Of a stretch of DNA of 64,000 bases, positions 1 through 64,000 are shown one piece after another; position 1 is the stretch's first letter; the number at the start of each line of letters is the position of its first letter. The stretch is from Sinohyriopsis cumingii (taxonomy: Eukaryota > Mollusca > Bivalvia > Unionida > Unionidae): the NCBI GenBank assembly GCA_028554795.2, contig CM068841.1, positions 22,058,308-22,122,307 on the forward strand, given 5' to 3'. Made by a program: the position numbers and the translations under genes. Below the pieces are notes generated by a model. That model did not search any database and had not been told where the DNA came from. It saw only the letters and a program-made list of their open reading frames with translations.

Positions 1-109
1 CCACTCTTTAAGCAATATTTCTGATCTGGTATTATTTTGATCGTACTTGAAATGTGAGCTTATATCATCAAGATCTCATACAATTATGATCAGAATGTGT
101 ACAGTGCAC

Positions 110-660
110 GGCCAGTTATGGCATAAATTTGAACATGTAATGTTTTGAGCAAATTACCGCATAAATTTGAATGTATACAGTGCTGGGCCAGTTATGGCAT
201 AAATTTGAATGTGTACAGTGTAGGGCCAGTTATGGCATAAATTTGAGTGTATACAGTGCAGGGCCAGTTATGGCATAAATTTGAATGTGTACAGTGCAGG
301 GCCAGTTACAACATAAATTTGAATGTGTACAGTGCAGGGTCAGTTATGGCATAAATTTGAATGTGTACAGTGCAGGGCCAGTTATGGCATAAATTTGAAT
401 GTGTACAGTGCAGGGTCAGTTAGGACATAAATTTTAATGTGTACAATGCATGGCCAGTTATGACATTAATTTGAATGTGTTCAGTGCAGGGCCAGTTACA
501 GCATAAATTTGAATGTGTACAGTGCAGGGCCAGCAACGGCATACATTTTAATGTGTACAGTGCAGGGCCAATTACAGCATAAATTTGAATGTGTTCAGTG
601 CAGGGCCAGTTATGGCATAAATTTGAATGTGTACAGTGCAGGGCCAGTTATGGCATAAAT
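110..660. repeat. 38-bp minisatellite
   Basis: About 14 copies of a 38-bp unit (gggccagttatggcataaat followed by ttgaatgtgtacagtgca) with scattered substitutions. The unit length is not a multiple of three. Confidence 0.9.
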
Positions 661-1667
661 CTGCACCAGAAAGAGGCAGCCAGCTAGAAAGTTAGTAATA
701 TTGTTCAAGATTTGTCTTGAAGCTCTCCACTGATTTCGTGTACTCAACAGTCACTCAGATGATTTAGTCCACAAATTTTTTTACGAAGATGAATTCTAAA
801 TTGTTCTGTTCTACATTGTGCAACTCTGCTGTTATTAATTTATGATAGTGAATGAAATCTGTGTATATTAATGAGAGGAAGCTGTATCTGATTGTCGGAT
901 CTACATACAGCTATGGAAACCATACTTCTGATCAGATTTTAATCAAACTTGGAATGTGGGCTTTTATCACCAAGATTTCAAACTGGTTTGATAATGAGCA
1001 AGATCGATGGATACAAATGAGGTGATCTGATTGGCTAAGCTTACTATCACTTTGGAGGTTGTATTTCTAATTTGATTTTGATTACACTTGGAACTTGGGC
1101 TTAGACTGACATTGGCTGTTACTTAGCATTGAGCACTATGATGCATAAGTGACTGCTATTCCATAAACCATATGGTGTATTTAACTTACATTTGATACCC
1201 TGTCTGACAATTCTAGTCCGGACTGTGCATTTGAACACATAGTTATGTCACCCAGCTTTATAAACCTTGAAGTAGGTTGTCAAGCTCCAAACTGATTGTC
1301 CCAGCCGAATACAGCTTGAGGCTTTTTCCAAATGGCAGTGCGTTTTTACAGATAATCATCCCAAAACTAATACAAAAAATAAATTTAATAAATGACCTAT
1401 TGTTGATGTGCTCGGAACCCAAATTGAGTGTCACTAGCCATTAGAGGATCATTGTACCAGTCCTAAAAAAACATGCCTCTTGCTTATATTTAATTCTGAA
1501 TTGTTATAAATGCATTTTAGTCTTTTAAACAAAATTAACTATTTGTCATATTTGAATGTATAATTGTTTCTTCTTTAATTCTTCAGACATAAGTTTTGTT
1601 TTAGATTGAATGAAATTAATTACAATGAAAATAGTTTTTTTTTATGTAGAAAGAACTCATAGTTACA

Positions 1668-1740
1668 GTATTAATAATAACAATATTATTATTATTTCTA
1701 TTATTATTATTTTGTATTATTATTATTATTATTAAGATAT
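1668..1740. repeat. ATT microsatellite
   Basis: Interrupted (att)n tract within AT-rich intron sequence. Confidence 0.8.
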
Positions 1741-2366
1741 GTTGTATTTTTTCTGATTATTGTTATTTTTGTTGTTGTTAAAAAAAATTAATTTCTTTGA
1801 TGTATGTGGTAGATTTGACTCCAGTATTGATTTTTTTTTGTTAAAAATTTACTTGTTTTTCAATTTTAGAACTATTAAGTAACTTCATAGGGTTTTCTGT
1901 TCCAAAGATGAACTTTTTTCATGCAATATATTTCCAAACACAAAGATATAATTTAAGAATTAAGAGACAAGAGGAAGTTTGTGTAATTACAGTATGGGGG
2001 GAGGATCTTTTTTTAATTTTAGCACTGTGTTTTGGTGAATTCCCAGAGAAATGCTGGGTTAGGTAATACTTAATGACTTGTGCAACATTTTGTGCTATGG
2101 CAGAGAGTTATCATAACATTGATTTAAGTGTGTTTGACACCAGACAATGCATTTAACTATACAAAAGATAAAAAGATCTTCATTCTTCAAACCAGGTGCA
2201 GATGAACATGTCAGGGATTGGATGAATTTGTTGGTAACTACTGCTGTTCATGAATATTTAAAGTCATTCTGTATTTTCAAGATTTTGCACGGCTTTGATA
2301 ATGAGAGACCTTGCAGATTAATATGGTGATCTTGCAATAGTTTGCTGATCCACTTAACACTCAAGA

Positions 2367-2792
2367 TAGGATTTTGATCAAACTTGTTATGTAGGGTTGT
2401 TTCATGATCTTTGATGAGTTTAATTATGAGTGAGGTCTAAATTTGTATCATCATGGGTTTATTGTGATGTCTGGAGGATTTTGATCAAACTTGTTATGTA
2501 GGGTTGTTTCATGACCTTTGATGAGTTTGATTATGAGTGAGGTCTAAATTTGTATCATCATGGGTTTATTGTGATGTCTGGAGGATTTTGATCAAACTTG
2601 TTATGTAGGGTTGTTTCATGACCTTTGATGAGTTTGATTATGAGTGAGGTCTAAATTTGTATCATCATGGGTTTATTGTGATGTCTGGAGGATTTTGATC
2701 AAACTTGTTATGTAGGGTTGTTTCATGATCTTTGACGAGTTTGATATGAGTGAGGTCTAAATTTGTATCATCATGGGTTTATTGTGATGTCT
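2367..2792. repeat. 107-bp tandem repeat, four units
   Basis: Four units of 107 bp starting ggattttgatcaaacttgtt and ending gtttattgtgatgtctgg. The inner units are nearly identical and the outer ones more diverged. Isolated degenerate relatives lie upstream in the same intron. Confidence 0.9.
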
Positions 2793-3280
2793 GGTTGGTC
2801 CTGACTCAAAATGATTCTGATCTGATATCCACTATAGTAACCATAGTGGACAACTTGAAAATCTTGTTACTGCTGATCTAGAAGAATTGATGGTCGTATT
2901 GACAGAAGATTTTCACCCAATGACTTCTTATGATGTTTACTTGATTCTGAATGAAAATGGTGCCCTTCAGAATTCCAATATGGCTGCCACCAAAATTGGC
3001 TATAGTTTATTGTTTTCAGTTGATAGTTATGCATACTATTTCAGTGTAAATGTCACTTACATGTAAACCTAGGACATGTCTGTTAAGATAATGAAGCATT
3101 CCAAAATCACAGTATTGTACGATTAGTGAATTTATCAAGGATACTGAAACGAACTTTGTCATTAACTTTATCATCAGTCTGCAAAACTTTTAAGCTGCAG
3201 ATTTGCCTTCTTTATGAAAGTGAGAAAATATTTACATAAAATTGTATAAATTTACATTGTTCAACTTTTTTTTTATTCAG

Positions 3281-3334
3281 TCGAGAGTAGTGCATCAACA
3301 AAAGGGAGAAAGAAACTTCCATGCATTCTATCAG
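3281..3334 (+). CDS. Myo1d: Myo1d-like exon 1 of window (motor domain)
   Basis: A 54-nt exon of 18 codons, phase 0 at both ends. The acceptor is ttttattcag and the donor is a consensus gtaagt at 3335. It encodes SRVVHQQKGERNFHAFYQ, the myosin segment that follows switch I and ends in the conserved FHxFYQ just before the LLSG motif in the next exon. It is too short to call alone. Support comes from the motif, consensus splice sites and phase match to exon 2. The preceding exon, which should carry switch I (NxNSSRFGK), was not found upstream in the window and probably lies 5' of base 1. Confidence 0.88.
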
Positions 3335-4552
3335 GTAAGTTACTTGTAGACCACATGTGAGGTTCAAATTATGTTGAAAGCATTTATCATTTATTTGAAT
3401 ATTATATGGGATTGATTGTTTTATATACAGAAACAAATCATCTAACTATGGAAGGGAGGTAACTCCAAAACTCTTCAGCTTAATCTTCATAGACTTAGTG
3501 ATTGTTCCCACTTTTTGTGGCAAGGACATCTAGATTTGGTCATGTCTGTCCATTTGTCTGTACATACATCTATCCAAATGAATACGTTTGCAAGATTTCA
3601 CAAAAAACATTGAGGGCTAATCCAGTAAAACATACACAGGACCAAGGGAAGGCGCTTTTAATGTAGAATAGTCACCCGTAGATGCAATTTAGAATTTTTA
3701 TTGTTTTCATATGAACTCTTTGGATAATTCTGGAGTTTCCTGGCATACATTTTTAAACATGTGCCATCCCTGTGTACCATGTATGTTTAAATGGAATAGC
3801 ATTGAACAGATTAATGAAATCCAGTTAGCATATTTCTATTCATATGTAGGTGTCCTGTGTAGATTCATCAGCTTTTACAGCAATTTTTTTCACAAGTTTT
3901 TATACATGTTAACTTTTTGGTGTTAGGGATATAGTATTTTATACTTTTATTCATGTGTTCATTATTTTTTTCTGTTCATTCTTTTATTCATTGATTTGGT
4001 TATTAATTCATTTCACACTCAATAGCTTGGATCCCATTTCATTGACACTGACAAATATTATTATGCTAATGCATATGAGGAAGTGTAACTCATTTATACC
4101 AAAACCAGGTCACTGTGACCTATTTTTCATGTTTTCAGTATCTTAGACTCTATGTCAACTAGGCATGAAAATTGGTATATGGATGCATATATAAAAAAAA
4201 CTGAACTAGACTAACACTTTTTTAACTGATCTAATTTGATGTTATGGTGACTTTAATGTTTCAGTCATTCATTCATTACACTCACAATATCTCAAAGACA
4301 GTTTCAAAGTATACATGAAAATTGGTGTGTGGATGCTTCTTAGGAAGAGTAACTTTGCCATACCTACACCAGTTCACTGAGACCTAATTTTCATGCTTGA
4401 TTTTTATATATTTAACTATTTATTCATTATGCCCACAATATATTTGACCATATTTAACCTGATCTCATATAAATTGTATTTAGATGCATCTCAGTAAGTG
4501 TAACTCAACAATAACAAAGGGGATCACCATATATATTTACATATAAATAATT

Positions 4553-4735
4553 CAAGTCCAACTGCAAACAGCATAGACACTGCTCATCCATCAGTTAATG
4601 GACAGGCAGATCTTGGTCTTTGTTCTTTGTACTACTGAGTACTCCTCACAAACCACATAGACCTAGATCTGTTGGCACACATGATGGCTGACTTGGGTCT
4701 GTGCAGTTTGCAGTTGAACTCATAAGCAAGTAAAT
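4553..4735. repeat. Hairpin-element pair
   Basis: Imperfect members of the dispersed hairpin family: tccaactgcaaacagcatag at the left, with cacatagacctagatctg and gacttgggtctgtgcagttt forming a stem around an atgatgg loop on the right. Confidence 0.65.
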
Positions 4736-6301
4736 TTACCTGAGATTTTTATCACAGTGTTAGGAGTCTATGCTCTTAAAATAAGTAACAGAAAAGAGTG
4801 AAGACAACAATCTTTGTAAAATTTAACAAATAATTTATTTCCCAAGAACACAAAGTGAAGAATGAGAAAAAAAACCGATATGGTATTGCAAATTAAATCC
4901 AAATATAATCCAAGAACTAAAAACACAAGTCATATCAATGAAAAGTTCTAAGTGAATCTCAGTTCAAATCCCAATGAAATTCAAGTTGGAAGGTGATGAC
5001 ATCAGTAATAGTCATCAGTGTATTGATGTGTCAACAGTCTCTTGTTGGATCACAGAAAATATTATTCCAGTTTTGAATTCTGTATAAATTCTATTAAATG
5101 TCTTTGTCCAAGAATTATATCAGAATACTTCTGTATTTCCATGAAAATAATCACTTGAATTCAATAATTTGAAGAAAATTAAACTCATCCGAAACTGGTC
5201 ACAACATAACACAACATACAGTGCTAGGTATGAAAGCAAGACTGATAGAATTTTTATCACAGCATCAGTTTTATGACTACTTAAAATACAAAACAGATTC
5301 CCAGATAAGGGTCTTGTTCATTATTCTGGAAAAAATAAAAGTTTGTTTACCAGTTGACACATGTTTCATATCACATAGTCCAGGTATGAACTTGGTTCAA
5401 CTTATAGATTCTTACTTTGAGAAAAACAAAAAATAAAAATACATTGAAAATTAAAAAAATCAAGTCAAACAGAACTCAACTCTATTCTGGATAATATCAA
5501 ATCAAGTAACCAATATTATATGACAGTAGCGTGTAATGGAATTAAAAAAATAAAACTAACAAAGAAACAATTAAATATACATAACAGTAGTATAAGATTT
5601 GGTTTAAACATTTGTCAATTTATGACATGTTTTTGTTAGACCTTTTCATCCCCCTTTTCGCTTCAGTAGGCATTATTTCACAAAACAGATAAGTTTTATT
5701 AGTGTTTTAAATGAACATTTTGAAAGTATGTTGTGTATATAACTCTAACCCATGATTTTTATTTGTCCATATAACACCATGGGTTCAGAGTGTGGGGACC
5801 TGAGTGGTATATTATTATAAATCACTAAGTAATTTTTCATAATTACTATTTATACATACATCGATCTCACTACATCGCTTATTTTCTCTTATTTCCCCTC
5901 TTCCACCCTCCTCATTGTCTCTACTCCATCTATAAATACTGCATGACATACCAACACCCACTTCTCATACATACAGAATATGTTTGACTAACCCTTACTA
6001 AATGAAGGATGGGCTCTACAGACCACCCAGTAACTTAATGATGCTGATCCTGCATTTTAAAAGAATTTAACCCCCTTTCCAAGATTGTCATTGATTTCTT
6101 GACCCCCCACAAAGTTCATATTTTCAACTAAGTGTCCCTTATGTTGATATCTTTTCCTAATCACATGTTGCTGATTTGAAACCTGATAATGGTAACTGTT
6201 GATTCTGTTGTTTCCATTCATCTTGCTCTGTCTTACCTTACACAACACCTTCCAATATTTCTCACTCTAAAATCCTCTTCATTATATTACTGTTGCAGAT
6301 T

Positions 6302-6620
6302 ACTGCTCCAGTGGCCAAGTGGTTAGAGCATCCGCCTTGGATGCAGGAGGTCATGGGTTCGATCCTTAGCCGAGTCATACCAAAGACTTATTATAAAAAT
6401 GGTACTAACAGCTGCCTCACATGGCGCTCAGCATTGAGAGGTTAGTGTTAGGACTGGTCGGCCTGGTGTCAGGACAATGTGACTGGGTGGGACATCATGC
6501 TACATGTCTGCAGCATGATGCCCCAGTGCTACACATCACTATAAACTGCCACACTGCAGATGTCATAGTGACCAAAACATTTTAAAGTTACATTAAAAAT
6601 CCAGATCACATACACACACA
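6302..6620 (+). mobile_element. tRNA-derived SINE, family B (full length)
   Basis: The A-box region (agtggccaagtggttagagc) and B box (gggttcgatcc) form a tRNA-like head. The body starts agtcataccaaagactta and the tail is cacacaca-rich. It is flanked by a perfect 14-bp target-site duplication, tactgttgcagatt, at 6288-6301 and 6621-6634. It encodes no protein and depends on a LINE partner not in the window. Confidence 0.93.
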
Positions 6621-6802
6621 TACTGTTGCAGATTTTATCACACATACAATCAGTAAACTTTGCAGTCATCTTTACATAGATTTCCTACAGCTTTTGGACA
6701 GGAACAAACTTTTTCCATAAACATTTCATACTTTACATTTACTAAAGGTTTCCTCATAAAATTTTAACTTTTTTGTTAAGGTGAGGTTTGTTGCTTTTTC
6801 AG

Positions 6803-6898
6803 CTTTTAAGTGGCACTCCAGACCAGAAGCTAGAAGAGATGAAATTAAGCAGAAATCCTGATGAATACTATTTTATTCGACAGGGCGAATCTCCAAAG
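6803..6898 (+). CDS. Myo1d: Myo1d-like exon 2 (motor domain, LLSG segment)
   Basis: A 96-nt exon of 32 codons, phase 0 at both ends. The acceptor is tgctttttcag and the donor is aag|gtttca, weaker than consensus. It begins LLSGTPDQKLEEMKL and ends YYFIRQGESPK, matching the class I myosin stretch after FYQ (LLxG, then a variable helix and a Y-x-Y/F motif). It joins exon 1 to give FYQLLSG without a gap. A SINE (6302-6620) sits about 180 bp upstream of the acceptor. Confidence 0.92.
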
Positions 6899-7018
6899 GT
6901 TTCAAGTTTTCTCTCATTAATCTTTAAAAGAAAATCACCACAAAGTTTTCCATAAAAAGTGCTGAATTTTGTCTTTGTCAATGTTACTGATGCAAGAAGA
7001 GTGTGTCTTTATTCACTA

Positions 7019-7130
7019 AGTGATGTATTTAATGATATATAACATTTGAATCTCAAATTAGATTGACCAATAAGTGATGTAGATGATGACATATAACATT
7101 TGAGTATCAATTAGATAGACCACCACAGTG
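7019..7130. repeat. Tandem duplication of about 58 bp
   Basis: Two copies sharing aagtgatgta, atgatatataacatttga and tcaaattagattgacca-type words, just upstream of the 47-bp array. Confidence 0.7.
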
Positions 7131-7205
7131 TTATCTTCTAGTGTGACTAAATGTAACTTTAAAAAGATTGATTTTTTTGTTGTCTTGGACATATTCTTAC
7201 AGTTT

Positions 7206-8056
7206 ATGAGAAGTAGCTGCTCTTACATTATTCTATGTTTCATTTCATAAAGTCCACGTGATTTATGTCTTACATTATTCCACGTTTCATTTCACAAAGT
7301 CCACGTGACTCATGTCGTACATTATTCCATGTTTCATTTCACAAAGTCCATGTGATTCATGTCGTACATTATTCCATGTTTCATTTCACAAAGTCCACGT
7401 GATTCATGTCGTACATTATTCCATGTTTCATTTCACAAAGTCCACGTGATTCATGTCGTACATTATTCCATGTTTCATTTCACAAAGTCCACGTGATTCA
7501 TGTCGTACATTATTCCCTGTTTCATTTCACAAAGTCCACGTGATTCATGTCGTACATTATTCCATGTTTCATTTCACAAAGTCCATGTATTCCACGTCTT
7601 ACATTATTCCATGTTTCATTTCACAAAGTCCATGTATTCCACGTCTTACATTATTCCATGTTTTATTTCACAAAGTTCATGTAATTCATGTCTTACATTA
7701 TTCCACATTTCATTTCACAAAATCCGTGTAATTCATGTATTAAATTATTCCATGTTTCATTTCAAAAAGTCAACAGGGGGCCGCGAGTGGCCAAGTGGTC
7801 TAAAGCACTCTCTGTTATGGATCACTGCCATCTTACCTCTGTCCACGTGGGCTTGAGTCTCGGATTCAGCCATTGTGGGTATTTGAGAAAGCTTGCCAGT
7901 AGCTTCTCGTGGGTCGGTGGTTCCTTCTGGGGTTTTCCCGGGTTCTTCCTCCACCATTAATACTGGCCACCATGTACAGCCTATCATGTGCTGAAAAATG
8001 GCATTAAACCCTACAACAACAACAACAACAACAATGTCCACATAATTCATGTCTTA
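7206..8056. repeat. 47-48-bp minisatellite interrupted by a SINE
   Basis: About 11-12 units with the words cattattccatgtttcatttc and acaaagtccacgtgattcat. The array is broken by the SINE at about 7786-8034. The repeat word tccacataattcatgtctta resumes on the far side, ending just before the exon 3 acceptor. Frames opened through it are repeat artefacts. Confidence 0.88.
7786..8034 (+). mobile_element. tRNA-derived SINE, family A, in a minisatellite
   Basis: The tRNA-like head is gagtggccaagtggtctaaa with a degenerate B box (gggcttgagtc). The body contains gagaaagcttgccagtagct and cctccaccattaatactggc. It ends gcattaaaccctacaac with repeated caa. It is inserted in the 47-bp array, whose sequence continues on both sides. 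Confidence 0.92.
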
Positions 8057-8077
8057 CAGTATGGTTTTATTTTGTAG

Positions 8078-8197
8078 TGTTCAACAATAAATGACCAGTC
8101 AGACTACAAGGCAGTGATGGGGGCCATGAAAACACTGAACTTTGCCTTCAAGCATGCTGAAACACTGTGGAAAATAGTTGCAACAGTCTTACATATG
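8078..8197 (+). CDS. Myo1d: Myo1d-like exon 3 (motor domain)
   Basis: A 120-nt exon of 40 codons, phase 0. The acceptor is ttattttgtag and the donor is catatg|gtaagt. It encodes CSTINDQSDYKAVMGAMKTL then LWKIVATVLHM, the myosin STIND-x-x-(D/E)(Y/F) and WKIVAAVLHLGN region, which is completed by GN at the start of exon 4. The exon is flanked on both sides by tandem arrays. The downstream array (8198-8700) is made of repeats of this exon's own donor region. Confidence 0.94.
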
Positions 8198-8700
8198 GTA
8201 AGTCTGTAGAACACATATGGCAAGTCTGTAGAATGCATACAGTTATTGCCTTCTATTGGTATTGTGGTAATTCTGTAGAACACATATGGCAAGTCTGTAG
8301 AATGCATGCAGTTATTGCCTTCTATTGGTATTTTGTTAAGTCTGTAGAATGCATACAGTTATTGCCTTCTAATGGTATTTTGGTAAGTCTGTAGAATGCA
8401 TACAGTTATTGCTTCTATTGGTATTTTGGTATGTCTGTAGAATGCATACAGTTATTGTCTTCTGTTGGTATTTTGGTAAGTCTGTAGAACGCATACAATT
8501 ATTTCCTTCTATTGGTATTTTGGTAAGTCTGTTGAACGCATACAGTTATTGCTTCTACTGGTATTTTGGTAAGTCTTTAGAACACATGTTTATCACCTTC
8601 TGTTGGTATTTTGGTAAGTCTTTAGAACACATTCAGTTATTACCTTCTGTTGGTATTTTGGTGAGTCTGTGGAACACATACAGTTATCACCTTTTGCATG
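8198..8700. repeat. Minisatellite built from the exon 3 splice donor
   Basis: About ten units of roughly 47 bp, each starting like the real donor: ggtaagtctgtagaa, then gcatacagttattgccttct and attggtatttt. The first two units even keep the last exon bases (catatg). At least five later units retain a perfect ggtaagt, near 8380, 8475, 8522, 8569 and 8614. Others read ggtatgt, ggtgagt or gttaagt. Confidence 0.9.
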
Positions 8701-10145
8701 TGGTATGAGTATGGAAATTAAGTGAGTGGACTGCTTGCTATTCGTTTGAGGCCTTTGTTGGTTAATCAAGGTAAATATTGATGCCTGTACATTGTATTGC
8801 TGGCTTTTGCTCCAAAGTTACTCAAAGCCTATGACATAAGGCCATTAAAATCTGGCTCTTTGGGGTTGACAGTGATAATCGCTTGTCAGGCAGAATTTCT
8901 AGTTTGAAAAAGGGTCAAGATCACTTAATTTATTTTTTGCATGATAATATTTACAGTGGTTACAGGAGACTTGAAAAGTAAAGGTGAGCTAACATCATCG
9001 TTGATTACAATGTTATTTTTTTATTCTTTTCAATTTGAACTCTTTGGACAAGTATTTTTTTTCTGTGTTTGGGGCATAAATGTTTTACAGTCACAAATCT
9101 AGTTAATTTTACTTGTCACCTATTGAAGCCGGGTATCAGTAATTCTGCATTTGTGTATGTGGATTGTTTGCCTCCTGTCAGCTGTGAATATATTTTTGGA
9201 GCTATTGTTGTACATTTTATATTTATTTTACTCACCATTCCATTTACATTTTATTGGCTCAGATATCTACCTTCAAGTATATAGCATGCTGTCTACTAAG
9301 CATATTTTGTGTTTGAAATATTAGACTATTTTCTATATTTAACTCTGTTTTAACTCTTGGCCTTTTAAAAAATAAATGCAGTCAAGCTAAGTAAAGGGAC
9401 AAAACTCCAAGAGAGAACCTTATATTACTGGTTACCTCCCTTGACATAGTCATAAAGTTTCAGTGTAATGCTGCAAACGGTATATTATTTCAATAAAGAA
9501 ATTGCTCATAAAGGACAATACCTAAATTATTTCTCTTTTGTGAGGCAAGGTGAAGAAAAGACTTTAAATATTTTTTCATGTATATTAAGGGAGGTCAGCA
9601 TTTGCATATTAATATAAAAATAGAATTTTATTATCAATATCTCATGATTTGTGTTTGTTCTGTTGATCCTGTTAAATGTACCATGTATTTTATTACCTTA
9701 TTTGGTTGAGTGTTTGACATACGATCCAAGGGTCTTTGGGTTTGATTTCCACCCAAGTCAGCCTGGGTTGGCTGCCTCAGTGTGCGCTTGGGAAAGGCAC
9801 TATGCTTCCAGTTCCTTGGCATTATATAGCTAATAATGTGATTAATGCGCTGTTAAAACCATCCAACCTCAATACTTTTGATCTATATTTATCATTCAGC
9901 CTGTACTTGGTGGCATCTTGGTTCAATCCCATCCTCTGTCCATCTTTACATCCATCCATATGGTAAACATTGTGTTGATAGAGAGTGATGATTTCTCTTA
10001 CCGTATAACAGCTAAAAATCAAACATGTGACAGTCAGTGGCCAAAATCATTTCACTTTATACTTTCACTGTCTCAACGTGTTGCAAGGTCTTGAATTAAG
10101 AACAAGATGAGAAAATAAATTTAAGGATTTTTCTTACACCTGCAG
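8701..10145 (+). other. Intron 3, distal part
   Basis: Mostly unstructured AT-rich sequence. The only item recognised is a degraded tRNA-like SINE around 9698-9835. Confidence 0.5.
9698..9835 (+). mobile_element. Degraded tRNA-derived SINE-like sequence, family C
   Basis: It has an A-box-like tttggttgagtgtttgac, a B-box-like gggtttgatttcc and then tgcgcttgggaaaggcacta. It resembles the head of a tRNA-derived SINE but lacks a clear tail and target duplication. Low-to-moderate confidence. Confidence 0.45.
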
Positions 10146-10358
10146 GGCAATATGGAGTTTGACACAGTGGATGAAGTCCATGACACAGTGGGAGTTCGAG
10201 ATGCTCACAGCCTGAAAAACCTTGCAGGACTTTTATCAGTTGCACCAGATGACCTGAAAAAGGCATTAACATCCAGAGTGATTGCTGCTGGCGGCAATAT
10301 TGTCAATAAAGAGTTTACAAAATCAGAGGCCTTGTATGCCAGGGATGCATTTGCAAAG
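10146..10358 (+). CDS. Myo1d: Myo1d-like exon 4 (motor domain, TEDS/DALAK region)
   Basis: A 213-nt exon of 71 codons, phase 0. The acceptor is acacctgcag. It starts GNMEFDTVDEV, continues through LKNLAGLLSV and ALTSRVIAAGGNIVNKEFTK, and ends LYARDAFAK, the DALAK-like motif of all myosins. By the usual rule, the residue 16 before the D of that motif is the TEDS site. Here it is the Asn of GGN rather than Thr, Glu, Asp or Ser. The donor is aag|gtactg, which is weak. A strong in-frame gtaagt lies 24 nt further on at 10383. The boundary at 10358 is chosen because all known myosins join DAxAK directly to the xIYxRxF of the next exon. Confidence 0.94.
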
Positions 10359-10382
10359 GTACTGTACATCAAACAAATCTCT

Positions 10383-10388
10383 GTAAGT
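10383..10388 (+). promoter_or_regulatory. Strong candidate alternative donor after exon 4
   Basis: TCT|GTAAGT lies 24 nt past the weak AAG|GTACTG. Using it would insert eight residues (VLYIKQIS) between DAFAK and AIYDRMF without changing frame. Confidence 0.45.
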
Positions 10389-10662
10389 AAAGCTAATGCA
10401 TTGCATAGCAAGAAGTAAGATAAATTAGGAAGAATTTTCACTTTTTTATTTGTTAAAGATTATTTTGATGCAATTGATTGTTTGTTGTCTTCTCTTCTAT
10501 TTTAATAACTTGTATATAACTGAATTTGCAAAATAAGAATGCAAAAACAAAAGCAGCTCCATGGACCATATCTTTTAAACATGAAGAGATTGCAGTTTGT
10601 ATTAATTACTAGCATTTGTGAATTGTTTTACAAGTTATTTTCTTTTTGCATTCAGTGGTCTA

Positions 10663-10965
10663 ATGTAGCTTAGGTACAGTTAAGGTAATTTCTTTGGTAA
10701 GAAGGTCAAATGTGGCTTAGATATGGTTAATTACATACTTTGGTAAGAAGGTCAAATGTGGCTTAGATATGGTTATTTACATTCTTTGGTAAGAAGGTCA
10801 AATGTGGCTTAGATATGGTTAATTACAATCTTTGGTAAGAAGGTCAAATGTGGCTTAGATACGGTTAATTACATACTTTGGTAAGAAGGTCAAAGGTGGC
10901 TTAGGTATGGTTATTTACATTCTTTGGTAAGAAGGTCAGATGTGGCTTAGATACAGTCTTGTTAA
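10663..10965. repeat. 46-bp minisatellite with donor-like ggtaaga
   Basis: About six units of 46 bp (aaggtcaaatgtggcttaga, tatggttatttacattcttt, ggtaag). Each unit carries ggtaagaagg, which resembles a splice donor. The array lies 300 bp downstream of exon 4. Confidence 0.88.
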
Positions 10966-11879
10966 AAAAATTTCAGATAGTCGGATGGAACATCAATACA
11001 CGTTTAGTTATTTTCTTTGATAAGAAGGTCAGATGGAACTTATATACAGTTTAGGTGATTTCTTCCGAGCATGAAGAACATTGCAGTAATATGTAATTTA
11101 AAAGCAGGATTTAAATTTTGATCTCCATGCATTTAAAAAAAATCTCAACCAGAATTGAAATCCATTAAACTTTGTACCTTCAAAACTGTCACACTAGCAG
11201 CCACTTCTGAAACTGACCACTGCACACAGGTGACAAACCATAGTTTGGTTAGAAAACACCAGACCACTGACTGTAGAAGGCAGGTTACCTTTGCATACAG
11301 GATATTTATATAGGAAAGTTGCCAGGGGTAAATCAGAATCTTCATTGTGAATATGTGTCAGCTGACTAATCAGGACAGGTTTGAACTGTAGTTATGTGTG
11401 GTAATAATCTCTGTTGTAGGTGTCTTAATTAATTCTTGTTTCTGGGTTTGGGGGTCAAAGGTGTACACTCAGAAGCATCAAATTACAATGAGATTTACAA
11501 ATATGTTCAGGCTTAATATATACCATCAGGGCAGGAAGACAAATTTATGTAACAGATTGGGTATTCTGACCTCTCAGTAACTCACTGGAGGGCATGGTGA
11601 GTTCAGGGGTGGGGGTTGTGGGCAGGCAGGGTGTTGAAATATGCAGGATAAAGTTTTCAGATCTATGATGGCATTTAATGAACATAATACAGCACTTTCA
11701 GATTTAAAAAAAAATACAGGATTTGAAGTCCAGGGACTGGAGGATTTTGGTTCGGAGAATTTCACATCTGAAACCTGATGCTAAGCATGTCTGCTGTGGA
11801 CAATTTTTTATACCCTATACTTCATTCTCAGGCCCTATGAGGCCACAGCAGTACACTGGTTGTGTTTTAAACCTTGAAT

Positions 11880-12240
11880 CTCTTTGGTTCTGAGTTTGCT
11901 TTCAGATACCATCATGTGTTAAGGTATGTGAAGTTTGCTTTCAGACTCCATTATGTGTTAGGTTTGTGAAGTTTCTTTTCAGTTACCAGTATGTGTTATG
12001 TGCAGTTTGCTTTCAGATACCATAAGGTGTTTTGGTATGTGAAGTTTGCTTTCCAAATACCATCATGTGTTAAGGTATGTGAGGTTTGCTTCAGATACAA
12101 TCACTTTGTTAAGGTATGTGAGGTTTGCCATCAGATACAATCATTTTGTTAAGGTATGTGAGGTTTGCTTTCCAATACCATCATGTGTTAAGGTATGTGA
12201 TGTTTGCCTTCAGATACAATCACTTTGTTAAGGTATGTTA
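11880..12240. repeat. 39-bp minisatellite with acceptor-like and donor-like words
   Basis: About nine units of 37-39 bp. The full unit is gtttgctttcag, then ataccatcatgtgttaag, then gtatgtgaa, so it reads like an acceptor, an 18-nt mini-exon and a donor. The first full unit has its putative exon at 11906-11923. Several units have lost one or other site. Confidence 0.88.
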
Positions 12241-12741
12241 TTGCTCATCATAGGTCTCTGGTTTCTTCTGGAAAAAATGTGCAAAAGGGTGTTTCAGTTT
12301 CTCTTTTGAAAGCCACTACTTTCACCACAAAGAATAGGCCACACTCATAAGAAGTTAGTCTTTTGTCTTCAAACTACTGTCTTCTTTGGACCCTTGTTCC
12401 CAAATTTGTCTCCAGGACCCCATCAGGGTACTGAAGTGGTATGTAATATGAATTGAGCTATTTAAAAGAGAGAAATCTCACTTGTTCTTAAGACTCCAAA
12501 AAAGAAAGGGGTGATATTTCCAATCAGGCTCTGTTATCCTAGATCAGCTGAGTTGTCTGCTCAGCCTAATGGGATTTAACCCAACAGTAAATAAATTTCT
12601 TATGCGTATCAGCTCATGAGATTATGGCAGTTGCCAATAACTTAGCATTTAAGTGTAACTGCTCCCTAACTGAAATCGTAAAAGCCATGGGATGGAAGTC
12701 AGAGGCATCATTCTCTCTTGGAGACCTTTCATTTCAAAGGG

Positions 12742-12986
12742 GGCCCAGAGTGGCCGAGTGGTCTAAAGCGCTCTCCGTTACAAATCACTGCCATCTCATC
12801 TCTGCGTGGGTTCGAGTCTAGGATTCGGCCAATGTGGGTATGTGAGAAAGCTTGCCAGTTGCTTCTCGTGGGTCGGTGGTTCTTCCCGGGGTTTTCCTGG
12901 GTTCTTCCTCCACCATTAATACTGGCTGCTATGCATAGCCTATCATGTGCTGAAAAATGGCATTAAACCCCACAACAACAACAACA
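12742..12986 (+). mobile_element. tRNA-derived SINE, family A (full length)
   Basis: Head gagtggccgagtggtctaaa and B box gggttcgagtc, with the body and caacaac tail as in the 7786 copy. A perfect 13-bp target duplication, tcatttcaaaggg, lies at 12729-12741 and 12987-12999. Confidence 0.94.
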
Positions 12987-13747
12987 TCATTTCAAAGGGC
13001 TTACTTTGACCTGGTAGTATCTATATCAGCATTGTGACAGGCTGCCTTTCCAGGTCACCTAAGAGTTTGACAGGCTGGCTTCTCGGGTCACCCAGCAGGT
13101 TCTTAGCAAGATGGGTTACTCTACTTCTGCTGGATTTGCAGGAGCAAAATATTTTACAGGAGCAAAATATTTTATCTAAACTGTTTCTGTTCATTGACCA
13201 TGTGCTGACCCTAGCACATAACACACATGAGACTCAAAACAGCATGTAAGGGTATGTAACTCACTTTACCTCTGACCTCTTGATGTTTTATGATCAGGTA
13301 ATGTATTTGAAGAAGATGAAGTAAATTTCTTTCACAGATATTCACTCAGTCATAACATGGACATACCCTCCTAAGCCCAATGTTCCATTTACATCCTTGG
13401 AAGAGTGTACTACTCCAATGGTAGCTGATGATATATACATTTGGCACTGAGCCCACTTTCCAAGTGGAGATCACTTTTGTCTGACATTAATCTCAACAGC
13501 CTAACATTTTTTTTTGTACTTTTGTTGTTAAAGCAAACCCCAAAAAATGGTATATGTTTTTCCTTGCTTAGGCAGGCTAGATTGGCAGTGGATGTAAACT
13601 TAAGATAATGGTTTCTTTTGAGTTCTGAATTTTCCTGTTTCGGAAAGACCAACTTACACTGTCATCACAGCCAGTGAGAGAATGTCATATAAGCGGTTAC
13701 AGCTTCAGTAGAATCCTCATAAAACTTAAGTTGAAATTTCTCTTCAG

Positions 13748-13893
13748 GCCATCTATGACCGGATGTTCTCCTGGATTGTGACTCGCATTAATGAAGTCAT
13801 TGACCCCAAAGAGAGTGGAACAGGATATGTCGGCAAGGGAACTGTAATTGGTGTGCTGGATATATATGGGTTTGAAATCTTTCAAAACAACAG
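13748..13893 (+). CDS. Myo1d: Myo1d-like exon 5 (switch II)
   Basis: A 146-nt exon, entering in phase 0 and leaving after two bases of a Ser codon. The acceptor is tttctcttcag and the donor is cag|gtactt. It encodes [19 protein letters not shown], a short variable loop, then [24 protein letters not shown] is switch II, which contacts the ATP gamma-phosphate. The split Ser codon completes in exon 6 as S-FEQ, giving the invariant NNSFEQ. The exon end and its donor are tandemly duplicated 52 bp downstream. Confidence 0.96.
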
Positions 13894-13974
13894 GTACTTG
13901 AATTGTCACAGTAAATAAAAATGTTGAAATCTTTTAAAACAACAGGTACTTGAATTATCACTGTAAATAAAAAT
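13871..13974. repeat. 52-bp duplication spanning the exon 5 donor
   Basis: The last 23 exon bases plus 29 intron bases (13871-13922) are repeated at 13923-13974 with few changes, including caaaacaacaggtacttgaa / taaaacaacaggtacttgaa. This places a second copy of the donor at 13946. Confidence 0.93.
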
Positions 13975-15655
13975 GTTGAATACTGTCAAATATGTGCAGA
14001 TTTTGCAAGGAAACAAAATTTGCACTAGAATTCCCTTGAAAGTACCATATTTTGGTTCTTACAATTTGCACTTTTTATACCAGCTTTTCATATTTTCTGG
14101 AAGGGGTGTGTGCTCATTTTGCAGTATTAAAAATTATTTTAATAGTTTGATCTTATAAGAGAAACACAGCACTAAAGCAGCCTAAATACATCATATCCTT
14201 ATGAAATACTGAAATTGTTGTGTCATATCTATGTTGTTAATAGTTTTATTTAAAAAATTACAAATGCTTACAAACCTCTGTAGTCTTCTTCTTTGATCGT
14301 TTATGCTAATACATTGTTTTGTTTTACATCTCAGTGTACTTTTTGTTCCTTGACTCAGCAGGATATTCACATCTATTTCATCTTGAATATTTTCAAGCAG
14401 TGCAGAATACTGGTAACATTGAAACATGAAAATAAACAAAGAGTTATTGCATCAAAGCTGAAATATATTGATTATTCTTTGGAAAATAAATTTGGTTCTT
14501 TATTTACTTCTTTGTGGCTATATAGTTATAGTGATTAATGCTTTATTGGCTCAACTTGCTTTGTTAAGTTGTACTAAGTATAGGTACAATTCATTGTCTT
14601 GGTAAATTTGTAAAATTTGTAATTTATCTACTGGGGTGGGGGGGAATAAACTTGGTTCTTTCAGTGCATCCCCTGGGATTGCAAGATTGAGAGCCATAAA
14701 TCCCCTTGGTGTTAGAACTTGGGGTCAGATTGAGTAAAAAATTAAAACCTTGGTGTCAAAATTGGGAGTCGAGTTAAAAATGGTGGGTCTCTGATGCAGT
14801 GAGGGAACACTGTAATCTAGTTTTATTTTGCATAATAAATCACTGTATTTAATACTTCTTTGTGATTGTACAGTGATCAGTGCTTCAGTGACTCAGCATG
14901 TTTTACTCAGCATGGTGTTTTCAAAGGGTGTCTGTGCCAGCTAAAGCTTTGATGTACCCCAACATAATTATGATGCAGTGTCAGTGTAACAGTTAGCTTA
15001 GACATTGAGATATGTTTCAGAGGTGTCATGCTAGTCCAGAGAGATATAAATATAAATACCTGCACATAAAAATATAAATATGAATATTCACATAGTATCT
15101 TCAGTTCAGTGTTGGACTGAGTGTAAAAACCTCCAACAATTGAACAACAACTTAACCATCCTGACCTTTATACAAGTATTAAATACTGACAGAAATCAAG
15201 AGAGAAGCAGTCAAGCAGTATTCTGTTGTAAACCACTCATATAACAAATCATGATCAGTTCACAATCATGAATGGCTGAATGTTGTTTCCTGCTTAAAAT
15301 GTAGAGAAATCATCAAGATTTTGCAACTTTAGATATAATGTGCACATTATATGTCAGAACTAAGTTTTTCACTGCCTGGTGGGCCAAATATTAGGGGTTA
15401 TACATACCATAATATGACAAATGATGCAGCAAAGCTTGAAATGTAGAGGTCGCTGATCGGTAGGTTGCCCATTTATTTTACAGCAAGTACAGAGGATTTA
15501 CTTTATAAACATTTCATAAAAACTAACATTTTTTATTTGCCCTGCACTTACTTGGCTTGTTGGTGCCAATCACAAAATTTAAGTTTCTCAGTGTTACTAT
15601 AAATAAGGAGTAAAATTTGCTAGCAATGTGTGTGTTATATTTCATTGTAATATGT
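13975..15655 (+). other. Intron 5, unstructured part
   Basis: About 1.7 kb of AT-rich sequence in which no repeat, RNA gene or coding exon was recognised. The 41-bp acceptor array follows. Confidence 0.5.
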
Positions 15656-15665
15656 CATAAATTGG

Positions 15666-16230
15666 TTATATCTCAGTTTTGACAGCAAGGTGCTTGTTAC
15701 ATTGTGTTATATTTCAGTTTTGACAGCAAGGTGCTTGTTATATTGTGTTATATTTCAGTTTTGACAGCAAGGTGCTTGTTATATTGTGTTATATTTCAGT
15801 TTTGACAGCAAGGTGCTTGTTATATTGTGTTATATTTCAGTTTTGACAGCAAGGTGCTTGTTATATTGTGTTATATTTCAGTTTTGACAGCAAGGTGCTT
15901 GTTATATTGTGTTATATTTCAGTTTTGACAGCAAGGTGCTTGTTATATTGTGTTATATTTCAGTTTTGACAGCAAAGTGCTTGTTATATTGCATTATAAT
16001 ATTCTTGGTTATATTTCAGTTTTGACAGCAAGGTGCTTGTTATATTGTGTTATATTTCAGTTTTGACAGCAAGATGCTTGTTATATTGTGTTATAATATT
16101 CTTGGTTATGTTTCAGTTTTGACAGCAAGGTGCTTGTTATATTGTGTTATAATATGTCTTGGTTATATTTCAGTTTTGACAGCAAGGTGCTTGTTATATT
16201 GCTTTATAATATGCCTTGGTTATATTTCAG
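15666..16230. repeat. 41-bp minisatellite built from the exon 6 acceptor
   Basis: Units of 41 bp (ttttgacagcaaggtgcttg, ttatattgtgttatatttca, g), later expanded to 52-57 bp. Acceptor-like words (mostly ttatatttcag) end at 15676, 15717, 15758, 15799, 15840, 15881, 15922, 15963, 16019, 16060, 16116 and 16173, before the real one at 16230. The bases after each decoy (ttttgacagc) resemble the true exon start (cttcgaacag). Confidence 0.94.
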
Positions 16231-16456
16231 CTTCGAACAGTTATGCATCAACTACTGCAATGAGAAGTTACAGCAACTGTTCATTGAACTAGTCCTGAAA
16301 CAGGAACAGGAGGAATACATGAAAGAGGGGATTGCCTGGGTTCATGTAGACTATTTCAACAACAAGATTATATGTGACCTCATCGAACAGCCACATAAGG
16401 GAATACTTGCCATATTGGACGAAGCTTGTCTGAATGTTGGCAAAGTCACTGATGAG
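16231..16456 (+). CDS. Myo1d: Myo1d-like exon 6 (relay helix region)
   Basis: A 226-nt exon (1 + 75 codons). The acceptor is ttatatttcag, immediately after a 41-bp array containing a dozen near-identical acceptors. It encodes [68 protein letters not shown]: the relay helix and following region of class I myosins. The donor at 16457 is gtctgt, which is weak. The reading frame stays open for 35 more codons and then meets a TAG that directly abuts a strong gtaagt (16565). The boundary at 16456 is preferred because VTDE continues as MFLSAM in exon 7, as in other class I myosins. Confidence 0.94.
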
Positions 16457-16564
16457 GTCTGTCCATTTTACCAATCATTTGTTCTATTTGTATTTCCTAC
16501 CACTGCAGTGGTTGACCTTGGCTATCCCTCTATTTGTGAAACCTTGGTTAAGTTTTGCATTTAG

Positions 16565-16570
16565 GTAAGT
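16565..16570 (+). promoter_or_regulatory. Strong candidate alternative donor after exon 6
   Basis: AG|GTAAGT directly after an in-frame TAG (16562-16564), 108 nt past the homology-predicted donor. Use of this site would end the protein soon after GKVTDE. Confidence 0.5.
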
Positions 16571-17816
16571 TTCAATGAACACATTTCTTTAACTGTTGCA
16601 TCATCCTCTAATTTTTCATTTAATTTTTCATGTGAAAAAATTAATATTTTGTTCAAAGTATGACAAGATAAGAAATAATCATTTTGGGGAGGAGATAGCA
16701 CATGAGGAAATACAGGACCTGAAGTCAAGAAGGATTCCCAGATATTTACATAATCATCAGCATTGAATTCACATGCATCAGACATAGTTATGCTAATGCG
16801 ATATGCACTAGTATCTGTTGTTAAAATTTGCTTAGGTATGTGTATATGAGAATAGACAAGTTATAAAATGACTCATTATGACATGGATATGGGTATTCCA
16901 TCAGTTTTCTTCTTGAACCTCTTTATACAAATAAAATATGCTGCCTACATATAAGAGAGAGAGAGAGAGCATTCTTCATGCTATTTTGTTTAATGTAACA
17001 TACTGCCTTTTCTAGGTGTGGCTTTTTTTCAGAGAGAAAACAGTAATAACATAGTAAATAGAAATTATAAAATTACTTACCATACTCCTTCATTTTCAGG
17101 GATATATACTAATTTATATTTAAATATTGATAATATTTCTATCCATATTGACTCCAATTAGTTTAAATCTCAAGAATGACCATTTATATAGTATACTGTG
17201 CTGTTTTCTTTGCAATGACCTCTCCATTCAGTGACCTCTCCGTTCCCACCAAATAAGATTACCCTTTATCAGTAAGTGCATGTGCTCTTAGGTGGCATGT
17301 GGTTTGATCTTTGCTCATGCTAGCTGTAACTTTGAATTTAAAGCTTTTGATGACAAGAACAAAAGGTGTCACTGGTTGACAAACTTTCATTACTAACACT
17401 TGGTACTACACAGTATACCATACTTTAACGTGAAAAGACCTTTGATGAAACAAAAAATGATTGAAAATATATGTCCAGTAGCACATGTCCATAAAATTAA
17501 TTCAAATAAAATATGTTGATTAAAAAACCGTGTTTATTGTCTTCAGAGTTGAACCTAAGAAATAACGATGGATTATAGCATGAGCTCTATATATAGATAA
17601 AATGGATTAATCTTCGTACATGCATGGTAATTAAAGGTCTGAAAGACCCAAAATGTGTCATTTTGGCCATACCTGCCATATTCCCAGACAGTGTTGGGTT
17701 TTTGAGACTCAAAAGTGTGTTTTGAGGTCCCAAAGGGGGTCATTGTGCATGATTGAACAAAACTTTGATGTTATCCAATTGAGAAGAAGCTGTCTTTTGA
17801 TATAACCCTATTGGAG

Positions 17817-18065
17817 GGTCCTCGAGTGTCCGAGTGGTCTAAAGCGCTCACCATTACGGATCACTGTCATCTCACCTCTGTCTGCGTGGGTTCGCATCTC
17901 TGTCTTGGCCAGTGTGGGTACATGAGAATACTTGCCAGTAGCTTCTCGTAGGTTGGTGGTTCTTTCTGGGGTTTTCCTGGGTTCTTCCTCCACCATTTAT
18001 AGGGGCTGCCATTTTTAGCCTATCTTGTGCTGAAAAATAGCATTGAACCCTACAACAACAACAAC
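17817..18065 (+). mobile_element. tRNA-derived SINE, family A (full length)
   Basis: Head gagtgtccgagtggtctaaa, B-box-like gggttcgcatc and a body ending cattgaaccctacaac plus caa repeats. The imperfect flanking duplication is cctattgga / ccaattgga. Confidence 0.9.
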
Positions 18066-19573
18066 ATAAGCCAATTGGAAATGATTGGAAATTCAAATCT
18101 AAATTAAAAAATTAACTTGCTGTTTTTTTTCTTCAAAGCATTTAATACACTTACAAAGAAAGAAATAGTTGGTAGACTTAACATTACCAAATATCTATGC
18201 CATACACATGCATGCAAACACTCACATAACCACAACCACACTGACATTGAATAAAAACAAACACCAAGTTTATGTCTTTAAAATCCATTGGATGTCAAAA
18301 TATATGCTTAATTTGTAAGCACATTAATCTTTAGATTTTAGACTTGATTTGTTGAACCAATTTCAATGGTCAATTTTTTTACTACAGTCCATTAATTACG
18401 ACTTTTGTGACTCAACAGTATATAAAAGGTATGGAAAAATCGCATGAAATATTGTAATACAGGAGTGGCCCTTGCACCACCACACATCCAGTCTTTTTCA
18501 GTGAAAAAAGATGTCAGCCACATCTTTTGGCATGTTTTAACAATAAATGTTCCAAAACTTAGTCTAATTATCAGTATGGCCATCAGGCAAGTGCTCTTCC
18601 CTTTCATAGAGAAGCACCAAATGTATTATTTGCCAGTTACAACTAGTCATGGCATCATCTTGACTACTGCCAAGTCTCACCAGTTCTGGTTACAGTGATC
18701 TGTCACCCTAACATACCTAGTTCTAGACCCAAGATGTAGGTGGCATCTGACATCTGCAAAACTACTTCCAGCCCAGGCTGTATTATGGACACACAGCGGA
18801 TCTGCTCTAGATTTTAACTTTACACATTTTCCCCTACTGAACCTCTGAAGGCATCAGAGACCAGCACTGGACCATTCATTCAATGGTCCTGACTCTGTGA
18901 TGACCTATGCATGGTATTGGTCATGATGATTACCTTTTTCCTGTACGTATCTCACAACCAGTACATGGAAATTACTATTTCCTAATATGGATGGATTCTT
19001 AGCCTCACTTGATATCAGTGATGTTTTTCCCCCATTTAGTCACAGTTACCTTTTCTGGATGGTTTTCTGTTGCCCACCACCTCAGACAGGATGTATGTTC
19101 CCCATGTTGTATTTATACATATGGCTTAATTACACTCGTTACTACGGGTACAATTTAGTATCAACTTTGTGACAGTATTTCTTTCATAATAGTAATGACG
19201 GCCATGAAAGCCATGAAAGTAAATAAAAATGACCAGTGCTTGTAGTGATGGCATATTGTTCCGAGATATATATTAACAATGCTGTCTCTGAATATTGCAC
19301 AAAACACAGACAGTAGGGAGTTTAATAAAACGCACATTAATGCCATCTATACTTGCTTATAAGTCGAGTTCCAGTCTCACTGGAAACTGCAAATATCCAT
19401 ATTGGCTGTCACATAATGCACCAGCAGTTCTGGGTCGCTGTTGTTTGTTCAGATTAATCAGGAGAACATGTAGGTGATTATATATGGTGCTTGGATTGTT
19501 TGAATATGGTTTGCTTGAATTAGTAAAAGATGCATTGTAGATTATTATATTCCCTTCTCTGACCATTTTACAG

Positions 19574-19630
19574 ATGTTCCTGTCAGCCATGACACAGAAA
19601 CTGAAAAGTGACAGGTTCACTTGCAGAGCT
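19574..19630 (+). CDS. Myo1d: Myo1d-like exon 7
   Basis: A 57-nt exon of 19 codons, phase 0. The acceptor is accattttacag and the donor is a consensus gtgagt. It encodes MFLSAMTQKLKSDRFTCRA, the helix after VTDE in class I myosins (VTDE-xFLxAxxxKL). It is short, but motif continuity with exon 6, good splice sites and phase match to exon 8 support it. Confidence 0.88.
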
Positions 19631-20297
19631 GTGAGTATAGTCATTTTTCTTTTCATTTCTTTTTTAACATCAAAAGGTTATTACTTTTAGAACTGTTAAA
19701 ATAATTTATGTGCTAATGAAAATTAAATTTTTGCTGAATATCTTATCTGGAAGGTTAGTATTTCTTTTTATTTACTAAGGTGAACAGATGAGGAGACCTC
19801 AGACTGTGTTTTGTTTAGCCGTGTGTGCAGGTTTTAAAAGCATTAATATTGATGAAGCAACAAAATACACAAATATTTACAATAACTATAGAAATAACTC
19901 TTTTAGAAATGCAAATAACTTGTTAAGAAAAAACGACAGAAACCTCATTCACACCAGTCACATTTTCACAAGCCAACTGCACAAACCCTCTCAGCTCTTT
20001 TTTCACCCATGGCTGCCTGAGATAAGATTTGTCCAGTTCTCATGAATATGCATCAACAAAATTACTTGATCAATGAACCAAGTGACCTATCAATTGATAA
20101 AAGGCTGTGTTTGAAAGAAAACATCAAATTGGCTCACTCGGTCAGCATGAAAGTCATGCTGAGTGACCTTTCCAAGAGAGTTTTACTTGAGGTCTCAATG
20201 ACTGGTTAAGCAGGTTTTTAATTATTAATGGAATGGGGGGAATCTTACCACAGGTAGCTGTTTGCAAAAAGAAACTATAGCAGAAATTTGACTGGTA

Positions 20298-21600
20298 CAG
20301 TGGAACCCCACTATAACGTGATAATTGGGGTCCAAAAAATCAGATCGCGTTAATAGCAGGATCGCATTAATAGCGGGGTTGCATTAATGTGGGGTTTTAC
20401 AGCATTTTTCTTTTTTCAGAGAACAATGCATTGGCACATATATGTTTATTCATGTCTAATGTATATCATGAATAGGGTATCAACACCGTTTACTATTGTG
20501 GCATGCAGTTCATCCCTTATGCAAGCAGTTCCGTTGAAAAAGTGCACACAGATTTAAAATATTCAATAATTTTGTCACAGATCATTGTATCTGAATTCAA
20601 CATTTAATATATAGCATGAACAGTGTGTTAACACCATTTACTTACAGTCTGATATTGTACCATCGTGGCATGCAGTTAATCCATGTAATTCCATTGCAAA
20701 AATTGCATACATGTTTAAACTATTCAGTAAGTATGTCACAGATCATTATGTGCCTGAATTCATTGGGAAAAATTAACAGCAAAACTATGTTAAGAAAAAT
20801 GAAGCACATGTATGGTTCATTACATTCTATGAACGGTGTCTGTACAAATTTCATACTGCTAAAATTTTATATGCATTTCTGTGTACCTATATCCATTGTA
20901 AATTTCCAATAATTAGCATTTGTACGCCTATTCATTTGAATGAGTACAACAAGAATAATTAACAAATAACACATGCTTTCAGTGTGCATATAACCTTTAC
21001 TTCAGACTTTGTGAATATCGAAAGAAACATGTGAAAAATACTTTTATAAAGATTTTTAAGCTGAACGCATGTACAGTTCCATACCTTTTCAATTTCCAGT
21101 TAATAAAGTGGACATTATTTACCTGTCAACTGATTTCATCTAATAACACCGCCAAGCCCAGCAGATATGTTGGCGGCTTTCGTTTTTTGATGTTTTTTAA
21201 ATTGTAAGAATCTTTTATCAATCACTGCATTGTCTACTGCTTGGTTGAGTATGCAGTTAAAGAAGAAACACATGTCGGCTATTGTTTGAGCAGCGATTTT
21301 ATACAGAATTAATTGAAGACAATCACAAAGACAACTTACTGGCTTTACTCATGGATCAGTAATAAGTAACATTTCTGATAATGTTTATTTTTGCAGATTT
21401 TTTCCATACTATTGTAAATGTTTGTGTTATTTTTCCTTGCATTTTCTTTACTTAAACTAATTACCAGTATTCTCCTTATGTCAAAGAGCAATGTTTGAAA
21501 ATTGAATTGTATTTCTTTCGCTATAAACAGCATGTATTGTAGGAAGACTTCTATGACCTTCATTCACAACCTGTTATCAAGCATTGCACACTGATAATTA
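20298..21600. mobile_element. Tigger/pogo-like nonautonomous element (one end clear)
   Basis: The 5' end after TA reads cagtggaaccccactataac, like Tigger/pogo terminal repeats, followed by repeated cgcattaatagcgggg words. An internal duplication of about 150 bp (20460-20600 and 20610-20760) shares caacaccgtttac and gtcacagatcatt words. The 3' end is uncertain, so the boundary given is approximate. Confidence 0.5.
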
Positions 21601-22343
21601 TTAACTATGACAAGATTGAGAACTAAAATAAGTTTAAAGTAGAATTAGCTCTCTGTGAAACTTTTATGTAGTATGGCTGTTGTTTTTTTAGTACGGGTGT
21701 AACAGTTCATGTTCCAATTTGAAATCTTTTTTTTATTCATAGACTTTTATACATCACAATTGATGTTTGGCAATTATTTGCTGTATATACTTCCATATAA
21801 GCCAATCTCCCAAAACTGATGAGGTAAAACTTTAAAAAAGTACGTGACCCATGCATAAGCTGACCTATAAGTTCAGCCATACTGAAAACTTTTGTTATTG
21901 CAACTCCATGTGAATGGATAATCTTGGTGGTTAGAAAGGTTGAATGAGGTCTTTGATTGTTTTCATAGATCTTGTCATCTGTTCAACTTGGTACGTGTTA
22001 CATTGTTGTGTTTATTGAGCTGATTCATATTATTTATGTTGTCTTACACATCAGCCTTGGCTTTTGGCTTTAAATAGTTTAATTTAGTATATGTTGTCAT
22101 AGTTAACTTTAAAATGTAATGACAAGATAAGTAAACATTACCTTCTGACAATTGCAGTTCATTTGCTGAGGGACTTCATGCAATTTTCAAAAAAAAATGT
22201 AAACATTTATGATTCATATTTTTATTGCTCTCCATTTTTTATATATATAATAGTTCAATGCATGTTATATTTTAACAATATAAATAATTCAGGACCAGGT
22301 ATTAGTCCATCTAAATCTATTTTGTACATTATGTTTTTTTAAG

Positions 22344-22489
22344 CTTTCACCTGCTGATAAGACACTAGAGCACAACCGTGACTTTAGGATCCGCCATTAT
22401 GCTGGCGATGTCTCATATTCAGTTGTTGGATTCATTGACAAGAACAAGGATACATTGTTCCAGGACTTCAAGCGACTACTTTACAACAG
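22344..22489 (+). CDS. Myo1d: Myo1d-like exon 8 (HYAGDV segment)
   Basis: A 146-nt exon, phase 0 in and two bases over at the end. The acceptor is a T-run followed by aag, with a non-C base before AG, and the donor is gtatat. It encodes [20 protein letters not shown] then [20 protein letters not shown] and DFKRLLYNS. [23 protein letters not shown] is a strong myosin signature of the lower 50-kDa region, and FKRLLYNS is typical of class I. The final Ser codon is split with exon 9. Confidence 0.95.
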
Positions 22490-22724
22490 GTATATACATA
22501 TATGTCAGAATCACAGAGAAAACATTTTTGCATTTACTCTGTTATAAGTTGAATTGGCACCAATAATGATAGTGTCATACAGTTTTTTTTTTAAACCAAT
22601 AGCAAGAGCAGATAAAATTCAAGATGAGTATGGAAAAACCTTGCAAATAAGACCACTCATTGCACTTAAATATTAGTTATTATATTACAGAGGTGGTTTT
22701 CAAAACTACATGTACTTGCATTTA

Positions 22725-23034
22725 GACCGCTCCTGTGGCCTAGTGGTTAGAGCATGCGCCTCAGATGTGGGAGGTCGTGAGTTCAATTCCCTGGCGAGTC
22801 ATACCAAAGACTTACAAAAATGGTACTTACAGCTGTCTTGCTTAAGAGGTTAGTGTTAGGACTGGTCAACCTGGTGTCAGGATAATGTGACGCTATGACA
22901 TCATGGTACATGTCTGCAGAATGATGCCCCAGTGCTAGACATCAATATAAACTGTCACACTGCAGACATTGTAGCGATATGATTTTAAAAAAATTGAAAG
23001 CTACATTAAAAATCCAAATCACACACACACACAC
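22725..23034 (+). mobile_element. tRNA-derived SINE, family B (full length)
   Basis: Head tgtggcctagtggttagagc, B-box-like gagttcaattcc, body agtcataccaaagacttac and an (ac)n tail. A perfect 14-bp duplication, tgtacttgcattta, lies at 22711-22724 and 23035-23048. A hairpin element follows directly. Confidence 0.93.
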
Positions 23035-23051
23035 TGTACTTGCATTTAAGT

Positions 23052-23225
23052 TTGTTCTATCTGCAAACTGCATAGATCCAGATCTGTTGTCCCATAATGC
23101 ACTAGGAAATCTGGGTCTATGCAGTTTGTTAGATTTTATCATATGAACAAGTATTATAGACCCTTGTCCGCTGGTACATTATGTGACAGCAGATCAGAAT
23201 CTGTTTTGTTTGCAGTTGGACTTAC
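23052..23225. repeat. Hairpin-element pair
   Basis: First hairpin: arm aaactgcatagatccagatct (23065-23085) pairs with 23107-23127 with about two mismatches, around a loop containing cataatgc. The second, weaker one (23155-23222) has cagcagatcagaatctgtt and a cattatgtg loop. Confidence 0.8.
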
Positions 23226-23319
23226 TTTATACAAAAGTATACAAGGTAACTCTCCACATTTGTTGCAGTATTTTATGTGTTCTTCTATTTTTGTAATTTC
23301 CAAGTCTTTTTTGGTGTAA

Positions 23320-23495
23320 TTTACAGACAGTACTTTGATGTTTTTTATAATTTATGAACTGTACTTTGATATTTTGTGTAATTTGCAGACTATAAATATT
23401 TTTTGTAATTTACAGACTGAACATTGATATTTTGTGTAATTTGCAGACCGTACTTTGATATTTTGTGTAATTTACAGACTGTACTTATATATTTT
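23320..23495. repeat. Short tandem repeat, about 33 bp
   Basis: Four to five degenerate units: tgtaatttgcagactgtact and ttgatattttg. Each contains a ttgcag or ttacag word. Confidence 0.75.
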
Positions 23496-23936
23496 ATCAT
23501 TATTATTATTACAACAACTATTCATGAGTCTAGTTGAGTCACTTGATGTGTACCAGATGGTTGTCATGGAAGGTACTTTGGCATCATTAGGGACAGCTTA
23601 ATAATATATAAATTTGACTTCTTTGATGAATATGGAGAATAAAAGATGTTGGTAAATTAATATTTCATAATTCTGCAATTTGTATTACCACACTAATTGA
23701 AAGAACTGGCAACTGCTATAAAAACATAAAAATATGACTTAATTATTGCATTTTCTACCTACACCTATGCCTGTGACACCTTGGAGTAAGTAATATACAG
23801 ATTTTAAAGTGCACATGCCATTTAACGGGATAACATGAGCAAGACTGGACAGAGAGAGAGGGGATGAATGAAAGTCTCAGCTTGATAAATTTTTTTGCTC
23901 TGATTTTCATCAGAGATATTTATAGCTAATAATATT

Positions 23937-24098
23937 CAGCCAATGTGGGCATGTGAGAAAGCTTGCCAGTAGCTTCTCGTGGGTCGGTGGTTCTTTCCGG
24001 GGTTTTCCGGGTTCTTCCTCCACCATTAATACTGGCCGCCATGTATAGCCTATCGTGCTGAAAAATGGCGTTAAACCCCACAACAACAACAACAACAA
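23937..24098 (+). mobile_element. 5'-truncated SINE, family A
   Basis: Only the 3' body is present, from cagccaatgtgggcatgtga to the (caa)n tail. It is flanked by near-matching agctaataatatt (23924-23936) and agctaatattatt (24100-24112). That fits target-primed insertion with 5' truncation. Confidence 0.88.
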
Positions 24099-24164
24099 AA
24101 GCTAATATTATTGGAAATAATTGAGCAAAAGAGTGCTGTCAACATATTCTGTGTTGTCTTAATT

Positions 24165-24512
24165 CAGGGGTGTCAAACTCAATCGCTCAGTGGGCCAAAA
24201 CTCAAATCACACGTAAGGTTGCGGGCTGAACAGGATAAACATTCAATAAGTGGAAAATTAAACCTTTTTTAAGCATTAATATAAATTAAAACAGAAAAGT
24301 TTTAATAATAAAAAATCATTGGCATACCCATTTTCGCTCTTATGCCAATTTGTCAGAGCTGGATGTTTGGCAAGGCTGCTAATTAGGGAATTTGATTTGC
24401 ACTTTATATCGCAGGGCCATTAAAAAATATTTTTGCCTAAAATTCTCTCTCGGGCCGGATATAATTGTACGCTGGGCCTGATGTGGCCTGCGGGCCTTGA
24501 GTTTGACACGTG
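24165..24512. mobile_element. hAT-type MITE with perfect 8-bp target duplication
   Basis: The 348-bp element starts caggggtgtcaaactcaa and ends ccttgagtttgacacgtg, i.e. inverted ends typical of hAT nonautonomous elements. The perfect 8-bp duplication tcttaatt lies at 24157-24164 and 24513-24520, the length hAT transposases make. It has no coding capacity, so it would need a hAT transposase in trans. Confidence 0.93.
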
Positions 24513-24693
24513 TCTTAATTCATCCAGTAATAATGAAATGTTCAGAATTGAATGCCTAATACTCTGATGTGCATCAGTACACTGGATATGGCTATGTTTT
24601 GATCATTTCTGTTAGTGCATTATATTCATATAAGTTGATCAGTAAACAAACAGCAAAATTAATGAAGTGGTAGAAACTCCAATTTGTTTGTAG

Positions 24694-25198
24694 TGTTTTG
24701 GTAATACAACACCTGTAGTATTTTGGTAATATAACACCTGTAGTATTTTGATAATATAACACCTGATGTATTTTGGTAATATAACACCTGTAGTATTTTG
24801 GTAATATAACACCTGATGTATTTTGGTAGTGTAGCACCTGTAGTATTTTGGTAATACAACACCTGTAGTATTTTGCTAATATAGCACCTGTAGTATTTTG
24901 GTAATATAGCACCTGTAGTATTTTGGTAATATAACACCTGATGTATTTTGGTAATACAACACCTGTAGTATTTTGGTAATATAACACCTGATGTATTTTG
25001 GTAGTGTAGCACCTGTAGTATTTTGGTAATATAGCACCTGTAGTATTTTGGTAATATAACACCTGATGTATTTTGGTAATACAACACCTGTAGTATTTTG
25101 GTAATATAACACCTGATGTATTTTGGTAGTGTAGCACCTGTAGTATTTTGGTAATATAGCACCTGTAGTATTTTGGTAATATAGCACCTGTAGTATTT
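24694..25198. repeat. 25-bp minisatellite upstream of exon 9
   Basis: About 20 units of 25 bp in two main forms, cacctgtagtattttggtaa and cacctgatgtattttggtaa, plus tataa or tagtgtagc-type endings, in an irregular alternating order. The three minus-strand open frames of 122-181 codons here are a by-product: 25 bp read in turn through three frames gives a 25-residue period. Confidence 0.92.
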
Positions 25199-25310
25199 GA
25201 TTCATTTTAAAAATATAATTCATCAAGGTTAAAATGGAGGTCAATGATTTTTAATGTTTTGTTTCACAAAGAACATGAATCAGGAACAGATCTTTTATTT
25301 ATTTTGACAG

Positions 25311-25365
25311 TAAAGATGAACTCATAAAAGCCATGTGGCCAGAGGGGAGCCAGGACATAACAGCC
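25311..25365 (+). CDS. Myo1d: Myo1d-like exon 9
   Basis: A 55-nt exon (1 + 18 codons). The acceptor is tattttgacag and the donor is a consensus gtaagt. It completes the Ser of exon 8 and encodes KDELIKAMWPEGSQDITA, matching the class I segment with the conserved MWPEG that precedes loop 2. A 25-bp array ends about 110 bp before the acceptor. The following intron is the longest in the window, at 14.3 kb. Confidence 0.9.
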
Positions 25366-25625
25366 GTAAGTATACAAGTATAGGAAAATAACTGTGTTCG
25401 TGAAACGCAAAGCTTCCTCAGAGAGTAATGCCATCAATATCCAATTTTGCAAACAGTCGTTTGAGATATAATAATAATTGGACATTCGCAGTAGCCATGT
25501 TCCTCTGTTAGCATGCTTACATACATTGTACATCACTCCCTCACTATATATCCCTTCTTTATAACACAGTTCATTTACAAAATGAGTACAATTATTGATC
25601 CCGTTTAATTAAATTTCATTTAATT

Positions 25626-25800
25626 GTAGTGAAATTATGTGTATTGTGTACTTATAGTGAAACTATGTGTTTTGTATACTTACAGTGAAATTATGCGTAT
25701 TGTATACCTATAGTGAAATTATGTGTATTGTATAATTATAGTGAAATTATGTGTATTGTATACTTATAGTGAAATTATGTGTATTGCATACTTAAAAGGT
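25626..25800. repeat. 28-30-bp minisatellite
   Basis: About six units of tgaaattatgtgtattgtat plus acttatag. Confidence 0.8.
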
Positions 25801-26689
25801 GGTCCAGTGCTGCAGCATTTATGTGTGTAAATGGTTTAGTTTAGTATATTACCTGTCGGTATTGTCAAATTGATAACTCTGTAAATGGACATGTGGCTTT
25901 CAGTGATACAGGAACTGCCCAAACCACTTAAATTATATTTTTCTAAATCTCTGCATCAGGAACTATTTGATAGGATATTTTTTAATTTTAATTCTTTTCT
26001 TGAAGTATGAATCACTTTTACATTTGGATAAAGCTGATGAGAATTGGTTGTAATTCACTTGACACAATACAATACAACATGTTGAATTACTAATAATGTT
26101 GACAAAAAATTTCTTTACACTGCATTTTTTACATTTGAAAAGGATGTTCTCAGAACATAACCTTTGATGAGTAACATTCAGTTTCAGTTGTTATGCTATT
26201 AAAAGTTTCACTGAACAGTTTCAGCATGAGCTTACCAATGCAACCTAAGTGCATATTGAGGCAGTAAGTCTGGTTGCATTATTGATTTTTTTCTTTGTGT
26301 GCATAGCCAAAAGACATGTCTTGCAAACTGAATTATTACAATAAAAAGTGAAAGATGCACAGCAAATTACATAGATGTAATCTTCTGGATTTTGATAATT
26401 TCCATATCTTATGCAGATATTTACATTTTTATTTTATGGGAGAATGAGATTACACATTCCATGAAAAGTAAAGTTTACATCAGAATGTAATATGGTAAAT
26501 GTTGATATGAACATGTTGCATCATATGTTCACCAATTAACATAAAATGGCTGTCAGTCTTATGTGTAGATTGGGGTAATGGTTGAGTTTAGAATCAGTTC
26601 AGTTTCACAGCAGTTTTTTGGTTACTGCATGTGTTCATCTTCAGAAAGTTGGTAAACATTGCAGTGGTCTCTTTTTAAGGCATTATACT

Positions 26690-26960
26690 CAATGGCTGAC
26701 ATGGGCAAAATAATGAGGGAGTACCATATCATGTATTTGATTATAAATCACTAGTCTGATTGGCATCCATGGACCGTGTTGTAGTGAAACTGTACTGTAT
26801 AATGTACTTTGTTATAAGGCAGTCTCACTATAAGGTGGTTCTGCTTTGTGTGGATTATATGTATAACGTGTTTCATTATAGGGTGGTCTCAGTATAAGGT
26901 AGTATACTCCGTCTTCCATAGACAGTGTTTTAATGAGGGTGTGCTGTCATCAGAAAAGCA
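26690..26960. repeat. Fragments of the Tigger-TIR-like tandem unit
   Basis: Two to three degenerate units with ttataaggcagtctcactat, ataaggtagtatactcc and taatgagggtg. Same family as 34723-35340. Confidence 0.55.
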
Positions 26961-27348
26961 ACAGCTGTTAATAGTATATTATTTTCAGTCCTTGGATTTG
27001 TTCACTAGTTCATTACAACCTGCTTTCTTAGAATAATTTATTGTATGTTACAATTTCAACTTTGAACATTTTGTATTATTTTTCATTCCTCCACCTTTTA
27101 TATTCTTTGGTAACTTTCCTGGAAACTTTGTCAAATCTCTGTACTTTATTGTCAGGTCTGTCAATGCCACATCACTTTCAGGTGGTCGCTACCTTATTTA
27201 AAACCACATTTTAGACACAAGATGCTGTCAGTCACTGAGAAATTATTATTTTATGTGTACTAGTTTTTGTGGGGTACTAATTTTAATGAATTTTGTTGTT
27301 ATAATGAGTGAATTTAAAGACCTCATGAACATGGTGCTTGTATCAAAA

Positions 27349-27552
27349 AAAGGGGCCCCCTTTGTAGTTCATGCACACATGTCACCTCTGTCTGTGCAAG
27401 ATTAAATCTTGGCTCAACCAGTGTGGGTTTGTGGGAAAGCTTGCCAGTAGGTTCCTTTGGCTCATTGGTTCTTCCTTGGTTCTTCCCCGACCAAATTTAC
27501 TAACTACTATATATATGCTATCATGTGCTGAAAAATGTCATTAAACCCCACA
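27349..27552 (+). mobile_element. Diverged SINE, family A
   Basis: An old copy: it retains ggaaagcttgccagtaggtt, ggttcttccttggttcttcc and tatcatgtgctgaaaaatgt, ending cattaaaccccacaaa. The tRNA-like head is largely eroded. Confidence 0.8.
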
Positions 27553-27824
27553 AAGCCAGAACCAAACTGTTGAAACAGTAGCAGCCCTTCCTCAGTCCAT
27601 GAATTTAATTACAATTCAAAATGTCAGTTTATTTTACAAAATCATAAAAATAGATACGTTTACAATACTTTATTCCTTGAACTTTACTTTTACCTTTTCT
27701 TTCCAGCCTACTAATGAAATTGGTGAAAGTGTATTTATACGAGTTACCTCCCTTGCACCACATGCGTTTCTTGTCACCAGCTTTGCTAATTTTACCTATG
27801 CTTCATCAGTGTGAAAAAGTAATG

Positions 27825-28450
27825 TAAAGGGATGTTAGACATTATTTAAAAGGATGTCAAATGTTTTTTAAAGGGATGTTGGACATTATTTTAAGGGATG
27901 TCAAACATTATTTACAGAGATATCAAATACTATTGAAGGAGATGTCAAACATTATTTAAATGGGTGTCAAACATTATTGAAACGATGTCAAACATTATTG
28001 AAAGGATGTCAGACATTGATTAAAGGAGTGTCAAATGTTATTTAAAGTAACGTTAAATGTTATTAAAGGGTGAAAGTGTATTTATAAGAGTCACTATTTA
28101 AAGAATGTCAAACATTTCTATGGATGATAAATATTTAAAGGGATGTCAGGCATTTTGTAAAGGGATGTCAAATGGTATTGAAAGGGATGTCAAGTGCTGT
28201 TTAAATGGATGCCAAATGTTATTTTAAGGGACGTCAGATATTATTTAAATGGATATCAAACATCATTGAAAGGGGTGTCAAACATTATTGAAAGGGATGT
28301 CAAATGTTATTTAAAGGGATATCAACTATAATTTAAAAGGGATGTCAAAGGTAATTTAAAGGGATGTTGGAAGTTATTTAATGTGATTTCATATGTTATT
28401 TAAAGGGATGTCAAATGTAACTTAAAATTATGTCAGAGATTATTTAAACA
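27825..28450. repeat. Degenerate 22-30-bp tandem repeat
   Basis: More than 20 imperfect copies of aaagggatgtcaaacattat with variable spacing. It appears older than the other arrays. Confidence 0.75.
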
Positions 28451-28994
28451 GATGAAACATTTTTATTTGTAAATTTTTAGTACCTTTTCAACTATTACAG
28501 TCATAAAGAAGAATACATTTTTGTCGGAAAAATTAGAGCTTTATTACATTTTGTCAGAAAAACCAGAGTTTTTATTCATGTCTTCAATTTGTTACAAAAT
28601 GAGTGTATATTAAAGCCAATTCCAATCTTCATGGACCAAGTCTGTTTGATATTTAAATTCTTTTGACGGTTATGCTTAAAACTGAATATCATATTTCATT
28701 ATGATATATTAAAAATTAATAACTTTAGGATTCTGAAGGTCTGCTCTGAACTGAGCATTGTTCTTGGGGTGGGTGGGGGTGGGGAATTCCCCATTCATAA
28801 AGGGGGATTTATTGAAGTAAAGGCAGTGTAGCAAATATGAAAATAGAAGGTCCAATTTGAATGCATCTTGTTAAAATAGACCCTGGATTTACTAAAAATA
28901 TATTTGCTTATAAAAGCCTTTCTCCTACTTTTTAACAAACTGTTTGGGCTGGCTGAATAGACTTTTTCATAGTAAAATAATATTTATAATCTTC

Positions 28995-29090
28995 TATATA
29001 CAGCTGTCCCTCATTATGAAGTAGAATTTGGGACATGTTCCATATACAGCTGTCCCTCATTATGAAGTAGCAGTTGGGACATGTAACTGC
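28995..29090. repeat. Tandem pair of a 44-bp unit
   Basis: Two copies of catatacagctgtccctcat followed by tatgaagtag and gggacatgt. The word resembles Tigger-like terminal repeats. A possible inverted partner (ttataatgaggtagagctg) lies at 29625-29643, but no target duplication was found. Confidence 0.55.
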
Positions 29091-30311
29091 TGACTGAATA
29101 TTGTATGGAATTATACTATAGCAAGAGTGATTGAAGATTATATGACTGCAGATTATATGACTGCATGTATGTATATTGTTTGCCCTGGCCAGGGTGGGGG
29201 ATAAGGGAGGAGAAAACTAACAAAATGCTTGTCAGAAGAAGAAAAACCCCAGCAATATCAAAGGTAGTTGGAATCCATTATTGCCAACTGTGACATCTAT
29301 TGAACTACAGTATATTAAAATAATAAAAAGTTCTATGTGTGTATGTTTGTTGGGGAAATAAACACAATGACAATCAAGATATAGGAATCATTTTAGTGCT
29401 ATAAATTAAACATAGCTTTTCACTTCATGGTATTTATGCATTTAACTTTATCCAATAATATTATTTTATCTAGGAAATAAAGATGCTGTATTAAGCTTAA
29501 TTTTGTTTTCTTTCAGTCCATAGTGTCATGCATTTGATAGACCAATTTAAGTACTATGGTTTAATTGTGTTCTTTTTGCTACATAGCTGTACTGAATACT
29601 TATACATGTGTTATAATGAAGGGTGTTATAATGAGGTAGAGCTGAATTGGTGACATCACATTTTCTTGAATCACTGAATAATTTTATATTCATTTTATTC
29701 ACATTTTTATATGAAGTTTCTTGCTTCACTCAGAATTGTGTGATATTCTTTCAATATTGTTTTGAAGATAAATCAAACAAATTAACTTGCAAGAGAAATA
29801 TACCTGTGAGTATTTCAATTGGATTTCTCTCCATTGACGCATTAGAGGAAGTTGTTGCTTTCGTGATCATACACAGATGACTGTGTGATAATGTTTGCCA
29901 TAACATGAGGGAAGATTTAGAACTTGAGGACATAGGAGTCTTTCTGGGGTGCTCTGGCAAATATTTGCACACATCTAACATATCTGCTGTTTATTGAAAG
30001 TTTCTAGAAACTCATGACTTGACCGTGTCACCTTGTAGTAAAATTGTTGTGGCGAATGCAAGGGTGGCAAAGATATTTATGTATTGTTGCATTAATCTCA
30101 TGATACTTCTGCCAGTCTGATGACAAAAGCACACATTCACCTAGTTTCATCCTTTACATCAGTGCGGCATCCTTCCTGTTGTTGTGTCATCCGTAACTTG
30201 GGTAAGACTGCCCCCAGAGGGGTGATATAAGTAAAACAAGATTGTACTCCCACAAGATGCCAATTTACTGTTTGTTTTTTAACAAGTTTATGGTAGAAAA
30301 ATGCTCACATC

Positions 30312-30792
30312 TTAAGGACTCACAGTACTAATGGTATGGAAAAATGGGAACCAGCCTGGAAATGGGTGAACATTAAATAGAGTATATATGGGTTAGGCTG
30401 ACCATGATTGGTTAATAATGTAAGTTATGTTGTAGGAAAAAGAATCTTTTGAGAGCTTATCCTAGTTGTAAGTGAAAAAAAAATAGAGACATTGTTTTAT
30501 TGATGGAATTTCAGTCCTTTAACAGTCTTGAGTTTGGAACACTCATTACTAAAATTTGCACCTGACTCTTTGGTACGGAATTGAAGGCACATGTTTCAAA
30601 CACATGCAGGTCCAGAAAATACTGTGGCTGATATCCTTTCCTCTACACAGAAGCTGACATCCAGGTTTCATCAATACTGATAAATATAGGTTTGATCATG
30701 AGCACTGAAAAATTTTAAGTTATTGATTTTTTAATATCGTGGTGTTTGCATAGGTTTACTATGGGTACTGAATTAGTACTGTGAGTCCTTAA
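30312..30792. mobile_element. TTAA-flanked MITE with perfect terminal inverted repeats
   Basis: TTAA at each end is followed inward by a perfect 17-bp inverted repeat, ggactcacagtactaat (30316-30332) and its complement (30772-30788). The body is 473 bp with no open frame. TTAA targets are used by piggyBac and Kolobok-type transposases; which family is not resolved from these ends. Confidence 0.88.
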
Positions 30793-30957
30793 CCAGCCAA
30801 AACATGCAGAATAATGCAAGAATGAAATAGAAAATAAATTGACTGGTAAATACCCTATTGACCAAGATATAACTCGTACCTAAGGTTGTAGATTTGTTTT
30901 GGTTTGGTGGATTACAGCACAGCAACACAAGTTATTTGGTGCTGAGACAGTCCAGTG

Positions 30958-31110
30958 AGACACTACATGTCCCTGACTTTGTAGAGCATAAATCCAGATG
31001 TGCCAGCAATTATGCTGGTAAATCAGTGTCTGGTATACTGTTTGCTTGAAATTTTGATTGGAATATATGTTGCGGACCCTGATCTGTTCAGGATTTATGC
31101 AGTTGCAGGT
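30958..31110. repeat. Degenerate hairpin-family copies
   Basis: Weak matches: aatccagatgtgccagc around a caattatgctgg palindrome, then ggaccctgatctgttcagga. Low-confidence family members. Confidence 0.45.
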
Positions 31111-31297
31111 TTTAGATTGCTGCCTTTTTTGCTCTTGGGTGAAGAATATATATGAGCAAACAGAGTAGAATTTCTATTCCCTGTATTCACAGATATGCTC
31201 AGTTTGAGTAAATATGCAGACTTAGATTTGTATATTTTGTAATTATTCAGTGGAGTTACTCTGTGATGAGACATTACATTTATTTTGTAAGGAACCA

Positions 31298-31560
31298 ATG
31301 GATTTATTCTATAATGAGCTAGTGGATTTATTCTATAATGAGCTAGTGGATTTATTCTATAATGAGCTAGTGGATTTATTCTGTAATGAGCTAGTGGATT
31401 TATTCTATAATGAGCTAGTGGATTTATTCTATAATGAGCTAGTGGATTTATTCTATAATGAGCTAGTGGATTTATTCTATAATGAGCTAGTGGATTTATT
31501 CTGTAATGAGCTAGTGGATTTATTCTATAATGAGCTAGTGGATTTATTCTGTAATTAACC
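31298..31560. repeat. 24-bp minisatellite
   Basis: About eleven near-perfect units of 24 bp (gatttattctataatgagct agtg). Because 24 is a multiple of three, a 102-codon frame with a LVDLFYNE period stays open. There is no start context, no relatives and no splice support, so it is not called as a gene. Confidence 0.93.
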
Positions 31561-32599
31561 AGTTGTTGTTATGAACCAGTGGATGTTTTGTAATGAACCA
31601 TTGGATTTATTCTGTTTGGACCCTATGGATTTGGATCATTGGTTCCTGCAAGTCAATCATGGCATTTGTCAAATTTTCCATCCATATGATTAGAGATGAC
31701 AAAATTTTAAGAACCAGTCAGCTGGGTACCCGAAGATCCTGATGCATGGATACCACCTGATCAAAGGAAAATTAAATTAAATGTGAACCTGAACTGCTTT
31801 GTTGTAAGCTCATTCATGCTAACCTCCCCAAGAGGTATAAATGTAATTATTACTAATATAAGTGGCAAAAATGCACAATCTGAGCATAGACAAGTGATCT
31901 AAATATTACAAGTCATAATTCCAGAAAACTATATGAAAAACATAACATTTATTTCTGCTACTAACCTGGATCTGCACTTACTTAAAATTGTTGTCAAAAA
32001 TCGGCTAAATCCATGTGGATAAGTACGATAATACAAACACAAAACAAAATGATAAATTATTTATACAGAACATTCACTTTAATTAGTCTACATCATGTTT
32101 AACTTGCGCTCAAAGGTCATAAAGTCAAGTCCACAAATTCCGAATGCTGTATTATATTACTGTAGAATTCCTCTTTCAAAATTTGTAAAGTGCTATTGAT
32201 TTGTCCTTTTACTGATGCAACACATTCTTCAGTTTAACAAAATCCCTCTCCTCTAACATTTTTCAGTTATAAATATCAACGAGTCACTTCAATAAAACCA
32301 GTTTCACTTGATAATATTTGGCGCCATGATTTTTCAATATAGACTGGTCTGCTGCATAAGTGTGTATCATACTATAATTAATTTTTGACACAAGGTTTCA
32401 AATTCAAGAAACCTGTCAGTTTTCTTGGAAACATGTCATGTACAGTTACTATAAATAGAAAATAAGGAAACTGTTTGAGTACATAGCCAAATGGTTACAC
32501 ATCGGCGATAGGAAGATTAGTAGACGGACATCTATGATTGATCAATGTCAAATGACATGAGCCTTGAACTGTACTCATTATTTTGTGTCTTGCTCGCTC

Positions 32600-34260
32600 T
32601 TGATCAGGATCTGTAGGGGCTCTTGAAATGCCTTGAAAAATGAAATTTTAACTCAGGGCCTTGAAAATTCAAAATATTGTTTATGGACCTTGAAACGCCA
32701 GGATTTTCTTGAAACCAAAAGGAATTAATAAAGAGTTTTAGTTTTACAGATTTAAACAAAACAAAAAGGAAAAAGATTAAAACAAACTTTATCTCGCTAA
32801 GTTTGTGCCAGAATGGAAATTTCCAAACGGGCCACTGCGTAGTCGTACGTTTTGAATTTCCGATTGTACGAAGCCTGGATGTATCAGCAGTTTAAATTTT
32901 AATCATTGGTATGCTTTGAAATGGCTGGCTGCCAATTCCAACCTCATTGGCCAGACAAAGACAAATATCAATTTTAATCATTTGTATGCTTTGAAATGGC
33001 TGGCTGCCGATTCCAAGCTCGGTGGCCAGACAAAGAAAAATATCAATTTTAATCATTTGAATACTTTGAAATGGCTGGCTTCTGATTCCAACCTCAGTGG
33101 CTTGACAAAAAAAAATATCAATTTTAGTCATTTGTATGCTTTGAAATGGCTGGCTTCTGATTCCAACCTCAGTGGCTTGACAAAGAAAAATATCAATTTT
33201 AGTCATTTGTATGCTTTGAAATGGCTGGCTTCTGATTCCAACCTCGGTGGCCAGACAAAGAAAAATATCTATTTTGAATTATGTGATCCTTCTCAGAGAG
33301 CTTTGCAAAATGCAAATTATGCCAGAAGGATATTGATAATGCGTGCAGTGGAAGAGAGTGCTCTACAGTCACATGCAGCTGTAAAAAAAATACCAAGTTC
33401 TCATTGTGGTGGCTAAACAGGCAAAACAAGAAGCCTTCAGCATGAAATCGTTTTTGATGAAATTATGTCTGTGAACACAGAGATTCAAGTTTTACAATAG
33501 TAACTATATATAGTTTTAATTTTGAAGTTAGTTTAATCTGGTTCAGTTTTTGGATTGAATGGAAATAGGACAGACAATAATTACAGTGAACACAATAAAT
33601 CTAAAAATATAGAATACAGCTAAGCTGTGATATTAGTATATCTAATATGAAATAGTTTACAACATTCATATACTCTTTTTAAATAAGTGATAATATAAAA
33701 AACATTGGGGGGGGTGTTATTAGGATGGGTGAAGAAGAAAGGAAGGTACTGAAAAAGACATTGAAACAATGATAACTGCTGCTGCTGAGTATGCATTGAA
33801 ACCAGAGACCAATTGGAAACTTTCCTTTATCATGACATCAAGTAATTTGAGGAAAAGTATTAAGCACAAAATTGAAGAATGTAGAGCTCTTGAAAAACAG
33901 CTTGATGACAAGCTACAAGAACTGAAAAACTCACTCTAAAATATTTTGGACTTTGTAAGTAGTGTAGTGTAGACAGAGTAAAATGAAACTTTGTTCAGTG
34001 ACTGTACATTATTCTAATGCCTAGATGTAGGATGTTTGGTCTTAATGGGAATGATATCAATGATCATAATCTTGACTTCGTGGTTTTGTTTTTTTAAATT
34101 AAATTTGCAAGAAATGTTCCTTGTATGAAGTAATAGTAAGTATTAACTTGTGTTTACATTCAGTTTCGTTAGTGTATCCTTTAATATTAATGTAAGAATG
34201 CACCTTGAAAACCATGATTTTGAACCTTGATAAAACCTTGAAAGTTTTGAAAGAAATATG
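32600..34260 (+). pseudogene. DNA-transposon remnant with two open fragments
   Basis: Open fragment one (32916-33416) holds the 75-bp repeats and then FELCDPSQRALQNANYARRI and MRAVEESALQSH. Fragment two (33733-33939) reads from RRKEGTEKDIETMITAAAEY through SNLRKSIKHKIEECRALEKQ to LDDKLQELKNSL and a stop, a Lys/Glu-rich coiled coil like the C-terminal end of uncharacterised transposon proteins in invertebrates and fish. Repeated ccttgaaa words at 32618-32715 and 34200-34260 could be terminal sequence. No transposase catalytic motif was found. The family is not identified and the joining of the two fragments is inference. Confidence 0.4.
32905..33275. repeat. 75-bp tandem repeat inside a transposon-like frame
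   Basis: Five units of 75 bp (atttgtatgctttgaaatgg, ctggcttctgattccaacct, cagtggcttgacaaagaaaa, atatcaattttagtc), giving a 25-residue period in frame with the following open sequence to 33416. Both strands are open across it. Confidence 0.9.
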
Positions 34261-34722
34261 CTACTAACCCTGTTGATGTTGCCAGATATAATATTTGATC
34301 TGAACTCAGAAACATGGTTATTTTATTGCCTTTTTTGTACATGAACTGAACAGGTGCCCTATAGCTAATTTTATTACCCAGGTAATTATGAACAGGTGGG
34401 TACCCAAGTACCTGGAGACCCATTGACACCTTTACCTATGATAGAATATACAGTGAGTAATTTTCTAAGTATGCAAGGACAAAATGAGCAGGTGAGATGG
34501 ACAGTTTTATCAGTGAGTCTTACCAAGATGTTTTAGATCTGGCTTTGCATTAAGCATAAAAATCAGATGGAAATTATCCAGAAGATTTGCTCACAGGACT
34601 TTGCTGAAGTCTCCACAAAATTTTAATTTCCAGTTGAATAAAATTGTTTATCCAGACAGCCAATTTTCTTCACAAATTCATTGTATCCTGATGGGTCCAA
34701 ATAACCGGATATTGCAGTCTAC

Positions 34723-35340
34723 AGCACTCCCTCACTATAAGGTCATTCATTATAACACAGTTCTGTTATAAAGCATGTTATGGTCATGAATTCCATTTCA
34801 TTTCATGGTCATGAAATTATATGTATCATTTACTTCATTATAAGGTGGTCTCACTAAGGTGTATTCTGTTGCTCCCATGGATAGAATGATAATGAGGAAG
34901 TACTGTATCATCAGCTTTATTGTAAGATGGATTCATAATAAGGTTATATAATCAATGGCTTCTATAAACAGCATTATAATGAGTGAGTATTTATAATGTC
35001 CTTATTTATAAGGCAGTCTCACTGTAAGATGGTATCCTCTATGACTCCCATTTACAGCATTATAACAAATTAGTACTGTATTATGTATTCTTTTATAAGG
35101 CATTCTCACTGTAAGGTGGTCTACTCTACAACTCCCATGGATAGCATTATAACAAGGGAGTATTGTATTATATATTCCATTATAAGGCAGTCACACTATA
35201 AGTTAGTATACTCTATGACTCCGTGGACAGCAGTATGATGAGGGAGTGTTGTATTATGTAATTCATTATAAGGTGGTCTCACTGTAAGGTGGTATACTCA
35301 GTGGCTCCCATTGATAGTGTTATAATGAGGGAGTCTGGTA
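34723..35340. mobile_element. Tigger-TIR-like element expanded into tandem units
   Basis: It starts tacagcactccctcactata and ends ttataatgagggagtctggta-like, which are inverted matches of each other. The interior is four to five degenerate units of about 105 bp (ttataaggcagtctcactgt, gactcccatggatagcatta). Similar fragments lie at 26690-26960, 28995-29090 and 54173-54240. Confidence 0.55.
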
Positions 35341-36757
35341 TCATGCCTTGACTGGGTGTAGTTATATCATGGGAGCAACTTTTAATTTACCAAAGTAGAT
35401 ATACATGTAGTGGCATGATCTGTGCTATCTTGCAAGCAAAAGAATAAATAAAAGAAACGTAGCACATTTTTCTGCAGTATATAAAAGTAATATAAAATGT
35501 TTTCTGTAGAACTAAATCTGCACATGCATATCTTGGCACCTGTTCAAATCATCCGACTGGTCCAACACTATCTGCAAAACTTGCAACCTTGCCACAATTG
35601 TTATGCCCATCATAGAAAAAGCGCATAAACACTTTTTCCCATTGTCCACATTTCATCACATGACCCAAGTCCTCCCCAGCTCTCCACCATGATGATTATT
35701 TCATAATTAAGTAAAACATGCCAGCAATAATGCTTTCACAGTAGCTATTCCCTGTAGCTTTTCCAACCAGATTAATGTACGTTTGGATGAAAGATAATTT
35801 CATTTCAAATTTAATGCTAGGTCTGGATGACAAGACATATCATATAAAGATGTGATATTTATGCAAAAGTTACTGCAGTTTTACTGATCAGTATAAAAAA
35901 AATCTTGCATACTTACAATGTTCTCAGTAAATTACATACTAGATAATACTGAAAGAGAGATTCATGTTAATTTTCCTTTTGACTGGTCATCATAACTAAA
36001 TTTAAATAAGAGAATGTTTTGGTCATCGCCAGGTTGATTTTGAGTTTAAACTAGTAACCTCCATCCAAGTAATACTGTGTGTCCATTCATTTCAGAATCG
36101 TAATTGACTTTGACTTTTCTCAAAAACCAGTTGCTAAAATTTAGCTGAAACATATTTTTATATGAACATGTTTGAAATGTACATTTATCCACAGACAGAC
36201 AGGATCAAAGGTCAGGCCAACATTATGTATGGCTTGGAAATTGGAATTGAGTTTGACGTCATCAGTAGCATACAGCTTCAGCAGGTTATTAGACTTAAAG
36301 ACATTTATATGCATACACAGAGATGGTTTCAGGACTCAGCCATTAAAATGAAGAAACTGTTATCTTGGATTACTGAAACTTCTTCTAGTTCTGTATAGTA
36401 TCATTCCCTTCCAGGGACTTTATTTCATAGTTGTCAACATTTTTGTTACTATTCTGATAAATCAGTCCCCAAACCTGAATTGGTATTAATGGGTGGTTTG
36501 GGGTCCCTCTATTTTGGTATATGATTGATGGGTGTAATATTTGTTATAGAGTAAACAGCTTGGCCTTATTTCAAATGTGCACCTCTCAAAAAAACTGCTA
36601 GCTCCACTTGGTTGTTTTCACTTCCTGGACTTCAGAGGTAAATTGTAAAAAAAGAGCCAACAACTTTTTTTTACATTTTATATATTTGGTAAATCATTCA
36701 TTGCACTTTCAGAAGCTGTTATTGTCTTGTCTGGCAAAATTCGTTTTCCCTATTTTA

Positions 36758-37006
36758 ATACCAAGGACTTATAAAAATGGCACTAACAGTTGCCTTGCTA
36801 GACGTTCTACTTTAAGATGTTAGTGTTAGGACTGGTCAGTCTGCTGTCAGGATAATGTGACTGGGTGGGACATCATGCTACATATCTGTGACATGATGCC
36901 CCAGTGGTAGACATCACTATAAACTACCACAATGCACACATCGTAGCGATATGACTGAAAAATTGTTAAAGCTACATTAAGAATCCAAATCACAGACACA
37001 CACACA
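36758..37006 (+). mobile_element. 5'-truncated SINE, family B
   Basis: Starts within the body at accaaggacttataaaaatg and runs to the cacacacac tail. No tRNA-like head and no clear target duplication. Confidence 0.85.
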
Positions 37007-37279
37007 CCTATTTTATTAACTGCTAAAGATAGTGTACTTTAGACTAATTCAGGTTGATTTTGTTTTAGCACAAGGGTGCAGTCGTTTTATTTAGCTGTGT
37101 GCTTTGATCATTTACAATCTCTTCAGGTACAATATCCAATCAAATTTCAGTCACAGTACATGAAAGTAACATAGAGGTATACCAACCTTCTCTCAGTTTT
37201 TCATGTTGCAAATGTAAACAACTTCACCTTACATCGACCACTTTCTCAGAAGTTTATAATATCTGTAGAGCACTCCCAT

Positions 37280-38715
37280 AGCAGTCTGTTTACAATAGAA
37301 AAAGGACAGTGGGTAGCATCATGTTTACAATAGTAAAAGGACAGTGGGTAGCAGTCTGTTTACAATAGTAAAAGGACAGTGGGTAGCAGTCTGTTTACAA
37401 TAGCAAAAGGATAGTGGGTAGCAGTCTGTTTACAATAGCAAAAGGATAGTGGGTAGCAGTCTGCTTACAATAGAAAAAGGATAGTGGGTAGCAGTCTGTT
37501 TGCAATAGTAAAAGGACAGTGGGTAGCAGTCTGTTTACAATAGAAAAAGGACAGTGGGCAGCCATCTGTTTACAGTAGAAAAAGGATAGTCGGTAGCAGT
37601 CTGTTTACAATAGAAAAAGGACAGTGGGTAGCAGTCTGTTTACAATAGCAAAAGGATAGTGGGTAGCAGTCTGCTTACAATAGAAAAAGGATAGTGGGTA
37701 GCAGTCTGTTTGCAATAGTAAAAGGACAGTGGGTAGCAGTGTTTACAATAGAAAAAGGACATTGGGTAGCAGTCTATTTACAATAGTAAAAGGACAGTGG
37801 GTAGCAGTCTGTTTGCAATAGTAAAAGGTTAGTGGGTAGCAGTCTGTTTACAGTAGAAAAAGGACAGTGGGTAGCAGTCTGTTTACAATAGTAAAAAGGA
37901 TAGTGAGTAGCAGTCTTTTTAGAATAGAAAAAAGGACAGTGGGTAACCGTCTGTTTACAATAGAAAAAAGACAGTGGGTAGCAGTCTGTTTACAGTAATA
38001 AAAATTAATAATGGGTAGCAGTCTGTTTACAATAGTAAAATATTGTGTATAGCAGTCTGTTTACAATAGTCAAAGAATTATGTATAGCAGTCTGTTTACA
38101 GTAGTAAAAAGGATTGTGTATAGCAGTCTGTTTACAATAGTCAAAGAATTGTGTATAGCAGTCTGTTTACAGTAGTAAAAAGGATTGTGTATAGCAGTCT
38201 GTTTACAGTAGTAAAAAGTATTGTGTATAGCAGTCTGTTTACAATAGTAAAAAGGATTGTGTATAACAGTCTGTATACAATAGTCAAAGAATTATGTATA
38301 GCAGTCTGTTTACAATAGTAAAAGGATTGTGTATAGCAGTATGTTTACAATAGTAAAAGGATTGTGTATAACAGTGTTTACAATAGTCAAAGGATTATGT
38401 ATAGCAGTCTGTTTACAGTAGTAAAAGGATTGTGTATAGCAGTCTGTTTACAATAGTAAAAGGATTGTACATAACAGTCTGTATGCAATAGTCAAAGGAT
38501 TATGTATAGCAGTCTGTTTACAGTAGTAAAAGGATTGTGTATAGCAGTCAGTTTACAATAGTAAAAGGATTGTGTATAGCAGTCTGTTTACAATAGTAAA
38601 AGGATTGTGTAGAGCAGTCTGTTTACACTAGTCAAAGAATTATGTATAGCAGTCTGTTCACAATAGCAAAAAGGATTGTGTATAGCAGTCTGTTTACAAT
38701 AGTTAAAAGGACTGT
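37280..38715. repeat. 35-bp minisatellite with two subfamily domains
   Basis: About 40 units of gtctgtttacaatagtaaaa then ggacagtgggtagca. In the first half the unit ends in the cagtgggtagca form. From about 37990-38040 onward it ends in ttgtgtatagca. A six-unit (210-bp) block is duplicated in the first half: the rare ctgcttacaatag variant occurs at 37461 and 37671. Confidence 0.92.
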
Positions 38716-38904
38716 GTAAAGAAATATGTCTGGAGATGCGTTCTTTTGTAAATAAGTATCATTGAAGCCTCCAGACCATCAGTCTCTACAGTACCTTAAA
38801 CGATCATCAGAGTTAAAACTAACTTTTGGTTTGTTCGTATTTCTCTAAGTGCATCCCTAACAGCTGGCTGGAGACACAAGAATTAGTTGACTAATTGGAT
38901 GCCA

Positions 38905-39658
38905 TTAGTTTTTATTTAATTCAAAGCAGGTACCAGGCTGTACAGTGTGAATGGATGCATTACTTTTGATTAAATTCAAAGCAGGTACCAGGCTGTACAG
39001 TGTGAATGGATGCAATACTTTTGATTAAATTCAAAACAGGTACCAGGCTGTACAATGTGAATGGATGCATTACTTTTGATTAAATTCAAGGCAGGTACCA
39101 GACTGTACATTGTGAATGGATGCAATACTTTTGATTAAATTCAAAACAGGTACCAGGCTGTACAGTGTGAATGGATGCATTAGTTTTTATTTAATTCAAA
39201 GCAGGTACCAGGCTGTACAGTGTGAATGGATGCAATACTTTTGATTAAATTCAAAACAGGTACCAGGCTGTACAGTGAATGGATGCATTACTTTTGATTA
39301 AATTCAAAACAGGTACCAGGCTGTACAGTGTGAATGGATGCATTACTTTTGATTAAATTCAAGGCAGGTACCAGACTGTACATTGTGAATGGATGCAATA
39401 CTTTTGATTAAATTCAAAACAGGTACCAGGCTGTACAGTGTGAATGGATGCAATACTTTTGATTAAATTCAAAACAGGTACCAGGCTGTACAGTGTGAAT
39501 GGATGCATTACTTTTGATTTTATTCAAAGCAGGTACCAGGCTGTACAGTGTGAATGGATGCAATACTTTTGATTAAATTCAAAACAGGTACCAGGCTGTA
39601 CAGTGTGAATGGATGCATTACTTTTGATTAAATTCAAGGCAGGTATCAGACTGTACAT
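38905..39658. repeat. 55-bp minisatellite with five-unit higher order
   Basis: Thirteen to fourteen units of 55 bp (taccaggctgtacagtgtga, atggatgcattacttttgat, taaattcaaaacagg). The variant with aaggcaggta and gactgtacatt recurs at about 39088, 39361 and 39636, i.e. every five units. It ends 30 bp before the exon 10 acceptor. Confidence 0.92.
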
Positions 39659-39689
39659 TGTTATATACCTTTGTACTTTACATTTGCAG

Positions 39690-39767
39690 ACAACAAAAAG
39701 ACCACTGACTGCAGGGACAAACTTCAAGAACTCCATTATTGCACTGGTAGATCACTTGGCCACAAAG
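39690..39767 (+). CDS. Myo1d: Myo1d-like exon 10 (loop 2 / actin-binding helix)
   Basis: A 78-nt exon of 26 codons, phase 0. The acceptor is tacatttgcag and the donor is aag|gtaaaa. It encodes TTKRPLTAGTNFKNSIIALV then DHLATK, corresponding to the short class I loop 2 and the following actin-contacting helix (KRPxTAxxxFKxSxxxLVxxLxxK). The 55-bp array 38905-39658 ends about 30 bp before this acceptor. Confidence 0.93.
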
Positions 39768-40552
39768 GTAAAATAATATATATATGTTCTTGTTTGTCTA
39801 AGGAGAGAGTGGAGGAGAAAATGTGTTTTGCGGAAGCCATTTATAAATGAAAATTTAGGTTAATAAACATTGTAATTTGGCAATCCAATATTCAACTTTT
39901 ATTCAGTCATTCAAAAAGGTGCAGATTCAGATCATGTCATTTGATATCAAGGCACTGTAACCTACTTTCCTTTGCTTGATATAACCTTCATGTGTTGATG
40001 TGCCTTGACACAAGACAAAAACAAATAAATGTTTTGAATCTGAAAAGATACCATGTTTTGAGTGTGGATCCCTATGATTTGAAAAAGAAGTGCAGATATT
40101 GTAATAATCTGACTGTGGGATTTAGATTTTTATCAAATCCAGTTTGTTGGATATATCTGATGAACAACTTGAATGATCCTACTTAAATAGCTGTTGTTTT
40201 CTTTCTGCATAACAATGTTTATTACAGATTCAACTACACTTTGCACATGGTTATGTTTTGACATGTTTCTGAGACAAGTTCGTTGGTTTTCTGCACATAT
40301 CAGATTCAAAATGAGTGACCAATACAGAATTTCGTAAGGTTGTTTAAGGTATCTTGTGAACATATTAACTCAGACCTGTAAGAAAAACTTGTACTTGACT
40401 GTTCAAAAAAAGGTCTTATCTTCGATTCCTGAAAATTCTTTACAGTTCATCATCATTGTCTTTTAGGGAGTTTTGTTTGGCAAAAGGGGTGGTCTTTCAA
40501 GACCGGTTCTACTGTAATTTCACATGAAATTACTCAATGTACTTGCTTCTAA

Positions 40553-40905
40553 GTTAAGTCCAACTGCAAACTGCACAAACCCAGATCTGCCATTGCATAA
40601 TGCACTGGCAAATCTGGGTCTGTGCAGTTTGTTAGGAGTAATGATTCAAACAAACAAGATGAACCCTGATCTGCAGATGCATTATGCTGTGGCAGATCAG
40701 GATCTTTGTTGTTTGCAGTTTGCCTTGACTTATAAGCCAGATAGATGTTTGGTGACTAAAGTGTTTTATCTCCCCGATCTAGTAGTGGATTGTATATACT
40801 CTCTTATAACTCGAGTCAACCTTTAATCTGCACAGACCTAGATTTGCTAGCGCATTATGCGATGGCAGATCAGGGTCTGTTTTGTTTGCAATTGGACTCA
40901 ACTTA
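40553..40905. repeat. Cluster of three hairpin elements
   Basis: The best hairpin has 24-bp arms at 40569-40592 and 40606-40629 (22 of 24 paired) and a 13-nt loop with gcataatgc. It is followed by members at about 40655-40735 and 40818-40900 with the same agatctgcc / ggcagatcagg arms and a cattatgc loop. Confidence 0.85.
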
Positions 40906-40975
40906 TATGTGAATATATATGGTATATTGTCATTAACTGTTCAATCATGACTCTGTCTCATCCTAAACTGTAAGA

Positions 40976-41190
40976 TTGAAAATTCACCCATCTAGATACG
41001 TAGGTTTACAGATTCACCCATCTAGATACGTAGGTTTACAAATTCACCCATCTAGATATGTAGGTTTACAAATTCACCCATCTAAATACGTAGGTTTACA
41101 AATTCACCCATCTAGATATGTAGGTTTACAAATTCACCCATCTAGATACGTAGGTTTACAAATTCACCCATCTAGATACTTAGGTTTACC
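40976..41190. repeat. 30-bp minisatellite
   Basis: Seven units of aattcacccatctagatacg plus taggtttaca. The 30-bp period keeps a 103-codon frame open (IHPSRYVGLQ period). No gene is inferred. Confidence 0.92.
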
Positions 41191-42084
41191 ATGTTGTGAC
41201 TTTCTGAGAAGGGTATTGTTTAGGGGCCTTTCCGCAAAGGTTGCCTATGACCCCAAGGCCAAGGTTGGGGATGTTGTATCTGGGTAGAGAGAGGAGTGGG
41301 AGATACATATTAAAAAGCATGGAGATTTGCTACGATGAATCACTGAAGTAGCTCTAGTTAGAGTATCAAGTTGTTTTGATCTAGTGCAGTTACAAGCAAG
41401 AGGAGAATTTACGTAGACTAAAAATAACCAAGTGATATTTGAGTGTTACTTAGAGTGTTACTGTATTACGTAAAGAATCAAAAACTGGAGATCATACCAA
41501 GATTGTTGTTAAATGTATTTTTTCTTTGTTTGCACAGAGTGCAGGGGTAACTAAACTTTGATACCGTCTTATTCTCATGCTGCATGTCATGTTTCCAATG
41601 CCACCCCGCTATCTTTTGAGTTAAATTTCTTGTCTTGTAGTATGTGGACCTCTCATCTCTTGTCCATGCCTTCTCAGATTATCTTTTGGTACATGCTGAT
41701 AGTGATAAAGCCTACATAAAATTATTTTAATTTTTTAAATCAGGCCCCAAAATAACAAAGCATTCACTCCAACTTTAACTCCGCTCAGAATTTTGGTGCC
41801 CGATTCATCCATTATTTGACATCAGCTCGTCAGATGTAATAATTTTTGTAAATTTCAAGCTTGAGTGTCAGAAAAATGTGAAATCTCTGGGCCAGATTAT
41901 ATCCAAGCATCCTTTAAACCAAATGTTCCTTGTCTCTTTATGCGTAATCAAAGTAAATTATTAAATTCACATAAAGTAGAAGTTCATTTTCATAAATAGG
42001 TTTAGTTTATTATTAAAATTTTGTTGCAGCACTTTCAGAAATTAAACTTTAATTTTAAGTGGCTTTGGAAAAAGCATTGATCAT

Positions 42085-42545
42085 GAAGCATGAATGCATC
42101 ATATTTTGACAAGTCTTTTTCTTACTTCACCAGAATTCAAACGGACCAAGTCTTTTTGCTTAGGCTTTATCAGAATTCAAGTGGATTGAGTCCATTTACT
42201 CGCTCACTTCATCAGAATTCAAAGGACTGTGTCTGTTTCCTCACTATCAGAATTCAAGTGGACTTAATGTTTTCTCTCTCATTATAAAAATTCAAATGGA
42301 CTGACTCTGTTTCCTCACTCACTTCACCAGAATTCAAATGGACTGACTCTGTTTCCTCACTTACTTCACCAGAATTCAAATGAATTGAGTCTGTTTCCTC
42401 ACTTACTTCATAAGAATTCAAATGAACTCAGTCTGTTTCCTCACTCTCAATGTAAGAGTTCAAGTGGACTGACTCTGTTTCCACACTCACTTTATCAGAA
42501 TTCATTTGGACAAAGTCTTTTCCTTACCCTCATCATCAGAATTTA
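42085..42545. repeat. Degenerate 42-bp tandem repeat
   Basis: About ten units with the words cagaattcaaatggactgac and tctgtttcctcac. Confidence 0.85.
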
Positions 42546-43210
42546 GATGGACAAGTCTTTCTATATTAAAGACAAGTACTTCTTTATCATATAAATTTTT
42601 ATCAGACTGTCTTGAAAATAATCTGTAAAATTCTTATTGGTTGGAATTTCTTCACACAACCTTGAACTGCAAGATGTCTGCAATAATTACTGTTCACAAA
42701 TTTAGTTTTGGGAAATAAATATTTGATAGAGAAATGCAGTATACAGATCAAGAAAATAATTATTCGTAATTTAAAGTTTGACAGTGTCATTAATGATAAA
42801 AAAGTTTTATTTGTGCAGTGGTAAGAAAAGGTCCACAAATTTCAAAGCTCTGCAAAAAGTTTTAATGCTGTGGAACTTTCTGACCTAGTTTTACACGCAT
42901 TTCTATTAATAACAACAGAAATAACCAGTTTTCATTGATGCAGCAGGTGTAGTAGAATAATAGTGGTATTTAGTCTCAGAATTAGTTTTTATTTATTACA
43001 TATGTATTGATTTTGATAAATAAACTGGGGGGGGAATGATCACAAACACTGATTTGGCTTTATAACCAGTATATAAATATTTCATTAAACTGTAGTTTAT
43101 AATGTGGCAGTGATAAAGAATAATGAATTTTAATAATCATAAATGTATAATCGTATAAGTGATTAAAAATAAATTGACTGAATGACCTTTATTAGCACTT
43201 TTCCAAGTAA

Positions 43211-43660
43211 GGGGCCATCCATTTAGTATGTGCGCATTAAGAGGGGAGGGGGTTTAACCCAAATGCATACACTTGCATATGGAGGGGTCTACTGATAAAG
43301 TATTTACACATAGGAAAAGGGGATGGGGTGAAACCTCGATAATAATTTGTCTAATACATAACCTGTTCGACTGGATTTAGTCAGCATTTTAATTTTAGCA
43401 GACACTAGGTAAACTTTTTAAAGTTACGCAGACATTCAATGTTGGTGGACTATCTGTTTTAGTAAACACATTAATATTATTAATCCTTGACCATGTCTGT
43501 GTGGGTTAAATATAGGCCATTCTATAGAATTGGCGGGGGGGGGGGTGCATCAAGTATATGTTCACAGGTGGGGGTTTAAATAAAGTATGCATATGTACAG
43601 GGAGGGGTGGAAAGGTCAAGCTTTGCCAGATTTTTGCATATGTACTAAATGAATGGCCCC
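43211..43660. mobile_element. PIF/Harbinger-type MITE
   Basis: The 450-bp element has inverted ends ggggccatccatttagtatg and the complement of ggggccattcatttagtaca. It is flanked by TAA at 43208-43210 and 43661-43663. A 3-bp TWA duplication is the PIF/Harbinger signature. The interior is G-rich on this strand with repeats of the terminal motif. Confidence 0.82.
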
Positions 43661-43782
43661 TAATCACATTATGTCCTGAAAAATACTGATATGTTTTGAA
43701 GATAAATATGTATGCATTGAAAAGAGAGAAGTGCTGAACTCTGGAATTTTCCATTCTGGATCTGCTTCTATTCAACTTTTGT

Positions 43783-43873
43783 TATTGCCTGTCAGTGATT
43801 AGTACCTGTCAATGATTATTGCCTGTCAATGATTAGTACCTGTCAATGATTATTGCCTGTCTATGATTAGTAT
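43783..43873. repeat. 17-bp tandem repeat
   Basis: Five alternating units of ttattgcctgtcaatga and ttagtacctgtcaatga. Confidence 0.85.
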
Positions 43874-44206
43874 TTAAATTCTTCTCTTTTTTCACTTAAT
43901 TTTTTCTTCAAAACTAACAGAAGTTTGATTTATTTTATTGGCAAAATTTTGCATTTTTACAAGTTCCATTACGAAGTAATTCATTGCTTCCCATGGTTTA
44001 TGTAATTTTGAAAATACATTACCCTAATGGACATAAGCAACTTCATCACAAAAATCTGCTGTAAACATCATAAGCCTTTAACTTTTCAATTTCAAAATAT
44101 TTTAGTTGCATCAAACTGCCGATAGAAATTTTGATCACCATACCATCGTAGCCTTATCGTTTTACAGTGTACTGAATAGGTCATGTGATTTTTATATGCC
44201 CTTTAG

Positions 44207-44373
44207 GAGCCTCACTATGTACGGTGTGTCAAACCAAACGACATCAAATCTCCCAGCAACTTTGATGAGGAACGAGTTAAGCACCAGGTGATGTATCTGG
44301 GTCTGCTGGAAAATGTACGAGTTCGAAGAGCAGGCTTTGTGTACAGGGCTAAGTATAGCCGCTTCCTGGACAG
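44207..44373 (+). CDS. Myo1d: Myo1d-like exon 11 (SH1-helix / converter start)
   Basis: A 167-nt exon, phase 0 in and two bases over. The acceptor is tatgccctttag and the donor is cag|gttagt. It encodes [20 protein letters not shown], then [20 protein letters not shown] and [11 protein letters not shown]. PHYVRCxKPN and [15 protein letters not shown] are among the most conserved motor motifs, and the SH1-helix equivalent lies in the latter. The last Arg codon is split with exon 12. Confidence 0.96.
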
Positions 44374-44559
44374 GTTAGTCTGGTATTTATGTCCCTTTCC
44401 TGATGGCATTGATATTGGTTTTGTTATACATGTTAGCATCAGTGTTTACATTTTGCATGTTTTTCATTAGTTTATGTGATGGTCTCTTGTTTGTCTTCTA
44501 TCGTCTGATGTCTATCCATGCATTGGCAGAAGTTTGTTATCAAATTCCTTCTAAACTAC

Positions 44560-45860
44560 TTGAAGGATTGCCATGAAAATTAACACACATTCATCACTAG
44601 GTCTAGTTGGCCATGAGTGAAATTGGTGCTGCTCAGACATCCAGTATGACCACCACAGCAGCCATCTTGAAAATCTTGTCTTAATTCTCCTGAATGGTGG
44701 GTCATATCAACATTGGGTTTTCACAGAAAGTTTTCTAATAGTGTCTAATTTGTCCTGAATGAGCACTTCAGTGAAAAAGAAATGTTGTTATTCTTAAATT
44801 ACTGGATATTCTTTTGGCCAGTAGTTTCAGTCCCTTTGAGAAACTCTTCTGCCCTTAATTCTCCCTTTGGTCATTTGGTGTATCACATCACAAAATGTCT
44901 ATTACAGATTTTGAATCCATGCAGTAAGTTTAGAAAGACTTCAAACCAAATTTAATATGAAGGTTTACATTTTACTTTTTGTTATGCTTGCTAGTATTCT
45001 TATCCTGGCATGAAGACCTTTCAAGTCTTTGGTAGTGATCCTGGTCTACCATCAAAAATGGCTGCCATTGCTATAAATAGAAAAACCATTTAACAGCTTC
45101 TTATCAACAACTGCAGGATTGAAATTTACAAATCTGGGAAGAAAGCATCCTCGCAAAAAGACCTTTAAAATTTATACAGAAGATCCAAACCAGTTATCAA
45201 ATATTGCCACCATTGCTAACAGTAGAAATAGAAAAAAATTAAAATGACTTCTTAAGAGACTAACCAATTTTGGCAAACATTTGACAGAAGGCATATAGGA
45301 ATTTAAGTTTTGTACAACTGATTTTGATCTGCCATCAAATATTGTCCCTGGGTTTCTGTGAATATAAGAACTTGTGAACTTTTCTCTTCATTTAAACAAT
45401 ATGCTTGACAACATTTGGCCAAATATAACAGAAAGAATCATGGCAATGAGGTCTTTCAGTTTTATACAAATCATACCAATGATACTGTATCATTGCTAAG
45501 AATGTACAAACGTCTAAAACCCACTTACGAAAAAACTTAATAGAATAGGACCAAACTTTTCAGAAAACATCATGGCATAAATGGTCTGTACAGATGTTGC
45601 CAACCCACCATGGAAGGTAGAAAAAGATTTATTCAACTTTACCTCAGAAAACTGCTGAACAGACTTTGACCAACTTTTACCCAAAGTGTCCAAGTGTAGT
45701 CTTTCAGTTCTGGACAAATGATGTTGATGTGTGATCAGATATCATTGAAGGTCATAAAAGCTCAGGAAACCTTAAAATGATTGTCTTCATGATATGTGAA
45801 GCCAGTAGCATCAAAAAAAAATTCAACAGAAAGCATCCTAGTGATTCTGATTTCTTGGCC
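44560..45860 (+). repeat. Degenerate tandem units in intron 11
   Basis: Roughly 130-170-bp units of low similarity, recognisable by recurring phrases such as atggctgccattgct, gccatcttgaaaatcttg, agcatcct and gacctttcaa. The first unit (44600-44770) matches the 51290-52100 and 2840-3000 units. Related sequence also precedes the 33-bp array at 47170-47505. No coding potential is seen. Confidence 0.5.
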
Positions 45861-46265
45861 ACAAGCTCCTTAGCTTGACTGTTAGATCAATGTCAGTCAA
45901 ATGAGTGATCTCGGGTATATTCTGATCTCGTTAATTCTCATTTAGCATGTCAGCACAATCCTGGCTATAAAGGACCAATTAAAAGTGAAATTTAAAAAAA
46001 TATATTTTAAACAAGACGTGCAACAAGATATATGATAAAAGGTAAAAGTGTTAATATTCTTGAAAAAAATATAGAAAATAAATACTTGCGGATAAATATT
46101 CCACTTGTGGATAAATATTCAGCTAACATTAGCACAAGAAATTTCACATCAGCCTATCAATTTTAGTGTGATTTTGGATTGCTTGGGTCCATATTGATGT
46201 AGAAGTATCAGTTATACAAAACCTTTTTATCAAGTGTTTATCCTTAATACGGCATTATATTTTAG

Positions 46266-46470
46266 GTATAAGCTGATCTGTACAAGCACTTGGCCAAATT
46301 TCCGTGGCAATGAAGTTGATGGAGTCAAGATGATCGTCAAAAGCCAAGGGTTCGAGAAAGATGTTGCATATGGCAAATCCAAGATTTTTATCCGATCTCC
46401 ACAAACGTTGTTTGCCCTTGAAGAGGCTAGAGACAAATACATTCCATACATCATTGTTTTCCTGCAGAAG
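46266..46470 (+). CDS. Myo1d: Myo1d-like exon 12 (converter and start of IQ1)
   Basis: A 205-nt exon (1 + 68 codons). The acceptor is ttatattttag and the donor is gtaggg. It encodes YKLICTSTWPNFRGNEVDGV, then SQGFEKDVAYGKSKIFIRSP, then QTLFALEEARDKYIPYIIVF and LQK. GKxKIFIRxPxTLFxLE is the converter end. DVAYGKxKIFIR favours the Id/Ig subclass over Ia, Ib, Ic and Ih. LQK is the first half of IQ motif 1, so this intron splits the IQ motif. Confidence 0.95.
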
Positions 46471-47507
46471 GTAGGGCAGATTAGAACTTTCAAGGGGATT
46501 CTTAAGGGCTGAAAATATGTCCCTATACCAAAGGGTATGAGCCTCAGTATTAATTTATAATGTTTGAAAAGTCATGCGAGCATCCTAATTTAGACTAATG
46601 AAGACAGCATTTCAGATGGTGCAACAGTTAGTATGCCTAACTCACAACATATTTGTTTGCTGTACAGAATCCTTATCCTGGTGTTTCTACTGATGTCTAG
46701 AAATGATGCAAAAATAAATATCAAAAACCCTTTTACTTGCACATACAGACATACAAAATTATGCTTCTAGAGCATACAAGCAAATGGAGCAATAACTAAG
46801 GTCTTTCAATTGTAAAAATCAATGTATTTTTATTTGCTTTTTAGTTCCACACCTAGTCAGATGGAAACAAAGCGTTACATTACCCATACCCTTGTATTTT
46901 AGTGGGTTATTTTACTTCTTGTAAAAATATTACAAACATTAATGAAAAATAATTCAAATCGCATTTCAATTTAACAATGAGTAAATAATGTTTTTAGTGC
47001 ATTTTAAACTATTATATGCATAATTGTTTAAGAAAGAAGCAAAATAATAAATTTTAATGAAATTATTGCATTTTGGAAAGGAAATGTAAGTTCAGTGGGA
47101 ACAGGCAGTGTATAAAATTATCACTAGCAGTTTAAAAATTAAAATTTAAAACAACAACATTAACTTCAGAAATGGGTCAGTAAAAATGAAACTTGGTTCT
47201 ATCAATGTGAATAACTGGAGAATGTACAGTGAGATGATCCAATCTTTCATTACGAGTTCCAAGAATGTAGTTCCAAACAGAGTTGCATCCCCTAATATGA
47301 AAAGTACTATTGAAAAAAGCCTATATCTGACTTGTTCTACAAAACTGCTGAATAAAATCTTACCACACTTGATGGAAAGCATCAGGCATAAAGACCTTTC
47401 AAACTACAGATGATGCCAATCTTCCGTCAGATATGGTCACTGTTGCAAGAAAATAGAAAAATTGACAAAGAATCCTGTCACAAAGGACATTTAGATTTAT
47501 ACACACC

Positions 47508-49845
47508 ATCAGACATAGAATACTGTAGCCATGATCCACCATCAGACATTGAATACTGTAGCCATGATCCATCATCAGACTTAGAATACTGTAGCCATTA
47601 TCCACCATCAGACATAGAATACTGTCACCATAATTCACCGTCAAACATAGAATACTGTAGCCATGTTCCACCAGCAGACATAGAATACTGTAGCCATGAT
47701 CCACCATCAGACATAGAATACTGTAGCCATGATCCATCATCAGACATAGAATACTGTAGCCATGATCCACCATAAGACATAGAATACTGTAGCCATGATC
47801 CACCATCAGACAGAATACTGTAGCCATGATCCATTATCAGACATAGAATACTATAGCCATGATCCACCATCAGACATAGAATACTGTAGCCATGATCCAC
47901 CATCAGACAGAATACTGTAGCCATGATCCATCATCATCATAGAATACTGTAGCCATTATCCACCATCAGACATAAACTACTGTTGCCATGATCCACCATC
48001 AGACATAGAATACTGTAGCCATGATCCACCATCAGACATAGAATACTGTTGCCATGATCCACCATCAGACATAGAATACTGTAGCCATGATCCACCATAA
48101 GACAGAATACTGTAGCCATGATCCACTATCAGACATAGAATACTGTTGCCATGATCCATCATCAGACACAAAATACTGTAGCCACGATCCACCATCAGAC
48201 ATAGAATACTGTAGCTATGATCCACCATCAGACATAGAATACTGTAGCCATGATCCACCATCAGACATAGAATACTGTAGCCATGATCCACCATCAGACA
48301 GAATACTGTAGCCATGATCCATCATCAAGCATAGAATACTGTAGCCATTATCCACCATCAGACATAGAATAAAGTAGCCATGATCCACCATCAGACATAG
48401 AATACTGTAGCCATGATCCACCATCAGACAGAATACTGTAGCCACGATCCATCATCAAGCATAGAATACTGTAGCCATTATCCACCATCAGACATAGAAT
48501 AAAGTAGCCATGATCCACCATCAGACATAGAATACTGCCTTGATCCACCATCAGACATAGAATACTGTCGCCATGATCCACCATCAGTCATAGAATACTG
48601 TAGCCATGATCCACCATCAAACATAGAATACTGTAGCCATCATCCATCATCAGGCATAGAATGCTGTAGCCATGATCCACCATCAAACATAGAATACTGT
48701 AGCCATGATCCACCATCAGATATAGAATAGTGTAGCCATGATCCATCATCAGACATAGAATACTGTAACCATGATCCACCATTAGACATAGAATACTGTA
48801 GCCATGATCCACCATCAGACATAGAATACTGTAGCCATGATCCATCATCAGACATAGAATACTGTAATCATGATCCACCATTAGACATAGAATACTGTAG
48901 CCATAATCCACCATCAGACATAGAATACTGTAGCCATGATCCACTATCAGACGTAGAATACTGTAGCCATGATCCACCATCAGACATAGAATACTGTAGC
49001 CATGATCCATCATCAGACATAAAATACTGTAGCCATGATCCACCATCAGACATAGAATACTGTCGCCATGATCCACCATCAGACAGAATACTGTAGCCAT
49101 GATCCATCATTGGGCATAGAATACTGTAGCCAAGATCCATCATCAGGCATATAATACTGTAGCCATTATCCACCATCATAGGCATAGAATACTGTAGCCA
49201 TGATCCATCATGACACATAGAATACTGTTGCCATGATCCACCATTAGACATAGAATACTGTAGCCATGATCGATCATTATCCACCATCAGACATAGAATA
49301 CTGTAGCCATGATCCTTCATCAGACATAGGACACTGTAGCCATGATCCACCATAAGACAGAATACTGTAGTCATGATCCACCATCAGACATACAATACTG
49401 TAGCCATGATCCACCATAAGACAATACTGTAGCCATGATCCACTATCAGACATAGAATACTGTAGCCATGATCCACAATAAGACAGAATACTATTGCCAT
49501 GATCCACCTTACGACAGAATACTGTAGACATGATCCACCATTAGACATAGAATACTGTAGCCATGATCCACCATCAGACATAGAATACTGTAGCCTTGAT
49601 CCACCATCAGACATAGAATACTGTAGCCATGATCCATCATCAGACATATAATACTGTAGCCATGATCCACCATCAGACATAGAATACTGTAGCCATGATC
49701 CACCATAAGACAGAATACTGTAGCCATGATCCACTATCAGACTTAGAATACTGTAGCCATGATCCATCATCAGACATAGAATACTGTAGCCATGATCCAC
49801 CATCAGACATAGAATACTGTAGTCATAATCCATCAGTCAGAATAC
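47508..49845. repeat. 33-bp minisatellite, 2.3 kb
   Basis: About 70 units of 33 bp (atagaatactgtagccatga, tccaccatcagac) with an irregular ccatcatc variant. Units missing two bases (cagacagaatac instead of cagacatagaatac) are scattered through it and shift frame. Long frames on both strands (11-residue periods SDIEYCSHDPP and MVDHGYSILCL) are repeat artefacts. Confidence 0.95.
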
Positions 49846-49899
49846 TGTAACCAGTTTACCTGTTAATGCAAGGGAAGCAACCTATGATGAAGACTATTT

Positions 49900-50534
49900 A
49901 AAATCGGGTTTGTGTTTCATGAAGACCTCTTAATTGGAGGAGAAGCAAGAGATTTTCTGAGCATATCATCTGCGAAAGAGCAGAATAACAGACTTTTATT
50001 TCTCTGTGAGGGCTTACTTTGAAGCGGTCTGCACCTATCTTTTGGAGGAGCTGCCACTACAAGAGCCCCCTGCTTCAACACATTTGTGTTGTGGATCCTA
50101 AGAATCAAGTAACAGCAAAATCAGTAAACTTGCATTACTTTCTGAAAAGATTTCCATGCTTGTTACCACCAGGTGCAACTGCTGATACCATCATAGAGCA
50201 GCTTTGCCAGTACCAATCAATGGACATCTCAGTGTGTTTGAAAAACAGAATAAATGAATTTTGGATTGCTATTTTTACCAAGGAACCTGATCTCCAGTCT
50301 TTGTGTAATATCATGCGGAGCTTACTCACTGCGCATCATGGCAGTGCTGCTTGTGAATGCATTTTCAGCTGTGTTAGGAAAATGTTATTGATCAGAGATC
50401 CTCGCTAGCTAATCAGACCATTGAGGCTTTATTGGTCCTGAAGTCAAAACCAAAGAATTTTACCAAAGAGTGGACAGATGACCAGCTGGATAAGATAAAG
50501 AGTGCATGTTATATCACCATTAAAAACCCATAGA
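49900..50534 (+). pseudogene. Broken hAT-superfamily transposase, C-terminal part
   Basis: Three plus-strand pieces read as one protein with frame breaks. First piece: SRITDFYFSVRAYFEAVCTY and LLEELPLQEP. After a frame break near 50070: LLQHICVVDPKNQVTAKSVN through LLTAHHGSAACECIFSCVRK. After another break near 50400: SLANQTIEALLVLKSKPKN and WTDDQLDKIKSACY, then a stop at about 50532. The xxHxxAxCExIFSxVRK core with a following LEALLVxK is the hAT C-terminal dimerisation region. The N-terminal BED finger and most of the RNase-H-like catalytic core are missing. It lies directly after the 33-bp array and is plainly nonfunctional. Confidence 0.7.
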
Positions 50535-51289
50535 CTAAGCCTTCATTAAAACATTAATTCCAAGTGGATCGGTTTGATATTGTTGACAAATTTTGTACAA
50601 AATAATATATGAATCTTATTTCCATTCTTGTAAATGTTGACAAAGCTGATACTAGATTTTATGAAATAATAAGATTGAGTTCACCTATTTAGATGAAGTT
50701 ATTATTTTCTGAGTGGATAACAATGCCTGTCATAATGTTTTGTATCAAGTCTTAATTAACCATGTATAATGTACAGAATTGGCATTATTTAAAATGTTAT
50801 GGATATGTGTGAAGCTGAGAAAATAGATTTTCTAGAGAAAGTAACAGAGGTAAATAATGGAATAAATTTGGGTGTGTGGAGGTATTCTTTTGTGGTTTTT
50901 ATCACTATAATATAAACAACATCTTAAGTCAGTGGTGTTCAGTTTCTGCAGATTTTGCCTTGAAATACAGAATTGTCTGAATACCAGCATCTTTATAAAC
51001 TAAGACTTATTTACTGAATATTGTATAGTCAGTATGTCATGCAATACTGCACAATGGTAATTAAAGTGCATTGATAGTGTCTACTATTTGTGCGCTGTTT
51101 CACAGGTGAGGTGTGCTGTGTTACGATGTTAGAAACGCTGAATGAAAATTCTGACTGCCTTCTAAAAATAGTGACTGACATTGCTTAAAATACTGACAAG
51201 AAAATGTATGGGTAAACGTGTGTGTGTGCATGCATGTGTCTGTCTGTCTCCACCATCAGATATGATTTACTAAAACTGTGTTAAAAACT

Positions 51290-52100
51290 GGTGGCCACAT
51301 TGCCCATCTTGTTATTGTTACCCCTTCTGGTTAGCTGGTCCTATCAACATTTGATTATCACTAATGTATTGTTGGTCCTTAATGAAAACTGTACCAGTCT
51401 GATGTCTAATATGGTAGCTACAGCAGTCATTTGAAAATCTTGTTATGCTACGCCTTCAGAATGGATGGTGATATGAGCATTAGATTTTTAATAAAATCTT
51501 ATAATGTATAGCTGATCCCCCAAAAATGATGACCAAACTTCTAATATGGCCACCGTGGCAGCCATCTTAAAAATCATGTTATCCCAAATCTACTTCAACA
51601 ATCTTATTGATAAGGGGTTTTCACCAGAAGACTTCTTATTATGTCCAGGTGGTTTTGAATGAAAATACAACAGATCTGATATCTAGCATGGTTGTCACAG
51701 CAGCCATTTTGAAATCTTGTTATTGCTACCCCTGAATAGAAAGTCATATCTTGGAAATATTATCTCTTCTCCTCACCAAATGGATGACTGTGTCAGCATG
51801 GGGTTTTCAGCAATAAACTTCTCATGATTCCTGCTTGATCATAAATAAAAATAGTACCAGTCATACATCTTACATGGCTGCTATGACAACTGTCTTTAAA
51901 ATTGTTTTGTCACTATTTCCTTAGAATGGATGATCCTTATGACATGGATTTTCACCAAAAGGCTTATAGTGATGACCACTCCATCCTAAATGAAAATGGT
52001 ACCAATCAGACATGGAATATGTGTACCACAGCAGCTAATTTGAAAATCTTGTTATTGCTGAGGAATATCAGAGATGGTTTCAACACTCAGCAGTTAAGAA
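51290..52100. repeat. Degenerate tandem units, about 150 bp
   Basis: Five or so units sharing gcagccatcttgaaaatctt, gttattgctaccccttc, gggttttcaccagaag and cttcttatgatgtcc. The same unit occurs singly at 2840-3000 and 44600-44770. Confidence 0.7.
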
Positions 52101-52395
52101 AGAAGAAATGGTCTTTTATTTTATGCTAAGCAGTGAATTACTTGATTTTCTAATTAAAATAATATTGATATTTCACTCAATATTTTTTCACTACAGGAAC
52201 TACTTTTTGGGGTCAGAACATATTTACCTCCCTTTGATTTTCTGTCAGTGAACTACATTTTCCTTATGTAGTGGTTGTTTTCTTATTAATAACCCCTTTA
52301 TATTATCCTTGAAACTTGTAGTTTGTTAAATGGAAATTATAAGTAGAATATATAAGTACTATTATTTATTTAATGATAAGTAGAATAAATAAAGT

Positions 52396-52450
52396 TGACC
52401 CTGATCTGCAGGAGCTGTACATTATGTTCTTTGCAATTTGATATACATTA
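52396..52450. repeat. Half copy of the hairpin element
   Basis: Contains ttgaccctgatctgcagg and tacattatgttctttgcaat. Only one arm is well kept. Confidence 0.4.
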
Positions 52451-52504
52451 AATGCAAGCATATATGCTAACATTCTTGCATAATACAAAGGAATTTAATT
52501 TCAG

Positions 52505-52626
52505 TTGTGGCGTGGTGGCCTTGCCAGGCGTAGAGCCAAACAGATGAGAGCCATCTATCTAATCATGGGCAAATTCAAGCGCTACAAGATGCGATCATAC
52601 ATCATTAGTCTTGTACAGCTTTTCAG
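52505..52626 (+). CDS. Myo1d: Myo1d-like exon 13 (IQ motifs)
   Basis: A 122-nt exon (40 codons + 2). The acceptor is ttaatttcag and the donor is cag|gtatct. It encodes LWRGGLARRRAKQMRAIYLI then MGKFKRYKMRSYIISLVQLF. With LQK from exon 12 it makes a good IQ1 (LQKLWRGGLARRR). A second, degenerate IQ follows around IMGKFKRYKMRSY. Such motifs bind calmodulin-family light chains and form the lever arm. Confidence 0.93.
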
Positions 52627-53227
52627 GTATCTTATTACAAATCAGTGGTTTCATGAATTGTATTCAGAGTTTTTTGCATTTAGTAGTGAAGTTATCACAC
52701 AACTAATTAAATTCACTATTGGTTATCATAATAAGTTTCAAAATAACATACTACAAGAAATAAAATCTTGAACAATTCATACTTTTTATCAAGTAGCTGA
52801 TTTGTCCAGAACAAATATATATCATTGCTAGGAGAGAACAAGATGGTGTGTAGTTAAATAAGTAATTACAGCTTCTTGAAATGCTTTTCTGTAAAAAATT
52901 CTTTGTGTAAACATGATAGTTTAAGTGCCTTTTGACACCTATCTGTGCAAAAAAATATACATTTCTCTGTTAAACAGCCTCCAAGAAACTACTATCAGAA
53001 TAGACTACTGTAATCATGTATATATTAATACCAACAAAACAAAGAAATCAGAAAACAATAGGAATCTGTCTTGGCTTTGAGCATCTGATAGAAATAAACC
53101 TGATGTACTAATTTCTGTCAGCCATAATAACAGTTGGGTATTTGAGAGAGAAAATATATTGAGTCAGAAGACTAGTGGGGGGGGCTGTATTTTTTATAAC
53201 CTACATGTAATTAAGTAAATGCAGTAT

Positions 53228-54170
53228 ATTATTTTAGCCTTTCTAAACAAAAAGCCTAACATATCAGAGCCATAGATAATTTTTTGCTGCAGAGGCAACT
53301 GCTCCTGTGGCCTTGTGGTTAGAGCATCTGCCTCGGATGCAGGAGGTCGTGGGTTTGATCCCCAGCCAAGTCATACCAAAGACTTACAATAATGATACTA
53401 ACAGCTGCCTACTCACTTGGCGCTCAGCATTAAGAAGTTAGTGTTAGGACTGGTTGGCCTGGTGTCCGGATAATGTGGGTGGGACATCATGTTACATGTC
53501 TGCAGCATGATGCCCCAGTGCTAGACATTGCTACAAACTGCCACACTGCAGACATCGTAGCAATATGACTGAAAAATTGTTAAAGCTACATTAAAAATCC
53601 AAATCACACATATACATGCAATATATTATTGTAGCCTTTCTAGACAAAAAGCCTAACATATCAGAACCATAGATCATGAAAGCCTTTCCAGATAAAAAGC
53701 CTGACAGATCAGAACCATAGATTATAGTTGCCTTTCCAGATAAAAAAGCCTTACAGATCAGAGCCATAGATCATGATAGCCTTCCAGATAAAAAGCTTTA
53801 TAGATCAGAGCCATAGATCATGATAGCCTTCCAGATCAAAAGCTTAACACATCAGAACCATAGATCATAATGGCCTTTCCAGATAAAAAGCCTGACAGAT
53901 CAGAACAACAGTTCATGGTAGCCTTTCCATTTACAAAGCGTGACAGATTAGAGCCATAGATCATGATAGCCTTTCCAAATAAAATGCCTTACAGATCAGA
54001 GCCATAGATCATGATAGCCTTTCCAGAGCAAAAGCCTAACACATCAGAACCATAGATCATGATAGCCTTTCCAGGTAAAAAGCCAGAAAGATCATAGCCA
54101 TATCATGGCAGCTTTTTCATATAAAAAGCCTGACAGATCAGAGCCATAGATCATGACAGCCTGTCTAGAT
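53228..54170. repeat. 48-bp minisatellite interrupted by a SINE
   Basis: Units of about 48 bp (aaagcctgacagatcagagc, catagatcatgatagccttt, ccagataa). One and a fraction units lie at 53228-53280 and the rest at 53630-54170. The SINE at about 53299-53617 lies between, so it probably inserted into the array. Confidence 0.85.
53299..53617 (+). mobile_element. tRNA-derived SINE, family B (full length)
   Basis: Head tgtggccttgtggttagagc, B-box-like gggtttgatcc, body agtcataccaaagacttac and a ca-rich tail. It lies between two parts of the 48-bp array. Confidence 0.9.
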
Positions 54171-54820
54171 TACTTTGTTGCAAGGTGGCTTCACTGTAAG
54201 ATGGTTTACTCAGTAGCTTCCATGGATAGCTTTATAATACTGAATGATTTAATCATTATTTATTTCATGATAATTGCAGCAAACTCACATTACTGCATAA
54301 GTTTGACGGGTCAGATATTTATATAGGATGATCTTTAAACTGGAGGAAACTGTTGGAATTCACCAACATTGCATATGTAGCCATTTACCCTTGCACTTGC
54401 CCAAACATAGGACTGAACCTGTGATTAGAAGGTGCAAAACAAGCATGCCATCCTATCTGTATAATATTGTATTAGTTAGCAAAGTCAGTTTATATAGTTT
54501 TATGTCATTTTCTGCCCACCCACCAACACCAAATGAAGCCATATTGGTTTTGTGCTGTCCATCAATCCATCTATTGGTCTATCTCACTTACCTTGTAAGA
54601 AAGATATTTAAGAAAGGCTATTGAGCCAAACCAGATCATATTAAATATTTACATACTTTGAGTAGGTCCCAAAACCTGTCAGGTTCTGGTGACTTGAACC
54701 TTATTTTCAAAGGTCACATGGTGAAAGGACAAGAAGTATGTAGGTCTTTGAAAATATCATAGATTTTTTTCTACTTTTTATTCTATACCCAGTTTAAATG
54801 ATTGATTTTTTTTTTTATAG

Positions 54821-54922
54821 AAATGTCCGGAACATGCGAGACTATGGAAAAAGCATCAATTGGCCCACACCTCCTCAGGTGCTGACTGGACTGGTTGTAC
54901 AACTGAGGAAAGTTCACAGTAG
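54821..54922 (+). CDS. Myo1d: Myo1d-like exon 14 (post-IQ / start of tail homology region)
   Basis: A 102-nt exon (1 + 33 codons + 2). The acceptor is a T-run then atag, and the donor is gtaggt. It encodes NVRNMRDYGKSINWPTPPQV then LTGLVVQLRKVHSR. The MRDYGKxxxWPxPPxVL block is characteristic of Myo1d/Myo1g just after the IQ region. The next exon, expected to carry W-R-A and the basic tail homology 1 domain, was not recognised before 64000. Confidence 0.92.
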   Translation, partial: KCPEHARLWKKHQLAHTSSGADWTGCTTEESSQ

Positions 54923-54937
54923 GTAGGTGTCTGAAAC

Positions 54938-55005
54938 AAGTGTTAGGTTTGTGTGTACATTATACCAAAAGTGTTAGGTTTGTGTGTACATTATACCAAA
55001 ACTTC
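54938..55005. repeat. 31-bp tandem duplication downstream of exon 14
   Basis: Two copies of gtgttaggtttgtgtgtaca followed by ttataccaaaa, beginning about 16 bp after the exon 14 donor. Confidence 0.85.
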
Positions 55006-55349
55006 ACATAATTCTTCGAATACTCTGCTGAATGATTACAAGCTAAATTTCAGCAGCAGGAAAGGTTGACATTATGACAACATGGTTGTCAGAGTTCTTC
55101 ACAGAGAGAGAAAAAAATAAACATTTTTGATTTTCATGGAAAATATCTTCAAAGTCTGTTAGATTAGGTTTAGGACATTAGTGATGGGTTTTTTTCACAG
55201 GTATCCAATTCACTGTCTGTGCTAAAGTGTCTACATAAAAAAAACTCTGCTTCCTTATACATCCATTAAATTATTGTTCAAATTAATTGCTTTACTTCCC
55301 ATCAGGCTCTTCCAGTAAAATATATTTGGAATGCAGGAAAGCATTTTCA

Positions 55350-55640
55350 TCATGGAGTTATCACCCATAGATATAGATAAGGTCATTGAGTTATCACCCA
55401 TAGATATAGATAACATCATAACCCATAGATATAGATAACATCATGGAGTTATCACCCATAGATATAGATAACATCATGGAGTTATCACACATAGATATAG
55501 ATTACATCGTGGAGTTATCACACATAGATATAGATAACATCATGGAGTTATCACCCATAGATACAGATAACATCATGGAGTTATCACCCATAGATATAGA
55601 TAAGATCATGGAGTTATCACCCATAGATACAGATAACCCA
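55350..55640. repeat. 33-bp minisatellite
   Basis: About nine units of atcatggagttatcacccat plus agatatagataac. In frame it gives an ELSPIDIDNIM period. It is unrelated in sequence to the 33-bp array at 47508. Confidence 0.9.
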
Positions 55641-56254
55641 TAGATGCAGCTTACAGTGGTGTATAATTTCTATATGAACTTTTTAAGTAATCACAGTTCC
55701 CTGGCATATATTTCTTGGAAGAAAGAAAAATCTGCCTTCCATGAGTATCAACTATGATTAAATGGAAAATCCCTTATTGAGAGTATCATCGTAACAACTT
55801 TTGCTCTCATTAATGAATGCATGTTTCTTTAAGTTTTATGACATTTTTTAGCAAATTATATGTACATAGGCAACATTAATTATTGCCATTATTTTTATAG
55901 TTTCCTCCTGATTTTCAATTTTATTAAGAAATATAACCAAAATAAAATCCTGTGGACACAGTATGAGCTGGGAACCAAGTTTAGTCATTATACTGAGGTA
56001 TTTTTTTTTCTTTTCAAGAATGAGAATGGCTCAGATTACAAGTATATGTCTGTATGTAATCTGGAAATAAAACGCAAATGTCAACACATAAAATGGCACC
56101 GCCTTATCATTGACAAACCTTCAAAAAATGAAATGAACATTAAGTTGATATGTATCAATAATGTATCATATCTTAGGCTCTCTGTCATTAATATGGTTGA
56201 AATGTATCACATGTGTATCATTTCAGAGCCCTTGATTGTCAGGCCCACTTACCA

Positions 56255-56415
56255 TAAACTGTAAACAACAAAGATCCTGATCTACCATAGCATAATGCAC
56301 CTGCAGGTCAGGGTCTGTGCTGTTCTACTGGTTATTCCTAACAAACTGCACAAACCCAGATCTGTCAGCACATTATGCGACTGCATATCTGGGACTTTGC
56401 AGTTGAATTTGACTT
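56255..56415. repeat. Hairpin-element pair
   Basis: The first has arms agatcctgatctaccat and ctgcaggtcagggtct around agcataatgcac. The second has acaaacccagatctgtcag and gcatatctgggactttgc around cattatgcg. Confidence 0.75.
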
Positions 56416-56771
56416 CCAAATGTATATGATGCTTTTATTTCTGTCAAATAACACGTAATTATTTCAACCAAATTTTATTGGCAGTAATATTTTGCTTAGG
56501 TCTTAATGGAGTTGGAATTTCAGCATACTGCATACTGCATCATCTTATCTCATAGAGGTATTGTCTCTGATTGACACTTCCAAATTGGTAGACAACTTTA
56601 TATTGATGGGAACTCAGCTGATGTTGATTATCTGCATCCCATCATTATTTAGAGTTATAGCCCCTGATTTTCAGACCTATTCATGTTTATTTCTGAACAT
56701 TAACCCGATTAATTTTTTGGGGGTTTGCAACCGAATTTGGTATGTTGCATGATATTGATTAGATCTTGGTT

Positions 56772-56905
56772 GAGTTAAGTTATCAGCATTCTGCATCAGA
56801 GTTATAGCCCTTGATTGTCAGACTGGGTCACTTTCTTTTTTAGTTATCAGCATTCTGCAGCAGAGTTATAGCCCTTGATTGTCAGACTGGGTCACTTTCT
56901 TTTCC
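56772..56905. repeat. Tandem duplication of about 63 bp
   Basis: Two nearly identical copies beginning gttatcagcattctgca and ending gactgggtcactttctttt. Confidence 0.85.
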
Positions 56906-57227
56906 AGACATGAATGACTGTTTCATCATTAAAGGGTGCATTTCAGTGCAGAAGGGATGCATTCATTAGTTGCATCTTGCAACTTAACAGCAGGGCATAT
57001 TAGGGCGATTCTACATCTCTAATCCCAAAAATATTTTAACAGTGACAACACAAATTTTGGTGGTTTGCTTGAACAATTCGATTTTGGTAAAAGTCAAATG
57101 GCCTGCCCAATCAGATTGTTGGAAATCATAATGAATAAATAATCATTTGATTATTATGCTGTGATCTGCATAGTAATAGAAAGAATTAAATGTATTTACC
57201 AGTTATCATATCTAGCAGAATATAATA

Positions 57228-57315
57228 TCCAACTACAAAACAGCATTGACCCAAATTTGATATCACATCATAATGCTGGCAGATCAGGGTCAATATTGTT
57301 TGTCTGAAATTTAAG
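57228..57315. repeat. Hairpin element
   Basis: Arms aacagcattgacccaaattt and agatcagggtcaatattgtt around a catcataatgctgg loop. Confidence 0.65.
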
Positions 57316-57401
57316 GTAGTACTGCTTTTGTAAAACTGACACATTTCAACTCAAAACGATGTAATCATTACATTATGACATCATCAATATGACCTCACTT
57401 T

Positions 57402-57646
57402 TTGGGGACCCAAGTTGTCTAAAGCGCTTTCTGTTATGGATCACTGCCATCTCACCTCTGTCTGCATGGGTTCAAGTCTTGGATTCAGCCAATGTGGGTA
57501 TGTGAGAAAGCTTGCCAGTAGCTTTTCATGGGTTGGTGGTTCTTTCCGGGGATTTCCCGGGTCCTTCTTCCACCATTAATACTGGCCGCCATGTATAGCC
57601 TATCATGTGCTGAAAAATGGCGTTAAACCCTACAACAACAACAACA
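57402..57646 (+). mobile_element. tRNA-derived SINE, family A
   Basis: Head ttgtctaaagcgctttctgt (left edge slightly eroded), body with gagaaagcttgccagtagct and a (caa)n tail. The imperfect flanking duplication is acctcactttttt-like. Confidence 0.88.
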
Positions 57647-58087
57647 ACCTCATTTTTTACCTAAGTATATCATAGTACTATGAACCCTGGTTGACACTGG
57701 ATGTGATAACGAAAATGAAGAACTTGCTTACATTGTTAATAATTGCAATAAACAGTACTGTCAAAGAAAATGATAAATTCGATGAAAAGTATGAGACCTT
57801 TGGATAATCTGTCAAAAACTGACCATGTAGGTGTCCAGTTGTAGAAGTTAATTTCAACTCATTAATTGTGTTATATTGAAAAGAATTGCTTTTAATATAC
57901 CAATTTCTCAGTGTAATTGACTTGTCTGGTCTGTGAACTTCAATCTTCGCAAATTTTATGAATTTTATTCATTTCGCAATTACTGTATAGGCAGTTAGTT
58001 ACAGGGTACTTTTTCCCATTCTTATTAGGTAATTACCCTTATTTAGGAATATACAGCAAAGAACATTGGAAGAAAATGCACACAGAC

Positions 58088-58530
58088 CAATACCTTTTTT
58101 AATACTAACTATGGATTGCTTGGACCCTTAGCTATACCTTTTCTAATACTAACTATGGATTGCTTGAACCCTTAGCTATACCTTTTCTAATACTAACTAT
58201 GGATTGCTTGGACCCTTAGCTGTACCTTTTCTAATACTAACTATGGATTGCTTGGACCCTTAGCTATACCTTTTCTAATACTAACTATGGATTGCTTGGA
58301 CCCTTAGCTGTACCTTTTCTAATACTAACCATGGATTGCTTGGACCCTTAGCTATACCTTTTCTAATACTAACTATGGATTGCTTGAACCCTTAGCTATA
58401 CCTTTTCTAATACGAACCATGGATTGCTTGGACCCTTAGCTATACCTTTTCTAATACTAACTATGGATTGCTTGAACCCTTAGCTATACCTTTTCTAATA
58501 CTATGGATTGCTTGAACCCTTAGCTATATA
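58088..58530. repeat. 44-bp minisatellite
   Basis: Ten units of ccttttctaatactaactat, ggattgcttggacccttagc, tata, with few variants. Confidence 0.93.
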
Positions 58531-58587
58531 AAAATATCAGTTGTTTAATACTCAAACATTTCACAAGGGATCATCTTTAAGACATGA

Positions 58588-58660
58588 ATAAACTGCAGAG
58601 ACCCTGATCTGCCAGTGAATTTTGTGATGGCAGGTTTGGATACATGCTGTTCACACTTGG
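58588..58660. repeat. Hairpin element
   Basis: Arms aactgcagagaccctgatct and ggcaggtttggatacatgct with a ttttgtgatgg loop. It sits 100 bp before the 60-bp satellite. Confidence 0.6.
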
Positions 58661-58759
58661 ATGAATGTATACATTTGAACAACAATAGCATGGTAATAAT
58701 TTATTTATTGTAATTAGCAATTATTGAAAATGGCCAATCAGATCAGAGTTTTTGTTTTA

Positions 58760-61700
58760 CTTTATATGATAATCTCTTACTCCATACAATTCATTGCATC
58801 TGACTTTAATTGATGATAACTTCATGTGGTAATCTCTTACTCCATACAGTTCATTGCATTTGACTTTAATTGATGATACCCTCATGTGGTAATCTCTTAC
58901 TCCATACAGTTCATTGAGTTTGACTTTAATTGATGATACCCTCATGTGGTAATCTCTTACTCCATACAGTTCATTGCATTTGACTTTGATGACAACCTCA
59001 TGTGGTAATCTCTTACTCCATACAGTTCATTGAGTTTGACTTTAATTGATGATACTCTCATGTGGTAATCTCTTACTCCATACAGTTCATTGCATTTGAC
59101 TTTAATTGATGATACCCTCATGTGGTAATCTCTTACTCCATACAGTTCATTGAGTTTGACTTTAATTGATGATACCCTCATGTGGTAATCTCTTACTCCA
59201 TACAGTTCATTGCATTTGACTTTGATGACAACCTCATGTGGTAATCTCTTACTCCATACAGTTCATTGAGTTTGACTTTAATTGATGATACCCTCATGTG
59301 GTAATCTCTTACTCCATACAGTTCATTGCATTTGACTTTAATTGATGATACCCTCATGTGGTAATCTCTTACTCCATACAGTTCATTGCATTTGACTTTG
59401 ATGACAACCTCATGTGGTAATCTCTTACTCCATACAGTTCATTGAGTTTGACTTTAATTGATGATACCCTCATGTGGTAATCTCTTACTCCATACAATTC
59501 ATTGCATTTGACTTTAATTGATGATACCCTCATGTGGTAATCTCTTACTCCATACAGTTCATTGAGTTTGACTTTAATTGATGATACCCTCATGTGGTAA
59601 TCTCTTACTCCATACAGTTCATTGCATTTGACTTTAATTGATGATAACCTCATGTGGTAATCTCTTACTCCATACAATTCATTGCATTTGACTTTAATTG
59701 ATGATACCCTCATGTGGTAATCTCTTGCTCCATACAGTTCATTGCATTTGACTTTAATTGATGATAACCTCATGTGGTAATCTCTTACTCCATACAGTTC
59801 ATTGCATTTGACTTTGATGACAACCTCGTGTGGTAATCTCTTACTCCATACAGTTCATTGCATTTGACTTTAATTGATGATACCCTCATGTGGTAATCTC
59901 TTTCTCCATACAGTTCATTGAGTTTGACTTTAATTGATGATACCCTCATGTGGTAATCTCTTACTCCATACAGTTCATTGCATTTGACTTTGATGACAAC
60001 CTCATGTGGTAATCTCTTACTCCATACAGTTCATTGAGTTTGACTTTAATTGATGATACCCTCATGTGGTAATCTCTTACTCCATACAATTCATTGCATT
60101 TGACTTTAACTGATGATACCCTCATGTGGTAATCTCTTACTCCATACAGTTCATTGAGTTTGACTTTAATTGATGATACCCTCATGTGGTAATCTCTTAC
60201 TCCATACAGTTCATTGCATTTGACTTTAATTGATGATAACCTCATGTGGTAATCTCTTACTCCATACAATTCATTGCATTTGACTTTAATTGATGATACC
60301 CTCATGTGGTAATCTCTTGCTCCATACAGTTCATTGCATTTGACTTTAATTGATGATAACTTCATGTGGTAATCTCTTACTCCATACAGTTCATTGAGTT
60401 TGACTTTAATTGATGATACCCTCATGTGGTAATCTCATACTCCATACAGTTCATTGCATTTGACTTTAATTGATGATACCCTCATGTGGTAATCTCGTAC
60501 TCCATACAATTCATTGCATTTGACTTTAATTGATGATACCCTCATGTGGTAATCTCTTACTCCATACAGTTCATTGCATTTGACTTTAATTGATGATAAC
60601 TTCATGTGGTAATCTCTTACTCCATGCAATTCATTGAGTTTGACTTTAATTGATGATACCCTCATGTGGTAATCTCTTACTCCATACAGTTCATTGCATT
60701 TGACTTTAATTGATGATAACTTCATGTGGTAATCTCTTACTCCATACAGTTCATTGAGTTTGACTTTAATTGATGATACCCTCATGTGGTAATCTCTTAC
60801 TCCATACAGTTCATTGCATTTGACTTTAATTGATGATAACCTCATGTGGTAATCTCTTACTCCATACAGTTCATTGCATTTGACTTTAATTGATGATACC
60901 CTCATGTGGTAATCTCTTACTCCATACAGTTCATTGCATTTGACTTTAATTGATGATAACTTCATGTGGTAATCTCTTACTCCATGCAATTCATTGAGTT
61001 TGACTTTAATTGATGATACCCTCATGTGGTAATCTCTTACTCCATACAGTTCATTGCATTTGACTTTAATTGATGATAACTTCATGTGGTAATCTCTTAC
61101 TCCATACAGTTCATTGAGTTTGACTTTAATTGATGATACCCTCATGTGGTAATCTCTTACTCCATACAGTTCATTGAGTTTGACTTTAATTGATGATACC
61201 CTCATGTGGTAATCTCTTACTCCATACAGTTCATTGCATTTGACTTTAATTGATGATAACTTCATGTGGTAATCTCTTACTCCATACAATTCATTGCATT
61301 TGACTTTAATTGATGATACTCTCATGTGGTAATCTCTTACTCCATACAGTTCATTGCATTTGACTTTAATTGATGATACCCTCATATGGTAATCTCTTAC
61401 TCCATACAGTTCATTGCATTTGACTTTGATGACAACCTCATGTGGTAATCTCTTACTCCATACAGTTCATTGAGTTTGACTTTAATTGATGATACTCTCA
61501 TGTGGTAATCTCTTACTCCATACAGTTCATTGCATTTGACTTTAATTGATGATACCCTCATGTGGTAATCTCTTACTCCATACAGTTCATTGCATTTGAC
61601 TTTGATGACAACCTCATGTGGTAATCTCTTACTCCATACAGTTCATTGAGTTTGACTTTAATTGATGATACCCTCATGTGGTAATCTCTTACTCCATACA

Positions 61701-64000
61701 ATTCATTGCATTTGACTTTAATTGATGATACCCTCATGTGGTAATCTCTTACTCCATACAATTCATTGCATTTGACTTTAATTGATGATACCCTCATGTG
61801 GTAATCTCTTGCTCCATACAGTTCATTGCATTTGACTTTAATTGATGATAACCTCATGTGGTAATCTCTTACTCCATACAGTTCATTGCATTTGACTTTG
61901 ATGACAACCTCGTGTGGTAATCTCTTACTCCATACAGTTCATTGCATTTGACTTTAATTGATGATACCCTCATGTGGTAATCTCTTTCTCCATACAGTTC
62001 ATTGAGTTTGACTTTAATTGATGATACCCTCATGTGGTAATCTCTTACTCCATATAGTTCATTGCATTTGACTTTGATGACAACCTCATGTGGTAATCTC
62101 TTACTCCATACAGTTCATTGAGTTTGACTTTAATTGATGATACCCTCATGTGGTAATCTCTTACTCCATACAATTCATTGCATTTGACTTTAACTGATGA
62201 TACCCTCATGTGGTAATCTCTTACTCCATACAGTTCATTGAGTTTGACTTTAATTGATGATACCCTCATGTGGTAATCTCTTACTCCATACAGTTCATTG
62301 CATTTGACTTTAATTGATGATAACCTCATGTGGTAATCTCTTACTCCATACAATTCATTGCATTTGACTTTAATTGATGATACCCTCATGTGGTAATCTC
62401 TTGCTCCATACAGTTCATTGCATTTGACTTTAATTGATGATAACCTCATGTGGTAATCTCTTACTCCATACAGTTCATTGAGTTTGACTTTAATTGATGA
62501 TACCCTCATGTGGTAATCTCTTACTCCATACAGTTCATTGCATTTGACTTTAATTGATGATACCCTCATGTGGTAATCTCGTACTCCATACAATTCATTG
62601 CATTTGACTTTAATTGATGATACCCTCATGTGGTAATCTCTTACTCCATACAGTTCATTGCATTTGACTTTAATTGATGATAACTTCATGTGGTAATCTC
62701 TTACTCCATGCAATTCATTGAGTTTGACTTTAATTGATGATACCCTCATGTGGTAATCTCTTACTCCATACAGTTCATTGCATTTGACTTTAATTGATGA
62801 TAACTTCATGTGGTAATCTCTTACTCCATACAGTTCATTGAGTTTGACTTTAATTGATGATACCCTCATGTGGTAATCTCTTACTCCATACAGTTCATTG
62901 AGTTTGACTTTAATTGATGATACCCTCATGTGGTAATCTCTTACTCCATACAGTTCATTGCATTTGACTTTAATTGATGATAACTTCATGTGGTAATCTC
63001 TTACTCCATACAATTCATTGCATTTGACTTTAATTGATGATAACCTCATGTGGTAATCCCTTACTCCATACAGTTCATTGAGTTTGACTTTAATTGATGA
63101 TACCCTCATGTGGTAATCTCTTACTCCATACAGTTCATTGAGTTTGACTTTAATTGATGATACCCTCATGTGGTAATCTCTTACTCCATACAGTTCATTG
63201 CATTTGACTTTAATTGATGATACCCTCATGTGGTAATCTCTTACTCCATACAGTTCATTGCATTTGACTTTAATTGATGATAACCTCATGTGGTAATCTC
63301 TTACTCCATACAGTTCATTGAGTTTGACTTTAATTGATGATACCCTCATGTGGTAATCTCTTACTCCATACAGTTCATTGCATTTGACTTTAATTGATGA
63401 TACCCTCATGTGGTAATCTCGTACTCCATACAATTCATTGCATTTGACTTTAATTGATGATACCCTCGTGTGGTAATCTCTTACTCCATACAGTTCATTG
63501 CATTTGACTTTAATTGATGATAACTTCATGTGGTAATCTCTTACTCCATGCAGTTCATTGAGTTTGACTTTAATTGATGATACCCTCATGTGGTAATCTC
63601 TTACTCCATACAGTTCATTGCATTTGACTTTAATTGATGATAACTTCATGTGGTAATCTCTTACTCCATACAGTTCATTGAGTTTGACTTTAATTGATGA
63701 TACCCTCATGTGGTAATCTCTTACTCCATACAGTTCATTGAGTTTGACTTTAATTGATGATACCCTCATGTGGTAATCTCTTACTCCATACAGTTCATTG
63801 CATTTGACTTTAATTGATGATAACTTCATGTGGTAATCTCTTACTCCATACAATTCATTGCATTTGACTTTAATTGATGATGACCTCATGTGGTAATCTC
63901 TTACTCCATACAGTTCATTGCATTTGACTTTAATTGATGATACCCTCATGTGGTAATCTCTTACTCCGTACAGTTCATTGAGTTTAACTTTAATTGATGA
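58760..64000. repeat. 60-bp satellite with higher-order structure (runs off window)
   Basis: About 88 units of 60 bp (gtaatctcttactccataca, gttcattgcatttgacttta, attgatgataccctcatgtg). Some units are 56 bp, with a 4-bp loss giving gactttgatgacaacctc. Rare variants (cttgctcc, ctttctcc, ctcgtactcc, ccatgcaatt) recur exactly 2084 bp apart. Minus-strand frames up to 634 codons are open because 60 is a multiple of three and end at 56-bp units. No protein is inferred. The array continues past 64000. Confidence 0.96.

Follow-up and report, generated by a model that had tools for sequence, protein, structure and literature searches.

The stretch of DNA analysed here (termed the window) comprises 64,000 nucleotides from the genome of the bivalve Sinohyriopsis cumingii and includes exons of a myosin I gene, one of which, starting after position 16230, codes for a portion of a class I myosin motor (the top PDB matches are myosin-Ic and myosin-Ib). 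The codon formed across the splice junction, AG|C, specifies the serine of NNSFEQ. Directly 5' of this motor exon the window sequence contains twelve decoy acceptors, made up of TTTCAG or TCTCAG plus TTTTGACAGC, and these form part of a tandem array that runs up to the exon itself. The relevant features, all on the forward strand, are as follows:

13748..13893, + strand: upstream myosin I exon (AIYDRMFSW...), with donor CAG|GTACTT (donor score 9.01)
13872..13975, + strand: donor-side duplication, two 52-bp copies identical at 49/52 positions, with a second donor after 13945
13894..16230, + strand: intron, each end of which carries an exon-edge duplication
15611..15676, + strand: diverged 5'-most unit (from unit alignment), ending in the decoy ttatatctcag, which has the lowest acceptor score (1.33)
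15677..15963, + strand: seven 41-bp units, each ending in TTATATTTCAG; six are identical (u2-u7) and one has a single change
15964..16173, + strand: four units (56, 41, 56 and 57 bp), all with a decoy acceptor at their 3' end
16174..16230, + strand: last 57-bp unit, closed by the working acceptor, whose AG occupies 16229-16230
16231..16456, + strand: myosin I motor exon (...VTDE), with predicted donor GAG|GTCTGT (donor score 8.15)
15676, 15717, 15758, 15799, 15840, 15881, 15922, 15963, 16019, 16060, 16116 and 16173, + strand: ends of the decoy AGs

Successive acceptors are spaced by 41 bp (seven times), 56, 41, 56, 57 and 57 bp, with the final 57 bp leading to the true acceptor at 16230. An initial, sequence-only reading had described twelve acceptor copies at 41-57-bp spacing, the last of them 57 bp before the real acceptor, and both the mapped positions and shuffled controls agree with that description: within the window, TTATATTTCAG has 11 occurrences (in 10 decoys and at the true site), as compared with 0.19 expected from shuffles, and TTTCAGTTTTGACAGC, allowing at most 2 mismatches, occurs 12 times, as compared with 0.12 expected. 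Tandem Repeats Finder scores the array at up to 700. A search of the 2.9-Gb assembly, in which the best candidates were scored, places the array at this one site only; the four other matches are different AT-rich minisatellites (68-71% identity, in three arrays).

The units come in a long form, 56 or 57 bp in length and located on the exon side, and a short form of 41 bp, from which 15 or 16 of those bases are missing and which occupies the middle. The 5' flank at 15611-15676 aligns along its entire length as a diverged long unit, and the final 44 bases of the intron match those preceding the decoy at 16173 at 41 of 44 positions (counted by eye). A uniform interior bounded by long units is the usual picture for a minisatellite. 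The array is a genuine minisatellite, and the working acceptor lies within its last unit.

The same intron is also duplicated at its other end. The 52-bp unit found there consists of the last 22 coding bases of the upstream exon and 30 intron bases, so that the donor is included, and both resulting donors (13893 and 13945) score 9.01, which corresponds to the 64th percentile of sampled donors.

Sampled exons and splice-site matrices

Splice sites were scored with acceptor and donor matrices built from 84 exons of the S. cumingii genome, the edges of which were predicted rather than taken from cDNA. These exons consist of profile hits for myosin (29), chaperonin (28) and kinesin (20), obtained with PF00063, PF00118 and PF00225, together with 7 exons of the one gene in question in the window; the kinesin hits are the first 20 of 122 matches listed. 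Among the 77 profile hits, 19 contain internal stops and were trimmed to their longest open piece; two long single-frame hits taken to be intronless (L043 and L047) were left out, and L011 was replaced by the same exon as it stands in the window. One exon has no donor candidate, so that donors number 83, and some of the sampled exons are paralogues or neighbours within a single gene. The resulting matrices reproduce the ordinary consensus sequences, TTTCAG|G and CAG|GTAAGT.

Counts of branch sites and of AG-free zones refer to the 81 other acceptors that score above 4. Near-copies of exon edges were defined as matches to a 30-mer with at most 6 edits within 1.4 kb (within 350-bp flanks for the 20 kinesin loci). 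Arrays close to an edge were compared with arrays in same-size comparison windows at offsets of 200, 500 and 900, which were the analyst's choice (ten other offsets were also computed).

Exon-edge repeats in the genome

Of the 84 acceptors, only that of the myosin exon, at 16230, has a near-copy of its exon edge; of the 83 donors, five have one (L008, L023, L026, L054 and the window's own donor at 13893). The same unit recurs in L023 and L026, which appear to be paralogues, so that the independent donor cases number four. A reverse-strand control yielded no edge near-copies. The difference in near-copies between acceptors and donors is not significant (1/83 with the target left out versus 5/83, p = 0.21).

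In L054, a chaperonin (TCP1 family) gene, an array at 1655-1946 with a 36-bp unit and about 8 copies begins within the coding sequence (RIAKATGG). The related myosin exons L023 (1768-2327) and L026 (1771-1992), which lie on one contig, have a common 56-bp donor-side unit in 10 and 4 copies, respectively, a difference that is consistent with a change in copy number after duplication. L008 (1744-1820) has a 19-bp repeat of about 4 copies on the donor side of a myosin exon end.

Minisatellites in general are abundant here, covering 22% of the window when its terminal satellite is excluded and 29% when it is included; that satellite (58770-64000) consists of 88 copies of a 60-bp unit and reaches the end of the window. 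Another array, at 8287-8687, has a 47-bp unit in which the donor-like word TGGTAAGTCTG occurs about 8 times; it lies at no exon edge that was found. Arrays are scarce at both exon edges, perhaps more so at acceptors than at donors. Arrays reach into the last 30 nt before an acceptor in 2 of 84 cases (the myosin target and L044), versus 27 of 212 same-size windows further upstream (Fisher p = 0.005; 1/83 with the target excluded, p = 0.001), and adjoin donors in 5 of 83 cases, versus 33 of 209 comparison windows (p = 0.03). Within this sample, the myosin acceptor array is an exception.

Splice-like words within intronic arrays were also counted, on the sense and antisense strands of 69 arrays. 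The raw comparison gives p = 0.006 for acceptors and p = 0.23 for donors; with 6 exon-edge arrays removed (63 left), it gives p = 0.02 and p = 0.71. Relative to shuffles of each unit, the 63 arrays show no significant excess of either acceptors (p = 0.15) or donors (p = 0.29), so that the idea of a general enrichment of such words is unsupported.

A further array, at 11893-12238, has a 39-bp unit in 8.9 copies; on the gene's sense strand the unit holds an acceptor scoring 8.3 and, 18 nt apart from it, a strong donor scoring 11.2. It might constitute a row of potential pseudo-exons within the intron that precedes the 13748 exon. A common origin of this array with the acceptor of the next exon is unsupported: the alignment score, the best of five boundaries, is reached by 9.4% of random segments.

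Origin of the array

The explanation that accounts best for these observations, and which is considered likely, is that the array is an acceptor-side 'mirage', that is, a tandem duplication at the intron-exon border that captured the 3' splice site within its repeat unit and that has been tolerated since. Such an array would have arisen through unequal exchange or replication slippage and would then have spread into the intron, the exon side being under constraint. It is economical to suppose that the array derives from the acceptor region of this very exon, because the conserved exon must have had an acceptor beforehand and its acceptor now resides within the last unit.

The sequence-only reading had likewise proposed that the array grew from the exon's acceptor, partly on the grounds that the ttttgacagc following each decoy resembles the start of the exon. 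Two things speak for the proposal as a whole: the working acceptor falls within the last unit, and at the intron's other end the donor is duplicated together with 22 coding bases. The resemblance itself is another matter. Of 83 other exon starts, 5 score as high against ttttgacagc (3 when codon degeneracy is allowed for), and the same level of match occurs at 605 of 7067 window positions that follow an AG (1.7% of 3532 positions with codon degeneracy). Both the plain and the codon-degenerate anchored alignments thus leave an exon-start origin of the unit's first bases weak. Hence, although the acceptor-side unit clearly includes the working acceptor, its first bases can be traced to the exon only tentatively.

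This faint resemblance, along with the density of minisatellites in this genome, is what might be expected had the array instead been born within the intron, containing no exon-derived part and having reached the acceptor by chance. Such an origin appears unlikely, yet it retains some plausibility. The working site lies inside the array, as the 41/44 identity to the sequence before the decoy at 16173 indicates; the scarcity of arrays at acceptors makes chance contact improbable; and the donor of the very same intron is a clear exon-edge duplication. The room left for an intron-born array is nevertheless widened by the raw sense-strand difference seen among ordinary arrays and by the non-significance of the asymmetry between acceptor and donor edges.

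Choice of the working AG

If the array is a mirage at the acceptor, it would have been tolerated since splicing keeps picking the exon-proximal AG. How that AG is picked is not evident from the acceptor words. Scored with the matrix derived from this genome, the true acceptor reaches 6.37, the 13th percentile of other acceptors, while most decoys of the 41-bp type reach 7.85, the 23rd percentile. The decoys range from 1.33 for the oldest to 7.85, the nearest, at 16173, scoring 4.36 (4th percentile). Because 9 of the 12 decoys outscore the true acceptor, the acceptor word alone cannot explain the choice.

Selection of the AG by scanning, and the AG-free zones associated with it, have been described previously (PMC1431707). 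The last unit contains a candidate branch site, CTTTAT, 25 nt from the exon. A yTnAy word located at 17-45 nt and within an AG-free zone is absent for 11 of the 12 decoys and present for the oldest, diverged one; of the long units, the last and the oldest are the only ones with such a word in their AG-free zone. At the decoys at 16116 and 16173 the word corresponding to CTTTAT reads TGTTAT, and the 41-bp units contain only imperfect branch-site candidates, at 19 or 9 nt. As a hypothesis, the branch site might therefore single out the true AG. The argument is a weak one, given that a yTnAy word at 17-45 nt is present at 36 of 81 other acceptors, and that AG-free zones no longer than those of the 41-bp decoys occur at 23 of the 81. 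For the latter reason a short AG-free zone is likewise not decisive as the cause of silence of the 41-bp decoys. Concealment of the decoys by RNA structure is unsupported: the predicted folding of the array is not unusual (z = -0.80), and 4 of 20 shuffled sequences reach an equal or better fold.

Exon definition favours the AG nearest to the exon's own donor. For an exon of 226 nt, this would be a simpler reason for the choice of the last AG than the branch site. Most likely the two would act together, with only the last AG yielding a 226-nt exon beside its donor. Either way, twelve extra acceptors, nine of which score above the true one, constitute a natural test of AG choice, in which branch-site scanning can be set against exon definition.

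Predicted consequences of decoy use

Use of the two nearest decoys would keep the reading frame open: the decoy at 16173 would add 57 nt, or 19 codons, and that at 16116 would add 114 nt, or 38 codons. The other ten extensions either shift the frame (seven) or, although frame-keeping by length, contain stops (three). The initial statement that decoys would mostly shift the frame thus applies to 7 of the 12, and needs to be qualified for the three that stay in frame with stops and for the nearest two, which are in frame and open.

These two open extensions, the nine decoys that outscore the true site, and the rarity here of acceptor-adjacent arrays (persistence of a rare one might reflect some benefit) might suggest, in line with the sequence-only proposal that copy number could tune splicing, that the decoys serve as a copy-number-dependent control, either through competition with the true site or through isoforms with 19 or 38 additional codons. 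This is improbable. Ten of the extensions shift the frame or bring in stops; both in-frame decoys are among the three lowest scores (4.36 and 5.15); the inserted residues would, on the analyst's reading, fall between GFEIFQNNS and the relay helix of the motor, where they would likely be damaging; and mirages in lancelets have been reported without an effect on splicing. A broader scenario is judged very improbable: exon-edge minisatellites would be widespread in this genome at both intron ends and purged at acceptors, the myosin case having escaped because a good branch site is present in its last unit alone, and the in-frame decoys would occasionally give rise to motor variants with 19 or 38 additional residues at a level set by the array.

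The unit also carries a donor-like word, AAG|GTGCTT, 13 nt past the AG, which is present in 10 of 12 units and altered in two. Together with the acceptor it could delimit a 13-nt micro-exon, which would be either included or used as a stepping stone for stepwise removal of the intron. The word scores 7.57 (39th percentile of the genome's donors), and 2 of the 69 arrays (the myosin array and that at 11893-12238) pair an acceptor with a donor on the sense strand, versus none on the antisense strand; a 13-nt insert would shift the frame, however, and two arrays are too few to constitute an excess, so that this idea is scarcely credible. Nor is there much to recommend an assembly artefact, in which copies were collapsed or multiplied by the assembler: although the 41-bp units are near-identical and were judged from the assembly, the array spans no more than about 600 bp, its variant units (41, 56 and 57 bp) carry private changes, and the contigs are of chromosome size (103 Mb here).

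The array is more probably a by-product of a genome rich in minisatellites, either neutral or of slight cost, than a device for controlling splicing.

Relation to known systems

Tandem duplications at exon edges, termed 'mirages', have been described for the globin, Adh3, troponin C and PGBD5 genes of lancelets, where they occur on either side of the exon, in many cases include AG or GT, and are reported as not disturbing regular splicing (PMC3087553, PMC3902484). The myosin locus resembles these, as they are presented in the portions cited, in that tandem exon-edge units carry AG/GT signals, the ends of the cluster escape homogenisation, and the authentic site stays at the exon. Its units contain twelve decoy AGs on the acceptor side and, on the donor side, a second donor that scores like the first; its interior units (u2-u7) are identical and are flanked on either side by longer, more variable ones; and at the donor edge of the intron (13894..16230) the repeat spans the boundary in the manner by which mirages are defined, 22 coding bases being part of the unit. 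It differs in host phylum, being in a mollusc (a muscle-type myosin fragment of this genome has squid and scallop structures, PDB 3i5f and 1b7t, as its best matches); in scale, with 12 decoys and units of 41-57 bp as compared, in the lancelet accounts cited, with two BflGb6 haplotypes that have three and six units, each of 150-160 bp, and with units of 10-72 bp in Adh3; and, as regards the definition of a mirage, in that the exonic part of the acceptor-side unit is weakly supported. Among the matches listed in the literature search, exon-edge minisatellites under that description were found only for lancelets, with no mollusc case.

Other systems share single aspects with the array. The gain of introns or of new splice positions by tandem duplication in Drosophila and potato likewise involves copying of splice-site sequence (PMC2891723, PMC4974935); those cases, as described in the sections cited, concern new intron positions, whereas the myosin intron and exon appear unchanged and the copies stay intronic. 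The ABCA7 VNTR (PMC5954066) and the 7-bp repeat in dog LHX3 (PMC3223203) are also intronic tandem repeats, which affect splicing of their host genes; the cited parts of these reports mention no copy of a working acceptor, such as the myosin array contains. The C. elegans repeat CeRep25B is an intronic minisatellite near alternative exons and is linked there to splicing choices, but is described, in the passages cited, with regulatory heptamers rather than with copies of splice sites (PMC4039745). In NAGNAG tandem acceptors, as characterised in the portion cited (PMC3250501), several AGs compete for one exon, as they might here, but at a spacing of three bases as opposed to an array of 600 bp.

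Among these systems the myosin locus is probably best filed with the mirages: its donor edge fits their definition, and its acceptor edge has both the signals and the array structure. This places exon-edge minisatellites in a mollusc and provides a first rough frequency for them within one genome: one acceptor among 84 and five donors among 83.
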